This document shows, in pieces, positions 1 to 64,000 of a stretch of DNA of 64,000 nt. Positions within the stretch are counted from its first letter, which is position 1. Each line of letters starts with the position of its first letter. Position numbers and translations under genes: made by a program. The stretch comes from Chloroflexota bacterium (GTDB taxonomy: Bacteria > Chloroflexota > Anaerolineae > Anaerolineales > UBA11579), in NCBI GenBank assembly GCA_016191875.1, contig JACPVG010000006.1, positions 1 to 64,000 of the forward strand, read 5' to 3'. The notes under the pieces are model-generated. The model saw nothing but the letters and a program-made list of their open reading frames with translations. It was not told the origin of the DNA and made no database searches.

Positions 1-117
1 ACGGTTTGCGATCAGCTGCCGGAACTGGAAGTACTGATCCGAAAGTCGAAGCGGAGATTGCAGCGCAAGCCGAAAATTATCCAGGCTTTCGTGCGGGACG
101 CAGGGTATGAAGTTTAA
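1..117 (+). CDS. C-terminal fragment of an unidentified protein (truncated by window edge)
   Basis: Open frame 1 from base 1 to TAA at 115-117: TVCDQLPELEVLIRKSKRRLQRKPKIIQAFVRDAGYEV*. Confidence 0.5.
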   Translation, partial: TVCDQLPELEVLIRKSKRRLQRKPKIIQAFVRDAGYEV

Positions 118-287
118 ATACATGCGCAAGTGTCAGTAGGTTCAGAAACTATTATCGCATCGGTCATTCTGCCATTGCAGTTTTTCTGAGAGGGTTGGCG
201 GTGTGCAACCGGAAGATTCTTCAATCGTTGTCGGGAAACCTATCCCCTGCCCCACGTATTCCCCCTCAATTTCCGCGGTTACATGGA

Positions 288-992
288 TTATTGATTCCTG
301 GCTATCTGCTGCAGAAGTTCGGGTTTCTGGACAAACAGGTGCTGATTTCTGGAAATCACAATCCCTTCCCTTTCCCATTTGCTCATGATTCTGCTTACCG
401 TGAAGAGGGTGGTCCCAGCCATCTCAGAGATTTCCTGTCGGGTGAGTTTGATCGATATGAATTTTTCGCCGGCATCGTTCACCTCGCTTGCCTTATCAGC
501 CAGACGCAGGATGGAATATGCAATGCGGCTTTCTGCTTTCTCAGAAGATAGTTGCTGGATGCGCTGCTGGAAATCAATGATGAACTTGGACAGAATATTG
601 ATGGCGTTCAGGGCAAGATGTGGGTGATCAGTCATTAGTTGCAGAATCGTATCTCGGTTCCAGCGCAAGAGGATGGTATTCTCTACGGCCTGGGCGGTCA
701 CAGGGAACTCCGATGAGCGAAGTACTGCAATAATGCCGAATGCCTCGCCCACACCTGGATGATGGTGAACAATCTGCTGGCCTTCCTCATTAGTTTGAGT
801 CAAACGGATACGACCGCTTAACACTATGTACATTCGGTCAGCGCTGTCACCCTGGAAAAATATATATTCGTTTTCGAGAATTTCTTCTACTTGCCCATGA
901 TTAAGAATGTCCAGCCTGGCACCCTCTTGAATTCCATTGAAGAATTCAACGGTGTCCAAATACTTGAGATATGAACGCAACTCGATTTCCAC
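288..992 (-). CDS. Crp/Fnr family transcriptional regulator
   Basis: Cyclic-nucleotide-binding-like N-terminus (YIFFQGDSADRMYIVLSGRIRL) and Crp-type HTH (LTRQEISEMAGTTLFTVSRIMSKWEREGIV). Confidence 0.9.
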   Translation of the reverse strand: MEIELRSYLKYLDTVEFFNGIQEGARLDILNHGQVEEILENEYIFFQGDSADRMYIVLSGRIRLTQTNEEGQQIVHHHPGVGEAFGIIAVLRSSEFPVTAQAVENTILLRWNRDTILQLMTDHPHLALNAINILSKFIIDFQQRIQQLSSEKAESRIAYSILRLADKASEVNDAGEKFISIKLTRQEISEMAGTTLFTVSRIMSKWEREGIVISRNQHLFVQKPELLQQIARNQ

Positions 993-1170
993 AAATGAAG
1001 TTTACTCCAACTCCGCCAGAATTCGGTGTGTCCATTACAAGTGTCCATTGTGACAACTGTCCCTGCAAATCCGGGCGCTCTTCCTCTAGACAATGGGCGA
1101 ATCCATATGAAAATCGTAGGGGCAATCTAGCAGAGGCTACCCCTAGCCAGATCATGGCAGAGAGGAAACT

Positions 1171-2493
1171 ATGGCTTCTATCCGAACCATCATTATGGGC
1201 GCTGCGGGTCGTGACTTCCATAATTTCAACACGTTCTTTCGTGACAACTCGGACTATGAGGTCGTTGCGTTCACCGCTACGCAGATTCCCAATATCGAAG
1301 ACAGGCGTTATCCCGCCGCGCTGGCTGGGGATCTGTATCCTTTGGGCATTCCTATTCACCCAGAGAGCGACTTATCTAAACTGATTTCGTCGGAACGAAT
1401 CGATCAGGTCATATTTGCGTACAGTGACGTTTCTTATCAGTATGTTATGCATAAGGCGTCGGAGATCCTGGCTGCCGGCGCCGATTTTCGCCTGATGGGT
1501 TTGAAGACTACGCAAGTTAAATCCAGCAAACCTGTCATCTCCGTATGCGCGGTTCGGACGGGTGCGGGCAAGAGCCAAACTTCCAGGCAGGTCGCCCGGG
1601 TATTGCAAGAACTTGGATATCGTGTCGCTGTAGTCAGGCATCCCATGCCTTATGGTGATCTGGAGAAACAGCGAGTGCAGCGCTTTGGAGATTACGCGGA
1701 TCTGGAGCGCCACAACTGTACGATTGAAGAAAGAGAGGAATACGAACCTCATCTGGAGAGCGGGGTTATCGTTTTTGCGGGCGTGGATTATGAAGCTATC
1801 TTACGAGAAGCCGAGCGGGAAGCAGACTTTGTGTTGTGGGATGGCGGCAACAACGATTTGCCTTTCTACATCTCAGATATGCATATTGTGGTGGCTGATC
1901 CCCATCGACCTGGACATGAAGTCGGATATCACCCTGGCGAGGCAAATGCGCGTATCGCGGATGTTTTTGTGATAAACAAAGTGGATACTGCCGGGATTCA
2001 GGAAGTTCTGGCGGTCCGCGAAAACCTTCTACGCATCAATCCCAGCGCGACGGTCATCGAGGCGGCCTCCCCACTTTCTGTCCCCGACCCGGCGGCGATT
2101 CGCGGGAAACGAGTGCTGGTCATTGAAGATGGGCCAACGCTGACGCATGGCGAAATGGCATATGGCGCCGGTTGGATGGCGGCGATGCGCTTCGGCGCCG
2201 CAGAAATCGTTGACCCGCGCCCCTTCGCGGTCGGTTCTATTCAAGCCACCTACGCCAAGTATCCTCATATGGGCCCGATACTCCCAGCAATGGGCTATGG
2301 AGCGCAGATGACTGAGGAGCTGATGACGACCATCAATCACGCCTCGGCCGATATGGTAATAATCGGCACGCCAATAGACCTTGGGAAACTGCTGGATCTT
2401 AACAAGCCTTCGCAGCGGGTCACATACGAGCTCCAGGAAATTGGGAAGCCCACATTGGCCCAATTGATCGGCGAGAGATTTGGCAAGCCTTAG
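1171..2493 (+). CDS. Cyclic 2,3-diphosphoglycerate synthase-like P-loop protein
   Basis: N-terminus MASIRTIIMGAAGRDFHNFNTFFRDN and P-loop VRTGAGKSQTSRQVARVL, resembling the cyclic 2,3-diphosphoglycerate synthetase family. Confidence 0.75.
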   Translation: MASIRTIIMGAAGRDFHNFNTFFRDNSDYEVVAFTATQIPNIEDRRYPAALAGDLYPLGIPIHPESDLSKLISSERIDQVIFAYSDVSYQYVMHKASEILAAGADFRLMGLKTTQVKSSKPVISVCAVRTGAGKSQTSRQVARVLQELGYRVAVVRHPMPYGDLEKQRVQRFGDYADLERHNCTIEEREEYEPHLESGVIVFAGVDYEAILREAEREADFVLWDGGNNDLPFYISDMHIVVADPHRPGHEVGYHPGEANARIADVFVINKVDTAGIQEVLAVRENLLRINPSATVIEAASPLSVPDPAAIRGKRVLVIEDGPTLTHGEMAYGAGWMAAMRFGAAEIVDPRPFAVGSIQATYAKYPHMGPILPAMGYGAQMTEELMTTINHASADMVIIGTPIDLGKLLDLNKPSQRVTYELQEIGKPTLAQLIGERFGKP

Positions 2494-2628
2494 AGGGTTA
2501 GAAACCCACAGGCATCACGCGCTGCCCAACAACCTTTTGTCTCAAGTGCCCAGATCTATTAGACTTCGCGCCCAAAGTCTTCGACTACAATGGGGCGATA
2601 GCGACTCCCAGATGTAGAGGATACCCAT

Positions 2629-3402
2629 ATGCCCTGGTATGCATTTCCGCTGGCTGTGCTGGCGGGTTTTCTCAGCGGGTTCATCAACACAGTGGCCGGC
2701 AGTGGCTCACTGATCACCTTGCCCCTCTTGATCTTCATCGGGCTGCCGGCTACTGTGGCGAACGGGACAAATCGGATTGCCATCTTGCTTCAAAACGTGG
2801 TAGCCGCTTCTAGCTTTCAAAAAAGGGGCGTCCTGGATATTCGCGGTACGCTGCTGTTGGGGATACCTGCAGTGGTGGGATCGATATTGGGCGCCCAGAT
2901 CGCCGTAGATCTTGATGAAGTATTGATGCGCCAGGTCATTGGTGCCGTTATGATCTTGATGCTTGCAATTATTATCCTGAAACCGGATCGATGGTTGGTC
3001 GCTTCGCGGGAACAAGTGCAGGGGCTTCCATCGCTTGCCCTGGTTCTGGTGTTTTTCGCGATTGGCGTCTATGGCGGGTTCATCCAGGCTGGCGTCGGAA
3101 TTTTCCTGCTTGGTGGATTGGTGCTGGGGGCCGGGTATGATCTGGTCCGGGGTAACGCAGCAAAAGTGGGGATCGTCCTGTTGTTCACAATTTCTGCACT
3201 CTTAGTGTTTGTTCGAAACGATCAGGTTGAGTGGCTGATTGGGACGGTAATGGCGGTAGGGAGTATGTTTGGGGCCTGGGTTGGTGCCAAGTTTGCGATT
3301 GAACAGGGCAGCGTTTGGGTGCGGCGACTTTTGATTGTAATTGTGGGAGTGTCGGCCCTTGAACTGATGGGAGTCTTCCGCCTGCTGGCAAATCTGATTT
3401 AG
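2629..3402 (+). CDS. TSUP (TauE/SafE) family membrane transporter
   Basis: Hydrophobic multi-TM protein; GFLSGFINTVAGSGSLITLPLLIFIGLPATVANGTNRIA motif. Confidence 0.88.
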   Translation: MPWYAFPLAVLAGFLSGFINTVAGSGSLITLPLLIFIGLPATVANGTNRIAILLQNVVAASSFQKRGVLDIRGTLLLGIPAVVGSILGAQIAVDLDEVLMRQVIGAVMILMLAIIILKPDRWLVASREQVQGLPSLALVLVFFAIGVYGGFIQAGVGIFLLGGLVLGAGYDLVRGNAAKVGIVLLFTISALLVFVRNDQVEWLIGTVMAVGSMFGAWVGAKFAIEQGSVWVRRLLIVIVGVSALELMGVFRLLANLI

Positions 3403-3449
3403 AATTCGCTTCCAATTCACATCCTGCAATTTGGTCTAAATATGGAGTA

Positions 3450-4193
3450 ATGGAAATGGAGAATTTCTGGAATGTTGCTGTTGCGCTGTTGACCCTGACT
3501 GCTCTGGAAGTAGTCTTGGGAATTGACAATATAGTGTTCATCACGATATTGACCGAGAAATTGCCAAAGACCCAACAGCCATTGGCCAGGCGGGTTGGCT
3601 TGGGTCTTGCGCTGGGGACTCGAATTCTATTGTTGCTTTCTCTGGCATGGATCATAGGACTGACCGAACCTTGGCTTAACATTCTGGGATTCGCCCTCTC
3701 CGGGCGAGATACGATTCTTATAATTGGCGGCCTATTCCTACTAGCCAAGAGTACGTATGAAATCCATACCAGATTAGAAGGGGATGAAGGACACAGCTCA
3801 CCCAGAGTCCGCCCCACATTTCGGGGGATTGTGTTTCAGATCATGTTACTCGACATAGTATTTTCCCTGGATTCTGTAATCACAGCTGTGGGTATGGTGG
3901 ATCGGGTGAGCGTGATGGTCGCCGCTGTGGTAATCGCCATAATCATCATGTTAATCTCGGTGGACAGAATTTCAGCTTTCGTTTCTGGGCATCCGACCAT
4001 CAAAATGCTCGCTCTCAGCTTCCTGCTGCTGATTGGCTTCTCGCTGGTTACCGAGGGGCTGCATCAGCATATTGAAAAGGGTTACATCTATTTTGCTATG
4101 GGCTTTTCCCTTTTTGTGGAATTCCTGAACTTGCGGCTGAGGCAGCGAACCAAAGAACCGGTTGTTCTACGTTCTCCTTACACCGAAAGTTAG
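3450..4193 (+). CDS. TerC family integral membrane protein
   Basis: ALEVVLGIDNIVFITILTEKLP and LLDIVFSLDSVITAVGMV, the two acidic TerC motifs. Confidence 0.9.
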   Translation: MEMENFWNVAVALLTLTALEVVLGIDNIVFITILTEKLPKTQQPLARRVGLGLALGTRILLLLSLAWIIGLTEPWLNILGFALSGRDTILIIGGLFLLAKSTYEIHTRLEGDEGHSSPRVRPTFRGIVFQIMLLDIVFSLDSVITAVGMVDRVSVMVAAVVIAIIIMLISVDRISAFVSGHPTIKMLALSFLLLIGFSLVTEGLHQHIEKGYIYFAMGFSLFVEFLNLRLRQRTKEPVVLRSPYTES

Positions 4194-4201
4194 GTTCGGC
4201 G

Positions 4202-4897
4202 GTGAAAATGGCGCGAAACTTCCTGATAGCTCTGGTGCGAGTATTCTTCAAGGTTATTGCGCGGGTGAAGTACGAGTCCCTGGAAAATCTGCTCGTTGAA
4301 GGACCTACTGTTGTGGTATCCAACCACCTGGGTCGGCTGGACGCGCTCTTGATCCTATCGACTGATGCGTTTACGCATCATCCCAATCTGGTTGTTGTTG
4401 TGGCCGAAAAATATCGCAAGTATTGGATCTATCGGTGGGGAGTTAAAGTGATGGACTTCCTGTGGCTGAACAGATTTGATGCGGATGTGGGCGCGCTGCG
4501 GGAAGTAATCAGGCGGCTGCAGAAAGGCGGCCTAATGGTTATTGCACCCGAGGGGACGCGCAGTGCAGATGAAGGCTTGATCGAGGGAAAACCGGGCGCA
4601 GCGTATCTTGCCGCTAGGACTGGTGCCACAATTGTGCCTGTGGCAGTTACAGGAACAGAAGACCGAATCGTTACGGAGAATCTTCGCAGATTCAAACGCT
4701 GTGACATCTTTCTGCGAATTGGATCTCCATTCAAACTCCCACCCATCCCCTTGAAAAACAAAGAAGATTACTTGAAAGCTGCCACCGACGAGATAATGTG
4801 CCAGATTGGTGCGCTTCTGCCCCCATCTTACAGGGGCTTCTACGGCGAATTCCCCCGGCTTAAAGAACTGATTGATTCTGAAAGCGACGGCCAGTAA
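4202..4897 (+). CDS. 1-acyl-sn-glycerol-3-phosphate acyltransferase (PlsC-like)
   Basis: VVSNHLGRLDALL (HX4D) and APEGTRS motifs. Confidence 0.88.
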   Translation: MKMARNFLIALVRVFFKVIARVKYESLENLLVEGPTVVVSNHLGRLDALLILSTDAFTHHPNLVVVVAEKYRKYWIYRWGVKVMDFLWLNRFDADVGALREVIRRLQKGGLMVIAPEGTRSADEGLIEGKPGAAYLAARTGATIVPVAVTGTEDRIVTENLRRFKRCDIFLRIGSPFKLPPIPLKNKEDYLKAATDEIMCQIGALLPPSYRGFYGEFPRLKELIDSESDGQ

Positions 4898-4902
4898 GAG
4901 TT

Positions 4903-5172
4903 ATGGGGAAACCCACTCGTAAGAGCACCCTTCGGCGGGTCACTCGCTCCGAATTGCGGCGTTCAGATGGGTATAGTGGTGCTCCCAAGTTTGTTGCTTG
5001 GAATGGCCTCGTTTTTGATGTGACCGAGTGCCCTAAGTGGCGAACCGATATGCATGAAGAGCAGCACTTCCCGGGGCAGGAGCTGACAACTGCACTCCAA
5101 GAGGCGCCTCACAAGCATGAGGTTTTCGATTATCCTTGTGTAAAGCAAATCGGCATTTTGGTCGACGACTAG
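4903..5172 (+). CDS. Cytochrome b5-like heme/steroid-binding domain protein
   Basis: FVAWNGLVFDVTECPKWRTDMHEEQHFPGQELTTALQEAPHKHEVF resembles the minimal cyt-b5-like domain. Confidence 0.75.
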   Translation: MGKPTRKSTLRRVTRSELRRSDGYSGAPKFVAWNGLVFDVTECPKWRTDMHEEQHFPGQELTTALQEAPHKHEVFDYPCVKQIGILVDD

Positions 5173-5202
5173 GTGTGAGTATCCAGCCCCCAAGAGGTCC
5201 TC

Positions 5203-5646
5203 ATGAACGTTGCAGGTAACGTGATTATCGACGCCGAACGGAATCGGGTCTGGGAGTTTCTAACCGATCCGCAGGGCGTGTCAAGTTGTGTTCCAGGTTT
5301 AGAGAGTATGTCTGTGATTGAGACCGACAGGCGGTTCAATGCAATTGCGTCGGTAGGCTTTGGAAATCTCAAAGTCAGGTTTTCAACCGAAGTTGAATGG
5401 CTTGAATTGGCGAAACCTGGATATGCCCGACTGAAAGCCCATGGCAGCGCTCCCGGAAGTGTGGTTGACGTTGTTGCGGAGATCCGTCTAGAGGAAATGG
5501 AGCAGAAGCATACCGCTTTGGAGTGGTCGGCTGACGTTACAATTTCAGGGACAATCTCTGCGTTGGCCAGCAGGATGATGGGAAGTGTTACCGAGAAGTT
5601 GTCTGCCCAATTCTTTACCTGTGTCCAGAATAAGATCCAACATTGA
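5203..5646 (+). CDS. CoxG/SRPBCC family protein (carbon monoxide dehydrogenase subunit G-like)
   Basis: NVAGNVIIDAERNRVWEFLTDPQGVSSCVPGLESM start and SRPBCC-like layout. Confidence 0.82.
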   Translation: MNVAGNVIIDAERNRVWEFLTDPQGVSSCVPGLESMSVIETDRRFNAIASVGFGNLKVRFSTEVEWLELAKPGYARLKAHGSAPGSVVDVVAEIRLEEMEQKHTALEWSADVTISGTISALASRMMGSVTEKLSAQFFTCVQNKIQH

Positions 5647-5695
5647 TCAGATTTCGATCTAATGCGCGGAACATCTGCTGAAATGCATCCCCAAA

Positions 5696-6703
5696 ATGCT
5701 AGATATTCTTGAGGATGTCCGCGACTGGCACAGGAGTGGAGAGAAGATTGCCCTGTGCACAGTACTTGAGACCTGGGGGTCCTCACCGCGCAGGGCTGGC
5801 GCACACATGGCCGTGATTGCTGATGGCCGCATTGCCGGGTCTGTGAGCGGAGGGTGTGTGGAGGGGGCGGTCATTCAGGCGGCGATGGAAAGTCTTTCGG
5901 TTGACGCGCCGAAACTTTTGCACTTTGGGGTCACTGATGATGTTGCCTGGGAAGTTGGGCTAGCCTGCGGGGGTGAGATTGATATTCTGGTGTTTCCCCT
6001 CCCTTCCGAATTTCTCGCACAGTTGACAACCGAACTTGAGATCAATGGACGCGCGGCCTATGAGGTAATAGTAGATGCGTCTCAGAACGCCAGAGTCGAG
6101 TTGAATGTCGTTCCTCTGGACGATGAGAAACGTCAACCGTGTTTGCTGCGGGAGAATGGCAAGTTACGCTTCTACAACCCCATCCAGCCTGGGCTTGAGT
6201 TGATTCTTATTGGGGGTGGTCACGTTGCACAGGCGCTGGCCAGGTTTGCAGCATTGCTAAGTTTTCCTGTCTGCGTTATTGATCCGCGCGCCACATTTGC
6301 CAAGTTGGGCAGATTTCCATCTTCAACAAATGTCATTCATGGCTGGCCGCAGGATGTTCTGGTTCCGGACTTCATTTCGCGACATCACGCGGTGGTAACT
6401 CTTTCACATGATCCAAAGATTGATGACCCTGCCCTAACGGCCGCGCTGAGGAGTAAGGCATGGTTCATTGGCGCTTTGGGGAGTCATCGAACTCATTTGC
6501 AGCGGGTTTCGCGATTACGGATGAAGGGTTTTTCTGATGATGACTTAGCGCGGGTTTATGGGCCTGTTGGGTTTGATTTGGGTGCCTTTTCTGTTGAGGA
6601 GTTGGGGTTGGAAATACTAAGTGAAATTATGGCTATGCGCAATTTGACTTCAGACAAACCTTACAAAGACTCGATTCCCGAGCACGCGCCCCCGCCGGGA
6701 TAA
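5696..6703 (+). CDS. XdhC/CoxI family protein
   Basis: CTVLETWGSSPRRAGAHMAVIADGRIAGSVSGGCVEGAV and C-terminal Rossmann-like domain (LILIGGGHVAQALARFA). Confidence 0.92.
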   Translation: MLDILEDVRDWHRSGEKIALCTVLETWGSSPRRAGAHMAVIADGRIAGSVSGGCVEGAVIQAAMESLSVDAPKLLHFGVTDDVAWEVGLACGGEIDILVFPLPSEFLAQLTTELEINGRAAYEVIVDASQNARVELNVVPLDDEKRQPCLLRENGKLRFYNPIQPGLELILIGGGHVAQALARFAALLSFPVCVIDPRATFAKLGRFPSSTNVIHGWPQDVLVPDFISRHHAVVTLSHDPKIDDPALTAALRSKAWFIGALGSHRTHLQRVSRLRMKGFSDDDLARVYGPVGFDLGAFSVEELGLEILSEIMAMRNLTSDKPYKDSIPEHAPPPG

Positions 6704-7831
6704 GCGAATTCGTTCCCCGTCATCCTCTAGCAGTCCCTGCTTTTCCAACTCCCGTATCACACCCGGAAATGCCGTATCAAGATCCTTATCGAATCGCGCC
6801 AGAAATTTCGGCCTGGAAACTCCCTCTTCGAGCAGTCTCAGGCCCATCATCATCGTTTCCCCGATTTCGTCCTGGCGGTCTACAGCCTTTGCAGCTGCGG
6901 TGGCTGGTGTGCGGGGTATGGCTCTTTCCCGAACGGGAAGGCTCCGCATTCGAGCAACATAACTTCCTGGCGCCAGGACACCAACTGTCCGGACATTCGC
7001 GAAATAACCGTGAGCCCCTGCTCCAAAACCAAGATAGGGCTGATTGCGCCAGTATTGCAAGTTGTGCAGGCTGGCCATGAGGTGGTTTTGTTCATCCCGT
7101 TTCGCCCAGTTAGAGATTTCGTAATGGCAAAAGCCTGCCTCCGCCAGGCGATTCATGCTCCATTCATACATATCTGCCGCAGCATCCTGGTCGATCTCCT
7201 CGATCAGGCCACGGCTGAACATGCGCTGCATCGGCGTGCCATGCTCAATGGATAGTGCATAGAGGGAAATATGGTCGGGATTTAGAGCCAGGCCGTCTTC
7301 AAGCACCCGTTGCCAATGAGCCAGTTGCTGTGCCGGCAGCCCAAATATCAGGTCGATGCTGACGTTTTGAAAACCAGCCTCACGGCAGAATTTCATTGCC
7401 TGTATCGCCGCGCCAAAGTCGTGCTCGCGTTCCAGTATGGTCAGTTCCTGGGGTCTGCTGGACTGCACGCCCATGCTGATCCGGTTCACGCCAAGGCTCC
7501 GCAGCGCCCGAAAATATCCAGATGTCACTGTCCCCGGGTTAGCCTCAAGCGTGATTTCACAGCCGGGCAGCACAAGGAACGCTTCGCCAACCGCTCGCAG
7601 GATCGCCTCGACCTGCGCAGCTGATAAGAGCGAAGGCGTTCCCCCACCAAGAAAGATGCTCTGAACAACCACTGGCCCCAAAACACGCTCACCCACGTAT
7701 CTGATTTCCTTGACGACGGCATCTACGTAAGCCGGAATCAAAGCCGCCAACCCCTCGTACGTATTGAAATCACAATATCCGCAGCGATGGGTGCAGAACG
7801 GAATGTGGATATAGACGCTTGTTTCTGTCAT
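6650..7831 (-). CDS. hemW: HemW-like radical SAM protein (coproporphyrinogen III oxidase-like)
   Basis: Start chosen at MTETSVYIHIPFCTHRCGYCDFNTYEG (CxxxCxxC); FLGGGTPSLL; YEISNWAK. Track ORF start at 8017 is over-extended. Confidence 0.9.
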   Translation of the reverse strand: MTETSVYIHIPFCTHRCGYCDFNTYEGLAALIPAYVDAVVKEIRYVGERVLGPVVVQSIFLGGGTPSLLSAAQVEAILRAVGEAFLVLPGCEITLEANPGTVTSGYFRALRSLGVNRISMGVQSSRPQELTILEREHDFGAAIQAMKFCREAGFQNVSIDLIFGLPAQQLAHWQRVLEDGLALNPDHISLYALSIEHGTPMQRMFSRGLIEEIDQDAAADMYEWSMNRLAEAGFCHYEISNWAKRDEQNHLMASLHNLQYWRNQPYLGFGAGAHGYFANVRTVGVLAPGSYVARMRSLPVRERAIPRTPATAAAKAVDRQDEIGETMMMGLRLLEEGVSRPKFLARFDKDLDTAFPGVIRELEKQGLLEDDGERIRLSRRGRVLGNRVFVRFV

Positions 7832-7904
7832 AAAAGTATGGGGAGTATAGCAGATGACGCACTTCTGAGCCCGCGTGCTCAAGGCTGGTATAATCCCGCT
7901 GCCT

Positions 7905-9053
7905 ATGACCGAAAACCTGTCATCAACGACCAAGCTCTGCCCAACTTGTGGAACACGAGTGAGCCTTGATGCCTCTCGCTGCCCGATCTGCGGAACGCAA
8001 TTCGATGCAAAAGCCAAGGCGTCTGGCCAACCCCGAGCCGTTCAAGGAACGCGCATCCCCGAGATCACGATCAGCCTTCCCGTGGTGATCTTGCTCTTCG
8101 CCGTCTTCCTCCTTTCTGGGGCCGGCCTCACCTACCTTGGGCTCAGCGCCGCCAATCGGGTCGCCGAACCCTCGGCGATTCCTTCAGAGACTGTCACACC
8201 AACCCCGTCACTGACCCCGACCCCGGAAACACCCACACCCACTTTTACGCCCCAGCCTACTGGAACGCCGCTCAGTTATGTCGTCAAAGCCAATGACACC
8301 TGCGGCAGCATCGCATTTGCCTTCAGTGTTTCGGTTCAGAGCATCATCCTCCAAAACAGTCTCTCAGCGGATTGCGCCCTGTTCATCAACCAGGAACTCA
8401 AGATTCCCCAACCGACGGCAACGCCCTCTCCGATGGCCTCGGCAACGCTCTCGGACCCGGAAGCGACGATCGCTGCATGCGAAACCACTCTGCATGTGGT
8501 CCAGGAAGGGGAAACGCTCAGCCAGATCGCGGTCAGCTACGGCTTTGAGGGCGTGGATGCGATCATGGAGTGGAATGGAAAGACAGTAGACACTGCCTTT
8601 CTGGGCGAACGCCTGGTCATCCCGTTGTGCCAGCGCCAATTCGTACTCGGCATAGGCACAGTTACCCCCTCCCCCGCGCCCCCCTACCCCGCACCCGAAC
8701 TTCTCCTCCCTAGAAATGGCGAGGCCTTCGCCATCCAGCAAGATGCGATTTCCCTGCAATGGTCTTCCGTTGGCGAGCTCCGAACGAACGAATTTTATCA
8801 GGTGACGGTTACCGACATCACCAGCGGCGGAAATATTTCCCTGACAGTCGAGGTCAAAGATACACGCTTCAACCTTCCCCTCAGCCTGCGCCCCAGCGAG
8901 AGCAGGCCCCACATCTTTGAGTGGCAGGTTGTGGTCGTCGCACAAATCGGCGTCAAAGAAGATGGCAGTCCGATTTTCGTCAGCGGCGGAAGCGCAAGCG
9001 AGAAGAAGGTATTCTCATGGTCCGGAGGCACAGGCACACCGAGCCCAGCCTGA
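7905..9053 (+). CDS. Zinc-ribbon / single TM / two LysM-domain protein
   Basis: MTENLSSTTKLCPTCGTRVSLDASRCPICGTQ, TM, TPTP-rich linker, two LysM-like segments (SYVVKANDTCGSIAFAFSVSVQSI; LHVVQEGETLSQIAVSYGF). Confidence 0.85.
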   Translation: MTENLSSTTKLCPTCGTRVSLDASRCPICGTQFDAKAKASGQPRAVQGTRIPEITISLPVVILLFAVFLLSGAGLTYLGLSAANRVAEPSAIPSETVTPTPSLTPTPETPTPTFTPQPTGTPLSYVVKANDTCGSIAFAFSVSVQSIILQNSLSADCALFINQELKIPQPTATPSPMASATLSDPEATIAACETTLHVVQEGETLSQIAVSYGFEGVDAIMEWNGKTVDTAFLGERLVIPLCQRQFVLGIGTVTPSPAPPYPAPELLLPRNGEAFAIQQDAISLQWSSVGELRTNEFYQVTVTDITSGGNISLTVEVKDTRFNLPLSLRPSESRPHIFEWQVVVVAQIGVKEDGSPIFVSGGSASEKKVFSWSGGTGTPSPA

Positions 9054-9061
9054 CAAACAAA

Positions 9062-9090
9062 AGAGGACGCTCTTTCAACGAGCGCCCTCT
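9062..9090. terminator. Bidirectional intrinsic terminator between convergent genes
   Basis: AGAGGaCGCTC-tttcaac-GAGCGcCCTCT stem followed by CTCTT. Confidence 0.7.
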
Positions 9091-9109
9091 CTCTTAGCCA
9101 AGCGACCAG

Positions 9110-10396
9110 TTATCTCTTGGTTATTGCTACATAGTCGCGCTTCTCCGGCCCGATGTACACTTGCCGGGGCCGGGCGATTTTCTGCTCAGAATCGCCAAGC
9201 ATTTCCTGCCACTGAGCCAGCCACCCTACAGTGCGCGGAATGGCAAACAGGACAGGGAACATCGTCGCCGGAAGCCCCATCGCCTCATAAATTATCCCTG
9301 AATAAAAATCGACGTTTGGATAAAGCTTCCGTTCGATGAAGTAGTCTTCATTGAGCGCAATCTTTTCCAATTCGAGGGCGATATCCAGCAACGGGTTGCG
9401 GCCGGTCACTTCAAAGACCTCTTCGGCTGTCTTCTTGATAATGCTTGCCCGAGGGTCGTAATTCTTGTACACCCGATGCCCGAAGCCCATCAATCGCCGA
9501 TCACCGTTCTTCACGCTCTGAATGAAGTCTGGAATATTCTCAACGCTCCCGATTGCCCGCAGCATGCGTAGCACTGCCTCATTGGCGCCACCATGCAGCG
9601 GACCGTACAGACCTGCCGCCGCGCCAGCCATCGCCGAATAGGGATCGACATGGCTGGATCCGATCGAGCGCATAGCATTCGTGCCGCAGTTCTGTTCGTG
9701 ATCGGCATGCAGGATAAAGAGCACATCCAATGCTCGTTCCAGCGCGGGGTTGGGCTCATACTTGAGCTCGGTCATCTTGAACATCATGTTCAGGAAATTA
9801 CCCGTATAGCTCAGGTCGTTATCAGGATACATGTAGGGCAAGCCACGACTGTGACGGTAAGAAAACGCCGCAATTGTTGGTACCTTGGCAATCAGGCGCT
9901 GAATCTGAATTAGCCGGTTGTTGGGGTCGTGAATGTTGGGAGCTTCCGGGTAGAATGTTGAAAGCGCCGCCACGGTGCTGATAAACATCCCCATCGGGTG
10001 AGCATCATAGCGAAATGCATGGATAAAGTCCTTGATGTTTTCATGCATGATCGTATGGTGGGTGATGTCATACCGCCAGCTTTCGAACTGCTCTTTGGTT
10101 GGCAGTTCGCCGAACAGGATGAGGTAGGCCACCTCGAGATAATCGCTCTTTTCGGCCAATTGCTCAATTGGGTAGCCGCGGTAACGCAATACGCCTCGTT
10201 CACCGTCGAGATAAGTTATGGCGCTCTTCGTACTGGCGGTATTGGTGAATGCGGGGTCATAGCTCATCATGCCAAAATCATCGTCAGTCACTTTTATTTG
10301 GCGGAGGTCCAGTGCCTTGATCGTATTCTCCCAGATCGGAATTTCGTACTCCTTCCCGGTACGGTTATCTTTGACAGTAAGGGTATCTTTTGGCAT
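9110..10396 (-). CDS. gltA: Citrate synthase
   Basis: GPLHGGANEAVLRML, GFGHRVYKNYDPRA, VDFYSGIIYEAMG. Confidence 0.95.
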   Translation of the reverse strand: MPKDTLTVKDNRTGKEYEIPIWENTIKALDLRQIKVTDDDFGMMSYDPAFTNTASTKSAITYLDGERGVLRYRGYPIEQLAEKSDYLEVAYLILFGELPTKEQFESWRYDITHHTIMHENIKDFIHAFRYDAHPMGMFISTVAALSTFYPEAPNIHDPNNRLIQIQRLIAKVPTIAAFSYRHSRGLPYMYPDNDLSYTGNFLNMMFKMTELKYEPNPALERALDVLFILHADHEQNCGTNAMRSIGSSHVDPYSAMAGAAAGLYGPLHGGANEAVLRMLRAIGSVENIPDFIQSVKNGDRRLMGFGHRVYKNYDPRASIIKKTAEEVFEVTGRNPLLDIALELEKIALNEDYFIERKLYPNVDFYSGIIYEAMGLPATMFPVLFAIPRTVGWLAQWQEMLGDSEQKIARPRQVYIGPEKRDYVAITKR

Positions 10397-10415
10397 CGCG
10401 CACTCCTTCGGCAGA

Positions 10416-11342
10416 TTAGATCTTCAACGATTGCATCGTTTCGCGCACGGCTGCGGCAGATGCGTCGAGCATTTCTTTTTCAGCAGGGGTCAGTTCGTAT
10501 TCGTGAACTCGTTCAAGCCCGTTCCGGCCCAGTTGAGCGGGCACACCGAAGAACATGTCACTTAGACCATACTCCCCCTCCAGCCATACCGAACATGGCA
10601 CAATAAGATGCTTGTTCTTGAGGATAGCCTCGACCATCTGGGCAACGGCCGCCGCCGGAGCGTAAAAGGCGCTCCCGGTTTTCAACAAACTGACGATCTC
10701 ACCACCGCCCTTGCGGGTGCGTTCGACGATCGCATCAAGGCGTTCCCTGGAGATGAACTTGTCAAGCGGCAGGCCGCCGATATTGGAATGACGGACAAGA
10801 GGCACCATCTCATCGCCATGGCCGCCCAGAACATAGCAAGCTATGTTCTCCACACTCACACCTGTTTCCGTAGCCACAAAAGCGCGCATTCTGGCAGAAT
10901 CGAGAATTCCAGCTTGCCCAATGATGCGCTCGCGGGACAGGTTCCCTTTTTTCATCGCCACAAAACACATGACATCCAGGGGATTTGTGAGCACCACGTA
11001 GATCGCATCCGGGGAATTCTTCATCGTCGACTCGACTGCGCTTCCAACGATTCCCGAATTCGTGGCCAACAGGTCGTCCCGGCTCATGCCCGGCTTACGC
11101 GGAATACCGGCTGTGATTACGATGATGTCAGAGTTCGCAGTTTCATCATAGCCATTGCTCCCCGTAATCCTGACATCCTTGCCGACGATTGGCATGGACT
11201 GCTGCATGTCAAGAGCTTTCCCTTGCGGCATCCCTTCCAAAATATCCACAAGAACAATATCCGCAATTTCCTTCTCAGCAAGCCAGTGGGCAGTTGTTGA
11301 GCCCGTCATTCCAGCTCCAATAATTGATACTTTTGCAGTCAT
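10416..11342 (-). CDS. mdh: Malate dehydrogenase (LDH-like type)
   Basis: SIIGAGMTGSTTAHWLAEKEIADIVLVD; TAGIPRKPGMSRDDLL; VLGGHGDEMVPL. Confidence 0.95.
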   Translation of the reverse strand: MTAKVSIIGAGMTGSTTAHWLAEKEIADIVLVDILEGMPQGKALDMQQSMPIVGKDVRITGSNGYDETANSDIIVITAGIPRKPGMSRDDLLATNSGIVGSAVESTMKNSPDAIYVVLTNPLDVMCFVAMKKGNLSRERIIGQAGILDSARMRAFVATETGVSVENIACYVLGGHGDEMVPLVRHSNIGGLPLDKFISRERLDAIVERTRKGGGEIVSLLKTGSAFYAPAAAVAQMVEAILKNKHLIVPCSVWLEGEYGLSDMFFGVPAQLGRNGLERVHEYELTPAEKEMLDASAAAVRETMQSLKI

Positions 11343-11494
11343 TCATGCATCTCCTGTGTCAGCGATATCGAATCCGGCGCCAACATACCTGTATAGAAAT
11401 ACCGCCGAATACAATCTTCCTCCAGAGGCAACTGCCCCGCGTTTATAGGACAATCGTCATCTGGATTGAATTATAACATTTCGACTCCAATTAA

Positions 11495-11523
11495 AAGATG
11501 TGCCCCGGGACGGGGCACATCTT
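11495..11523 (-). terminator. Intrinsic terminator downstream of trxB
   Basis: AAGATGTGCCCC-gggac-GGGGCACATCTT stem; on the minus strand followed by TTAATT. Confidence 0.8.
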
Positions 11524-11538
11524 GGAGACTGCACCTGG

Positions 11539-12510
11539 CTATTCGGCTTCAAGAAAGCGTGTAGCCTGGATGGCAGCCGCGGCACCCATGCCAGCTGAAG
11601 TAATTACCTGCCGAAAGTGGGGGTCGGCGACTTCACCGGCCGCGAAAACACCAGCGATGCTGGTTTCCATGTACTTGTTCACCACCACGTAGCTGGCCTC
11701 ATCCAACTCGAGCTGACCCCGGAAGAGATCCGTATTTGGGCTGTGCCCGATGAATATAAAGACTCCATCTGTCTTGAACCGGGTTGGATCGCCGCTCTTC
11801 AAATTCCTCAGGCGCACTTCCTGAACTGTCCCATCGCCGGAGATATGGTCGATTTCGGTATCCCAGATGAATTCAATCTTCGGATTCTCCCGGGCACGTT
11901 TCTCAAGTATCGAACTTGCGCGTAGCTTATCCCGACGGTGAATGACCGTAACCTTATTTGCAAAGCGGGTGAGAAATACCCCCTCCTCCATGGCACTATC
12001 ACCTCCTCCCACCACGACCACATCCTTGTTCTTGAAGAAGAACCCATCGCAGGTACCGCAATACGATACGCCTCGTCCGGTAAAATCCACTTCGCCGGGG
12101 ACGTCCAGGTGTCTGGGAGTAGCGCCGGTCGCAATGATGATAGTCTTTGCCAGGAAGCTGCCCCCATAAGTATCCACTTGGAAAGGGCGCTGCGAAAAAT
12201 CAACTTCGGTGGCACTGTCATACACGATTTCAGCGCCAAACCTCTCGGCATGTGTCTTGAACAACTCGCCCAGTTCCGGGCCTCCCAATCCTTCTGAGAA
12301 TCCCGGGTAGTTCTCAACGATGTGCGTGATCGCCACCTGCCCCCCCATCGTCATGCCCGTCAGAACCACCGGCTTCAGTTCAGCTCTGGCAGCATAAAGC
12401 GCGGCGGCAAGCCCTGCAGGCCCTGCGCCAATTATGAGGACATCCACATGCCTGGAATCGGCTTGGCGTGCCTCTATTCCGGAATTTGCTTTGATCTCCA
12501 TTCGTCTCAT
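11539..12510 (-). CDS. trxB: Thioredoxin reductase
   Basis: IIGAGPAGLAAALYAARAEL; YCGTCDGFFFKNKDVVVVGGGDSAMEE (redox CxxC); GVFAAGEV. Confidence 0.94.
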   Translation of the reverse strand: MRRMEIKANSGIEARQADSRHVDVLIIGAGPAGLAAALYAARAELKPVVLTGMTMGGQVAITHIVENYPGFSEGLGGPELGELFKTHAERFGAEIVYDSATEVDFSQRPFQVDTYGGSFLAKTIIIATGATPRHLDVPGEVDFTGRGVSYCGTCDGFFFKNKDVVVVGGGDSAMEEGVFLTRFANKVTVIHRRDKLRASSILEKRARENPKIEFIWDTEIDHISGDGTVQEVRLRNLKSGDPTRFKTDGVFIFIGHSPNTDLFRGQLELDEASYVVVNKYMETSIAGVFAAGEVADPHFRQVITSAGMGAAAAIQATRFLEAE

Positions 12511-12604
12511 TTCCCTGCGTCTATCAGTGGTTTCATATCTCCGACGGCCGTGTTCATGAGATTATTACGTCCAGAAATATGAGTGTTTAATCAGTCCCTG
12601 GAGC

Positions 12605-14212
12605 TTACTCACGCGGACCCGCCCGGAACACCCGCTCTTCGACATAGGGCTTGTATTGCTCAAAGTTCTTGGTAAACCGGCCCACCAGTTCCGCGGCCAC
12701 CCGGTCATAATCCTCCGGGTTTCCCCAGGTATCGCGCGGGTTCAATACCGAATCGGGGACACCCGAAACACTCTTCGGAATTGCCAAGCCAAACACCGGA
12801 TCTGCCTGGAAGGGCCGGCCAGCCAATTGGCCATCAAGAGCTGCCGCGATCATGCTGCGCGTATGTGGAAGTGAAATACGCTTTCCAACACCAAACGCAC
12901 CCCCGGTCCAGCCGGTATTCACCAGCCAGACGTTGGTCGCGTCATGGGCCTTGAGTTTCTCCTCCAACATTTCAGCATAGACGCTGGGTCGCAACGGCAG
13001 GAAAGGGGCGCCAAAACATGCCGAAAACGTGGTTTGTGGCTCCTGCCCAAGCCCCTTTTCAGTCCCAGCCAGTTTGGAGGTGTAACCAGACAGAAAGTAG
13101 TACAACGCCTGATCATTCGTCAACTTTGCAATTGGCGGTATGACCCCGAACGCGTCAGCGGTAAGGAAAAAGATGTCAGTTGGATGACCCGCCCGACCCT
13201 CTTCCACGATGTTGGGCAGATATCCTATCGGATAGGACACTCGGGTGTTCTCCGTATAGGTGTCATCATCGAAATCCACTCGGCGCGTGTTTGGATCAAT
13301 GCACACGTTCTCAAGTACAGAACCAAAGTGACGGGTGGCCTGATAAATCAGTGGTTCGAGATCGGGATTGAGTCGAATTGCCTTGGCATAGCACCCGCCC
13401 TCGAAGTTAAATACGCCATCGTTCCCCCAGCCATGCTCATCATCGCCAATCAGCATTCGCGAAGCATCTGAGGAAAGGGTTGTCTTCCCAGTTCCGGACA
13501 AGCCAAAGAACAATGCCACCCGGTCGCCTCCCCCGACGTTGGCTGAACAGTGCATTGGAAAAACGCCTCTTTTGGGAAGCAGGTAATTAAGGACTGAGAA
13601 AATGGATTTCTTGATCTCACCAGCATAGCTCGTGCCGCCGATCAAGACCACCTTCTTCGTAAAATTCAGTATGATGAAGGCTTCGGAGTTCGTTCCCTCT
13701 TCTTCGGGACTCGCCTGAAATCTAGGAGCTTGAATCACAGTGAATTCGGGAACATGTTGTTCCAGCCGGTCGAACGGCAAGCGGACAAACATGTTGCGCG
13801 CAAAAAGGTTGTGCCATGCGCTTTCGGTGATCACTCGAATCGGCATCACATGATCCGGGTGGTTGGCAGCCAGAACATCCTGCACGAACACGTCACGGCC
13901 CTGAAAGTAGGCCGTCATACGCAGATAAAGTCGGTCGAAGGCTTCCGGCGTAATCGGCTGGTTGACCTTCCCCCACCACACGTCTTCGGTCGTCAGGTCA
14001 TCCCGGACGATAAACTTGTCATTGGGTGCCCGCCCAGTATGCTGGCCAGTTCGCACCACGACGCCGCCCTCATGGGCCAGAATGCCCTCTCGCCGCGACA
14101 CAATGCGTTCGATAAGCGGCGCGGTTGGAAGGGTCCAGTATTCCATGGTGGTATTACGGATGCCGTGATTCTCCAAGCCATAACGACTGGGTGTGCCCAT
14201 CTGATTTGTCAT
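12605..14212 (-). CDS. pckA: Phosphoenolpyruvate carboxykinase (ATP)
   Basis: FFGLSGTGKTTLSSD; IGDDEHGWGNDGVFNFEGGCYAK; RTGQHTGRAPNDKF. Confidence 0.96.
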   Translation of the reverse strand: MTNQMGTPSRYGLENHGIRNTTMEYWTLPTAPLIERIVSRREGILAHEGGVVVRTGQHTGRAPNDKFIVRDDLTTEDVWWGKVNQPITPEAFDRLYLRMTAYFQGRDVFVQDVLAANHPDHVMPIRVITESAWHNLFARNMFVRLPFDRLEQHVPEFTVIQAPRFQASPEEEGTNSEAFIILNFTKKVVLIGGTSYAGEIKKSIFSVLNYLLPKRGVFPMHCSANVGGGDRVALFFGLSGTGKTTLSSDASRMLIGDDEHGWGNDGVFNFEGGCYAKAIRLNPDLEPLIYQATRHFGSVLENVCIDPNTRRVDFDDDTYTENTRVSYPIGYLPNIVEEGRAGHPTDIFFLTADAFGVIPPIAKLTNDQALYYFLSGYTSKLAGTEKGLGQEPQTTFSACFGAPFLPLRPSVYAEMLEEKLKAHDATNVWLVNTGWTGGAFGVGKRISLPHTRSMIAAALDGQLAGRPFQADPVFGLAIPKSVSGVPDSVLNPRDTWGNPEDYDRVAAELVGRFTKNFEQYKPYVEERVFRAGPRE

Positions 14213-14234
14213 GCAGTTCTCCTCGCCAAATCGG

Positions 14235-14253
14235 TATAATGTCGAGCATTATA
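14235..14253. promoter_or_regulatory. Palindromic divergent -10 elements between pckA and the ygfZ-like gene
   Basis: TATAATG-tcgag-CATTATA: a TATAAT on each strand between divergent genes. Confidence 0.5.
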
Positions 14254-14318
14254 TCGCCGAATGATTTTGACCCAGCGGGCTTACCGAGTCACTCGTAGTA
14301 GAATCTACAGTCAACGCA

Positions 14319-15293
14319 ATGATTACACCAGCCTACCGATTCTGTCTGGAAACCTTGGCATGGTTCCCGCATCCCGGCTCACCCCTGGTTTTGGCGAGCG
14401 GGCCGGATTGCATCGCCTTCTTCCAGCGTCAGACGACAAACGATCTGCGCTTGCTTGGTCCTCGCCTTATTGTTGTCGCGGCGCTGACCGACGCATCCGC
14501 CCGAATCCTTGACCTGTTGGAATTTATTGCGCTAGGGCCAGAAGCAATCGGAATTCGCTCGAACTGCAGTTCATCTGAGGAACTTGCGCGCTATCTCGCC
14601 GCTCGAATCTTCCTAATGGATAAATTGACGATCGAGCTCTCATCAGAAGACTATTGCGCCATCGATATAGAAGGCCCGAAGGCAATCGAGACTTTGGAGC
14701 GCGTGGGATTCGGCCTCTCCGTGGAAGCGAACATCGGCAACGTCCTTAACCCAACGGATAAGAGCAGCCGACTGCACGCCTACATCCGACCCGGAATTGG
14801 GGGAAGGTTTGGTGTGCGTGTGCTCGGCCCGGCGAATGAGACCAGAGCGCTGGGCGGGACGTTATCGGAAGTGGCTCCGCAATTGGGCGAACTCGATTGG
14901 CAGATTCTCCGCATCGAAGCCTGCCAATCTGCTCCACACGCTGAACTCTCGGCTGCATACACGCCACTCGAAGTAGGGCTGAATTGGGTGATAAACAATG
15001 ATAAGGGATGCTATACCGGGCAGGAAGTGATCGCACGGCAGCAAACATATGGAAAGGTCTCAAAATCCTTAACCTGCCTTCAATGCGAGGTCCCCCTATA
15101 CCCGGGACAGACGCTTCACTCAGCCCAAGGAATTGCTGGGACGGTGACCACTGCTGGGGAGTCGCCGGAGTTTGGGCACATCGGGCTGGCCGTCCTCAGG
15201 AAACCCTATCATCTTCCCGGGACGCGGCTTCTGATCGGAGATGAGTCCGGGCAGAGTGCTGTCGTCACTCGTCTGCGCTCATCAACCTCATAA
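14319..15293 (+). CDS. ygfZ: YgfZ/GcvT-like folate-binding protein
   Basis: NNDKGCYTGQEVIARQQTYGKVSKSL, matching the YgfZ K-G-C-[YF]-x-G-Q-E signature. Confidence 0.88.
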   Translation: MITPAYRFCLETLAWFPHPGSPLVLASGPDCIAFFQRQTTNDLRLLGPRLIVVAALTDASARILDLLEFIALGPEAIGIRSNCSSSEELARYLAARIFLMDKLTIELSSEDYCAIDIEGPKAIETLERVGFGLSVEANIGNVLNPTDKSSRLHAYIRPGIGGRFGVRVLGPANETRALGGTLSEVAPQLGELDWQILRIEACQSAPHAELSAAYTPLEVGLNWVINNDKGCYTGQEVIARQQTYGKVSKSLTCLQCEVPLYPGQTLHSAQGIAGTVTTAGESPEFGHIGLAVLRKPYHLPGTRLLIGDESGQSAVVTRLRSSTS

Positions 15294-15935
15294 ATGAAAA
15301 TGACGCCATTTTCTGATCAAGGCGATTTCCTCGGGATCTAGAAGCGGCGGCAATCTCCCCATTGCCAGGCATCCCAGAATCTCAAACGCGGTGCGCTCTA
15401 TGATAAGGGCAATGTCTGCAGCCTTTCGCAGGCTGGAGGCCGCTACCACCAGGCCATGATTCTGCATCATCACAGCCACTCGGGAACTGCCGAGAGCTCG
15501 TGCAACCGCTCTCCCCAATTCAGCGGTGCCGGGGAGCACAAAAGGCACCCTGGGGACCTCGCCAACGATCACGGCCCCAGTTGAAACCGGCAGGAAGGGT
15601 ACGCCCGAAAGCGACAGAATTGAACTCTGAGGGGCATGGGCGTGAATTACAGCATGGATATCCTCGCGCGCCCGGTAGATTTCACAGTGGACAAACTTCT
15701 CACTGCTTGGCTCAAACTGTGAATGCGTCAGCACATTTCCATCCAAATCGATTCCGACAAGCATGTCCCCCGAGATGTTCCCTTTATGAACGCCGCTCGG
15801 CATGATCCAGATCTGCCCGTCTTTTTCGTGCTCGCGAAAACTGATATTTCCGCCAGTTGATGTGACTAGCCCATTCGAGAACAACTCGCCCAGTATAGCC
15901 AGCAATTCCTTTTTGGTCGCCGTTATATCGCTCAT
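15288..15935 (-). CDS. Class II aldolase/adducin family protein
   Basis: Start chosen at MSDITATKKELLAILG; TSTGGNISFRE, HAVIHAHAPQSS, MMQNHGLVVAASS. Confidence 0.9.
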   Translation of the reverse strand: MSDITATKKELLAILGELFSNGLVTSTGGNISFREHEKDGQIWIMPSGVHKGNISGDMLVGIDLDGNVLTHSQFEPSSEKFVHCEIYRAREDIHAVIHAHAPQSSILSLSGVPFLPVSTGAVIVGEVPRVPFVLPGTAELGRAVARALGSSRVAVMMQNHGLVVAASSLRKAADIALIIERTAFEILGCLAMGRLPPLLDPEEIALIRKWRHFHL

Positions 15936-16006
15936 ATTTACCCTTTCAGATGCCATGCCCACAACAAGCGAATCACACGCTGGTCGGGAATAGTATAATT
16001 CCCTGG

Positions 16007-18097
16007 ATGGAAACCACCGGGGCGACAGAAGCCTTCTTCCTGAATATCGCACGACGATTCTGGCCCGAGTTGAGTTCGATGAACTTGGCGCGCCGCCTGG
16101 TCGGCGTTGGGGATGTCCTTACCTCGCTGTACGCCACGGTTCTTTCCCTGGCGGGCCTTGGTTGGCTGCTGATTGTTACTGACTGGCCGGTGCTCGTTGC
16201 CAATCTGGGTCAATTCATATTGATCACTGCGCTGATCATTATGTTCACGCAACTCAGCTTCTTCATGATCATTGAATTCAGGCAGGATCGCTACGGAAGC
16301 GCCGATGGCGCCTTCAACAGCATGATGGTCTGGACAGGGGTGTTGCTGTACGGACCTACTGCCCTATGGCCGATTCTTCTTCTGCGCATCGCAGAATTCA
16401 TTTGGATCTGGCGAACCTTGCCAAATGCGGCTACTCGATGGGATAACGTCAGAAATCTGGCACTTACGGTCTCGGGATTTACGTTGCCTTACCTGTTGAG
16501 CCTGAAACTCTATGTTTCACTCGGAGGTCAATTCCCCCTCGCAGTCCTGGATGCCAGGACACTGCTCATTTGCTTGCTAGCAATCTTCGTCAATTTTATT
16601 TTATTCTTCCTAACCTGGATGCCATATCTCCTCTATGCGATTTACACCCAACGCCGGTTGACCCAGGCCTCAGAAACGCGACCCATTCTAGTCTTCTTCG
16701 CCCTGGCCCTTATTCTGCCGACGATGGCACATCCCTTCGCGGTTCTGGCAGCCGGATTGCTGACTCTGCATGGAGTGGCTGTCTTTCTATTCTTTGTCAC
16801 TGGTCTAATCATCGTAGCGTTTCTCGCCCGGCAGTTCAGTTGGATTGCTGAAAGCAACCGTCAACAGAGCCGTCAACTCGAACGTCTTGAACAGCTCGGC
16901 CGGGCCTTGTTGAACGCCCCCGCTGACATATCCGCCCTGCCGGATATTCTCGAGACACACCTGCCGAACATGTTTCCTTCTGGCAATCTGGCGATCTGGT
17001 TAATTCCCGGCCAGGTGATCTACAAATCAACCGCCGAGTGGGAAATGGATTTCCCACCTATCTGGGATTGGACCGGGGAACAGAAGGAGGCGAAGGCATT
17101 TCTCGCTGACGGTCCGCTTCCATGGGCGGTTGAGGGCGAAACCCATCGCCCTGTGGTTGTCTGCCCCATTGTTGCCCATGAAGGCAGCGAGGTCATCGGC
17201 GGCATCTATCTCGAGTTGCGCCGGTTGGCCCAGCCATGGGACATGAAGGCCCTGACAAAGCTGTTCCCCGGTATGCACGCCCTTTCAGACCAAATTGCCT
17301 CTGCGGTTCACCAGGCTGAAGAATACGCCAATTCGCTGGCCCTTCAGAAGGTCGGCCAGGAAATACAGATCGCCGGACAGATTCAGGCGAGTTTCCTGCC
17401 AAACGAATTCCCCAACATTCCCGGCTGGCAGCTTTCAGTTTCGCTGGAGCCTGCAGGTGGCCTGTCTGGAGACTTTTTCGACTTCATCCCACTTTCGCGC
17501 GGGCGCCTGGGTCTGGTAATCGCTGATGTCGCAGACAAAGGCCTGGGCGCCGCCCTGTACATGGCGTTATGCCGAACCCTTATTCGCACCTACGCACTTG
17601 AATATCACTCTCGTCCAGATATCGTTTTCAGCGAGACCAACGAACGGGTAATATCGGATGCCCGCGCGAGCCTTTTCATCACCGCCTTCTATGGAGTGCT
17701 GGACCCGGCCAACGGAACGCTGACCTACTGCAACGCAGGCCATAACCCGCCGATGCTATTTGGGCCTGGTCGAGAAACACCTATCGAGCTGGATCGGACT
17801 GGTATACCCATTGGGATAGAAACAGATGCGAATTGGGCGCGCCAAACGATCGAGTTTCTTCCCGGAGACGTCCTAGTGCTCTACACAGATGGGGTTACCG
17901 AGGCCCAGAATTCCTCGGGAGAGTATTTTTCAGAGGAGGGATTAGTAAGATCAGTTGTAAGTTGTTCCGTAAGCAACGCGTTTGAAATCCAAACCAGCAT
18001 CCTGGCGCACGTTCGCGAATTCATCGCCACGGGCGCTCAATACGATGACATTACGCTAATGGTCCTGTCCCGAGACACTGAAGACGAGAACGAGTAG
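16007..18097 (+). CDS. Membrane-bound SpoIIE/PP2C-type serine phosphatase (RsbU-like)
   Basis: N-terminal multi-TM region, GAF-like middle, C-terminal GDFFDFIPLSRGRLGLVIADVADKGLGAALYMAL ... YCNAGHNPP ... LYTDGVTEAQNS. Confidence 0.9.
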   Translation: METTGATEAFFLNIARRFWPELSSMNLARRLVGVGDVLTSLYATVLSLAGLGWLLIVTDWPVLVANLGQFILITALIIMFTQLSFFMIIEFRQDRYGSADGAFNSMMVWTGVLLYGPTALWPILLLRIAEFIWIWRTLPNAATRWDNVRNLALTVSGFTLPYLLSLKLYVSLGGQFPLAVLDARTLLICLLAIFVNFILFFLTWMPYLLYAIYTQRRLTQASETRPILVFFALALILPTMAHPFAVLAAGLLTLHGVAVFLFFVTGLIIVAFLARQFSWIAESNRQQSRQLERLEQLGRALLNAPADISALPDILETHLPNMFPSGNLAIWLIPGQVIYKSTAEWEMDFPPIWDWTGEQKEAKAFLADGPLPWAVEGETHRPVVVCPIVAHEGSEVIGGIYLELRRLAQPWDMKALTKLFPGMHALSDQIASAVHQAEEYANSLALQKVGQEIQIAGQIQASFLPNEFPNIPGWQLSVSLEPAGGLSGDFFDFIPLSRGRLGLVIADVADKGLGAALYMALCRTLIRTYALEYHSRPDIVFSETNERVISDARASLFITAFYGVLDPANGTLTYCNAGHNPPMLFGPGRETPIELDRTGIPIGIETDANWARQTIEFLPGDVLVLYTDGVTEAQNSSGEYFSEEGLVRSVVSCSVSNAFEIQTSILAHVREFIATGAQYDDITLMVLSRDTEDENE

Positions 18098-18127
18098 CAG
18101 GACAGGCCTGCATTAGCAACACTCCGC

Positions 18128-18544
18128 CTATTGGCTTTTCTTCTGTTTGAACATAGTCAGGCTCGTGCCAGATTTCTCGTCGAACTCAAAATCCACCTCA
18201 TCCATGAGTTTCTTCATCAGGTAGATGCCCGCCCCGCGCGACCCAAGTTCTTCCAGAGGTCCTGATACCTTCGGTTCGGGGACCTTGCCCGGGTCGAAGG
18301 CTTTCCCGTGATCCGTCAGGACAATTTCCAACCCGCTGGCTTTTGGGGTACAGGAACAGGTGATTTCCCCCAACCCCTCGCCGCCGTATCCATGCTCAAT
18401 GATGTTGGTACAGGCTTCATCGACGGCGAGTTGGACGGCATAGACTTCGTCATCATTCAATCCTGCGTCAACAGCCTGCTTCTCAACAAAGTGAGCAATC
18501 GCTGACAAGCTGCTGAAGTGACCTGGAAATACCTGGGTTACCAT
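18128..18544 (-). CDS. Anti-sigma regulatory factor-type Ser/Thr kinase (RsbW-like ATPase)
   Basis: AVDEACTNIIEHGY (N-box), LTDHGKAFDP (G1), GAGIYLMKKLMDEVDFE. Confidence 0.9.
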   Translation of the reverse strand: MVTQVFPGHFSSLSAIAHFVEKQAVDAGLNDDEVYAVQLAVDEACTNIIEHGYGGEGLGEITCSCTPKASGLEIVLTDHGKAFDPGKVPEPKVSGPLEELGSRGAGIYLMKKLMDEVDFEFDEKSGTSLTMFKQKKSQ

Positions 18545-18552
18545 AACTCAGA

Positions 18553-18888
18553 TCAGAAATGTCCCACCGCCGCGACTGTGTCTTCGAAGATCTTAAAATA
18601 GTTGCTCATCCCCACCAGATCCAGGGAGGACAGAATCCGCGCGGGTACATTCGCCAGGACCAACTCACCACGATTGTAGCGGCGGCACGCCTTCTGAGTT
18701 TCAATCAGCACCCACCACCCTTTGCTGGACATGAATTCGACATTGGTCATGTCGAAAACGATCTTATACTGGCCGCTGTCCACCAGCGCCATCAACGACT
18801 TATGAAGATCATCCCCGGTCGCGCTGTCAATTCGGCCATCCATTGCAACGACCTGACAACGCTTGTATGCGGTGGTCGTAATCGCCAT
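18553..18888 (-). CDS. STAS-domain anti-anti-sigma factor (RsbV-like)
   Basis: MDGRIDSATGDDLHKSL and VFDMTNVEFMSSKGWWVLIE. Confidence 0.9.
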   Translation of the reverse strand: MAITTTAYKRCQVVAMDGRIDSATGDDLHKSLMALVDSGQYKIVFDMTNVEFMSSKGWWVLIETQKACRRYNRGELVLANVPARILSSLDLVGMSNYFKIFEDTVAAVGHF

Positions 18889-19043
18889 CGATTCTTCTCC
18901 TCTTCACAAGATATGATGTAAGTGGGCGGATTATATCATGGGCAATTCAAGCGAGGCATCCGGCACCCTGAATGAAGGTGAACTTGCGTTCCCAAAGCAT
19001 GGCATAATGAGAACCGCGCATCGCTGATTGCTACTTCATCCAA

Positions 19044-20360
19044 ATGCCTATCTCCCGCGGCCGCCTTCTCGGAATTCTTGGATTGTCTTTTGCCACAACT
19101 CTCAGCGCCAACATTATGAACCCGGGACTCTTCGGGTATAAGGTGCTGCAAGTTGCGCCCAGCGGATTCCACAACACATATCTGGGTCTGCTGACCTTTG
19201 TCTGGTCCACGATAACCATTGTCAATTTGCCGTTGGTTGGCGCCCTATCCGACGCCACATCGTCGCCATTGGGCAAGCGCATCCCTTTCTTCATTCTGGG
19301 CGCTGCAGGCATGAGCCTGGCCGTGGTGGCGGTTGCATTCGCGCCATCGCTTGGCATTCTCGTATTGGCTGTTGTCTTCTTGTCATTGTTTGATGACACG
19401 ATCATCGCCCCCTGGTTGGCCTATTTCCGGGAGAGCATTCCCGCAGGACAACGCGGCGAGGCTGCGGGCTTCAAAGCGCTGCTCGACATCCTTGCCGTCG
19501 TTTTGGGGCGGCAGTTGGCAGGTTACTTTCTCGGCTCGATGCCCATTGGTGAACTCTTGAGCCTAATAACCCTGTCCGTCATCATAATGGCAGCTCTTTG
19601 GGTCAGTACAGGTTTGTCCCCCCGGCAGCAATCTACTTTCTCGATCACCCGCGACAGGAAAAGCATCCGGTCGCAGGATCTGTTCACAAGACTCTCAAAT
19701 ATCTATTCGGTGGATTGGAAGAAGTATCCAGCCTTTACCTGGTGGTTCGCAAATCGTCTGCTGTTCTGGATGGCATTCATCATCCTCGGCACGTTTACGT
19801 TGTTTTTCGCAATCGACGCCCTCGGCTATGGGGAGGCCCAGGCGCAACGCTTTGTCGCCACGATCTCAACCCTCATCGGCCTCATGATATTGTTGATTGC
19901 AGTTCCGGCGGGGCGACTGGCGGACCGGATCGATAACCGGGCAATTGTCTTCGTGGCCTGCTTGCTGGCTGCTATGGGCACGGCTGCGCTTCTGGTCGAT
20001 CAGCGTCCGATGTTTCTTTGGGGCGGGGCACTATTGGTGGGCACCGCTTCGGGTGTGTATATGAGCGCCAATCTCGCCTTGGTAACCAGAATCGTCCCAG
20101 CGAACGAGGCTGGGCGCTACCTGGGCATCAGTGGTGTAGCTTCAGCAATTGGCGGCGCGCTGGCCCGGTTGTTGGGTGGCTTGATCATCGATCCGATAAA
20201 CATCGCCGCAGGCAGTACTCGGCTCGGCCACATCGTGTTGTTTTCAATCGCGGCCGGGCTGTTCGCCCTGGCAGGGGTAACCATTCTTGGCGTTCGGCCT
20301 GCAATTTCCAGTGAGCTGCGGGTTGCTAACTCGGTTGAAATGCCGGAGGACATCGGCTAA
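19044..20360 (+). CDS. MFS transporter
   Basis: About 12 hydrophobic segments; VGALSDATSSPLGKRIPF loop, PAGRLADRIDNR. Confidence 0.85.
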   Translation: MPISRGRLLGILGLSFATTLSANIMNPGLFGYKVLQVAPSGFHNTYLGLLTFVWSTITIVNLPLVGALSDATSSPLGKRIPFFILGAAGMSLAVVAVAFAPSLGILVLAVVFLSLFDDTIIAPWLAYFRESIPAGQRGEAAGFKALLDILAVVLGRQLAGYFLGSMPIGELLSLITLSVIIMAALWVSTGLSPRQQSTFSITRDRKSIRSQDLFTRLSNIYSVDWKKYPAFTWWFANRLLFWMAFIILGTFTLFFAIDALGYGEAQAQRFVATISTLIGLMILLIAVPAGRLADRIDNRAIVFVACLLAAMGTAALLVDQRPMFLWGGALLVGTASGVYMSANLALVTRIVPANEAGRYLGISGVASAIGGALARLLGGLIIDPINIAAGSTRLGHIVLFSIAAGLFALAGVTILGVRPAISSELRVANSVEMPEDIG

Positions 20361-20382
20361 ACTATGGGCACGGAGGTAGTCC

Positions 20383-20754
20383 ATGCCAGCGCTTCGATTG
20401 ATTGGATATGTCGTTGCCGGGTTTGCAGTAGTCTTCGGATTCCTGTTCATTCTGGGCGCGTTTAGCCCCGACGGTTCAACCGGCTGGTTGCTCACCGGTT
20501 CCATTCTCACTCTGATAGGCTTAGGAATTATTTGGCTTGTCTCGAGGGGGGCTGCCTCTGCATCAACCACCCACCAGACGAACACTACACTCAAGCTGGA
20601 CCTGCCGGCAGACGTCAATATGGAACGCTTCAAATGCCAGGATTGCGGTGCGCAACTGTCGATGGACAATGTGAAAATGGTGGCTGGCGCACCGATGGTG
20701 GACTGCCCCTATTGCGGCGCGGCCTACCAACTATCGGAGAACCCGAAATGGTGA
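20383..20754 (+). CDS. Small membrane protein with C-terminal zinc ribbon
   Basis: Two hydrophobic segments then CQDCGAQLSMDNVKMVAGAPMVDCPYCGAAY. Confidence 0.8.
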   Translation: MPALRLIGYVVAGFAVVFGFLFILGAFSPDGSTGWLLTGSILTLIGLGIIWLVSRGAASASTTHQTNTTLKLDLPADVNMERFKCQDCGAQLSMDNVKMVAGAPMVDCPYCGAAYQLSENPKW

Positions 20755-22448
20755 GGCCCGCCAAGGCGCTCCGACTCGCTTTCCGAGTTGCCCTTCCGGC
20801 CGTCGTGATGCTGACGCTCCTGCTCCCGCTCCCAGCCGAGCCTGCTGCGGCCCAGACCTATGCTTTTTCGTTGGACAGCGAAACCGTGGATGTCTATTGG
20901 CAGAACAATGGCACCCTTTCACTGGGTTACGAATTTGTGTTTACCAATGCCGCCTATGCCAGCCCGCTGGATTTTGTTGATGTTGGAATGCCCACTTCGG
21001 GAGTAAACCCACCAGACGTGAGCGCAACGATTAATGGTATTGCCATCACCCACATAGCCGACTCTCCCTACGTGACCAACGGCATTGAGCTGGGTCTTGG
21101 AGTCAATGCCATTCGCCCCGGAGATACGGGTGTCGTTCGAGTCCAGGTTTCCGAAATCAACAATGTGCTCTATGTGGACTCTACCGACCCAGACTATGCC
21201 AGTGCGGTGTTCTCCCCTACCTGGTTTGGGAGCGAGTTTGTGTCCGGCTCTACAAACTTTACGGTCACCTTCCATCTGCCGGCCGGGGTGCAGCCAGACG
21301 AGCCTCGCTTCCACCGTGCCCCCTATGGCTGGCCGGAGGAGCCGATTACTGGTTTTGACAACGAAGGAAGGATTACATATACGTGGCAAAACTCGGTCGC
21401 TAATGGCTATACGCAATATCTATTTGGGGCATCGTTCCCGGCCAGACTGGTTCCATCGAGTGCCATCGTTCAGCCATCGCTCTGGCAGCGCCTGGGGATT
21501 GAGCCGGAGGCGCTGATCGGGTTTGGCATCTTCTGTACAGTAGGTCTGTTTATTTTCGGCATCCCGGTGATCGCAATCAGCGGAGAGCGCCGAAGAAAAA
21601 TGAAGTACCTCCCCCCCAGAATCGCCGTTCAGGGCCACGGCATCAAGCGCGGCCTGACCGCCATCGAAGCGGCAATTCTTCTAGAGCAGCCGATGGATCG
21701 CATACTGGCGATGATCCTGTTCGCTACCCTCAAGAAGAGTGCGGCGGCCGTCATGACAGAAAAGCCACTAAGGCTTGAGGTCGCGGCCCCTTTGCCTCCC
21801 GACTTGCGGCCCTACGAGACCGACTTCCTGGATGCCATGAAGGAAACCAACACCGCCAAGCGACGCAAATTGCTGCAGGAAGCGATGATCAGACTGATAA
21901 GGAGCGTGGCGCAGAAGATGAAAGGCTTCAGCCATCGTGAGACCGTCTCCTACTACAAGGACATTATGGAGCGCGCCTGGCAGGAAGTCGAAGCCGCAAA
22001 GACCCCAGAAATGCTATCCGAGACTTATGACAAGGTCATGGAATGGACCATGTTGGATAAAGAGTACGAGGATCGAAGTCGGGACGTTTTTCAAAACCGG
22101 CCAATCTATGCCCCACACTGGTACGGGCGATATAACCCGACCTACGGCTCGCGCCCATCGGGTACATCGGCAAAGTCTGGCGCTCCTGCCTCACGCCCGA
22201 CTCCTGGCGGAGTTGGACTGCCGCACCTCCCGGGTTCAGATTTTGCCGCCTCAATTGTCAACGGAGTCCAGAATTTTTCCGCCGGCGTCATCGGCAATCT
22301 TTCAGACTTCACTGGCGGCGTCACAAAAACCACCAATCCGCCGCCAGTCACTTCGACCTCCAGCTACAGGAGCAGTGGCGGTAGCGGATGCGCATGTGCC
22401 TGCGCCTGTGCTGGCTGCGCGTGCGCATGCGCCGGAGGAGGCCGATAA
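20748..22448 (+). CDS. Secreted/membrane protein (signal, ectodomain, TM, cytoplasmic helical domain) with Cys-Ala repeat tail
   Basis: Start at MVRPAKALRLAFRVALPAVVMLTLLLPLPAEPAAAQ, overlapping the upstream TGA; C-terminus SGGSGCACACACAGCACACAGGGR*. Upstream extension in the track ORF is not supported. Confidence 0.85.
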   Translation: MVRPAKALRLAFRVALPAVVMLTLLLPLPAEPAAAQTYAFSLDSETVDVYWQNNGTLSLGYEFVFTNAAYASPLDFVDVGMPTSGVNPPDVSATINGIAITHIADSPYVTNGIELGLGVNAIRPGDTGVVRVQVSEINNVLYVDSTDPDYASAVFSPTWFGSEFVSGSTNFTVTFHLPAGVQPDEPRFHRAPYGWPEEPITGFDNEGRITYTWQNSVANGYTQYLFGASFPARLVPSSAIVQPSLWQRLGIEPEALIGFGIFCTVGLFIFGIPVIAISGERRRKMKYLPPRIAVQGHGIKRGLTAIEAAILLEQPMDRILAMILFATLKKSAAAVMTEKPLRLEVAAPLPPDLRPYETDFLDAMKETNTAKRRKLLQEAMIRLIRSVAQKMKGFSHRETVSYYKDIMERAWQEVEAAKTPEMLSETYDKVMEWTMLDKEYEDRSRDVFQNRPIYAPHWYGRYNPTYGSRPSGTSAKSGAPASRPTPGGVGLPHLPGSDFAASIVNGVQNFSAGVIGNLSDFTGGVTKTTNPPPVTSTSSYRSSGGSGCACACACAGCACACAGGGR

Positions 22449-23662
22449 TGCTAGAGCGGGTGAGAGAACTGTTTGCGAGGCCTGCGCCAGCCCTACCTCT
22501 GCCACCGGGGGTGTATCATTATCAGGCTCCAGCCAACGACCCTGAAAACTACCGGATGCATCTTCGCATCGAAGCGGATGGCTCAGGATTTCTGCTGCTG
22601 AACGCGGCGACCGTCCTGCACCTGAACCAGACCGCGGCCGAGTACGCATACTTGTATGTCAAGCAAGCAGATGTGGACGAAGCGGCAGCCCACATCACCC
22701 AGCGATACCATGGGGTTCGCCGGGATGATGCCGCCGAACAATACGCGCAGTTCAAAGATCAGATCCACACTCTGCTGACTTCCCAGGATCTCGACCCCAT
22801 GATGCTTATTGGCTGCGACAGGGAATCCTTGTACGCAGGCGAACCATCCGCGCCATACCGTCTGGACTGTGCGCTGACATATGCCACACCCGGGTCCGCA
22901 GACCCCACCGTGGCCCCGATTCAGCGCGCCAACACCGAGCTGTCAACCCACCAATGGATCACCGTGCTGGACAAAGCCTGGCAGAACGGGATTCCGCATG
23001 TGATTTTCACAGGCGGAGAACCCACGCTGCGCAACGATCTGCCGGAGTTGATAGCCCACGCTGAACGGAACGGCCAGGTCACCGGGTTGCTCACCAGTGG
23101 GCACCGACTCAGCGAGTCGGGTTATCTCAAAGCGCTGCTCACCGCCGGCCTTGATCACACGTTGATCACGCTCACCGGCGAGCACCTCGACGCCTGGGGG
23201 GCCATATCCTCATTCACCTATTGGAAAGATTTGCTCAAGGAAGACATTTCTGTCGCCGCCCACATTACAATCAGCAACCAGAACTTCGGCGATGTCATCC
23301 AACTGTTCGATCGAATCGCTGAAGCCGGCATTTCTTCAATCTCCCTGACTGCGAACTCGGCGTCGTTGACACAGCTGCTTGAGCAAGCGCGTGAAGAAGC
23401 CGGCAGACGCGGCCTTGACCTGATATGGGACTTGCCCGTCCCCTACTCGGCCATGAACCCGGTGGCATTGGAGCTGGCCCAGGACGCCGAAGAGCGACAG
23501 ATCCCGGGCGCGGGGAAAGCCTGGCTGTATGTTGAGCCGGATGGCGATGTCCTGCCGTCTCAGGGAATTGATCATCCGCTGGGAAACATGCTGACGGCGA
23601 GCTGGGACGAAATCTGGGGGGAGGCCAGACGGTACCAGGAGCAATACTTGCGGCCAAAATAG
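22448..23662 (+). CDS. Radical SAM/SPASM-like protein lacking cluster cysteines, with PqqD-like N-terminal domain
   Basis: ATG overlaps upstream TAA (TAATG); PqqD-like GSGFLLLNAATVLHLNQTAAEYAYLY; IPHVIFTGGEPTLRNDLPELI; WLYVEPDGDVLPSQGIDHPLGNMLTASWDEIW. Only two Cys in the protein and no CxxxCxxC. Confidence 0.82.
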   Translation: MLERVRELFARPAPALPLPPGVYHYQAPANDPENYRMHLRIEADGSGFLLLNAATVLHLNQTAAEYAYLYVKQADVDEAAAHITQRYHGVRRDDAAEQYAQFKDQIHTLLTSQDLDPMMLIGCDRESLYAGEPSAPYRLDCALTYATPGSADPTVAPIQRANTELSTHQWITVLDKAWQNGIPHVIFTGGEPTLRNDLPELIAHAERNGQVTGLLTSGHRLSESGYLKALLTAGLDHTLITLTGEHLDAWGAISSFTYWKDLLKEDISVAAHITISNQNFGDVIQLFDRIAEAGISSISLTANSASLTQLLEQAREEAGRRGLDLIWDLPVPYSAMNPVALELAQDAEERQIPGAGKAWLYVEPDGDVLPSQGIDHPLGNMLTASWDEIWGEARRYQEQYLRPK

Positions 23663-23826
23663 TGCTGGCCACCCACGAACATCAAGCCCTCCTTATATTG
23701 GCACAGTTTATGCATCTCCGAGGATGTTGCGCGCTTGTAACCCAATCAAGTGGCGCGTTCCCTGACCCTCTTGTATAGTTGTTCGTGGCGCGAAGTACGC
23801 CGGGATGATGCCAAATGGAGTGGAAG

Positions 23827-24825
23827 ATGTCCCAGAAGAAACTAGTTGCAGTTTTGCTCCTCGCCACACTTGCTGTGCTTCTGGCAGGCTGTGGGGCGCT
23901 GGCCCAGCGATTCGCCGGGGCCAATGACACTCCCGGAGTCACAGAAGATGCTGAGATTCAGCCCGAGGTGTCCCTGGAACCTGGTGAAGGGATTGGCGGG
24001 GGAGCGCTTGAACCCGCCGATATTGGAACAGCCATTCAGCAGACGCTTGACGCCGCGTTGACTGAAGGGGCTGCGTCGGAAGACTCTGCTCCGGAGGCGA
24101 CCGACACGCCGGTGCCTCCTTCCGCAACCGAACCCCAGCCGACCAGCACGTCGGCAGCCTCACCTACAATCCCTGGCGCCCAGTTCACGCAGCTCTATCA
24201 GACGCTGACAGCAATCGCCGCGTCTTCAACCCCCACGTCGACTGAAGAGGTTGGCCCCGCCGATGAGTCAACGGATTCTCCGGCGAACGACGCTTCCTCC
24301 ACACCATTGACGACGCCGTCCTCCGGCGCGTCGCCCACGGCCACCCCGAACCTCACCCAACAGGCTATCGCCGCTAGGCCCTGCCTGGCCTTGCGCTTTA
24401 TCGCTGACGTGACCATTCCAGATGGGACTCCTGTTCAGCCCAGCAGCACATTTTTCAAATCCTGGTATGTACAAAACGTTGGCAGCTGCCGATGGAAACC
24501 AGAGTTCAAACTGATTTTCCATTCCGGCGCGGCGCTCGGCGCGCGATCGGAATATGAACTGGGAACTTTTGTGAACCCAGATCAATATGTGACCTTGAGC
24601 GCTCAGATGCAGGCGCCGGCAACGGGTGGCTACTATACGAGCTTCTGGGGTCTCGCGGACGAAAATGGCCTGTTCTTCGGCTGGAGCGCTGACGACGGCC
24701 AGACATTCGACCAGCCATTCTACGTGCTGATATACGTATTGGGCAGCTCCTCGGGAGCCTTAGGGCCGGGAATCGGCCAGCCGGGCGTTGTCTCCACGGC
24801 GCCACCCTATACGCCTGTGCCGTGA
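23827..24825 (+). CDS. Lipoprotein with NBR1-like Ig domain
   Basis: MSQKKLVAVLLLATLAVLLAGCG lipobox; FFKSWYVQNVGSCRWKPEFKLIFHSG...MQAPATGGYYTSFWGLADENG. Confidence 0.85.
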   Translation: MSQKKLVAVLLLATLAVLLAGCGALAQRFAGANDTPGVTEDAEIQPEVSLEPGEGIGGGALEPADIGTAIQQTLDAALTEGAASEDSAPEATDTPVPPSATEPQPTSTSAASPTIPGAQFTQLYQTLTAIAASSTPTSTEEVGPADESTDSPANDASSTPLTTPSSGASPTATPNLTQQAIAARPCLALRFIADVTIPDGTPVQPSSTFFKSWYVQNVGSCRWKPEFKLIFHSGAALGARSEYELGTFVNPDQYVTLSAQMQAPATGGYYTSFWGLADENGLFFGWSADDGQTFDQPFYVLIYVLGSSSGALGPGIGQPGVVSTAPPYTPVP

Positions 24826-24944
24826 TCGGGCAGGTTTTTTCCGGTAAGCACCTTCAGGGCGCCGTACAAGCGCCCCGATTTCTTTCGTATAGAGGCGCTG
24901 GGAGTAATCCAACTGTGGAGCCGTCTCCGCCGTATAATGGCAGA

Positions 24945-26375
24945 ATGGCACATTTGCCAGATTCCTCTTCTCAATTTAGGGAATATTGGGCTGCCTATGA
25001 GTGGCTACTGTCGCTCATTCAGGACCCGCAGGGGAAACGCTACCTGACCGCTAGGTCAAAGGAGGAGCGGCTTGTGGAAATGAAATCGCAGATTCCCCGC
25101 CTGCAGCAATTCCTTGACTTCACCAATAACCCCGAAGATGAGTTTCATTCAATCCACATTGCGGGCACCAGCGGGAAGGGTTCGGTTACTATGATGTTGG
25201 CGTCAATCCTAAACGCGTCCGGCATACGGAGCGGACATCACGTAAGCCCCTATTTGCAGTTGTGTAATGAAAAACTTGTCTTCGAGGGCAGACCCATTCC
25301 TCCTTGGCTTTTCGCTTTGCTGGTGGAATCGTTTCGAACTGATTATTCGACCTGGCAATCTCAGGCCGCTGGAAATCACCTCAAATACGGCGAAGCCTGG
25401 GTAGCCCTTACCCTTCGTTTTTTTGCGCAACAGCGCCCGGAATGGGTTGTGCTTGAAACGGGTATGGGCGGACGCTTCGACCCCACAAACGTGGTCGCAA
25501 GCGAGTTGGCGATCATCACGAACATTGACTACGATCATACCGAGTCGCTCGGAGCAAGTCTAGAAGAAATCGCTTGGCACAAAGCGGGTATCATCAAGCC
25601 GGGCAAGGCGATTATCACGGCAGAGCAGCACCCCGCGACGCTCAGGGTCATTGAAGGCGAAGCCCGCAGCCTGGAGGCTCCTCTGTACAGACTTGGCCAC
25701 GAGTTCGATTTTGAAGTTAACTCGGAAGACTTGGTCCTGCGTGTCCACACCCCATTCGGGGAGCACGCAATCCCGCGATTCGAGCCCCGGGGTCGTCACC
25801 AGGCCGCGAACGCCAGCCTGACCGTTACTGCCATTGATCTGCTTCGCAGCCACTACGGCCTGATGGTTTCAGAGGATGATTTGCAAAACGGTCTGGGTTC
25901 TGTTCGCCTGGAAGGCCGATTTGAGACTGTTCAGACAGACCCGCTGGTAATATTGGATGGCGCCCATAACCCGGCAAAGATGGCTGCCCTGGCCAGTAAC
26001 CTGAACGCAAGTTTTCCCGGAAGACGGGTCTCGATGGTATTCGGTATGCTGGGGATGAAGGAAGGCGATGCGATGCTGCGTCTGATTTCTCCATTTGTCC
26101 AGCGCTGGTTTCTCACCCAACCGTCCGTGCTCGGCAAGCCTGCAATGCCCATCAGGCAGCTCGCCAATCTTCTGGCGCACGTAGACCCGGAGGCCAAATA
26201 CACTACTCATCCAGAACTGAACGATGCCATTGATGCCGCCCTGATGGCGATAAACCAAGGGGAAGTCCTGGTCATCACTGGATCGATCTACCTGGTGGGC
26301 GCGGCGCGCAACCGCTGGGTGCACCCCGAGCAGCTGCTCGCGACGTGGGAAGCTGATTGGCCAAACCCTCAATAA
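24945..26375 (+). CDS. folC: Folylpolyglutamate synthase/dihydrofolate synthase family
   Basis: HIAGTSGKGSVTMMLASIL; VLETGMGGRFDPTNVV; LDGAHNPAKMAAL. Confidence 0.93.
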   Translation: MAHLPDSSSQFREYWAAYEWLLSLIQDPQGKRYLTARSKEERLVEMKSQIPRLQQFLDFTNNPEDEFHSIHIAGTSGKGSVTMMLASILNASGIRSGHHVSPYLQLCNEKLVFEGRPIPPWLFALLVESFRTDYSTWQSQAAGNHLKYGEAWVALTLRFFAQQRPEWVVLETGMGGRFDPTNVVASELAIITNIDYDHTESLGASLEEIAWHKAGIIKPGKAIITAEQHPATLRVIEGEARSLEAPLYRLGHEFDFEVNSEDLVLRVHTPFGEHAIPRFEPRGRHQAANASLTVTAIDLLRSHYGLMVSEDDLQNGLGSVRLEGRFETVQTDPLVILDGAHNPAKMAALASNLNASFPGRRVSMVFGMLGMKEGDAMLRLISPFVQRWFLTQPSVLGKPAMPIRQLANLLAHVDPEAKYTTHPELNDAIDAALMAINQGEVLVITGSIYLVGAARNRWVHPEQLLATWEADWPNPQ

Positions 26376-26383
26376 TCGAGGGT

Positions 26384-27553
26384 CTAGCGTTCTGGAGCAC
26401 CTGCTTCGATCCAGTCACGCAGCGCGTTCAGTTGGTCGGGGCTCAGCCTTCCGGGATGTTCCTGGCGCTGGGGCCAGATTACCGCCAGACTGATTCCGGA
26501 TGCGTTCGGAACGACCGCCAGACCAGAATCCCCGCCTGCCAGCGCCCCCGAATAGGTCAGCAGATCCAGATTGCCCGGACTGCCCTGCCCCTGATGGCAT
26601 AGCCCGCAGCTCGCGGCGAACATGTCTCCAATTCCGTTTTCCCAGGTCGTGCCAATTTTCTCTGCGTCAAAGCGGGCGGCCGCCAGAGTCGGAAATGGGG
26701 TTGGTGTCAACGGAGTAAAACCGCTCGCCCGCCCCAGGTCCGGGATGACGGATGGCTGGGCGACCGCGGTTTGCTCAACGCTTACGAACCACACAACTCC
26801 CAGCACCAGTAAAAACGCCGCACCGCCGTAGCCATAGGCGAACTTTCTGCGGCGCGCCAGATATTCCTCATCGGTTGTTTCGATTGTCGGAGCTACATAA
26901 TCCTGATTTTCCAGGGCCAGCGGATGCTCTTCAGCCATTTCATGGGCACTCAGATATCCTGTGAACATACTCTTGTTCTGATGTTTGATAAGCACATGAT
27001 AGAAATGCCATAGGATGATCGAAAGCACGGCCAGAAGGGCTTCGCCCCCGTGAGCCGCCTTGGCTGCCGGGATCCACTCCCCCGACAAAAATTGCGTTGC
27101 CGTGATCGGGTTCCACAGGAAGAATCCGGTTAGCACCATCACGAAGGTACCCCAGATCAGTGCCCAATACTCAAACTTCTCTTCGAATGTGAAGAGACCC
27201 TGGCGTGGTTTTTCCTTTGAGATGCCCAGGTTGAATCGTACTTGTTCCCAGGCGTTGCGCGCGTCGCTAAGCTCCGGGAGGATGTGTGGGCTCCCGCGCT
27301 CCACGTACCAGTAGTAGATCAGCGTTCCAAAGTGATAGATGGTTAGCAAAACAAGAACTACCGCTGCTACGCGATGAAGGATGCGGGCCACCTCCAGCCC
27401 GCCCATCAACCACAGCAGCCACTCTGAAACGCGAAACTGGCTGAACTTCTGGGGTATCCCTGTGGCAGTCAGGACGGCGAACGAGCCCACCAGCGTCCAA
27501 TGCTCAATCCGCCGAGTCTGGGAAAAGCGCAGGTAGCTTTGTTGCTCAGGCAT
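26384..27553 (-). CDS. Cytochrome b561/FdhI-like membrane cytochrome with C-terminal c-type heme domain
   Basis: RIEHWTLVGSFAVLTATGIPQ, multiple TM with His, C-terminal FAASCGLCHQGQG (CXXCH). Confidence 0.87.
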   Translation of the reverse strand: MPEQQSYLRFSQTRRIEHWTLVGSFAVLTATGIPQKFSQFRVSEWLLWLMGGLEVARILHRVAAVVLVLLTIYHFGTLIYYWYVERGSPHILPELSDARNAWEQVRFNLGISKEKPRQGLFTFEEKFEYWALIWGTFVMVLTGFFLWNPITATQFLSGEWIPAAKAAHGGEALLAVLSIILWHFYHVLIKHQNKSMFTGYLSAHEMAEEHPLALENQDYVAPTIETTDEEYLARRRKFAYGYGGAAFLLVLGVVWFVSVEQTAVAQPSVIPDLGRASGFTPLTPTPFPTLAAARFDAEKIGTTWENGIGDMFAASCGLCHQGQGSPGNLDLLTYSGALAGGDSGLAVVPNASGISLAVIWPQRQEHPGRLSPDQLNALRDWIEAGAPER

Positions 27554-28739
27554 GGTTCTTTCCTTGGCCGCGGCCTTCGCGCCGCTGCCGCAGAATGTCT
27601 GTGACAATAAAGAACCCCATTCCAGTCAGCGTTCCCGGAATGAAGAGTTTGTAGAACAGGTCTACCAGGTATACAACGGCGTAATGCTCTAGATCGGGCG
27701 GATAGTGTCCAAGCCAGGCGTCGGAGAAATTCGGGGTGGCATCAACATGGCAGCGCTGGCAGGTCCCCAGCAGGTTCTGCTTAATCACATTACTGTTCTC
27801 GTCGGTAGGCTTGCGGATGTCGTGAACCCCGTGGCAGTCAACACAAACTGGCTTATTGGTTTGCTGGTCAGGGGCAATCCGCTCAAAGATTGAAACGGTG
27901 GTGCCGTGAAAGTCCGAGATATAAGTATCGAACACCTGAGTATTGACTCCGTACTTCGCCATTAGGGATTCATCCGCATGGCACCGAGCGCAAATATCGG
28001 GAGAGAAGAGATGGAAGGACGGGTCGGTTGGCCCGCGCGTGCCGTGGTAGTCGTGGCAATCGATGCACGAAGGGACATCCGCGTTGAAGTCGTTCAGTAG
28101 CGCATCCCCATGGACGCTCTCTTTGTAGACGTCAAAAATTTGTGAGTGACAACCCTCACAGGTTTTGGCTATCTTTGTCCTGGAGGCGCCGAGTTCATTC
28201 AGGGCATGTGGGTTGTGACAATCGGAGCAAATCGCAGCCTCGAGATTCCCCCCGGCAACACTTTCGGCATGCCGGCCACCGGCATATTGTTCCTGGGCAC
28301 CGGCATGGCAGTTCTGGCAGACCCCAACCATGCTGACCCGAAGCTCCCTTGAGGTACCGGCGCTGGCCTGCGGATGCGGGTAGCCGCTGATGTCAAGGTG
28401 ACACTGCACGCAGGCATAGCCTCGCCGTCCATGAGACGACGCCCCAAAGAGGATGGGGTCGATGGTCAGGTAGAGCGCGTCATCGTCCGAAAACGGGAGC
28501 ACCATCCCCGGCTGGGCGTGGCAGTCCAGGCATTCCCGGTTTCCCATCAATACGGCCGATGGGTTCGGTGGAGGGTCGCCTTGGGCCGCTTCCCGGGCGC
28601 TGGCGATGCCCACAGCCGCCAGCGCGATCGCAAGGACCACCAGGCCAAGAAACCAACCTGCCGGCTTCCCAAACCATGCCCATTGGCGACGCTCCGACAA
28701 GTTCATCACAACTCGAGAAAGGTGATCCATATCGGCCAT
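27546..28739 (-). CDS. Nonaheme c-type cytochrome with N- and C-terminal hydrophobic segments
   Basis: Nine CXXCH motifs: CLDCH, CVQCH, CQNCH, CSDCH, CEGCH, CIDCH, CARCH, CVDCH, CQRCH. Confidence 0.93.
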   Translation of the reverse strand: MADMDHLSRVVMNLSERRQWAWFGKPAGWFLGLVVLAIALAAVGIASAREAAQGDPPPNPSAVLMGNRECLDCHAQPGMVLPFSDDDALYLTIDPILFGASSHGRRGYACVQCHLDISGYPHPQASAGTSRELRVSMVGVCQNCHAGAQEQYAGGRHAESVAGGNLEAAICSDCHNPHALNELGASRTKIAKTCEGCHSQIFDVYKESVHGDALLNDFNADVPSCIDCHDYHGTRGPTDPSFHLFSPDICARCHADESLMAKYGVNTQVFDTYISDFHGTTVSIFERIAPDQQTNKPVCVDCHGVHDIRKPTDENSNVIKQNLLGTCQRCHVDATPNFSDAWLGHYPPDLEHYAVVYLVDLFYKLFIPGTLTGMGFFIVTDILRQRREGRGQGKNHA

Positions 28740-28758
28740 GAATAGCTAGGGACAAATA

Positions 28759-29985
28759 TCAGTCGCCATCGCCGTCAGCGGAATCGTGATAGCCGTTGGC
28801 CACTTCTGCCAACTGGTTAACGGGCAGCTCGGTCACGATCTCTCCATTGTGGCAGGAACCACAGACATACTCCAGCGTCAGATAGGGCATAACGGTGTCA
28901 CCATCCGGGCTGAACTGGGGAGCCTGCGGATCGACATTTATTGAGAAGAGGTGAGAGCTGATATCTCCCCGGTGTTGGTCCAGGTCGCCCGCCGCCGACA
29001 ACCCAATGGGGGCCATGTGGCAGGCCAAGCACGAAACAAATCCCGGCGCGTGCTTGCTGACTTTCCGCTCAGTCTGCTGCCAATGGCAGCCGGTGCAAGC
29101 GACATTTAACCCCTGCTCCGGATTGACCTCCGCATCCTGGTAAACAGAACTCGCATGCGGGTCATGGCAAGTAACGCAGCTTAGCGCGAAATGCTTGGAG
29201 TTCAGGAGCTCGGTGTACTGTTGCTCGCTGACTTCGAAACCATCAGCTGCGGCGATATCCTGGCCCTTGCTGCTCGCATGGCACGCTCCACAGGCCTGAG
29301 ATGAACGGTCGAGCACCATCTGGTAGCCATATGGGTTGCCGGCGTGCAGGCTGCCGGGCCCGTGACAGGCCTCGCACTGAACGCCCGGAAATTCCCAAGT
29401 GCCAAGGATTCCTTCCAATCCATCCTGATGTCCTTGCGGCCGGTATCCGGTCGAGTGGCAGGAGCCGCAGTCGTAAATCTTCTGTTCACCCGCATGAAGC
29501 GCCGTCCAGTCCTTGGGCGTTTCTAGTAGTTCGTTTGCATAGACGTATTGGGTTTGCGAGTCTGCTTCACCGGTGATCAAATAGCCATCCAAATCAAGGA
29601 AATTCGCCTTCCAACCGTACCCGCCCACAACGTAACTTATGTCCTCCCAAGAGTATCCGTCGGGGGGATTGGGCAAGCCGCCCGTGAATCTGTCGTAGGG
29701 AAAGACCGGAGGCCTTCCATTGCTGACCGGGGTAAGCTGGTAAGGATGGCCGGATAGGGCGAACTTCTGATACTCCTCCACGTGGCACTGGCTGCATCGA
29801 GTGCTGCCCACGTAGGTCTGGGCGGCGGAAGCGCTCTCCCCGGGTGGCCCCACCGGCCCAATTGGCCCCGGCGGCCCCTGCGGCCCCACCAGAGCCTGCT
29901 CGGAAGACCGTGCGCCGCACGCGGACAGGAACAACCCTGCCATCGCCAGAAAGACGTATCGGCTTAATGCAGGTTTCGGATTCAT
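28759..29985 (-). CDS. Octaheme c-type cytochrome lipoprotein with collagen-like linker
   Basis: Lipobox LFLSACG; GPQGPPGPIGPVGPPGES; eight CXXCH motifs: CSQCH, CGSCH, CEACH, CGACH, CVTCH, CTGCH, CLACH, CGSCH. Confidence 0.92.
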   Translation of the reverse strand: MNPKPALSRYVFLAMAGLFLSACGARSSEQALVGPQGPPGPIGPVGPPGESASAAQTYVGSTRCSQCHVEEYQKFALSGHPYQLTPVSNGRPPVFPYDRFTGGLPNPPDGYSWEDISYVVGGYGWKANFLDLDGYLITGEADSQTQYVYANELLETPKDWTALHAGEQKIYDCGSCHSTGYRPQGHQDGLEGILGTWEFPGVQCEACHGPGSLHAGNPYGYQMVLDRSSQACGACHASSKGQDIAAADGFEVSEQQYTELLNSKHFALSCVTCHDPHASSVYQDAEVNPEQGLNVACTGCHWQQTERKVSKHAPGFVSCLACHMAPIGLSAAGDLDQHRGDISSHLFSINVDPQAPQFSPDGDTVMPYLTLEYVCGSCHNGEIVTELPVNQLAEVANGYHDSADGDGD

Positions 29986-30051
29986 CTTCACTCCTCCGGT
30001 ATTCACGCACATTATAAGGAGACCTGATAGGATTATTTTACAACAGCCCGG

Positions 30052-30237
30052 TCATCTGAATCTATCCAACACAAGCGCAATGATAGCGATACCCAGTAGC
30101 AGAATCGCTCCCTTCAAGGTAACCAGGTCTACCCAGAGCAAGACAATCGCTCCGAGCGACATAACGAATGCCAGTGTACGCAGGGCGAGATCCAGCCAAT
30201 TGGGTTCAGGCGAAGGGATTGGGCTTTGGGTTGCCAT
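30052..30237 (-). CDS. Small hydrophobic membrane protein
   Basis: 61 aa; LALRTLAFVMSLGAIVLLWVDLVTLKGAILLLGIAIIALVLDRFR. Confidence 0.55.
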   Translation of the reverse strand: MATQSPIPSPEPNWLDLALRTLAFVMSLGAIVLLWVDLVTLKGAILLLGIAIIALVLDRFR

Positions 30238-30330
30238 TGAATGCCATTATTCTCTTTGTTGAACTAAAGATACTAATGGCATCTGATGCCATTTTTCAGG
30301 GACAATTGTCACCAAAATGGTGGGCAATTT

Positions 30331-31962
30331 TCAACCGGTGAGCACTCGTAGAATCATCGCTTTTTCCGTGCTGTCGAGCCCGGGAAGGTCGTTGACGGCC
30401 GGGCCAGCATAAAGCGCATTTCTGATTTCCGGCGAGGCAGCGAGATGTGCTAACCCCGCCTGGGCCAGCAAGCCCCATCCCGACGCGTTCAACATCTGTG
30501 CGGCTCGATAGAACACATTGATCATTTCTTGGTTAAGCAGGCCCGGGTAGGGGCCCTCTTGAGTAGTCGGTCCATATTCGATATTGAGATAACCGGCCAG
30601 GGCGCTGCGATCCGAATCACTGATATTCCTCAACTCCATGAGCAGCGGACCGCGATACTCTGCCGTCCGGTCGTTGACCAGCTCGGCCAAACCCAAGCGT
30701 TCCACCATCGTCCAGCCCGGCAGGCCGAGCAGGCCAGCTAAGCGATAGATCGCGTTAATCATCATCTGGTTTGTAATTCCCGAGTACGGTACGGGCGATT
30801 GATCGTCGGGAGGCACCTGTGCAAAGACGATACCGAAAACCTTGCTCAGGGCATCCATCTGCGCGCCCGACAGAGACTCGATCGTCTCGAGCCGGGGTCC
30901 CCGATACCTGGCCTGTCGGTCATTCGCCAGATGGGCAAGCCCGGCGGAGTGCAGCAAGGCCCATCCGCCCTGTCCCAGGGTCTCCGCGGCCTCATAAAAA
31001 CCGTTGATGACCTGTTGGTTCGTCAGTGCGTAGAGCGGGTAGGTCGAGACAGTTCCTGCCCTGTCCGCGAGTATCAGATCGACCTGGGTCATAAGCGAAT
31101 CCAGAATCGGTTCTGGGATATCCAGATCTAGCGGAGCCAGGCCATCATAAGGGAGAGGCGCATAGGCTGCATCCTGTAGATAACCCAGCCTCAACGAATC
31201 CAACAACAGGACCAGGTTTGCCCCGTGCTTCTTCGTCGCCGCCCCGATCGCCGCAAGCATTTCGGCGTTGCTCAACTCAGGCACAGTGTGAGGTAGACCC
31301 GCGATCCCCAACCATCCCAGGAGCTGCTGCTCTGTCCCCTGGTAGTAGTTCATGTCGACGGGCGGGCGCCCCTGATTGACGCCCGGCACCGCGCCCCGAT
31401 CCGTGAACTGCCAGAACGTCCAACCGCTGCCGGCCCACCCCCCCGCCGGAACAATCGGCGCCGCGACCCCATAATTTGCAATCCACAAGGGGTGGCGCGT
31501 CAGGGTTGCTGTGTCGCCCAGCGACGTTCGCCAGGTGTCCGGGTTTGTGTAGATTATCGGCGTTCGCCCGGTATTTCGGAGGACCTCCTCAAGCCAGGCC
31601 CTAATGCCACCGATTCGTTGGGCCGGGCTCATGCCCTGGAACGCCTCGCGCACGAAGGCGGGCGAATTCTCCACATCCAGCACCGGAGGCATGTCGAACT
31701 CGTGAAGGAACGGCTGGATGCGTTGGAGGAAGTGCCGCGCCTGCGCCAGCGCGTCTATGTCTGGGCGATAAAAGTGGTAGGCACCCCGAATAAGTCCGGC
31801 CGAGCGCATCTTCACCCAGTTGCTAACGAATTGGGGGTCAATGAAACCCACCCCCTCAGTGGCCTTCACAAATGCGAAAGAGACTCCGGAGTGGCGGACC
31901 GCACTCCAGTCAACTTCCCCGCGGTGATAACTTACATCGATGCCTTTGGCTTTCTCCAGCAT
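30331..31962 (-). CDS. Glycoside hydrolase family 25 (lysozyme-like) protein with C-terminal tandem repeats
   Basis: KGIDVSYHRGEVDWSAV...FVKATEGVGFIDPQF...PPVLDVEN...WTFWQFTD, typical of GH25. Confidence 0.9.
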   Translation of the reverse strand: MLEKAKGIDVSYHRGEVDWSAVRHSGVSFAFVKATEGVGFIDPQFVSNWVKMRSAGLIRGAYHFYRPDIDALAQARHFLQRIQPFLHEFDMPPVLDVENSPAFVREAFQGMSPAQRIGGIRAWLEEVLRNTGRTPIIYTNPDTWRTSLGDTATLTRHPLWIANYGVAAPIVPAGGWAGSGWTFWQFTDRGAVPGVNQGRPPVDMNYYQGTEQQLLGWLGIAGLPHTVPELSNAEMLAAIGAATKKHGANLVLLLDSLRLGYLQDAAYAPLPYDGLAPLDLDIPEPILDSLMTQVDLILADRAGTVSTYPLYALTNQQVINGFYEAAETLGQGGWALLHSAGLAHLANDRQARYRGPRLETIESLSGAQMDALSKVFGIVFAQVPPDDQSPVPYSGITNQMMINAIYRLAGLLGLPGWTMVERLGLAELVNDRTAEYRGPLLMELRNISDSDRSALAGYLNIEYGPTTQEGPYPGLLNQEMINVFYRAAQMLNASGWGLLAQAGLAHLAASPEIRNALYAGPAVNDLPGLDSTEKAMILRVLTG

Positions 31963-32117
31963 GGCTATGGTAACGACAATGCAACTAGCATGCCACGCCC
32001 AATTATGTGTGGAGTTTTCTTGGGGATGCTGGCCTGATGCGCTAGATGGAGCTGAACAAGTTGACCGGAGACAGCCCGGCGTCGATACGCCCCTGTATAG
32101 ATATTTAGGCAGGCGGA

Positions 32118-32615
32118 CTAGATATCGCCTTCTACCGGCGGTTTGGATGCATGAGTCTCGCGCCGCACATAGTCACCGACACGCACTGCGGACCTGTACC
32201 TCCCCATTTCCCCGGCGCGTTCAGCGGCGCAATCGTTGCACTCCCAAGTGCGAAAACCCTGCTCGCTGCCCGCATCGCGCTCAAATGCCCATGCGGGCTT
32301 TGTCTGCTTACACGTCTCGCAACGCGCGGCAAGGCCCGCGTAATAGCCGCGATTTCTTTTCGCATACGGATGCGCTATCAGGGCCGCGCGATGGTGCACC
32401 CGCGGAACCGGCTGCCAGCCATGTGAAGGCTTGCGGTTGTTGCCACCCACCAAGGAATTCGCCAGGTTCCAATCTTCAGCAGATATGCGAACGATGCTAC
32501 GCGCCTCCCAGGAGTTTTTTCGCAACCGATAGGCCAGCGCCCAGCCATGGCTGGTTTTCCAGATTCGTATGGCGCCTTCACTCACGACCTGCTCGATAGC
32601 TTCATCCCAGGTCAT
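32118..32615 (-). CDS. Hypothetical protein with zinc-finger-like CxxC pairs
   Basis: CETCKQTKPAWAFERDAGSEQGFRTWECNDC; 165 aa ORF. Confidence 0.6.
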   Translation of the reverse strand: MTWDEAIEQVVSEGAIRIWKTSHGWALAYRLRKNSWEARSIVRISAEDWNLANSLVGGNNRKPSHGWQPVPRVHHRAALIAHPYAKRNRGYYAGLAARCETCKQTKPAWAFERDAGSEQGFRTWECNDCAAERAGEMGRYRSAVRVGDYVRRETHASKPPVEGDI

Positions 32616-32634
32616 TCTCTCTCCTGCAACACAA

Positions 32635-32793
32635 TCATCTAATCACTTCCAGGTCATCCGGGTCGATCAACCAGTCGTCGCCGCTTTCCTCTGCAGGCAA
32701 GAGACCGGCGGCGATGTATCCAAGCAGTTCGGCGACATCCAGCCCAACCCGTTCAGCGGCTTCAGCGAGTGATATCTTCACTTTGTTGCCCAT
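32635..32793 (-). CDS. Small helix-turn-helix (excisionase/MerR-like) protein, not in ORF track
   Basis: 52-aa ORF read from the minus strand: MGNKVKISLAEAAERVGLDVAELLGYIAAGLLPAEESGDDWLIDPDDLEVIR*. Confidence 0.6.
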   Translation of the reverse strand: MGNKVKISLAEAAERVGLDVAELLGYIAAGLLPAEESGDDWLIDPDDLEVIR

Positions 32794-32832
32794 TCTGCAA
32801 TTATATCCACTTCCGGAACTTGCTTGACCAAT

Positions 32833-33270
32833 CTAGTCTCCAATGGCTTTGTAGAAGTTGGTTACTCTGGCCGTAGAGAGAAGTACGCCCCGCCCTTCGT
32901 GCTGGATGTCCACCTGATGGACGATCAACTGCGTAGAGCGGCGAATCACGCGTCCATCCGCCCGGATCCAACCGTTTTTGGCAGACCCGACATGGCTGCC
33001 ATTGATTTCAATACCAACCGGGACTACCTTGCTCAGATCGACGCCCCAGCAGGCATGTAGGCTCGCCACCGATTCTGCCAGCGCCATGCAGATTCCGCCG
33101 TGCAGCAGTCCATTTGGCTGGCGGACCTTATCCGTGATCGGCATCCGCATGACCAATCCCTCATCCCAGACGTCCACGATTTCAATCTCCAGAAACCCTA
33201 GCGCGGCAGTGGTTGTTATGGAGCGCATCGCTACCAGCCAGCCATCTTTATCAACGATTTGGTCCTTCAT
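32833..33270 (-). CDS. PaaI-type hotdog-fold thioesterase
   Basis: NGLLHGGICMALAESVASLHACW. Confidence 0.87.
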   Translation of the reverse strand: MKDQIVDKDGWLVAMRSITTTAALGFLEIEIVDVWDEGLVMRMPITDKVRQPNGLLHGGICMALAESVASLHACWGVDLSKVVPVGIEINGSHVGSAKNGWIRADGRVIRRSTQLIVHQVDIQHEGRGVLLSTARVTNFYKAIGD

Positions 33271-33401
33271 CCATGCTCTCCGTAGAGTGTAACAAAGCAC
33301 ATCCTCATGCGTTAGGTTAACAGTTGGCGGATATTGCTCCGCTAACCCTTTCTCCATCCGCCTTCGCCCCGCGCCGCCCGTCGCGGGGTGAACGGTTTAA
33401 T

Positions 33402-34280
33402 TCAGACTTTTGCCCATGCAGTCCAGCGTGCGCTGATAGCAATGTTCAAGCGCCGTTCGCCGTCAGCCTCTGGAATCGCCAACTCACTGAATTCAGCCTT
33501 TCCCTGGTCAATAGGCACCAGCGCGTCGAGGTACTGCTCAAGAAAACTTGGCGGCTGGTTGAGGCCGTACGCCGTCAACACAATGAAAGAACTCTGCGGC
33601 TCAAGGATAGTGCGGCACGCCTGACATAGGTTTAGCATGTCCGCACTAAACTGCCAGCTCTCATTCTTGGGTCCTTTTCCATACACTGGAGGATCCAGAA
33701 TAAGACCGTGATATTTACGACCCCGGCGTATTTCCCGCTGCACGAATTTCTGAGCATCATCAACCAGCCACCGAATGCGTCGGTCTCCCAATCCAGAGAG
33801 AATCTGATTGGACTTAGCGATTCGCAAGGCACGTCGGGAAGAATCTACATGCGTGACCTCCCCACCCTCGCGTGCGGCGACCAGGCTGGCAATTCCGGTA
33901 TAGCCGAACAAATTCAGGATTGTTCCAGCAGCCGGCGATTCTCTCATCACCTGCTGAATCCATTTCCACTGCATGGCATTCTCGGGGAAGACTCCTACCT
34001 GTTTCGAATCTCCGATCTCACATGTAAACCGGATCGACTCGAAAGTCATCTCCCAGGTCTGCCTCCGCCGCTCGCCCTCCCTCCAGATCCAACCCTTGCC
34101 CTCGCGAAACTCTGCCTGCGCTGACCGCCACATGTCTCCTGGCATTGTCGGTCTCCATGTTGCGCGTTCTTCCGGGCGAATGAGCACCATGTCGGCGAAG
34201 CGTTCGAGCTTGCGGCCATTGCCGGAGTCAAGCAAAGAGTAATCCAGCAATGATGAAGACAGGGTCTGTATTTGCGTCAT
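33402..34280 (-). CDS. RlmI/RlmK-type class I SAM-dependent methyltransferase
   Basis: ILNLFGYTGIASLVAAREGGEVTHVDSSRRAL; LILDPPVYGKGPKNESW. Confidence 0.88.
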   Translation of the reverse strand: MTQIQTLSSSLLDYSLLDSGNGRKLERFADMVLIRPEERATWRPTMPGDMWRSAQAEFREGKGWIWREGERRRQTWEMTFESIRFTCEIGDSKQVGVFPENAMQWKWIQQVMRESPAAGTILNLFGYTGIASLVAAREGGEVTHVDSSRRALRIAKSNQILSGLGDRRIRWLVDDAQKFVQREIRRGRKYHGLILDPPVYGKGPKNESWQFSADMLNLCQACRTILEPQSSFIVLTAYGLNQPPSFLEQYLDALVPIDQGKAEFSELAIPEADGERRLNIAISARWTAWAKV

Positions 34281-34888
34281 GGTCTCAGTCCGAAATACGC
34301 GGTCAAGTCATCCAGCGCGGCCTCCACCGCCCGCGCCCGATGGCTTAATCGATTCTTGATGGCAGGGGGAAGCTCTGCCATCGTGCGGCCCGTTCCTTCG
34401 ACCTCGAATATCGAATCGTATCCAAACCCATCGGTACCCCGTTCCTCAGGAACAATCTTCCCGCCGCATTCACCCTTCCACACCGCGATTCTCCCTTCGC
34501 GGTCTACGAATGCGAGCCAGCAGATGAACCTGGCAGTCCACGGTCCAGGCAATCCAGTGAGCGATTCCAACAGGTACTGGCGACGCGCACTATCAGAATA
34601 GCCCCCCAACCCACCAAATCGGGCTGAATAAACACCTGGCGCGCCATCCAGCGCATCGACCTCCAGGCCGCTGTCATCCGCAATGCAGGGCATCCCAGAC
34701 GCCGCCTGGAACGCTCGGGCTTTTATCTCAGCATTAATCCGGTAATCCGAATCCTTCTCTTCTGGAAGGATGTCGAGTCCGATATCCGCCGGACGGAGCA
34801 GTTCAACCCATTCCAGGGGCGCCAGGAGTTCAAAGAATTCTCTAGCCTTACCGGGATTGTTCGTAGCAATTAGCAATTTATTTTGCAT
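34277..34888 (-). CDS. rdgB: XTP/dITP diphosphatase (RdgB/HAM1 family)
   Basis: LLIATNNPGKAREF; CIADDSGLEVDALDGAPGVYSARF; GTDGFGYDSIFEVEG. Confidence 0.93.
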   Translation of the reverse strand: MQNKLLIATNNPGKAREFFELLAPLEWVELLRPADIGLDILPEEKDSDYRINAEIKARAFQAASGMPCIADDSGLEVDALDGAPGVYSARFGGLGGYSDSARRQYLLESLTGLPGPWTARFICWLAFVDREGRIAVWKGECGGKIVPEERGTDGFGYDSIFEVEGTGRTMAELPPAIKNRLSHRARAVEAALDDLTAYFGLRP

Positions 34889-35000
34889 ATTGACTCTGAT
34901 TTCAAAATTTATTATAATTCATCTAATCCTGCAAAAAATCTTGCTGATTACCGTGAACACATTCCACTCTCAGTCGCCGCAAGCGGCACACCGCTATCAA

Positions 35001-35519
35001 ATGCCCAAGCCCAAATTCAATCCTTTGCGCGTCAACGTTGGGTTCATTATCCATGAGGCGCCTGGTTATTCCCGCACCTTTGATTTCGACCTCCCGGAGT
35101 TTGAGTTGGCAGAAGACCTTCAGGTGACTGCGCTCAAGGGAACAGCACAGTTCACTCGGACACAACAAGGGCTGTTGGCAGAGGTCACTATGCTGGCGCT
35201 CCATCCCGCAGAATGCGCGCGCTGTCTTAATCAGTTTGGTCAGTCGCTGAAAACATCATTTACGGAATTATACGTGTTCGACCGCTCAATGAAGTCCGAC
35301 GAAACGGAATTGGTGGTCCCGGAAGAGGGTTACATTGACCTGAGGCCCGTTCTGCGAGAATATCTGTTGCTGGATGATCCGATAAACCCACTCTGCAGAC
35401 CGGATTGCAGAGGCCTGTGCGTTGTTTGTGGCGCGAACCGCAACGAGACAGATTGCGGGCATCAGCAGTCTTCTGCCTCTGACTTTCCCCAAGTTGACGA
35501 CCCGCGAATTGACGAGTGA
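35001..35519 (+). CDS. DUF177/YceD family protein
   Basis: ECARCLNQFGQSLKTSFTELY and NPLCRPDCRGLCVVCGANRNETDCGH; start MPKPKFNPLRVNVG. Track ORF start at 34770 overlaps rdgB and is not supported. Confidence 0.87.
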   Translation: MPKPKFNPLRVNVGFIIHEAPGYSRTFDFDLPEFELAEDLQVTALKGTAQFTRTQQGLLAEVTMLALHPAECARCLNQFGQSLKTSFTELYVFDRSMKSDETELVVPEEGYIDLRPVLREYLLLDDPINPLCRPDCRGLCVVCGANRNETDCGHQQSSASDFPQVDDPRIDE

Positions 35520-35543
35520 CGTTCTCTGCGAGGAGGAGAACCA

Positions 35544-36716
35544 ATGGCCTACCCGTCCAACAAGATCGCCGATACCGATAACTTCGCACTCATTTTTGAG
35601 AAAGAGGATCTCGACTCGCTTGTCGGCCTCTTTACAAAGGACGCCGACGATGTAGACGATCTCGAACTCTATTATCAGGAGATCGTCGAGCAGGCTTCCG
35701 AGGTGGACACCGAGAGCGAAGAGGCGGATGCCCCAGACGAACTTGAGGAGGCACCGGAAATTGAACCCATTGAGGCCCTCTTCCCAAGCCTCGACACGCT
35801 CAAAGGCGAAGGGATAGATGCCGTTGGCCTGTACCTCAAGGAAATGTCCCGTGTTCCCCTGCTCAACACCGAAGAAGAGGTTCAAATCGCCAAGCGAATT
35901 GAGATGGCCCGCAAGGCCGAGCGAAAGCTTGCGAAGCTCAATGGCCATACGCCGGTGAGGGAGAAAGAAAAACTGAACTCGCTGATTGAGGATGGCAAGC
36001 GCGCGCGCGATCACCTCATTGAGGCAAATACCCGTTTGGTGGTCAGCATTGCAAAGAAATATCTTGGCCGAGGGGTTCCATTCCTTGACCTCATTCAAGA
36101 GGGAAACCTTGGATTGATGAAGGCGGTCAACAAATACGATTACCGGCGCGGTTTTCGATTTTCGACGTATGCCACCTGGTGGATTCGCCAGACCATCACT
36201 CGCTCCATCGCCGATCAGGGTCGGACAATCCGCGTGCCCGTTCACATGATCGACCGCATCCGGCAACTCTACAAAGCCGCCCGCCATCTGGAACAGGAAT
36301 TGGGTCGGCCGGCCAAGATTGAGGAACTGGCCGGGCATCTGCAGGTGGATACGCGCAAGGTGCAGTGGATGCTCAAAGTATCCTGGCTCCCACTCTCGCT
36401 CGAAAGTCCGGTGGGCGAAGACGAGGATTCTGAGCTGGGAATGTTCGTCGAGGACGAAAAGACCCCCTCCCCCACCCAAGCGACGTATCAGAATCTCCTT
36501 TGCCAGAAGATCGAAGACGTGCTCAAGACGCTAACCCCCCGCGAGGCTCGCATCCTGCGCCTGCGTTTTGGCCTGGAGAATGGTCGGACGTACACCCTGG
36601 AAGAAGTCGGCGAAAAGTTCGGCCTCACGCGCGAACGAATCCGCCAGATCGAGGGTAAAGCCCTTCGCCGCCTGCGGCATCCGATGCGCGCCCGCCAACT
36701 GCGTGATTACCTCTAA
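35544..36716 (+). CDS. RNA polymerase sigma factor (SigA/RpoD-like, sigma-70 family)
   Basis: [52 protein letters not shown] and [30 protein letters not shown]. Confidence 0.96.
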
Positions 36717-36752
36717 TGGTCGAAGACGGGGGCCGCCTACTGCACCAACATC

Positions 36753-37835
36753 CTAATCGCCAAAACTGATTCCCAGTCCCCTGGCAGTTCTGATTGCATC
36801 GCCCTCAACATCCACGCGCTTTGGTTGCGCCAGCACCTCATCCAATCCTACGTCAATCACCTTGGCATCCTGCAGAGCAACCATTCTCCCGAATCTTCCT
36901 TCAGCCGCCAGACGTACCGCGCCTCCACCGTATCGGGTGGCAAGCCAGCGATCGAAAGCGGTTGGAGTACCCCCGCGCTGAATGTGCCCCAACACGGTAA
37001 CCCGGGTCTCTGCGCCGCAGGCGGACTCGACAAACTTCCCAACGGCCTGGCCAATTCCGCCCAGGCGGGCCACGAACACTTCATCGCCTCCGCGCGCAAA
37101 TACCTGTTGCCCTCCTTCCGGTTGGGCACCTTCCGAAACCGCGACCATGCTGAACTTGCTTCCGGAGGAGATACGCTCCTGCACTTTCTCACAGATTTTC
37201 TCGTATCGAAATGGAATTTCAGGAATCAAGATGATGTCCGCTCCGCCGGCAACCCCGGCATGTAGGGCGATAAACCCGGCATCCCTTCCCATCAGCTCCA
37301 GAATCATGACCCGATGATGCGATTCGGCAGTCGTGTGGAGTCTGTCCAGAGCCTCCATAGCGATATTCAAGGCAGTGTCAAATCCGAAAGTCACCTCGGT
37401 TCCGGCGACATCGTTGTCAATCGTCTTAGGCACCCCCACGATGGGAACACCTTTGGCATAAAGCTCGCGCCCGATCTTGAGGGTTCCATCTCCGCCCACG
37501 ACGATGACCGCGTCCAGTTTCAGCTTTTCGATGGCCGCCACACACTGATCGCTCACATCCTCGACGATTTCTTCTCCATCCCGGATGGTCTTTCTGGCAA
37601 ACGGGTTACCCCTGTTGGCTGCTCCGAGAATCGTGCCACCGCGCTGAAGAATCCCTCTTACTGAGGCGATATCCAGAACCATCAAGCCATCCGGCTCGAT
37701 GAACCCGTCGTAGCCATGTCGCACGCCGATGACTTCACATCCATACTCGTTGATGGCGATCTTTACGGCTGCGCGTATGACCGCGTTCAGCCCCGGGGCA
37801 TCCCCGCCCCCAGTCAATATGGCGATTCTCTTCAT
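36753..37835 (-). CDS. 6-phosphofructokinase
   Basis: LTGGGDAPGLNAVIRA; VVGGDGTLKIGRELYAKGVPIVGVPKTIDND. Confidence 0.94.
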   Translation of the reverse strand: MKRIAILTGGGDAPGLNAVIRAAVKIAINEYGCEVIGVRHGYDGFIEPDGLMVLDIASVRGILQRGGTILGAANRGNPFARKTIRDGEEIVEDVSDQCVAAIEKLKLDAVIVVGGDGTLKIGRELYAKGVPIVGVPKTIDNDVAGTEVTFGFDTALNIAMEALDRLHTTAESHHRVMILELMGRDAGFIALHAGVAGGADIILIPEIPFRYEKICEKVQERISSGSKFSMVAVSEGAQPEGGQQVFARGGDEVFVARLGGIGQAVGKFVESACGAETRVTVLGHIQRGGTPTAFDRWLATRYGGGAVRLAAEGRFGRMVALQDAKVIDVGLDEVLAQPKRVDVEGDAIRTARGLGISFGD

Positions 37836-37909
37836 CGAATACTCCCATGTTCACTGAAACGACACCATGACCTCCATCCATTGTATAGCAAATTCCATAG
37901 CGTTTTTGT

Positions 37910-37937
37910 TTGACAGGCCAGGCAGTCTGGCTACACT
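37910..37937 (+). promoter_or_regulatory. Sigma-70-type promoter upstream of the recombinase-like gene
   Basis: TTGACA - 16 nt - TACACT, about 30 nt before ATG at 37970. Confidence 0.6.
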
Positions 37938-37969
37938 AGTGTAAATGACTATGCGAAGAGGAGTAAGTC

Positions 37970-38863
37970 ATGGCAGGCGTCTCCCTTTCCCCCGCTCACA
38001 TTAACCAAATTTCACCCCTCAAGCCCTGCATTGAGGCATGGAGAATCTTTTTAGACGACCAGGGGCGATCGATTCATACAATCAAGGCATTTGTTGCCGA
38101 TGTCAATCTGCTGGCCGGGTTCCTCTCGCCCGACCGTCAGGTCGGCAGCATCAGCACCAAAGACCTGAACGTTTTTCTGGAATGGATGCAGCATGAGCGC
38201 GGCGTTCCATGCAGCCCCAAGACCCTATCCCGCCGAATCACCTCCCTGAAGTCGTTCTTCAAGTGGCTTAACGACAAGGCTGTCATCAGCATCGACCCGG
38301 CCGAGCGGGTGGTTCAAAAATCAGTGCTCAGCCCGTTGCCAGCCGTCCTCGATCGCGAAGAAGTGGCGCTGGTTCTAGACGTCGCCGACAAGTTTCGGTC
38401 CGCGGACCGCTCAGATGCCCGTCCCTACGCGCTGCTGAAATTCTTGTTGGATACCGGTGTAAAAAAGGGCGAACTCCTTGCCCTGTCAACAAACCATCTT
38501 GAGCTCGAGGTCGATTCTCCCTTCGTCTTCATCCGGTACGGCAGCCCGAACCATCGCTACAAGGAGAGAAAGATTTCCCTTACGCCAGAATGGATCAAGG
38601 CATTCTACGAATATCGCGCCCAGTACGACCTCAGTCAAAGATTGTTTCCGTGGTCGCCACGGCGATTGGAATACTTGCTGCAGGAGCTCGGCGAACAGGC
38701 CGGGATTGAAACTCAACTCTCGTTTCTCATGTGTCGTTGGACGTCAGCACTCACGGATTACCTGGACAATGTCGAGCCGATCAAGATTCGCCAAAAGCTG
38801 GGAGTATCCGAAATACAGTGGCGAGAGATAAACATGAAACTCCAGAAGTTGGTGTCCGGGTAA
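37970..38863 (+). CDS. Tyrosine recombinase (XerC/D-like) homologue, probably catalytically degenerate
   Basis: SAM-like N-domain (SIHTIKAFVADVNLLAGFL...SPKTLSRRITSLKSFFKWL); LLDTGVKKGELLAL; C-terminal MCRWTSALTDYLDN...KIRQKLGVSEIQWREINMKL. Confidence 0.85.
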   Translation: MAGVSLSPAHINQISPLKPCIEAWRIFLDDQGRSIHTIKAFVADVNLLAGFLSPDRQVGSISTKDLNVFLEWMQHERGVPCSPKTLSRRITSLKSFFKWLNDKAVISIDPAERVVQKSVLSPLPAVLDREEVALVLDVADKFRSADRSDARPYALLKFLLDTGVKKGELLALSTNHLELEVDSPFVFIRYGSPNHRYKERKISLTPEWIKAFYEYRAQYDLSQRLFPWSPRRLEYLLQELGEQAGIETQLSFLMCRWTSALTDYLDNVEPIKIRQKLGVSEIQWREINMKLQKLVSG

Positions 38864-38871
38864 CCATTCCC

Positions 38872-40314
38872 CTACTCTCCGATCCTCACCAGGCGCAGAC
38901 GAAAAAAAGGCGCCCCGGATGCTCCGTGGCCTTCTTCAGAGGCACGCAGCATGGGCACCCAGATCACCCGGTCTCCAAGACAGATCACCGGCCAATTGTC
39001 GCGCAAGGGGGCGAGGACTTTGTGATTGATAAAGAGATCAGAAAGCAATACCGAATGACCTCCCATTCCAAAAGGTCTCAGCCGCTCTCCGAGCATTCGT
39101 TTCCTTGCTGTGAGTTCCCCCACTGTGAGCCCCCCCCCAGCGAGAAGATCGGGCGTGAGCCGGATCTCCAATTTCCCCAAATCTGGGTTGTCGCTGGAAT
39201 CTAACTCCTTCGCGACAGCCGCAAGGGACAACTCCAGCGCCCAGTGCGAGTTAAGTGAGTAATTGCCCGGTTCTTTGAGTTTGATGCAATCCTGCTCCAA
39301 CTGCGGAAATTCGCCCGGTCCGAAAAGGGGTACGCCGACCCTGCCAATCCTGAATTCATTGCCAGTTCGCAACCCCCATATTTCGTCACCAAATTCGAGG
39401 CATGCAGGCGCAGCATCAGCCTCCGCCCACTCCAGTAGTCGCGCAATTTGGTCGTAGCCCAACTCAACATCGGGCGCCGCCTGCTTGCACCAATGGCGCA
39501 CAAGACGCCTGCGGACGGCCAGACTCTCTAGAAGAAACCGCCCACGTTGCACAACCACTCCGCCCTCCGGGAGGGGAGTGCTGATCACTTTGGATCTTTG
39601 GACGGCAATCTCAGCAAGGAAATCGTCCTCCCCACGCAGAACCTGACTAAGCTTCAAGATAGTAGTCTTAATCTGTGGATTGTAGGTCGCGAGCCCGGGA
39701 ATCAATTGGTGGCGAATACGGTTTCGCGCCCAGCGCTCGTCGCGATTGGTTTCGTCGTCCATGGGCTCGAGTCCATGGACGCGACAATACTCTTCGATGT
39801 CAGCGCGCCAGACAGCCAACAACGGTCGGGCGAGGGGAATTGAATCACTCCACTGCGGGATAACGATCCGGGGGCGCATTCCGGCCAGACCTTCACTCCC
39901 AGCACCTCGAAGCATATGCATCAACACAGTCTCAACCTGGTCATCCGCGGTGTGGGCAACAACCACGGCCGCGGCCCGCAATCTATTGGCCACTTCGAAC
40001 AAGAACCGGTAGCGAAGCGCACGGGCAGCCTCCTCAACTGACATCTTATTCTCCAGGGCAAATTCGGTCGTCAGTTGACGATCGGCGTGAAAAGGCAGGC
40101 CCCACTCCGCGCACATTTGGCGAACCCGTTCCGCGTCTTGCGCAGAGGAGGGCCGTAAGGCGTGATCAAAGTGGCCGACGTGAATCTGATAATTCAGTTG
40201 TTTGAGGGCGTGAGTCAATGCAAGGCTGTCTGGGCCGCCCGAAAGGCCGACCACCAGCAGGCAGCGTCGGTCGAATCCGGCATCCAGCAGCGATTTCCGA
40301 ACGAGGTCCAGCAT
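38872..40314 (-). CDS. tilS: tRNA(Ile)-lysidine synthase
   Basis: VVGLSGGPDSLALTHAL PP-loop; VAHTADDQVETVLMHMLRGAGSEGLAGM. Confidence 0.94.
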   Translation of the reverse strand: MLDLVRKSLLDAGFDRRCLLVVGLSGGPDSLALTHALKQLNYQIHVGHFDHALRPSSAQDAERVRQMCAEWGLPFHADRQLTTEFALENKMSVEEAARALRYRFLFEVANRLRAAAVVVAHTADDQVETVLMHMLRGAGSEGLAGMRPRIVIPQWSDSIPLARPLLAVWRADIEEYCRVHGLEPMDDETNRDERWARNRIRHQLIPGLATYNPQIKTTILKLSQVLRGEDDFLAEIAVQRSKVISTPLPEGGVVVQRGRFLLESLAVRRRLVRHWCKQAAPDVELGYDQIARLLEWAEADAAPACLEFGDEIWGLRTGNEFRIGRVGVPLFGPGEFPQLEQDCIKLKEPGNYSLNSHWALELSLAAVAKELDSSDNPDLGKLEIRLTPDLLAGGGLTVGELTARKRMLGERLRPFGMGGHSVLLSDLFINHKVLAPLRDNWPVICLGDRVIWVPMLRASEEGHGASGAPFFRLRLVRIGE

Positions 40315-40413
40315 CGAGTGGATTATAGCATTTGGGCTCCCGCGTCCGAAGACTGGCATAATCCTTCCGTTGTATAATACCCTGGCTGCTCAAACTACGG
40401 TCAAAGGACAACC

Positions 40414-41580
40414 ATGCAGGGCAAAATCCTTATCGTCGACGATGACATTGATACCCTCCAGTTGGTAGGCACGATGCTGGAGCGGCAGGGTTTCAAGATC
40501 GTGGCCGCCAACAACGGGCAGCAGGCGATTCAGAAGGCCTCGGACGAGAAACCCGACCTCATTATTTTGGATGTGATGATGCCGGGCATGGACGGCTACG
40601 AGGTCACACGCAAGCTCCGGGCCATGGAACACACTGCCTTTATCCCGATCATTCTGTTCACGGCTAAAACGCAGGTCGATGATAAGGTCACCGGCTTTGA
40701 ATCCGGGGCAGACGACTACCTGACCAAACCCACCCACCCCACCGAATTGATTGCCCGGGTGCGCTCGATACTCACGCGCCCCAAGACAGGTTCCTTGAGC
40801 CTCGAACAGGCCCATCAGGAAGAACCCGCAGGCAAGTCCACTGTGATTGGCTTGATCGCAGCGAAGGGCGGTTTGGGCGTAAGCACGCTGGCGCTCAACC
40901 TGGCCATTAGTATCCACAGCGCGACAGACGACTATGTGACGCTAGCCGAAATGCGCCCCGGGCAAGGGGACATAAGCGTTTATCTTGGCTATGCCGACAA
41001 CGATGCGCTCGGTCAACTGCTCTCCCGGCCCTATCAGGAGATTCGCCTGCAAGACGTGGAAGAGCGCTTAGTCACTCACGGCTCAGGAATCCAGATGTTG
41101 CTCGCGTCCTATAACCCCAAGAATATGGTGTTGTTGCAGGCCGTCGAGCAATTCGAGACCATTGTGAAGCATTTGTCCAGAATCGCTCCCTACACGATCC
41201 TGGATCTTGGGGTCGGGATGTCGGATGCCAACCGGAAAATGCTTGCCCAGTGCTCCAAGGTCGTGGTTATCATCGAGCCGAGCCCTCACGTGATCGCCCA
41301 TTCCATCGCACTCCTCGAGAATCTAAAGGAACGTGGGATTCCGGACGACCAGATCTATCCAGTGATTGTCAACCGCCAACGACTCGAAATTACGATGCCA
41401 ATCGCCCAGATTCAAAAAGCCATCGGCCGCCCGCCATCGGTCGTCATGACACCCGCGCCAGAACTCGCCTATCAGTCAGCGCTGCGCAAAGAGCCGATGA
41501 TTACTCAGCAGCCGCAAAGTCTCGTGGCTGGTCAGATCAGCAAACTCGCCGAGATTCTGACTGCGGAAGGGCAAAAGTAA
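40414..41580 (+). CDS. Response-regulator receiver fused to CpaE/MinD-like ATPase domain
   Basis: ILIVDDDIDTLQLVG...DLIILDVMMPGMDGYEV...LTKPTHPTELIARV, then IGLIAAKGGLGVSTLALNLA. Confidence 0.9.
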   Translation: MQGKILIVDDDIDTLQLVGTMLERQGFKIVAANNGQQAIQKASDEKPDLIILDVMMPGMDGYEVTRKLRAMEHTAFIPIILFTAKTQVDDKVTGFESGADDYLTKPTHPTELIARVRSILTRPKTGSLSLEQAHQEEPAGKSTVIGLIAAKGGLGVSTLALNLAISIHSATDDYVTLAEMRPGQGDISVYLGYADNDALGQLLSRPYQEIRLQDVEERLVTHGSGIQMLLASYNPKNMVLLQAVEQFETIVKHLSRIAPYTILDLGVGMSDANRKMLAQCSKVVVIIEPSPHVIAHSIALLENLKERGIPDDQIYPVIVNRQRLEITMPIAQIQKAIGRPPSVVMTPAPELAYQSALRKEPMITQQPQSLVAGQISKLAEILTAEGQK

Positions 41581-41589
41581 GCCGGTCAC

Positions 41590-42336
41590 ATGATGGGGCA
41601 CCTGGAACTCGCGCGAATTATCCAGAACGCCGAATACCTGGTCGTGCTAACGGGCGCCGGCATTTCCACCCCATCAGGCATCCCAGACTTTCGCTCGGAT
41701 AAAGGCGGACTGTGGGCGCGCGTTGATCCGATGGAGGTTGCCTCCTTATCTGCGTTCAGGACGAACCCCCAGAGGTTTTTTGAGTGGATGAGGCCACTGG
41801 CAGTCCAAATCATCGGGGCCAAGCCTAACCCTGCGCACTATGCGCTAGCGGAGATTGAAGAACACGGCATTCGCACCACCATCATCACCCAGAACATCGA
41901 TGGCCTCCATCAGAAGGCAGGTTCCACGAACGTCTTGGAAGTCCACGGCACGCTGAATACCCTGACATGCGTACATTGCTCCAACCAGCGCTGCGTCACG
42001 GATTTCATGGATGCTCTGGTTGAGGAGCTACAGATGCCACGCTGCCCTCAATGCGGCCACATCTTAAAACCTGATGTAATTCTATACGAAGAGCAGCTAC
42101 CGGTTCGAATCTGGCAGGCCGCCGAGAAGGCAGTCGCGGACTGTGATGTGTTGATGGTGGCAGGTTCATCACTCGAGGTTCTGCCCGTGGCGGGGTTGCC
42201 ACTGCGCGCGCTGGAACATGGAGCGAACCTTATCGTGATCAACCAATCAGAGACCTTTTTGGACGATCGTGCAGCCGAGGTCGTACGTGACGACCTGGCC
42301 GAAGCGCTTCCCAGGATCGCCAATGAAATCGGATAA
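41590..42336 (+). CDS. cobB: Sirtuin-family NAD-dependent protein deacylase
   Basis: VLTGAGISTPSGIPDFRS; TQNIDGLHQKAGS; CVHC...CPQCG zinc site; VAGSSLEVLPVAGLP. Confidence 0.94.
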   Translation: MMGHLELARIIQNAEYLVVLTGAGISTPSGIPDFRSDKGGLWARVDPMEVASLSAFRTNPQRFFEWMRPLAVQIIGAKPNPAHYALAEIEEHGIRTTIITQNIDGLHQKAGSTNVLEVHGTLNTLTCVHCSNQRCVTDFMDALVEELQMPRCPQCGHILKPDVILYEEQLPVRIWQAAEKAVADCDVLMVAGSSLEVLPVAGLPLRALEHGANLIVINQSETFLDDRAAEVVRDDLAEALPRIANEIG

Positions 42337-43528
42337 GAACTCCCGGGGAGCGCTGCTCCAGCGTTACCTGAGCCTTCTGGAGATCAGCCGCGATTTGTCA
42401 TCTGTGCTGGATCTGGATGTGCTCCTGCATCGAATCGTGAATGCGGCCGCGGCAGTAACCGGCTCAACTGCCGCTTCCATCCTGCTGTACGATGAATCTA
42501 AACACGAGCTCTACTTCCAGGCATCCACGAATCTCGATACGCCCCTGATGAAGGGGTTGATCGTTCCGGTTGAGGGAAGCATAGCGGGTGCTATCGTCAC
42601 ACAACGTGAACCGCTGATTGTCCAGAACACCCGGGAAGACCCTCGGCATTTCGCGGGTATCGGAAAGTCGACCCAGTTCGAAACCGAATCACTCTTGGGC
42701 GTTCCCTTGCTGGCAAAAGACAAAGTGGTGGGGGTGCTTGAGGCCTTGAACAAGCGCGAAGTCGATTTCACCGACGATGACCAGACCCTGTTGTTGGCGC
42801 TGGGCTCCCAGGCCGCCATTGCTATAGAAAACGCGCGACTGTTCCAGCAATCGGACCTCATCGCCGAGATGGTTCACGAAATTCGCACTCCGCTGGCATC
42901 GATAAACACCGCCACTCACCTGTTGCTTCATAAGAACCTGGACGGCCAGCAGCGCTCCAGGATGGCCGAAACAATTCAACGAGAGACCCAACGCCTGTCA
43001 GAACTGGCGACTACATTCCTGGACCTGGCCCGGCTAGAATCCGGTCGAAATCAGTTCAAAATCGAACCGGTAGAGATCCCCGCAGTGCTTGACGATGCCC
43101 GTCAGGTAATGAGCGCACGGATGGAAGAACAAAGGCTTGCCCTGGTGTGGCTGGTGGAAGAAGCCGTCCCGATAGTCCAGGGCGACACCGACAAACTAAA
43201 ACAGGTCGCACTGAACCTAATCAGCAATGCAATTAAGTACAACAGCAAGAATGGTTCGATCACTATTGGGTGCGGCCATGACAAGGAAAAAGTGTATTTT
43301 TACGTGGAAGACACCGGCAGAGGCATGCTCCCAGAACACATCGATTCCCTCTTTGAAAAGTTCTATCGGATTCCGGGATCCGAAACCGTGGCTGAAGGTA
43401 CCGGTTTAGGGCTCTCGATATGCAAGAAAATCGTCGAGGCGCATGGCGGCTCAATCGAAGTGAAGAGTACGCTGGGCAAGGGCACGCGCTTCACGGTTAA
43501 ACTACCACGCGGGCCAATCCCAGAGTGA
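42323..43528 (+). CDS. GAF-domain sensor histidine kinase
   Basis: GAF domain then MVHEIRTPLASINTATHLL (H-box), NLISNAIKYNSKNG (N-box), GTGLGLSICKKIVEAHGG. Confidence 0.93.
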   Translation: MKSDKNSRGALLQRYLSLLEISRDLSSVLDLDVLLHRIVNAAAAVTGSTAASILLYDESKHELYFQASTNLDTPLMKGLIVPVEGSIAGAIVTQREPLIVQNTREDPRHFAGIGKSTQFETESLLGVPLLAKDKVVGVLEALNKREVDFTDDDQTLLLALGSQAAIAIENARLFQQSDLIAEMVHEIRTPLASINTATHLLLHKNLDGQQRSRMAETIQRETQRLSELATTFLDLARLESGRNQFKIEPVEIPAVLDDARQVMSARMEEQRLALVWLVEEAVPIVQGDTDKLKQVALNLISNAIKYNSKNGSITIGCGHDKEKVYFYVEDTGRGMLPEHIDSLFEKFYRIPGSETVAEGTGLGLSICKKIVEAHGGSIEVKSTLGKGTRFTVKLPRGPIPE

Positions 43529-43530
43529 AA

Positions 43531-45285
43531 TCAGATCGCGCCCTTGCGGCCAAATTGCCGCTCCAGCAGGTCAAGTGAAATGTGAATCATGGTGGGCCGC
43601 CCATGTGGGCATGTGCGCGGCGCCCGGCAACCCTCCAGACCCTGAAGCAACGCTTTCTGCTCTTCCACGCGGAGTGCCTGGCCCGCCTTCACTGCCGCCC
43701 GCTTGCAGATGCGCGCGATCAGGCGGGCTTCGAGCTCCGAGGTCAGGGGCGTTTCGTCCTCTTCGAAATCCCCTATAACGACCCTGAGCGCTTGAGCCGG
43801 ATCTGCACCTACTACTGCGGCAGGAACCGCCCTGACCCTGAAAAGATAGGGGCCGAATGCCTCAACTTCAAACCCCAGCGATTTGAGCGTCGGTAGTTGC
43901 TCATCCAGCATGCGCGCCTCTTCAGGCGAGAGTTGGATGACGGCGGGCTCCAGCAACACTTGTGAGGCAATGCCATCCTGCCGTTCATTCATCATTCGCT
44001 CATATAGGACGCGTTCGTGAGCAGCGTGCTGGTCAATCAAATAAAGCCCATCCGGTCCCTCAGCGACCAGAAACGCATTCCCGATTTGACCGATCAATCG
44101 CAGCAGCGGGAAACTGCTCATCATCGGTGTGTCCAGGCTGGCCGCATACGGGTCGCGATGCGTGGCCGCTGGCTGGCTGCCCCCCTGCTCAATGTCCATC
44201 GCCATCGAGTTAGCCTGAAGGGCGTTAGGTGCAGACCCGGACTCCCATTCTCCTGTTGGTCTGGTCCATCGTGGCGGGCCGGATAGTTGGGGAACTGGTG
44301 TGAACGCCAGCAATCCTCGCTTGACCGCCCGCTGAACAGCGCTGAATAGCGCGCCCGGATCCTGAAACCTCACCTCGGACTTGGTTGGATGGACATTGAT
44401 ATCCACCTGATCCGGTGAGAGGTCAATAAACAAGAACACTATTGGATAGCGCCCCACCATCAGCATGCCGTGATAGGCTTGTATCAAGGCCGCGTTGAGC
44501 GCGTTATCCCGAATCCAGCGTCCATTCACAAAGAACGTGATGGCAGAGCGGTTCCCGCGCGTCTCACTGGTCGGGCTCACATAACCGCGGACGCGCATAC
44601 CGTCGTAATCCGCATCGATCTCCAGCATCTGACGTGCCAGCGAGGCATCATACAACAGGCCAAGGATTTCCCGCTGGTCACCACTTCCACTAGTCTTGAG
44701 TCCCATCCGCCCATCCTGCTCAAAACCAAACCGGAGGTATGGGTAAGCAATTGCATATCGGGTAACAAAGGCATCGATGTTCTTCTTTTCAGTCGTATCG
44801 CTCTTGAGGAATTTAAGTCGTGCTGGGACATTGAAGAATAGATTTTCCACTTGAATCACGGTTCCCTGTGCGGCTGATACGGGTCGCAAGTTCCCGATGT
44901 GACCGCCTTCAACCACCAGCTGAGAGCCCTCATTATGGTCCCTGGAACGCGAGGTGATCGTCATCCGGCTTACCGAGCCAATTGAGGCCAACGCTTCACC
45001 GCGGAATCCCAGCGAGTGGATGCGGTGGAGGTCAGCCACTTCCCTCAGTTTGCTGGTGGCATGCCGGGCAACGGCCAGAGTCAGTTCGCTCGGCGCTATG
45101 CCCTCGCCATTATCCGCCACTTCGATTGTCCGACGTCCTGCTTCAATTACGGAGATCTGGATGCTGCGGGCACCCGCATCGATCGAATTTTCAACCAGCT
45201 CTTTGACCACAGATACCGGCCGCTCGACCACTTCACCAGCTGCGATCTGTGAGGCAACCTCGTCGGGGAGTATGCGGATGCTCAT
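43531..45285 (-). CDS. mutL: DNA mismatch repair protein MutL
   Basis: MSIRILPDEVASQIAAGEVVERPVSVVKELVENSIDAGA; GFRGEALASI; C-terminal CPHGRPTMI. Confidence 0.96.
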   Translation of the reverse strand: MSIRILPDEVASQIAAGEVVERPVSVVKELVENSIDAGARSIQISVIEAGRRTIEVADNGEGIAPSELTLAVARHATSKLREVADLHRIHSLGFRGEALASIGSVSRMTITSRSRDHNEGSQLVVEGGHIGNLRPVSAAQGTVIQVENLFFNVPARLKFLKSDTTEKKNIDAFVTRYAIAYPYLRFGFEQDGRMGLKTSGSGDQREILGLLYDASLARQMLEIDADYDGMRVRGYVSPTSETRGNRSAITFFVNGRWIRDNALNAALIQAYHGMLMVGRYPIVFLFIDLSPDQVDINVHPTKSEVRFQDPGALFSAVQRAVKRGLLAFTPVPQLSGPPRWTRPTGEWESGSAPNALQANSMAMDIEQGGSQPAATHRDPYAASLDTPMMSSFPLLRLIGQIGNAFLVAEGPDGLYLIDQHAAHERVLYERMMNERQDGIASQVLLEPAVIQLSPEEARMLDEQLPTLKSLGFEVEAFGPYLFRVRAVPAAVVGADPAQALRVVIGDFEEDETPLTSELEARLIARICKRAAVKAGQALRVEEQKALLQGLEGCRAPRTCPHGRPTMIHISLDLLERQFGRKGAI

Positions 45286-45357
45286 CGCAAGTCAAGACTA
45301 AATCAACTCTGAGAGCCTGTCAAACGATTTCGCGAACCGGTCAGTCAGGAGATAAAA

Positions 45358-45384
45358 AAGCGCTTCCTAAAAACGGAGGCGCTT
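45358..45384 (-). terminator. Intrinsic terminator downstream of the V4R-like gene
   Basis: 10-bp stem AAGCGCtTCC / GGAgGCGCTT (one G-U pair) with T-run on the minus strand. Confidence 0.75.
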
Positions 45385-45401
45385 CGTAGTCGAATACTGC
45401 T

Positions 45402-46019
45402 CTATTCTGCAGGCTTTTCCAACAAAATTATCCCCTCTTTCGCTCCCATCGCGATGCACTCAACCGCCTTTATGCGCAGGATTTCGCCGCCCGTTGCCCA
45501 CTTGGATGCCGAATTCAGCACGCCGACGGCGAGATGGCAAACAGGCTCGTCCGCCGTCCGGCCCCAGCACATAGGGCAGCGCTCGATGATCCACTTCCAG
45601 GCGGCCTCATCTTCTTCTACTCGAACTTTCTGATCGCTTACCGTATTGAAGAACTTTGCGAAGAACAACAGGCCAGCCTTGAGACGTGTACGCGCAGAAC
45701 CGAGGGCCATGGCCGCCTGGGCTGCTTTCTGGACTTTTTCGTACTTGTCCAGGCTATAGGTAAATGTCTCTTCGCCGCCACGCGTTGCAAACACCCGAGC
45801 GCCCTTGGATCCATACATATCCCACAGCGCTTTCTGGATCGCGGAAACATGCTCAAATGGGAAGTCTTTTTTGATATTGTCAGGGGGATAATTATCAATG
45901 TACTGCGGCAGGCCGGCAAGGTTCAAGAGCGCGTTCACGCCATTCTTGCCCAGAATCTCTTCCGCCGCGACCAGTACGCCGCGGCCCCAAATGTTCGGAT
46001 AAAAATAGGCTTCACTCAT
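45402..46019 (-). CDS. V4R (4-vinyl reductase-like) domain protein
   Basis: C-terminal RCPMCWGRTADEPVCHLAVGVLNSASKWATGGEILRIKAVECIAMGAKEGIILLEKP resembles V4R. Confidence 0.65.
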   Translation of the reverse strand: MSEAYFYPNIWGRGVLVAAEEILGKNGVNALLNLAGLPQYIDNYPPDNIKKDFPFEHVSAIQKALWDMYGSKGARVFATRGGEETFTYSLDKYEKVQKAAQAAMALGSARTRLKAGLLFFAKFFNTVSDQKVRVEEDEAAWKWIIERCPMCWGRTADEPVCHLAVGVLNSASKWATGGEILRIKAVECIAMGAKEGIILLEKPAE

Positions 46020-46106
46020 ACGCGTCTCGCCTCAACGTGGAGTTTTTAAGCGCATCCCCATTGTACTATGGCTGCCAATTTTCCATGGGAGCGCCCATTC
46101 TCAGAC

Positions 46107-47555
46107 CTATTTTACTATACCACCGTCGGTCAATTTGCGCAGGTCTCCAAGCACATCGGCGATCTCCTGGGTCGTAATGCTTCGGTTTTCCAGGACGTGC
46201 ACAAGAGTCCCCGCCGCTGCTTTCTCCATAGCGACTTCGGCAATACTTCGATTAGCGGCTAACGCCTCCTTTACCAGGGCGGCCCCGGCTTGATAGCCGA
46301 TTAGGGGATTCAAGGCCGTGACGATGATCGCATTGCGCGCTAACCAGCTTTCGGCTTTTGCGCGATTCGCCGAAACGAGCAGCACACATTTGGTCGTAAA
46401 CGCGTTCAGAGCGCCAATCGTCACTTGCATCATCTCAAATAGATTGTGCGCTATAACCGGCATCATCACATTCAGTTCAAGTTGCCCTGCCTGGGCTGCC
46501 AGCATCACGGCAGTGTCACAGCCGATGATGTGGTACATCGCCATATTGGTCATCTCAGCTAGAACCGGGTTTACCTTACCCGGCATGATGCTGGAGCCCG
46601 GCTGTACCGCCGCGAGGCGCAGTTCGTCCAGGCCGGTTGCCGGGCCGGAAGCCAACAGGCGGAAATCGTTAGCGATTCGAGTCATGGTAATCGCCAGAGT
46701 CCGCAGAGCCGCCGAGTAATCCGCCGGATCTGCCATGGATTGCATACTCTCAAACAAATCGTCCGAAGCATAGAGCTTCAGGTCGGTGAGAGCTGCGATC
46801 CGTGTCACCATGCGCGCGTGGTATTCGGGATGAGCATTCAAGCCGGTCCCCACCGCAGTTCCCCCGATTCCGATGCGCCTGAGCCCCTCGGCCGCCCGCT
46901 CAATCCTCTCCTTGTCGCGCCGGACGGCAGTTGCGTAGCCTGAAAATTCCTGGCCCAATCGAATTGGAACGGCATCCTGAAGGTGAGTCCGACCGGATTT
47001 CACAATGTCATCAAATTCAACCGCCTTAGCTGCCAGGGCATTAGCCAACTGCTCAACAACATCGATCAACTCATTATGCCGCCATAGACAGCCAAGGCGA
47101 ATGGCCGTCGGAATCGTGTCGTTGGTCGATTGGGCCATATTGACATGGTCGTTGGGATGTACCCGGTACTCCCCAAACTCCCCACCCAATATCTGCGTGG
47201 CGCGATTCGCAATGACTTCATTGGTGTTCATGTTCTGGCTGGTGCCGGCCCCCGCCTGAAACGGATCCACTGCGAACTGAGCGTCCCACTTTCCGGCGAT
47301 AACCTCGTCGGCCGCTTGCGATATCGCTCCCGCAATCTCGCCATCCAGCAATCCAAGTTCGGCATTTACATCGGCAGCCGCACGTTTGATCACCGCCATA
47401 GCCCAGATGAATGCCCGCCAGGGTCGCAAGCCGGAGATCGGGAAATTCTCGATCGCGCGCTGGGTCTGGGCGCCATACAAGGCGTCGCTTGGCAGCGTCA
47501 CGTCGCCCAGCGAGTCTTTTTCAGTCCGCATTCTTGTCTTCACCATTTTATTCAC
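46107..47555 (-). CDS. Aspartate ammonia-lyase / class II fumarase superfamily enzyme
   Basis: ALYGAQTQRAIENFPISG; GAGTSQNMNTNEVIANRA; GSSIMPGKVNPV. Motif flavour closer to aspartase than FumC. Confidence 0.9.
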   Translation of the reverse strand: MNKMVKTRMRTEKDSLGDVTLPSDALYGAQTQRAIENFPISGLRPWRAFIWAMAVIKRAAADVNAELGLLDGEIAGAISQAADEVIAGKWDAQFAVDPFQAGAGTSQNMNTNEVIANRATQILGGEFGEYRVHPNDHVNMAQSTNDTIPTAIRLGCLWRHNELIDVVEQLANALAAKAVEFDDIVKSGRTHLQDAVPIRLGQEFSGYATAVRRDKERIERAAEGLRRIGIGGTAVGTGLNAHPEYHARMVTRIAALTDLKLYASDDLFESMQSMADPADYSAALRTLAITMTRIANDFRLLASGPATGLDELRLAAVQPGSSIMPGKVNPVLAEMTNMAMYHIIGCDTAVMLAAQAGQLELNVMMPVIAHNLFEMMQVTIGALNAFTTKCVLLVSANRAKAESWLARNAIIVTALNPLIGYQAGAALVKEALAANRSIAEVAMEKAAAGTLVHVLENRSITTQEIADVLGDLRKLTDGGIVK

Positions 47556-47604
47556 TCCGGGATTGACTGTTGCGGCCGGTCTTTACTCACACTGGCCGAC
47601 TCGA

Positions 47605-47632
47605 AAAGAGGCCATCTGGCGATGGCCTCTTT
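47605..47632 (-). terminator. Intrinsic terminator downstream of ferredoxin gene
   Basis: AAAGAGGCCATC-tggc-GATGGCCTCTTT stem. Confidence 0.75.
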
Positions 47633-47648
47633 CAAGAGCATGATCAGA

Positions 47649-48074
47649 TTACTTGCCGTGGTCCTGCCAGCCGTCCCAGTACCCCGGGCCTTTCTGGAAA
47701 TACTCGTAGTTCGGCTGAATGTCGGGGGTCAGGTCCACAACCTCTCCGGCTTCCAGTGCCTTGGCGCTGGTCAACTTCACCTTCACGCCATGGTGATTAT
47801 CGCCCTCCCAAGTTGCGCTGAATCCAGCTGTCCCGGCAGGCATGCTCAGGTACTCGCCACCGCGGCCTTCATAGGCCGCAGGCACTTCATCTTCCGTGAA
47901 GATGGCTTCATACGGGCATTCGGGAATGCATGCACCGCAGTCTATGCACGTGTCTGGGTCGATGTAATACCAGGGCCACTTATCCTGTGGCAAGCCTGGC
48001 ACAATGCACTCCACCGGGCATACCTCGACACAGCCGCCGTCGCGCAAACAGAGGCTGGTGATGATATGGGTCAT
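47649..48074 (-). CDS. 4Fe-4S ferredoxin-like protein with C-terminal extension
   Basis: CLRDGGCVEVCPVECI and CIDCGACIPECPYEAIF. Confidence 0.88.
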   Translation of the reverse strand: MTHIITSLCLRDGGCVEVCPVECIVPGLPQDKWPWYYIDPDTCIDCGACIPECPYEAIFTEDEVPAAYEGRGGEYLSMPAGTAGFSATWEGDNHHGVKVKLTSAKALEAGEVVDLTPDIQPNYEYFQKGPGYWDGWQDHGK

Positions 48075-48106
48075 AGTTGTGTTCCTCCGATTGAATGATG
48101 TTTTTG

Positions 48107-48712
48107 CTACGCCGAAAACCGGCGGCTCACTTCGTCCCAGTTTACCACGTTCCACCAGGCAGCGATGTAGTCCGGCCGGCGATTCTGATAGTTAAGATAG
48201 TAAGCGTGTTCCCATACGTCCAGGCCCAGCAATGGCTTCAGGCCATCGGCGAATGGAGTGTCCTGATTTGGGGTCGAAGTTACCACCAGGCCGCCATCGT
48301 CCTTCTTGCACAACCAGGCCCAGCCGCTGCCAAAACGCGTCGCCGCGGCTTTCGAAAACTTCTCCTTGAAAGCGTCAAAGGAGCCGAACGCGGAGTCAAT
48401 CGCATCGGCCAGTTTCCCCGCTGGCTGACCACCGCCATTCGGCGACATGGACGGCCAGAACAAGGCGTGGTTGTAATATCCACCGCCGTTATTGCGGACC
48501 ACGGCGCGAATGTCATCGGGCACGCTCTCTAGATCGCTCAAAAGGTCCTCGATCGTCTTGGCCGCCAGATCGGGATACTTCTCAAGAGCAGCGTTCAGAT
48601 TGTTAGTATATGCCGCGTGGTGTTTCCCATGGTGTATTTCCATGGTCTGGGCATCAATGTGGGGCTCAAGCGCATCATGGGCATAAGGCAGATTCATCAG
48701 TTCAAAAGCCAT
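48107..48712 (-). CDS. Fe/Mn superoxide dismutase
   Basis: [56 protein letters not shown]. Confidence 0.95.
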
Positions 48713-48871
48713 TTGGCTATCCTCCAGAATATAGTTCGGTCCAGGATTCTCTTCAAAGAGGCCAACCCGGAATCGCGGTGTTTTCTTGATTGTAGCCTCC
48801 CCAAAATCCCTTGTCAAGAAAATCACAAATCGCTCAGGCAGGACTACTGGATTAGCGGCTATCATTAGCCA

Positions 48872-49822
48872 ATGGATCGTAGCTCACTTCCCACCCGGCC
48901 AGTTATCTCAATCATTGTCGGCATAGCCGCAGTTTCCACTGCATCCCTCCTTATTCGCTTAGCCCAGAACGAGGCGAGTTCTCTGACCATCGCCGCCATC
49001 CGCCTTTCCCTGGCCAGTCTGGTTCTCATTCCCCTTGCCCTGCTGAGATACCGGCGTGAGATCGCCTCGCTTTCCAGCAAGGAGTTCATCCTGGCTCTAG
49101 GCTCAGGTGCTTTCCTGGCAATCCATTTTGCAGCCTGGATCACTTCACTGGCCTACACCTCGGTTGCCAGTTCGATTGTCCTGGTATCGACCCTGCCAAT
49201 CTGGGTAGCAATCGCCTCGCCGATGATACTTGGAGAGTCTGCCGAGCGTCGAGTATTCGCCGGACTCGCTTTGGCGAGTTTGGGAAGTCTGTTGATCGCG
49301 CTTTTGGACGTGTGCACTATCGCCGGTCAGTTCAGGTGTCCGCCCTCGAGCGAACTGGCAGGAGGGACTGCATTTATCGGCGATCTGCTTGCGCTCGTAG
49401 GCGCCTGGTCGGGAGCAGGCTACATGCTCATCGGGCGATTGCTCCGAAAGCGGTTATCGATTATCCCCTATATCACGCTGGTCTATTCTGCATCAGCAGT
49501 ACTGCTGATGGCAAGCGCCATCTTGACCGGGCAACAAATACTTGGATTCTCGACTCCAACCTATGCATGGCTGGTCTTGCTTGCGCTCGTGCCTCAACTC
49601 CTGGGGCATTCGTCTTTCAACTATGCTTTGGGGCACCTGCCTGCATCATTTGTCAGCATTACTTTGTTGGGGGAACCCGTTGGCACGATCATCTTGGCCT
49701 ATTTTTTCCTTGGCGAAGTTCCTGGCATGTACAAACTCGTTGGTGCTATACTCATCTTAAGTGGCATCATCGTCGCTTCGCGCGTGAGCACAGACGGTCA
49801 CGGGCGCAACAGCAATCCCTGA
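48872..49822 (+). CDS. EamA/DMT family transporter
   Basis: About 10 TM segments; [24 protein letters not shown]-type EamA repeat; C-terminal [19 protein letters not shown]. Confidence 0.9.
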
Positions 49823-49836
49823 CCCAGGAGTACGCC

Positions 49837-50148
49837 ATGCAGATTATGCAGACCTGCACACATTGCCGAACACCCTATTCGCTAAAGGAACCGGAGATCG
49901 TTTCGGCGTTGGCCCAGATCACCGCCAATAACTTCAAATATTACACGGCATCCTGCCCAAATTGCGGGAAACCCAACAAGATTCCTGCCGCTCAGCTTCG
50001 GAGGGTTGCGCCGAAATCAACAAGTGCCTCCACAGCCAAGGCGGCTCCCCGGCCGAAAGCGCAAAGAAAAGCAGCCGCCACGGCGGCCAACCCAAAGGCT
50101 GGCTCCAAGAAACCCGAGAAATCCACCAGGTCTGAAGCTGGCGATTGA
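49837..50148 (+). CDS. Zinc-ribbon protein with Ala/Lys-rich basic tail
   Basis: CTHCRTPYSL...CPNCGKPN followed by STAKAAPRPKAQRKAAATAANPKAGSKKPEKSTRSEAGD. Confidence 0.7.
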   Translation: MQIMQTCTHCRTPYSLKEPEIVSALAQITANNFKYYTASCPNCGKPNKIPAAQLRRVAPKSTSASTAKAAPRPKAQRKAAATAANPKAGSKKPEKSTRSEAGD

Positions 50149-50160
50149 CCTTTAGCGGGC

Positions 50161-50754
50161 ATGGCAAAGAAGCAGACGTTGTCGGTTGCGCCGGACGAGA
50201 TTTTGGTCGCCGAATTCAATTACATCGTTCAGACCGCCATTCAAGCCAATGAGGATCGCGCCCGGGTTACAAGCTTCTACATGGTATCAGTCGGCAGCTT
50301 CATCGCCGGCCTGATCACCGCTCAGATCGAGGCCCTGCAGGTTCAGATCGTTTTCCTGGCTTTTGGCGGATTGTTTCTCTTGCTCTTTATTGCCGGAATT
50401 CTGACGCTCAAACAGCTCATCCGCCTCAGACTGGCATGGCTTGAAAGCATCGCTGCCCTGAATCAGATCAAGGAATATTATGCCGCGGCCAACTACCAGC
50501 TGGACAGCGCCTTTCGATGGTCAAACAAGAACGCACCGCCGGGGTATTCTCCTGGCAGCGTTTCCCATCTGCTTGCGATTCAGGTCAGCCTTCTGAGCGC
50601 GATCATGCTCTTTGTGGCGGTGTTATTCATCCAGTTCGGATTCGCGGTACCGGCTCCTGAAAACATCCTGGCCAGCGGTGCCAGTCTGGCTTTTGGCCTG
50701 GTGGCGATGCTGCAATACTATCGTTTGATTCTAGTCAAGAACTCTTCGAGTTAA
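50161..50754 (+). CDS. Hypothetical membrane protein
   Basis: 197 aa with about four hydrophobic segments; same-strand, close spacing to the previous gene. Confidence 0.65.
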   Translation: MAKKQTLSVAPDEILVAEFNYIVQTAIQANEDRARVTSFYMVSVGSFIAGLITAQIEALQVQIVFLAFGGLFLLLFIAGILTLKQLIRLRLAWLESIAALNQIKEYYAAANYQLDSAFRWSNKNAPPGYSPGSVSHLLAIQVSLLSAIMLFVAVLFIQFGFAVPAPENILASGASLAFGLVAMLQYYRLILVKNSSS

Positions 50755-52241
50755 TTCGATAGTCGCCCAGTTCTCTCACCCAATTTGCGAACTCTATCGG
50801 CCAGCCTATCTGTTAGCATTCCCGCATGGAAGCGCCACTGCCAGTTCCCAGCCGGCGCGCTGGGGAAGTTCATTCGCCCCGCATCCCCCACCCCAAGGAA
50901 ATCTTGCATTTGGGCAAGTACTAGGCGCGCGGGCGAAGCCCATAATGCCTCGATCAGAGCCCAATGAATCTCTTTGCCATCCGCCCCAAGATATTCTCTC
51001 GCAGTCTGCCGATTCTCTTCCGTCGCGTTCTGATACCAACCCACAGCGGTTTCATTATCGTGTGTACCCGTGTAGGCAACACAGTTTTCCGGGTACATGT
51101 GCGGAAGGAATTCGTGGTCAGGGTCCCCTGAAAACCCGAATTGAAGGATCTTCATCCCCGGGAACCCAAACTGTTCTCTCAGTTCGATCACGTCAGGCGT
51201 GATCTCGCCCAGATCCTCGGCGATGATGGGGAGTTTGCCCATATCCTGCTCAAGCGCAGCAAATAACGCAGCGCCCGGCCCGGGCACCCAACGCCCCCTG
51301 ACAGCCGTGAGTTCGCCGGCCGGCACCTCCCAGTAGCCAGCGAACCCCCGGAAGTGATCCAGCCGGATGACATCGACTGTGTTAAGCGCAGCCCTGACAC
51401 GCGCCTTCCACCAATCATAATCTCGCTCAGCCAGCTTTCCCCAGCGATAGATTGGATTTCCCCAAAGCTGGCCGAACTTGGAGAAATAATCTGGCGGGAC
51501 GCCAGCCAGTACCGTTGGCTTCCCCACGTCGTCGAGCTCAAACAGTTCCGGGTTTCCCCAGACATCCGAGCTATCATGAGCCACGTAGATCGGGATGTCG
51601 CCGATAATGCGGACGTTATTTGCGCGAGCGTACTCTCTCAGTTTCTTCCATTGCTGAAAGAAAAGGAACTGAATGAAACTATGCCGCATCACATCCGCGG
51701 CATTCTTGTCTCCAAAGTTCGAGAGCGCCTGGGCGTCGCGTTCGCGAAATTCTGGCGGCCAATCGACCCAGGGTGCACCGCCGAATTTTTCCTTGAGTGC
51801 AATAAATACAGCGTAATCCGCCAGCCAACTTCGTTCATCTTTCACGAAGGATTCGAATTCTTCTTGCAACAATCGCCTGGCGTGGAAGTTTGAATAGGCG
51901 ATATTGAGCAATTGCGTCTTCCATGGAATCACTGCGCCAAAGTCCACTCGGTCAGCATGAAAGTCTGGGTGATTCGCCAGGTCCGCTCTGCTGATGAGCC
52001 CATCTTCATGTAGCGCTTCAGGACTAATGATGTAAGGATTGCCAGCGAATGCCGAGAAGCTCTGATATGGCGAGTCGCCATAGCCAGTTGGGTTCAAGGG
52101 CAGGACCTGCCACAAACCCATGCCGCTTGCTGAGAGAAAGTCGATGAACTCAAAAGCATTTGGCCCAATGTCGCCGATGCCGAATTTCCCCGGAAAGCTC
52201 GTCGGATGGACTAGTATACCGCCAGAACGATCTGAATTCAT
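50751..52241 (-). CDS. malQ: 4-alpha-glucanotransferase
   Basis: SGGILVHPTSFPGKFGIGDIGPNAFEFIDFL; IRLDHFRGFAGYWEVPAGE; YTGTHDNETAVGWY. Confidence 0.95.
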   Translation of the reverse strand: MNSDRSGGILVHPTSFPGKFGIGDIGPNAFEFIDFLSASGMGLWQVLPLNPTGYGDSPYQSFSAFAGNPYIISPEALHEDGLISRADLANHPDFHADRVDFGAVIPWKTQLLNIAYSNFHARRLLQEEFESFVKDERSWLADYAVFIALKEKFGGAPWVDWPPEFRERDAQALSNFGDKNAADVMRHSFIQFLFFQQWKKLREYARANNVRIIGDIPIYVAHDSSDVWGNPELFELDDVGKPTVLAGVPPDYFSKFGQLWGNPIYRWGKLAERDYDWWKARVRAALNTVDVIRLDHFRGFAGYWEVPAGELTAVRGRWVPGPGAALFAALEQDMGKLPIIAEDLGEITPDVIELREQFGFPGMKILQFGFSGDPDHEFLPHMYPENCVAYTGTHDNETAVGWYQNATEENRQTAREYLGADGKEIHWALIEALWASPARLVLAQMQDFLGVGDAGRMNFPSAPAGNWQWRFHAGMLTDRLADRVRKLGERTGRLSN

Positions 52242-53734
52242 CGCACGTCCCTTGTTTGTTTACCTGCCATTCGATTCCGCTCCGCCTGCCGGATCGAGTG
52301 AATTTGCCGATAGAGGTCAAGGTAAAGTCGGGCGGATGCACGCCACGAGAAGTCCTGTTTCATCGCGTTGCGTTGCATACGCTTCCAGGTCTTCTTGTCC
52401 TTATAGACCCGCAATGCCCTGCGCATTCCTTCGCTGAATTCAGGCTCTGACATGCCGGGGACAAGAAACCCTGTCCCGTCGCCCCCATTCCCGTCGTCAA
52501 CAATCGTGTCCGTGAGCCCACCCGCGGCTCGCGCGATCGGCAGACAGCCGTAGCGCATTCCAAACATCTGTGTCAGCCCGCAAGGCTCATAACGGCTTGG
52601 GATGAGTAGCGCATCTGCGCCCGCGTAGATTCGGTGTGCCAGCGGGCCGTCATACGTCAGGATCGCTCGCGCTCGATCCGGGTACTGCCTGCAGAATTCA
52701 AGGATCGCGGCTTCCAGTGCAGGGTCGCCGGTGCCCAGGAAAACGACGCTCCAGGCAAGATCAAGGGACAGCACCAGTGCCGCCAGAGCGACATCCACTC
52801 CCTTTTGAACATCGATGCGGCCGATCATTGCCAGCAGGGGGACTGCCGCGCTTGCTCCCAAACCCAACTCCGCCTGCAGGGCAAGCTTGTTCTTGGCGCG
52901 GTCGGCAAGCCTCGACAGATCGAACCGGTGGGCGAGATACGCGTCAGTGGTAGGGTTCCAACTCTCGGTGTCTATGCCATTCAGGATGCCTGACAGATCG
53001 TCGCGCCGCGCCGTCAGCAAAGGATCCAGACCCGCCCCATGATCGTGAGTCAGAATTTCCCAGGCATAGCCTGGAGATACTGTGTTAACCTTATCTGCGG
53101 CCGAGATTCCCAGAGCCAGGGGAAAGCCGCGCGCCCATTCCGGAACGCATGGGTCGGCGCTCAGCGGAAGATCGAATTCTGGCAGCGCCGACTCGGCGCC
53201 CTGGCCCTGATACGGCAGGTTGTGTATCGTCTGGAGACTCCCGGTCTCGGTCCAAAACGGCTCCGAGCCGTAGCGCTGTTTCAGAGCGTAGACCGCAAAC
53301 GCGGTGTGCCAATCATTGGCGTGGATGATATCCGGCCGCCAGCCAATCTGTCGACAGAACTCGAGCGCCGCCAGCGAAAAGAACAAGTACTTGGGGCCGT
53401 CGGCCGCAGCGCTTGGCCGATACACTGGCCCGTCCGGATCGATCCCATCCCCAGAGACAAAATACACCGGGGAACCACTGGCCACGGTTTCATACACTTG
53501 CACCTTCCATTCGCGTGTATAGCCTAGCATGCCAAAGCTTGCAATCAGCCTTAGTCCAAGATCGCGCGAATCGAAACCTCCATGCAACGGGAGCATCAAA
53601 CGGACGTCGGGTTCTGCAGGCAGGGCGCGCAGAGCATCTGGAAGGGAACCGGCCACATCTCCGAGGCCACCCACCTTCATGAACGGGCTGGCCTCAGCCG
53701 CGAGAAAAAGCACTGACAGTTTTCGTTCGCTCAC
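52238..53734 (-). CDS. glgA: Glycogen synthase (ADP-glucose type, GT5)
   Basis: LAAEASPFMKVGGLGDVAGSLP; IIHANDWHTAF; YEPCGLTQMFGMRYG. Confidence 0.95.
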   Translation of the reverse strand: MSERKLSVLFLAAEASPFMKVGGLGDVAGSLPDALRALPAEPDVRLMLPLHGGFDSRDLGLRLIASFGMLGYTREWKVQVYETVASGSPVYFVSGDGIDPDGPVYRPSAAADGPKYLFFSLAALEFCRQIGWRPDIIHANDWHTAFAVYALKQRYGSEPFWTETGSLQTIHNLPYQGQGAESALPEFDLPLSADPCVPEWARGFPLALGISAADKVNTVSPGYAWEILTHDHGAGLDPLLTARRDDLSGILNGIDTESWNPTTDAYLAHRFDLSRLADRAKNKLALQAELGLGASAAVPLLAMIGRIDVQKGVDVALAALVLSLDLAWSVVFLGTGDPALEAAILEFCRQYPDRARAILTYDGPLAHRIYAGADALLIPSRYEPCGLTQMFGMRYGCLPIARAAGGLTDTIVDDGNGGDGTGFLVPGMSEPEFSEGMRRALRVYKDKKTWKRMQRNAMKQDFSWRASARLYLDLYRQIHSIRQAERNRMAGKQTRDVR

Positions 53735-56700
53735 GGTCCGGCCAAACCCTCGAGGAATTTCCCAACCTGAAATTCTGAATGTTCTAGAGCCCTCAGGAGT
53801 CGCTTATGGACCGCGTACAGCTTGGCGACTCTGACGGCGACCTCTTCCCAAGGCTGCGATTCCACTACCCGAAGAACTTCAAGCACAAACACGAGCGACA
53901 GCCAGCCTTCCATGCGCTCCTCGCTGAACCAGGTCTTTCCGAAGAAGTCGTTCACCCCCAATGCGCGCTGGATGGCGGGATCCTCAAACCAGCGCCCAAC
54001 CGCGGCCAGCGATTTCTTCGACATGCGTCCCTTCCCACCCCAGGGCATCCAATCCGTGAGGCAAATCAACCCCTCACACAGTTCGGAAAGCGACTCAGCT
54101 TCTTGCGGACTAGAACCACTGTCAAGCGCGCATTTCATCACGCCTCTGCTCCAACCGTAATAGCGATACCAGGCCTGCCTGTCCGCAGTCGAGCGGAGAC
54201 CTTGGGCAGCCTCCTCCAGTGATTGCAATACGTTGACCGACAACATCGCCAGCCAGACCGGTCTTTCGGTCAGCCGCTCCTTGATCCACCTCGTGGCCGC
54301 AGCGTAGTTTCGCGATCCGGGCAGAGGGTGGAGCGAGTTCAGTCGGGGCATATCAATCAAATGCTTGAGCCGCTTAACAATCTTCTCGGCTGTGCCCGCA
54401 GATATCTGCCCGCCGCCATGACTGGAAAACGCGGCGATCAGCTGGTAAATACCCGCGACGATTCGTTGAATCGGCTCATCCTGAATGTTGAGGGGTTGGT
54501 TTCCGAGCGCAGCATCGGCCAAGTAATTGATCGCCATAGGGTTTGCCAGATCGGCGAATCTCCCAATGAGCGACTCTCTCTCAAGTTCCAGCAAGGCCTG
54601 CGCAATCGAAGGCACCCCCCGGCCATTCGTCTGCTCACACAGAAGCCCGTAGGGCTCGCTCACCGTCGGTTGAATGACCCTGAAATCATGCAGCACTCGC
54701 GTCTCGTAGGCCTCCAGCTCAAAACCCAACCCGGACCTCACAACCTCTTCATAGCTCCAAACATACTCCAGTCCTGATACCATATCTGCAGCCACCAGGT
54801 ATGCAGCCGGAAAGTCTGCCAAGCCCAGGTCAGCCGCAAATTGCGTGGAACGCAGATCCCCGGAAGCATCTTTGAAGGCAACTGACTGCCTGATTTTAGC
54901 TCGGACGTGTGCATAACGATTGTGGAAGAGCACAAGATGGGCATCGCCACCACGCCCGTTCAGGTAGGCAAATACATCTTCTTCCACCTTACCGCCTGAG
55001 GTAACCGCATCGTAGAAACGAAAACTGGCTGTCCCGGCGAACAGGCTGCGCTTGCGGAAGAGAGGGAAAATCTGCCTTGCATGCTCCGCAATCAAGTTTG
55101 GGTCTTCGTTCTCGGTGCGCCTTGGGCGGCGAAATTCCATCCCGTATTTTTCGGAAAACCCCTCGAGCTGTCCATGGCCGACCATAGGCAGCCCCGGCAA
55201 AGTTGCCATCAGGGTCGCAACGCCAAAATACTTTGCGCCGGTTCCAAATTGCTCACGGGCGGTTTCTTCATCCGGGTTGTTCAGGAAGTTCACAAATCGC
55301 TTGAGGACTTCCGGGTTGTACGCCAGGGTGTTCTTTATCGCCGCGCGATACTCGCGGTTACGTTCGTCCCGCAGCATGTGCATGAATGCGCTGTTGTACA
55401 CGCGGTGCAGTCCCAACGTGCGCACAAAGTAGCCTTCCATCATCCAGAATGCTTCAGCAAGCAGGAGCGTGTCGGGTGCCTCAGCCGCCACTCGCTCCAC
55501 GACTTCTCGCCAGAACTCAACTGGGATGAGTTCATCGAACTGTTTGCGGGGCATCCCACGTCCGGCACGTGAAGGAATGGCCCCGCCTGTTCCCGGCTCG
55601 GGGAACCACAGGCGCTGGATGTGCTTCTTGGCAAGCGTCATAGCGGCATCGAAACGGATGATGGGAAACTCGCGGGCCACAGCCACTATCATCCGAATAA
55701 CAGCCTCGCGCACTTCGGGCAGAAGATAGTTTAGCTGGGCTGTGTCATTCCAGGGCATGCTGGTTCCATCGTTGCCATGATAGATGTACTGGCGGGCGCC
55801 TGTCCGGTTGTCGACTCTCAGGAAGACGACGGATGCATCGGAGCGCTGATAATAATGGTCTTCAAGAAATATGCTCGCACGGGCGTCATCGCTCAGGTTC
55901 ACCCCATTGAACGAGTAGGTCGGATATGGGGATTCAGGCAGGCTAAGGAAGCGATCAGGGTGTTCGATCACCCAGCGCGAGTCGATGCCCATGTGGTTGG
56001 GGACCATGTCGCTTGCCAGCCGGATTCCCCTCTGCCCGGCACGCCAGCGAAGATTTGCGAGAGCCTCAAACCCCCCAAGATCACTCGCGATGACATAATC
56101 CAGGAGCGAATAAGCCGATGCTTCTGCGTCGTCATCACCCATTATGCGCTTGATCTTCCGGGAAGCCGGGCTTCGCTCCCAAAGTCCGATGAGCCATAAC
56201 CCGCTAATGCCGAAGCCCGCCAGCCGATCCAGTTCGGCATCCGGAATCTCGTCCAGCCTGCGAATTTCGCGGCCGTAGGATTCCGACAACTGTGCCAGCC
56301 AGACGTACGTGTTCTTAGCGATCAGTACCAAGCCGGCCATCCATTCGCGATCCACGCTGAACCGTTCCTCCTGGGCATCTGGAGTGATCCAACCGCCGGG
56401 CTCGGTCGGCCCCGGCCCGCCAAAGGCCGACTTATGCTCTTCCGCCAGAACATCCAGGCCGGTCAGCAGTTGGTTGCGCAGATCGCCAAGCAAATGCCCC
56501 CAGGTCTCAAGGATGTAGGTCAACTGGTCTCTCAACGAGTCGGGAAAGAGGCGGGCCGGCGCCAGCAGCACCGCCGCCAGGTTCGCCAGCATCCCCGCCA
56601 GCGGTAGTTCCCGGGATTCGGCCGCTTCGATGTCCTCTCCCAGAAGCCGCCGAAACCAGGCGCGTTCCGAGAATCGAGAGATATCCAAAAGCTCCAGGCA

Positions 56701-57207
56701 GGCGCCGACCGCGGGGTTGCGGTTAGCAAGTGAGATCAGGAACGCCTCCTGGAGCGCCCGCGCCAGATTGGCCTCCTCGCCCGGCTCGCCCTGGATGAAG
56801 TCATCCAGGGTCTGGTCGCCGCGGAATATCGATGCCAGCGGAAACTCGCCGAGGAAACCGAATATTTCACCGTCGATTGCGGCGGCGTCGACTTCCCCCG
56901 GCAACACCATCTTCTGTGGGTTGAACAGTTGGATGCCAAGTTCCGCCTCATGATGCCGGAGAATCGCCCGCCAGACTAGATGGATGACGCCAATTGCATA
57001 GATATCGCCCGCTCGAACTACACTACTAGAATCATCATTCTGCACTGGGTTCTGATTCATCCTGGCAGCGAGTTCCTGCACGGCATCCAGGCCGGCTTCA
57101 ATAGAGCCCTCCCCCAGTGCAAACAACTCGCGCGCGAAACGATAGCGCTTGCGCGCCTCGACGCTGATCAGCCATTCCAACTGCTTCTCGGTCTCTTCGC
57201 TCGCCAC
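53731..57207 (-). CDS. Large GH13 alpha-amylase-like protein
   Basis: GISGLWLIGLWERS; DMVPNHMG; IIRFDAAMTLAKKH; LLLAEAFWMMEG; FLNNPDEETA. Confidence 0.85.
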   Translation of the reverse strand: MASEETEKQLEWLISVEARKRYRFARELFALGEGSIEAGLDAVQELAARMNQNPVQNDDSSSVVRAGDIYAIGVIHLVWRAILRHHEAELGIQLFNPQKMVLPGEVDAAAIDGEIFGFLGEFPLASIFRGDQTLDDFIQGEPGEEANLARALQEAFLISLANRNPAVGACLELLDISRFSERAWFRRLLGEDIEAAESRELPLAGMLANLAAVLLAPARLFPDSLRDQLTYILETWGHLLGDLRNQLLTGLDVLAEEHKSAFGGPGPTEPGGWITPDAQEERFSVDREWMAGLVLIAKNTYVWLAQLSESYGREIRRLDEIPDAELDRLAGFGISGLWLIGLWERSPASRKIKRIMGDDDAEASAYSLLDYVIASDLGGFEALANLRWRAGQRGIRLASDMVPNHMGIDSRWVIEHPDRFLSLPESPYPTYSFNGVNLSDDARASIFLEDHYYQRSDASVVFLRVDNRTGARQYIYHGNDGTSMPWNDTAQLNYLLPEVREAVIRMIVAVAREFPIIRFDAAMTLAKKHIQRLWFPEPGTGGAIPSRAGRGMPRKQFDELIPVEFWREVVERVAAEAPDTLLLAEAFWMMEGYFVRTLGLHRVYNSAFMHMLRDERNREYRAAIKNTLAYNPEVLKRFVNFLNNPDEETAREQFGTGAKYFGVATLMATLPGLPMVGHGQLEGFSEKYGMEFRRPRRTENEDPNLIAEHARQIFPLFRKRSLFAGTASFRFYDAVTSGGKVEEDVFAYLNGRGGDAHLVLFHNRYAHVRAKIRQSVAFKDASGDLRSTQFAADLGLADFPAAYLVAADMVSGLEYVWSYEEVVRSGLGFELEAYETRVLHDFRVIQPTVSEPYGLLCEQTNGRGVPSIAQALLELERESLIGRFADLANPMAINYLADAALGNQPLNIQDEPIQRIVAGIYQLIAAFSSHGGGQISAGTAEKIVKRLKHLIDMPRLNSLHPLPGSRNYAAATRWIKERLTERPVWLAMLSVNVLQSLEEAAQGLRSTADRQAWYRYYGWSRGVMKCALDSGSSPQEAESLSELCEGLICLTDWMPWGGKGRMSKKSLAAVGRWFEDPAIQRALGVNDFFGKTWFSEERMEGWLSLVFVLEVLRVVESQPWEEVAVRVAKLYAVHKRLLRALEHSEFQVGKFLEGLAGP

Positions 57208-57343
57208 GACTGGTTCCGTGCCTCTGTTGCTTGCGCGAAATCTGGGTCAACGTCATTTTACACCTTATGAATTCTCGGTCCTGGGCTCTGGCAGAAAAAC
57301 GCCTGTGATAAACTGATTTCGCTCCGGGTGAGCCTTCATTCTG

Positions 57344-58357
57344 ATGTCTGCACTAGATGCCATTACCGACGCACCTGGAATCCTGGTGGGCCAAGCCCAA
57401 GACCAGGAAGCCCTCACCGGCTGCACGGTGATCCTGTGTGAGCGTGGTGCCATAGCAGGAATTGACCAACGCGGCGGTGCACCAGGCACGCGCGAGACCG
57501 ATGCTCTCTCTCCCATCAACCTTGTCCAGCAGGTCCATGCAGTTCTTCTTGCCGGAGGCTCAGCCTTCGGGCTGGATGCCGCGGCCGGAGTAATGCGCTA
57601 TCTCCGTGAGAAGGGAATCGGGTATAAGGCAGGTCCGGCCAGGGTTCCCATCGTCCCGGCCGCGATACTCTTCGATCTTGGAATTGGTCGGCCAGATGTC
57701 TTCCCAGATGCGGAAATGGCTTATGCAGCCTGCCAGTCCGCCTCCCAGAAAACTCCTTTGCAGGGAAACTACGGAGCAGGCACGGGAGCAACCATCGGCA
57801 AGATTCTTGGTCCAGGGCGAGCCACCAAATCCGGTATCGGGACCGCAAGCATTCGCCTCCGCGGCGGAGGGCGCGTCGGGGCCATCCTCGCTATCAACGC
57901 ATTTGGCGATGTGGTTGATCCGAAGTCTGGGAACATCCTTGCAGGCGTACGTACCCGTCAATCTGGAACGCGAAAAATACAGGCTGAGGAAGGCGACGCT
58001 TGGGCAGATACTCTCAGCATCATGAAGTCAGGCACTCGGACCTTGAGGATGAAAGCGACAGTTCAGACAAATACGGTTGTCGGGGTAGTGGCCACGAATG
58101 CGCGGCTCACCAAGCCTGAAGCCACCAGGGTCGCACGAATGGCCCAGGTCGGCCTTGCCCGCGTTATCCGGCCGGCAAATACAATGCTGGATGGCGATAC
58201 GCTTTTCGCTTTGTCGACAGGCGACAAGCAGGTGGACGTGAATGTCGTCGGCGCGCTGGCGGCGGAAGTGGTGGCTTCTGCAATTCTGAATGCCGTCAGA
58301 TTTGCCCGTTCGGCGGGCGGCATCCCTGCCGCCGATATCGGGCCAGGCAACGGGTGA
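57344..58357 (+). CDS. P1 family (DmpA/S58-like) peptidase
   Basis: GILVGQAQDQEALTGCTVILCERGAIAGIDQRGGAPGTRETDAL; AVLLAGGSAFGLDAAAGVMRYL; VGAILAINAFGDVV. Confidence 0.9.
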   Translation: MSALDAITDAPGILVGQAQDQEALTGCTVILCERGAIAGIDQRGGAPGTRETDALSPINLVQQVHAVLLAGGSAFGLDAAAGVMRYLREKGIGYKAGPARVPIVPAAILFDLGIGRPDVFPDAEMAYAACQSASQKTPLQGNYGAGTGATIGKILGPGRATKSGIGTASIRLRGGGRVGAILAINAFGDVVDPKSGNILAGVRTRQSGTRKIQAEEGDAWADTLSIMKSGTRTLRMKATVQTNTVVGVVATNARLTKPEATRVARMAQVGLARVIRPANTMLDGDTLFALSTGDKQVDVNVVGALAAEVVASAILNAVRFARSAGGIPAADIGPGNG

Positions 58358-58396
58358 CCGTCAGAGACGCTGGAACTCCGCTTATTTGCCCCTTCT

Positions 58397-58765
58397 TCAA
58401 CTTTCGCGACCCATCGCCGGCAACGTGGGCAGCATCTCGACGAATTTGGATCTGGCAAAGACGTGATCCGCGCCTGCGTCCAATGCGGTCTTGAAGTCAT
58501 TGGTTCGCTTATGTGAACCGAAGGCGACAATGAACGCTTCCGGCGAACGCAACCGGACTTCGTTCAACAATCCTGCCCACTCCCCCATTGAATTCATATC
58601 GACGATCCATACGCCAGAATGTTGCTCTTCGGCGGCAATGATGAGTGCATCCGGTACAGAACACGTGTACACTTCATAGCCCGCGCTTTCGAAGACGGAC
58701 TCTATCCGTACCTGAAAGTATAGATCATCCCCTACGATCATCGCCTTTGGTCTTTCTGCTTCCAT
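58397..58765 (-). CDS. Stand-alone receiver-like domain protein
   Basis: KAMIVGDDLYFQVRIESVFESAGYEVYTC...VWIVDMNS...ALDAGADHVFARSKFVEML. Confidence 0.72.
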   Translation of the reverse strand: MEAERPKAMIVGDDLYFQVRIESVFESAGYEVYTCSVPDALIIAAEEQHSGVWIVDMNSMGEWAGLLNEVRLRSPEAFIVAFGSHKRTNDFKTALDAGADHVFARSKFVEMLPTLPAMGRES

Positions 58766-58796
58766 AGCTCAATCTTACCAGAGGCGATCCACTTGA

Positions 58797-58810
58797 CGAA
58801 CGTTTGTTCT
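58797..58810. promoter_or_regulatory. SOS (LexA/DinR-type) box
   Basis: CGAACgtttGTTCT, matching CGAAC-N4-GTTCG/T, immediately before a TATACT and the YcaQ-family start at 58828. Confidence 0.6.
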
Positions 58811-58827
58811 TATACTAAACTTGCGCC

Positions 58828-60069
58828 ATGCCGCGCCTCACGCTAACCCCGCAGGTCGTAATCGACAAACCCACAGCACGTCGCTTCCTCTTGTTCCATC
58901 ACAATCTTCTGCCGCCCCGCTCGCTGGCGGGCAAGTCCGGGGTAAAGGCATTCTTTAAGCGCGTTGGCTGCATTCAGTATGACACCATCAATGTCGTCGG
59001 GCGGAACCCTGACCTCGTCCTGCAATCCCGGATAAGAGACTACACGCCCGGTCTTCTGGATGAGATGCTGTACCTGGAACGCTCACTGATCGACGGCTGG
59101 GATAAACTCGCTTCAATTTACCTGGTCAGGGACTGGCCGTATTTCCGCCGCCAGCGGGCGGCGATGTACCTGCACCAGCAAAAGCGCTCCAGCGAACCCA
59201 TCGCGCTGGAGCCCGCTGTGAAATCCCGAATCGCCGCCGAAGGGCCTTTGTCTTCTCTTGATTATGATGGCGAGGAGCACGGCAGCGTCCACTGGTTTTG
59301 GGGTTCCACCAAACTTGCCCGCGCAACCCTGGAGTTACTGTTTGCAAAGGGGGAACTCGGGATTCACCATAAAGTCGGAACGCGGAGAATCTTTGATCTT
59401 ATCGAAAACCTTCTGCCCGAAGAGCTTTTGGATGCTGATGATCCTAACCCCACATTTGAATCCTACCAGGATTGGCACATCGCCCGCCGGATTGGCAGTC
59501 TGGGAATCGCCGCGAATCGTTCGGGGGAGTTCTGGATGGGTATTCACAAGACAAAAGCCCCGGAGAGGGCGGAGAGCCTTCTGCGACTGTGTGAACAGGG
59601 CAAAATTCTCCCGCTTTCCGTTGATGGCGCGGCAACTGCCCCGTTGTTCGTCCGCACGCAAGATTGGGCAAAATTCACAGCCACTCAGGCGAATCCGTCT
59701 GCCGCTGCCGCATTTCTTGCCCCCCTCGATAATTTGATGTGGGATCGTAAGTTGATCGCGGAGATCTTCGACTTCCAATACACCTGGGAGGTCTATAAGC
59801 CGCCTCCGCAACGCGTCTATGGGTACTACGTCCTGCCGGTTCTCTATGGAAATCGTTTCATTGGCCGAATGGAAAGCAAGTTTGATCGGAAGACAAAGGC
59901 GCTGAGAATCCTGGGATGGTGGTGGGAGTCGGACGTAGTCGTTGAGGACGCCGTGGTCGCTGCTCTTCAGTCATGCTTCTCACAGTTCGGAAGTTACCTC
60001 GACTGCGAAACGTACGATTTCAGCCGAGTGCCGGAACTCCAAGCCCTACTGGGGTTTATTGACCGTTAA
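58828..60069 (+). CDS. YcaQ-family winged-helix DNA glycosylase-like protein
   Basis: ARRFLLFHHNLLPP...FFKRVGCIQYDTINVVGRNPDLVLQSRI...FLAPLDNLMWDRKLIAEIFDFQYTWEVYKPPPQRVYGYYVLPVLYGNRFIGRM. Confidence 0.9.
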   Translation: MPRLTLTPQVVIDKPTARRFLLFHHNLLPPRSLAGKSGVKAFFKRVGCIQYDTINVVGRNPDLVLQSRIRDYTPGLLDEMLYLERSLIDGWDKLASIYLVRDWPYFRRQRAAMYLHQQKRSSEPIALEPAVKSRIAAEGPLSSLDYDGEEHGSVHWFWGSTKLARATLELLFAKGELGIHHKVGTRRIFDLIENLLPEELLDADDPNPTFESYQDWHIARRIGSLGIAANRSGEFWMGIHKTKAPERAESLLRLCEQGKILPLSVDGAATAPLFVRTQDWAKFTATQANPSAAAAFLAPLDNLMWDRKLIAEIFDFQYTWEVYKPPPQRVYGYYVLPVLYGNRFIGRMESKFDRKTKALRILGWWWESDVVVEDAVVAALQSCFSQFGSYLDCETYDFSRVPELQALLGFIDR

Positions 60070-61433
60070 GGGTATTCCGAAAACTCCGTGTAGGGGCTGA
60101 TTTCCTGAAATACCCCTGCACTCTCCACTCGCCGCATCTGCATGAATGGGGAAAACTGATACTCGCCGCTGAAGCTGATGATTGCCAGCCCATTCAAGAC
60201 CTGCACTCCGTCCAGCCCGACAAGTTCCCCTCGCAGGTCCTGGCCCGTGAAATCACCTCCTCCGCCTTTCTCCAGGAGCGCCCGGATCGCAAAATGGACG
60301 ACCCCGACCGCCTGGTATCCGATCAGGCGGCCAAGGCTCTTGTCGGCGGGCGTGCGGTGGGCTTCTTCAAGGTCTGCGGTCAAAGCAGCCATCAGCGGGT
60401 TCTCGGAATCCGACCACCACGCCAGGCTTGACGGCGCCAGAAACCCGTCGAAGTACTCGGGCTTGGTCAGGTAACCATAGACGGAGGTATCCAGCGCCCA
60501 ACTCGGCCCGGCCACCAGCGCTTGATCCTGCAATCCCATCCAGTAGTAGTCATTCAGCACGATGGCCGGACCGTGGGCAAAGGCTTGCACATAGATCACA
60601 TTGGCGCCAGCGCGCATCGCCTGCCGGAGGAGCGGGGAGGCGTCTTCCGCATAGGAGGCGTTGAACGTGTCTTCGTACACCAGTTCAATTCGAATCGCTT
60701 CAAGGTGTTTTCGGGCATCGTCAGTCAAACCGGCGCGGCCGAATCCATTGGGCCAGCCGATCACGGCCAGCTTCAGTTCACTTAGGGCGAGACTCGGCTT
60801 ATACTCCTCCCAATTCTCCTGCAGGAACTGGAGTGTATATATCAGTTCCACATCCATCGGGGGCGCCAGGCCAAAGATGTAATTCTCCGCGGCGGCTGCC
60901 AGCATTTCCTTGTATGCGTACGGCAATAGAACGGGGATCTTGAGTTCGCTGAGTTCGGAACCGAGTTCCGCGATAAGTTCCGCGTCAAGAAAGATCAGTA
61001 CGGCCGGCCGCACATTTTCTTGCACATGGAAAAGTATCTGGCGAGCGGCCTCCGCCTCCCCAGACGTATTGTAGGTCTCCAGGGCCAGTTCAGCGCCGAA
61101 TAATCCGTCCTCGACGTTCGCGCGCTCCACGGCATCCTGAACTCCCCGGACCATTGGAAGGATGAATTCACTGCCACGGCCAGTCATGTTCCCCATCTGG
61201 ACGATCAGGATTTTGCGTCCGCGCAGATCCATCGCGGTGGGTGAAGCCGCGCTGGGCGGTGGTGTTCGCTCGCTCTCACCAGTCGGCATGCCGGTCGGCG
61301 GGATCGTTGTCTGAAGGCCGCCGGAGGATGTCGAGCATGATGCCGCCCCGACTGCCAGGACGAACACGATGGAGATGAACTGAATGCCCCAGGTCGTCTT
61401 CAGTTGGCGGCGGTTGCTTCTGAAATTAGCCAT
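60066..61433 (-). CDS. Type 1 periplasmic-binding-fold (branched-chain amino acid ABC) substrate-binding lipoprotein
   Basis: Signal with AASCS lipobox-like end; GVQDAVERANVEDGLFGAELALETYNTSGEAEAARQIL. Confidence 0.82.
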   Translation of the reverse strand: MANFRSNRRQLKTTWGIQFISIVFVLAVGAASCSTSSGGLQTTIPPTGMPTGESERTPPPSAASPTAMDLRGRKILIVQMGNMTGRGSEFILPMVRGVQDAVERANVEDGLFGAELALETYNTSGEAEAARQILFHVQENVRPAVLIFLDAELIAELGSELSELKIPVLLPYAYKEMLAAAAENYIFGLAPPMDVELIYTLQFLQENWEEYKPSLALSELKLAVIGWPNGFGRAGLTDDARKHLEAIRIELVYEDTFNASYAEDASPLLRQAMRAGANVIYVQAFAHGPAIVLNDYYWMGLQDQALVAGPSWALDTSVYGYLTKPEYFDGFLAPSSLAWWSDSENPLMAALTADLEEAHRTPADKSLGRLIGYQAVGVVHFAIRALLEKGGGGDFTGQDLRGELVGLDGVQVLNGLAIISFSGEYQFSPFMQMRRVESAGVFQEISPYTEFSEYP

Positions 61434-61782
61434 ACACCTGCTCGCTATAAAGGTCGTCTGTCTTGGCGGCGCAGACAAAGTCGTTCATGTGAAGGCCACC
61501 GATGATGTGCGTCCACCACGAGACTGTCACCCGCCCCCATTCGACGAGCATGGCCGGATGATGCATCTGCTCCTCTGCCATATTTCCAATGGCGTCGGAA
61601 AGCCTCATGGCCGCAGCAAAGTCTGGCACCGTGAAATCTTTCATCAATCTTTCGATGCCGTTCACCGTTACAAGATTCCAATCATTCAATTGGGATGCCA
61701 GCCGCTGCTTAAGTTCATCCGGCATTAGCGGCGCTCCCTTCCGGCAGGGTACACACGCCAGTCGACTCAGTTCGGTCGCCAT
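61426..61782 (-). CDS. 4a-hydroxytetrahydrobiopterin dehydratase (PCD/DCoH)
   Basis: CVPCRKGAPLMPDELKQRL; NMAEEQMHHPAMLVEWGRVTVSWWTHIIGGLHMNDFVCAAKTDDL. Confidence 0.92.
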   Translation of the reverse strand: MATELSRLACVPCRKGAPLMPDELKQRLASQLNDWNLVTVNGIERLMKDFTVPDFAAAMRLSDAIGNMAEEQMHHPAMLVEWGRVTVSWWTHIIGGLHMNDFVCAAKTDDLYSEQVYG

Positions 61783-61868
61783 CGCATCTGCCTTTCCAGC
61801 CGTGTATTGTACCGGAAGGACGCCGCCCGCGCTCGTTCATCACGGGAATCGGTCAGGAATTCAACAAA

Positions 61869-61894
61869 GAAGGCGCAACCCGGGCTGCGCCTTC
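61869..61894 (-). terminator. Intrinsic terminator following the ncRNA candidate
   Basis: GAAGGCGCA-acccgggc-TGCGCCTTC, minus-strand TTTGTTG after the stem. Confidence 0.75.
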
Positions 61895-61911
61895 TCCTAT
61901 GTTCCAGCAAA

Positions 61912-62083
61912 AACCCCACCTTGCCGTGTGTGGCCAAGTTTTGAACCTGCCTTCGCAGGTCCGGGGCTCGCCTTGAAGGTTCAGCCTTGGCTTGCGCCTA
62001 TCGCATCGCCCTCACAGATGTGAGCCCCATCTCTAGAGTGTTGGCTCAAAACGTCACAGCCTCATCACGAACAAGGTAGGGCT
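61912..62083 (-). ncRNA. ssrS: Probable 6S RNA (SsrS)
   Basis: Minus-strand about 170 nt with closing stem CCUACCUUG/CAAGGUGGG, GUUCGUGAUGAGG...GAGCC 5' side and GGUUCAAAACUUGGCCACACACGGCAAGGUGGGG 3' side, TATAAG -10 just upstream and a terminator downstream. Confidence 0.62.
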
Positions 62084-62124
62084 GCCTTTCTTATACCACA
62101 ACTGCGCTGGCATGAACAGCAAAA

Positions 62125-63900
62125 CTAGGTTTTCGGCAAATCAACCCTGACATGTAGCTCTTTGAACTGGGCTGGGTCGGCTAGCGAGGGCGCATCCGCC
62201 ATGATGTCTCTGGCTGCCTGGTTCTTCGGGAAGGCGATCACTTCCCGAATACTGTCCTCGCCGGCAAGAATCATGACCAGTCGGTCGATTCCGCTGGCGA
62301 TGCCGCCATGGGGGGGAGCGCCATATTCAAAAGCCTCAAGCATGTGTCCAAAGCGCTCCCTGGCAACGTTTTCATCCAGGCCGATGAGATTGAAGATGCG
62401 CGACTGAAGCTCGCGGTCGTGGATTCGGATCGAACCGCCAGCCACCTCGTTGTTGTTCACCACCATGTCATACTGGGTACCGCGCATCTTTCCGGGTTCT
62501 GAATCCATCAAGGAGATGTCCTCCAGCATGGGCGACGTGAACAGGTGCTGGCTCGGATCCCAGCGTCGTTCTTCTTCGTTCCAGAAAGCAAACGGAAAGT
62601 CAATCACCCAGCAGAAACCCAGAACGTTTGGGTCGCATAGCCCAAGACGCTCGCCAAGATGTACTCGCAGCCGGCCAAGCGCATCGAACACCACCGCCGG
62701 CTTGTCAGCCACGAAGAGCAGCAGGTCGTTTGCTTCGGCCTGCATGCGCGCCTTGATCTCAGCCAGGACGGCAACTGGAAGGAACTTGGCAAACGACGAC
62801 CGCTCCTCTCCTTCTGGGCTGATGGCGAGATAAGCCAGGCCTTTGGCGCCGAATGTCTTAGCGTACTCGGTCAGCTCATCGATCTGCTTACGGCTGTATC
62901 CGCCAAGACCCTTGGCATTGATGCCGCGTACGTGCCCGCCGCTTGCGGCAGTATCGGCGAACACCTGGAAGCCGCTGGTCGCCGCCAAATCAGTTACATC
63001 TACCAGCTCCAGTCCAAAGCGGATGTCGGGGTTATCCTTGCCGAACCGTTCCAGGGCCTCCGGGTAGCGGATACGCGGCCAGGGCACATGGAGAATCTGT
63101 TTCTCGGGGACCAGCGCTGCGATCATTTGAGTGTACATATCTTCCATCAACGCCATGACATCTTCGCGTTCGACCCAGGACATCTCGATGTCAAGTTGAG
63201 TGAATTCTGGCTGCCGATCGCCACGCAGGTCTTCATCCCGAAAACACCGCGCGATCTGGAAATATTTCTCGATGCCAGCCACCATCAAAAGTTGTTTCAA
63301 CTGCTGAGGCGACTGGGGCAGCGCATACACCATCCCCGGATGGACCCTCGATGGGACAAGGTAATCCCGCGCGCCCTCGGGCGTGGTCTTGAACAGGATC
63401 GGGGTTTCGACTTCCAAAAATCCGGCCGCATCCAGATAATCCCGGATGAACTTCACGACTCGGTGGCGCAATTCCAGATTCACCCGCATGCGTTCGCGGC
63501 GCAGGTCCAGATAGCGGTACTTCAGCCTCACGCTTTCATCAACGTCATCTTCTTTGTTGATGGTGAAGGGCGGCGTCTTGGCAGGGTTGAGCACCTTCAC
63601 CTGGTGCACTTCCACTTCCACCTCTCCCGTCGCCAGGTCCGGGTTGACCATTTCAGCCGGGCGCTTGCGCACAACGCCTTCCACCTGGATGACCCACTCG
63701 GCGCGGATTGGATCCAGGGCGGCATGGGCCTCCGGCGTTTTATCTGGATCTGCCACCAGTTGCACCACCCCCCATCGGTCCCGCAGGTCCACAAAGATCA
63801 ATCCACCATGGTCGCGCCGGCGATGCACCCAGCCAGCCAGCAGCACTTTCTCTCCAGCTATGCCAAGATTGATCTTTCCACATTCATGTGTTTTGAGCAT
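62125..63900 (-). CDS. aspS: Aspartyl-tRNA synthetase
   Basis: LLAGWVHRRRDHGGLIFVDLRDRWG; RYLDLRRERM; FRDEDLRGDRQPEFTQLDIEMS; PPHGGIASGIDRLVM. Confidence 0.96.
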   Translation of the reverse strand: MLKTHECGKINLGIAGEKVLLAGWVHRRRDHGGLIFVDLRDRWGVVQLVADPDKTPEAHAALDPIRAEWVIQVEGVVRKRPAEMVNPDLATGEVEVEVHQVKVLNPAKTPPFTINKEDDVDESVRLKYRYLDLRRERMRVNLELRHRVVKFIRDYLDAAGFLEVETPILFKTTPEGARDYLVPSRVHPGMVYALPQSPQQLKQLLMVAGIEKYFQIARCFRDEDLRGDRQPEFTQLDIEMSWVEREDVMALMEDMYTQMIAALVPEKQILHVPWPRIRYPEALERFGKDNPDIRFGLELVDVTDLAATSGFQVFADTAASGGHVRGINAKGLGGYSRKQIDELTEYAKTFGAKGLAYLAISPEGEERSSFAKFLPVAVLAEIKARMQAEANDLLLFVADKPAVVFDALGRLRVHLGERLGLCDPNVLGFCWVIDFPFAFWNEEERRWDPSQHLFTSPMLEDISLMDSEPGKMRGTQYDMVVNNNEVAGGSIRIHDRELQSRIFNLIGLDENVARERFGHMLEAFEYGAPPHGGIASGIDRLVMILAGEDSIREVIAFPKNQAARDIMADAPSLADPAQFKELHVRVDLPKT

Positions 63901-63939
63901 AACGATCTCCAAACTGGATGTTCGATTCAACAGACAAAG

Positions 63940-63960
63940 AAAAAGCCCGTCGGGCCTGTG
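63940..63960 (-). terminator. Terminator/attenuator-like hairpin in the aspS leader
   Basis: Minus strand AGGCCCGACGGGCTTTTTCTTT, about 40 nt upstream of the aspS ATG. Confidence 0.45.
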
Positions 63961-64000
63961 GCCGCGCCGGGCATGTGCATGTTGCCGTCCTGAATCTACC

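Follow-up and report, generated by a model that had tools for sequence, protein, structure and literature searches.

Gene organization

The window analyzed here, a 64,000-nucleotide stretch of a Chloroflexota genome, carries three forward-strand open reading frames (ORFs) whose ends overlap: gene 1 (20383 to 20754), gene 2 (20748 to 22448; 566 amino acids [aa]), and gene 3 (22448 to 23662; 404 aa). Both overlaps described in an earlier, sequence-only reading of the locus are present, ATGGTGA at 20748 to 20754 between genes 1 and 2 and TAATG at 22446 to 22450 between genes 2 and 3. That reading took gene 1 for a membrane zinc-ribbon protein, and we agree: the protein has two predicted membrane helices and a C-terminal CxxC...CxxC ribbon, with zinc-ribbon profiles scoring under their cut-offs. 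In most relatives' operons a gene 1 homolog ending in PKW lies upstream of the gene for the tailed protein described below, and in the Lachnospiraceae tail protein a zinc ribbon is fused in. A single protein there, encoded at L098:1973-3451 and at comparable loci of that family, unites the ectodomain, the membrane helix, the ribbon, and the tail.

The gene 2 product starts with a signal peptide and a beta-sandwich ectodomain. A single strong membrane helix follows, and beyond it lie a helical domain on the cytoplasmic side, a low-complexity linker, and a Cys-Ala tail. The ectodomain (20865 to 21440, +; residues 40 to 231) is modeled with pLDDT values mostly >90, and its predicted fold is similar to that of beta domains in OST1/ribophorin I and in M1 aminopeptidases. 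Hydropathy and the model place the membrane helix region at 21504 to 21605 (+; residues 253 to 286), followed by positive charges of the type ERRRKMK, and the C terminus is predicted to lie in the cytoplasm. The last 20 residues (22386 to 22445, +) are the tail, GCACACACAGCACACAGGGR. The AlphaFold model of gene 2 (mean pLDDT, 84) is confident except in the linker and the tail (tail pLDDT, ∼35), and hydropathy, model, and sequence together bear out the topology and tail first read from the letters alone. No Pfam or NCBIfam family covers the protein, and its profile matched nothing among PDB sequences; an NCBIfam aminoglycoside-kinase match was dismissed as noise (20 of 325 bits).

Several neighbors in the window were also annotated. 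An NBR1-type Ig domain (PF16158) is carried by the lipoprotein-like protein encoded directly downstream of gene 3 (23815 to 24825, +). A SpoIIE-type phosphatase adjoins anti-sigma kinase-like and STAS-like proteins, the latter two judged by eye, in an apparent partner-switching regulator at 15950 to 18888, and a cytochrome b561-type membrane protein lies near a multiheme c-type cytochrome at 26384 to 30012 (−).

Conservation of the tail

The tail GCACACACAGCACACAGGGR is kept in 51 of 51 readable Chloroflexota homologs of gene 2, whereas the remaining protein is only ∼30 to 60% identical. Because these loci were gathered via gene 3, independently of the tail, the count answers a question that the sequence-only reading had set as a test, namely, whether the tail is conserved in orthologs. 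Two further ORFs without a tail are the front halves of frame-broken copies, with the tail on the second half. Among 81 distinct proteins ending in GCACACAGGGR, synonymous codons vary freely at every position; this set was partly selected by its tail, so the evidence that it offers is the spread of codons and not the identity of residues. The alanines and the final GGGR are as invariant as the cysteines. A DNA pattern for the tail occurred once in each of 30 of 399 Chloroflexota genomes and never when read backwards. The Cys-Ala tail is far from chance.

Gene 3 is a cysteine-stripped relative of radical-SAM enzymes

Gene 3 matched the radical SAM family PF04055 at 38.0 bits, over the Pfam cut-off of 29.5, and fell just short of PqqD (PF05402; 20.0 bits, cut-off 23.4) and SPASM (PF13186; 18.6 bits, cut-off 21.5), both of which intact homologs clear (SPASM at 38.0 bits in L050; PqqD at 30.5 bits in an intact homolog). 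Its model (pLDDT, 85; pTM, 0.87) comprises a winged helix resembling an RRE, a barrel, and what is left of a SPASM domain. Compared with the PDB, the best fold match was SkfB, and SkfB, PqqE, and SuiB were the closest solved structures. The proposed architecture of a PqqD/RRE-like domain plus radical SAM plus SPASM, which had been offered for checking by HMM search, has one profile match above and two just below cut-off, and the modeled fold resembles it. A putative PqqD/RRE-like winged-helix domain spans 22505 to 22780 (+; residues 20 to 111), as judged from the subthreshold PqqD match and the winged-helix-like segment of the model.

The site that would hold the SAM cluster is degenerate. In an alignment of 59 gene 3 relatives with 105 intact homologs, the CX3CX2C positions of gene 3 (22886 to 22912, +; residues 147 to 155) are T, A, and T, and the three cluster cysteines are kept in 3, 0, and 0% of the 59 relatives. 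The SPASM cysteines tested (376, 394, and 444) are retained in 0% of them, and N223, Q245, S250, and N286, otherwise invariant, are replaced; the GGE motif is kept in 100%. The earlier description of gene 3 as cysteine-less needs amending in that the protein has two cysteines in total, neither of them in a cluster motif. With CX3CX2C, the SPASM cysteines, and other invariant residues lost across the whole clade, gene 3 is incapable of radical-SAM chemistry, and we discarded it as the catalyst. As judged from its sequence, gene 3 is a conserved pseudoenzyme, a cysteine-stripped paralog of an intact enzyme.

A second group of pseudo-radical-SAM partners (L144:3677-5041, L089:2314-3612, L093:1717-3081, and L175:1797-3356) was seen in Planctomycetota, Armatimonadota, and some Chloroflexota, and its members keep SPASM-type cysteines. 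It falls apart from the gene 3 clade in a free tree, but a single origin is compatible with the data (AU test, P = 0.154), and we therefore do not claim two independent origins. L150 and L199 are intact enzymes, though missed by the motif search.

Intact enzymes accompany the tail

One intact relative of gene 3 is encoded in the same genome, outside the window (G000:C28:196917-198650, also L052:7918-9651). It contains the motif CNNGCPHCYN and a SPASM domain, and its C-terminal region is extended by a Cys-rich stretch. The next gene encodes M2, a membrane protein paralogous to gene 2 that has the same cytoplasmic domain but no tail. The extension, GGGGCSGCSGSCGTGG, is rich in Cys, Gly, and Ser and is followed by a long conserved end; an extension of this kind is also present in L037, L038, L041, and L089 and may be a self-substrate or a cluster site. 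In most other Chloroflexota families, the operon runs gene 1, tail gene, intact enzyme, gene 3; in the window's own family, the tail gene has no intact enzyme beside it. Among PDB sequences the best match to the enzyme family is SkfB, and its closest solved relatives (SkfB, PqqE, and SuiB) all modify peptides.

Across 399 Chloroflexota genomes, the tail pattern occurred in 30 and the enzyme clade (membership at 480 bits or more) in 29, and all 29 coincide (P = 2.8e−43); related genomes are not independent, so this P value overstates the case, but the 399 genomes hold no counterexample. The tail without an enzyme, in genome G278, was set aside as a chance DNA match with no ORF. In a set of 194 genomes from the class to which Gemmiger belongs, three carry the tail, and these also give the top three enzyme matches (3/3). 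Co-occurrence of the tail with this protein family, another test proposed at the outset, therefore holds in both sets, although such a pattern does not in itself make the tail a substrate.

We then consider distribution at large. A DNA pattern for CACACAGGG, searched in one genome for each of 85,462 species, matched at least 117 stretches; of those listed, 109 fall within an ORF whose translation contains the tail, which in 108 of these 109 is near the C terminus. Carriers among the matches listed include bacteria (Anaerolineae, Lachnospiraceae, Oscillospiraceae, Zixibacteria, Aminicenantes, Acidobacteriota, Armatimonadota, Planctomycetota, and Coatesbacteria) and archaea (the Asgard groups Heimdall-, Hod-, and Sigynarchaeota, as well as Methanomassiliicoccales and Bathyarchaeota), many of them metagenome-assembled genomes, so that single placements may be binning errors. 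A complete operon is found in Ornatilinea apprima P3M-1, and tail and enzyme are found in Gemmiger formicilis ATCC 27749. This spread of tail and enzyme family over many phyla removes the possibility of a species-specific curiosity. In Lachnospiraceae the tail runs on as a conserved AGCSxKDFYxT, a segment absent from Chloroflexota.

Among the matches listed, 41 loci from many phyla had >1.5 kb on both sides, and in 39 of them an enzyme of the family is encoded on the same strand, mostly abutting the tail gene; L171 and L173, which have good flanks, showed no enzyme within the available stretch. The tail proteins are homologous outside the tail (99.5% in profile comparison for the Firmicutes set), and over 72 pairs the distances between tail proteins follow those between enzymes (r = 0.875), a correlation due in part to shared descent. 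The suggestion that the tail is a client or substrate of gene 3 survives in altered form: the tail is tied to the enzyme family, but its partner is the intact paralog, gene 3 being noncatalytic.

A second tail form accompanies weaker relatives of the enzyme (∼290 to 365 bits), which adjoin homologous membrane proteins (99.7% in profile comparison) with a (CHSA)n repeat. Such a tail lies beside the weaker enzyme at five of five Clostridia and two of three Chloroflexota loci inspected; at the third, no tail ORF was recovered. The (CHSA/CHDA)n-tailed proteins are L227:5064-6764, L228:1969-3675, L229:2042-3742, L230:5536-7230, L231:2407-4137, L213:6090-7808, and L217:4049-5794. Two forms of Cys repeat, both on members of one membrane protein family, are thus followed by a single enzyme family, and no other indirect argument speaks as strongly for the repeat as the substrate. 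The Clostridia (CHSA)n loci also have, after the enzyme, a third gene of ∼330 aa with a conserved SGYHT segment (e.g., L227:2745-3737).

Proposed function of the tail

On the strength of these comparisons, we lean somewhat toward the view that genes 1 to 3 belong to a system, spread over many phyla, whose dedicated radical-SAM/SPASM enzyme works on a membrane protein's Cys-Ala tail on the cytoplasmic side. That the tail is a client of the intact enzyme is quite probable; thioethers as the specific product are a tentative suggestion. Gene 2 would be inserted with its C terminus inside, leaving the tail in the reducing cytoplasm, and gene 2 would be held by the RRE domain of the enzyme together with that of gene 3. 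The intact enzyme would take hydrogens off tail residues and join Cys sulfurs there, most likely as Cys-to-Ala carbon thioethers, and a floppy repeat would become a rigid cross-linked element. Gene 3, without catalysis, could serve as a substrate-presenting or activating subunit, like PqqD for PqqE, and the catalyst in this genome would be the G000:C28:196917-198650 paralog outside the operon. We prefer thioethers because the solved relatives modify peptides, because Ala and Gly vary no more than Cys does, and because of the chemistry of SkfB, which makes Cys-to-C-alpha thioethers and tolerates Ala as the acceptor (PMC8326336). No leader-type recognition sequence was identified.

The alternating cysteines, typical of thiolate metal sites, could instead mean that the tail is a metal, iron-sulfur, or heme site that the radical-SAM family protein assembles, loads, or redox-couples. 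The zinc-ribbon protein in the operon, fused in Lachnospiraceae, would fit such a metal-handling complex, but the invariance of Ala and of the final GGGR goes beyond the needs of metal binding alone and the closest solved enzymes modify peptides; we consider a metal site unlikely, though worth keeping in mind. Improbable, in our estimate, is that the enzyme alters alternate residues in some other way, e.g., by epimerizing Ala to D-Ala so that the tail adopts a regular D/L fold. Radical-SAM epimerases can act two residues apart (PMC8326336), which would suit the two-residue periodicity of the tail, and gene 3 has fold matches to EpeE; yet those matches are weaker than the ones to SkfB, PqqE, and SuiB, the (CHSA)n relatives have a four-residue period, and the conservation of Cys at every second position would be left unexplained.

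It is quite improbable that the tail stays unmodified as a docking or anchoring peptide and that the enzyme and gene 3 have another target: a noncatalytic gene 3 would agree with this, but two different Cys-repeat tails on one family of membrane proteins go with the enzyme family, and the tail residues are near-invariant. Almost certainly wrong is the notion of an ordinary low-complexity C terminus with no link to the enzyme, for which the Gly-rich tail on a DUF2207 protein from a relative (L236) could be cited. The Cys-Ala tail is invariant across phyla, its codons are free, and it is tied to one enzyme clade, so conservation and co-occurrence already contradict that notion.

Returning to enzymatic modification of the tail, we see about even chances that dedicated radical-SAM/SPASM enzymes cross-link (CA)n and (CHSA)n tails in place, at the cytoplasmic end of one membrane protein family, as an unnamed modification class of bacteria and archaea. 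The product would never be released, and in some lineages, this one among them, an enzyme copy stripped of its cysteines would have been fixed as a noncatalytic subunit. Modification of the tail, if it takes place, would carry radical-SAM peptide chemistry past secreted natural products and cofactors and give a permanent, chemically unusual element to membrane proteins in gut Clostridia, Anaerolineae, methanogens, and Asgard archaea. The short, near-invariant candidate substrate motif and an enzyme family with both CA and CHSA tails could be used for specificity studies; the pseudo-radical-SAM partner would have a testable role, and the tail would offer a first way into a widespread family of membrane proteins.

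Comparison with known systems

The pairing of tail and enzyme may be unrecorded. Neither Pfam nor NCBIfam has a family for it, and we found no paper on the tail string, on Cys-Ala repeats with radical SAM, on a SPASM pseudoenzyme, or on DUF2207 with radical SAM in a search that mostly did not cover subscription journals and preprints and is therefore weak evidence.

DUF2207 proteins (PF09972) share the layout of gene 2, with a signal peptide, an ectodomain, a membrane helix, a cytoplasmic part, and a low-complexity tail, but the DUF2207 tail seen (L236) is Gly-rich and not Cys-Ala. Firmicutes tail proteins show a weak likeness to DUF2207 (E = 0.005; hhalign, 90.8%). Gene 2 was rejected as a member: it has no PF09972 match and reaches 63.9% in hhalign against a single DUF2207 sequence, 1 of 41 gene 2 homologs reaches E < 0.01, and the genome itself has no DUF2207 match.

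Among radical-SAM families, the ACGX system (TIGR04340) has a SPASM enzyme that, going by the family name, was presumably named for a system with Cys-containing repeats; the intact enzyme scores 56 to 72 bits against it (cut-off, 400). A precedent for labeling a radical-SAM-like protein as pseudo is the pseudo-SAM/SPASM protein TIGR04347, against which gene 3 scores 49.1 bits (cut-off, 525). PqqE is a close profile match of both the intact enzyme and gene 3, and an RRE domain plays a part with PqqE as well, but the scores are 73 to 122 bits (cut-off, 381), a PqqA-like peptide is missing, and the tail here is rich in cysteine.

The locus had also been called RiPP-like. In favor, an RRE/radical-SAM/SPASM enzyme is encoded with its likely substrate at 39 of 41 loci among the matches listed, the two being unlinked in the window's genome; against, there is no short precursor with leader and core, the tail belonging to a 566-aa membrane protein. 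The system would operate much as RRE-SPASM RiPP systems do, but without a short released peptide it is best filed as a variant of them, not a member. The domain order of the intact enzyme, RRE plus radical SAM plus twitch/SPASM, is that of SkfB, CteB, and related sacti- and ranthipeptide synthases, which likewise have a Cys-rich neighbor as the likely substrate. In those systems the substrate is a short peptide of leader and core, which undergoes cleavage and export, whereas here it would be the C-terminal tail of a membrane protein of ∼560 aa, accompanied by a pseudo-radical-SAM partner.

Follow-up and report, generated by a model that had tools for sequence, protein, structure and literature searches.

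The Cys-Ala tail that closes a 566-aa, DUF2207-like membrane protein in the window (the whole stretch of 64,000 nt analysed here) was found to be under strong, near-absolute purifying selection at the protein level, as judged from its alignments, and is likely where a dedicated radical-SAM/SPASM maturase acts. This reading is based on gene linkage, conservation and the type of the enzyme. Since the tail is strictly conserved and almost always accompanied by a peptide-modifying kind of radical-SAM enzyme, and often by a catalytically dead copy as well, it is probably chemically modified, in a manner not described in the literature found.

The tail protein gene occupies positions 20748-22448 of the forward strand, with codons beginning at multiples of 3 and the stop codon TAA at 22446-22448. 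The encoded protein consists of a signal peptide, an extracytoplasmic beta domain, one transmembrane helix, a helical cytosolic domain, a Ser/Gly linker and the tail. The signal peptide was predicted for residues 1-36 (20748-20855) from hydropathy and sequence reading, and the beta domain for residues 37-255 (20856-21512) from an AlphaFold model, whose pLDDT was mostly above 84 at residues 41-240. Hydropathy maxima were located at residues 7-30 and 251-280, the second being assigned to the predicted single transmembrane helix (21513-21587), which is followed by RRRK. Because of this single helix followed by RRRK, the positive-inside rule predicts that the C-terminal half of the protein, including the tail, is cytosolic. 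The helical domain carries a conserved GxGIKRGLTAxEA motif, the linker between this domain and the tail is disordered, and CC pairs are present in the transmembrane region of several relatives. The tail itself, GCACACACAGCACACAGGGR, forms the extreme C-terminus according to the sequence and alignments and is encoded by 22386-22445. It had been placed at 22378-22445 in a preliminary description, the start of which was 8 nt too early and fell in the middle of a codon. No meaningful Pfam or NCBIfam match was obtained for the tail protein. An APH(6) match in NCBIfam was noise (20.3 bits against a cut-off of 325). A fold search of the PDB with the tail protein was uninformative: the only Foldseek hits were weak and local ones of the beta domain, in which M1 aminopeptidases and subunits of oligosaccharyltransferase mostly reached a query-normalised TM-score of 0.2-0.25. 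Some tail proteins are longer (L127:5618-7918, L128 and L129; 736-778 aa) and match the extracytoplasmic beta domain a second time, and the complete long copy L127 keeps the Cys-Ala tail at its end.

The 20-residue end, G-CACACACA-G-CACACA-GGGR, is written in mixed codons in the window, as had been noticed before: cysteine is encoded by TGC five times and TGT twice, and alanine by GCA twice, GCC three times, GCT once and GCG once. An identical 19-residue end, CACACACAGCACACAGGGR, was present in all ten full-length orthologues that were retrieved by peptide patterns outside the tail, which share 33-61% identity and come from Chloroflexota, WOR-3 and Coatesbacteria. When homologues were found through the protein body alone and deduplicated, the tail was present in 86 of 86 distinct full-length sequences. 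The number of CA units varies from 3 to 5 before the glycine and from 3 to 4 after it. The commonest layout is (CA)4-G-(CA)3, in which the first block is sometimes (CA)5 or (CA)3, and a (CA)3-G-(CA)4 layout was seen in one divergent lineage. One tail ends in GGGSGR and another copy is cut to a single (CA)3 block; the copy in genome G436 also has a single terminal (CA)3 block, in a gene that is split between frames.

The comparison of synonymous and non-synonymous change proposed earlier for the orthologues bears on the level at which selection acts. Seventy-five canonical 19-residue tails were encoded by 75 different DNA sequences without one residue change (mean pS 0.78, pN 0.004); because no residue changes, we read the pN value as a residual of mutational paths among the six arginine codons. 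In an alignment of 20 sequences, pN was 0.004 in the tail, 0.41 in the adjacent upstream linker and 0.32 in the cytosolic domain; among other windows of 19 columns, the best had a pN of 0.098. In all four regions pS was about 0.7-0.8. Selection on the peptide, preferred to slippage of the DNA in the preliminary description, is thus strongly supported by a pN near zero, a saturated pS (pS 0.78-0.80 against pN 0.004) and retention in every distinct full-length homologue; neither frequent tail loss nor random composition, named there as refuting observations, was seen among the 86. A 26-nt pattern for the tail occurred once in the window genome. When 400 genomes of the phylum were scanned, 25 contained it, each match in those 25 being the end of a tail gene, and a reversed control pattern gave one match across all 400. 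For the order, six genomes without a tail gene were listed, and the tail pattern was absent from all of them. Twenty-seven matches on viral contigs were discarded as unrelated, none of these ending in the tail.

The second line of evidence is the association of the tail gene with an intact radical-SAM/SPASM enzyme. This enzyme carries Radical_SAM, SPASM and PqqD domains (PF05402 E 9.8e-7 in L006), and its CX3CX2C motif and SPASM cysteines were invariant in 17 aligned homologues, including the copy of the window genome on contig C28. Its closest solved relatives by sequence are SkfB, a sactipeptide maturase, and PqqE, followed by BlsE and SuiB. Nearly all relatives of the tail gene have the intact enzyme as well, usually directly downstream, and in the order of the window the pseudo-enzyme described below, and often a class I methyltransferase, come after it; the methyltransferase gene often closes the cluster. 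An intact enzyme gene was located beside or near the tail gene in all 24 pattern-found loci outside the window genome. Several Coatesbacteria loci (L009, L010, L245 and L246) had no enzyme nearby, and the genome of L009 encodes one elsewhere. When 151 genomes of the order were compared, the tail gene and the intact enzyme were either both present (89) or both absent (56) in 145 of them, giving a Fisher p of about 8e-34, a value that ignores shared ancestry. The six discordant genomes, three with the tail gene only and three with the enzyme only, are all drafts of 63-86% completeness.

In the window, the tail gene is flanked by two genes on the same strand. Upstream, at 20383-20754, is a gene for a small protein that has two hydrophobic segments near its N-terminus and a CxxC...CxxC zinc ribbon at its C-terminus; in most relatives, too, a homologue immediately precedes the tail gene. 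The window copy overlaps the tail gene start (ATGGTGA), and its product ends in ENPKW, which is EEPKW in most relatives. Directly downstream, with a TAATG overlap, the gene at 22448-23662 encodes a degenerate radical-SAM/SPASM protein of 404 aa with an N-terminal PqqD-like domain, as assigned from its sequence and an AlphaFold model (pTM 0.82), whose top fold matches in the PDB were SkfB, PqqE and SuiB. This pseudo-enzyme lacks the CX3CX2C and SPASM cysteines and scored 20.0 bits against the PqqD model PF05402, under the cut-off of 23.4. In the family of the window the cluster is split. One unit consists of the zinc ribbon, the tail gene and the pseudo-enzyme, and the other, of the intact enzyme and a short scaffold paralogue without a tail, is usually convergent and a few kb away. 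In the window genome this second unit maps to a different contig, away from its ends (C28:197091-199489), with the intact enzyme at C28:197091-198428. Because the intact enzyme of this family is a divergent subtype that adjoins the tail-less paralogue, its action on the window tail is an extrapolation. Enzymes of the window subtype were also seen to have a C-terminal extension of 72-81 residues with a Cys motif of its own, mostly GGGCSGCSGSCGT (L046:8918-10651, L001:13348-15036, L011, L103, L118, L131, L136-L139, L157 and L159). The tail-less paralogues beside that enzyme share a similar C-terminus in all cases, mostly ...TTFYG or ...ATFYG (L046:10669-11664, L001:12455-13351, L103, L113, L114, L118, L137-L139, L157 and L159).

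A related scaffold with a different cysteine repeat was recognised behind weak matches in the phylum WOR-3 (hhalign probability 99.7%, E 7e-26). Its C-terminus is built of ACHS units and ends in CVSGGAR/H in WOR-3, and two Chloroflexota genomes have an ACHS-type tail ending in CVSSV or CVSDF. These (ACHS)n scaffolds were located at L237:7016-8521, L238-L244, L257:8090-9808 and L258:4049-5794, and an intact radical-SAM/SPASM gene was directly downstream in eight of the ten loci examined; none was recognised at L239, where the sequence just downstream is partly masked, or at L244. Both the (CA)n and the (ACHS)n systems are present in genome G011. The recurrence of scaffold, cysteine repeat and enzyme with a different motif argues that the repeat would be the business end of the scaffold.

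Together, these components suggest a likely route. The signal peptide and the single transmembrane helix would leave the tail on the cytosolic side. Binding of the scaffold, or of its linker, would fall to the PqqD-like (RRE) domains, and the intact enzyme would act on the tail, with the pseudo-enzyme assisting it as a subunit or by presenting the substrate. The likeliest chemistry would be a succession of crosslinks formed by the cysteines, as thioethers to the neighbouring alanines in the manner of sacti- and ranthipeptides, and the outcome would be a rigid, thioether-laced tail kept on the membrane protein. Thioether formation is a guess, made because of the relatives of the enzyme and the invariant alanines. 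Extended to both repeats, we tentatively suggest, at somewhat less than even confidence, that the terminal (CA)n or (ACHS)n of DUF2207-like scaffolds may be converted by the intact radical-SAM enzyme (with its dead paralogue in the Chloroflexota (CA)n system) into a polythioether or metal-binding structure that remains attached to the protein for good; this structure would function on the membrane protein and stay unreleased. A further point against the maturase reading is that the candidate substrate is a membrane protein of 566 aa rather than a short precursor with a cleavable leader and a core.

Metal binding, disulfides and modification had all been considered for the tail in the preliminary description, and modification now appears to be the best supported of these because radical-SAM/SPASM enzymes are linked to the tail gene. 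The tail might instead remain unmodified and serve on the cytosolic face as a multidentate binder of soft metals or Fe-S clusters, or as a redox-active thiol cluster, with the enzyme acting on a different substrate. In its favour, seven thiols at regular CxC spacing make good ligands for Cu(I), Zn or Fe, the neighbouring gene encodes a zinc-ribbon protein, and the CC pairs in the membrane region of several relatives would also suit such a role. However, the alanines between the cysteines are invariant in all canonical tails, which goes beyond the need of a simple ligand, and both the tight co-occurrence of tail gene and radical-SAM enzyme and the presence of such an enzyme beside the sister scaffold with its different repeat speak against an unmodified tail, so that we consider this explanation unlikely.

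A release of the modified tail as a small molecule, in the manner of PQQ or mycofactocin, would make the protein a cofactor precursor, which is agreeable with the PqqD-like domain of the enzyme, the frequent class I methyltransferase gene at the cluster end and the PqqE and mycofactocin-maturase models among the families that the intact enzyme matches. However, the enzyme scored far under every NCBIfam cut-off shown, PqqE included (124.7 against 381 bits), peptidase genes did not stand out as regular neighbours (the systematic search covered the listed components only), and it would be wasteful to use a long, conserved membrane scaffold as a leader. Excision and release are thus quite improbable. 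The repeat could also be a product of slippage at the DNA level with no function as a peptide, and events of the slippage kind may still determine how many units there are, because 3, 4 or 5 CA units occur. As an origin of the tail itself, slippage is extremely improbable in view of the scrambled codons, one peptide being encoded by 75 distinct DNA sequences, the saturated pS beside a near-zero pN and the loss of the tail in 0 of the 86 homologues; a slippage or low-complexity artefact was ruled out by codon scrambling and pS/pN.

What is known of radical-SAM peptide maturases comes mainly from short peptides and from cofactors derived from peptides. Here, the candidate substrate is the unvarying C-terminus of a membrane protein that is itself large and conserved and occurs mostly in metagenome-assembled genomes. 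The best solved relatives by sequence and fold are the maturases of the sacti/ranthipeptide type, SkfB (6EFN), SuiB (5V1Q) and PqqE (6C8V), which share the order of RRE/PqqD-like, radical SAM and SPASM domains; as in those systems, a Cys-rich candidate substrate lies alongside the enzyme. The present case differs from all three in that the C-terminal end of a membrane protein of 566 aa would serve as substrate, in the strict alternation of Cys and Ala and, in Chloroflexota, in the dead paralogue beside the enzyme. Repeated-motif targets with dedicated radical-SAM enzymes are also known from the ACGX and His-Xaa-Ser (HxsA/B/C) systems, and the tail system resembles them in this respect. However, the window tail contains neither repeat, and the enzyme scored far under the corresponding NCBIfam models (61.7 against 400 bits for TIGR04340 and 58.8 against 267.9 bits for TIGR03977). 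The window gene at 22448-23662 shares with the family TIGR04347 a radical-SAM/SPASM-like nature and the pseudo-SAM label, but this gene is not a member (49.1 bits against a cut-off of 525).

The scaffold has a layout similar to DUF2207 (PF09972/PF20990). These Pfam models gave weak matches in seven of nine sister scaffolds (best E 1.4e-5), the L237 scaffold reaching 18.6 bits, under the gathering cut-off of 24.4; one of 20 tail proteins matched weakly (0.0019), and the window tail protein had no match to either model. In the open-access literature, no description was found of the tail protein, an alternating cysteine-rich C-terminus, 'pseudo-SAM' or ACGX. The nearest published pattern found is an Asp-Cys motif of up to six repeats in a peptide adjoining a radical-SAM enzyme (clusters 59 and 115, PMC9062424), in which the peptide is short, Asp takes the place of Ala, the neighbour is a recombinase and there is no membrane scaffold. 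The system described here pairs a dead partner enzyme in Chloroflexota with a second Cys-repeat pattern on a related scaffold and, if our reading is true, would represent a post-translational modification that works on a membrane protein and not as a freed peptide.
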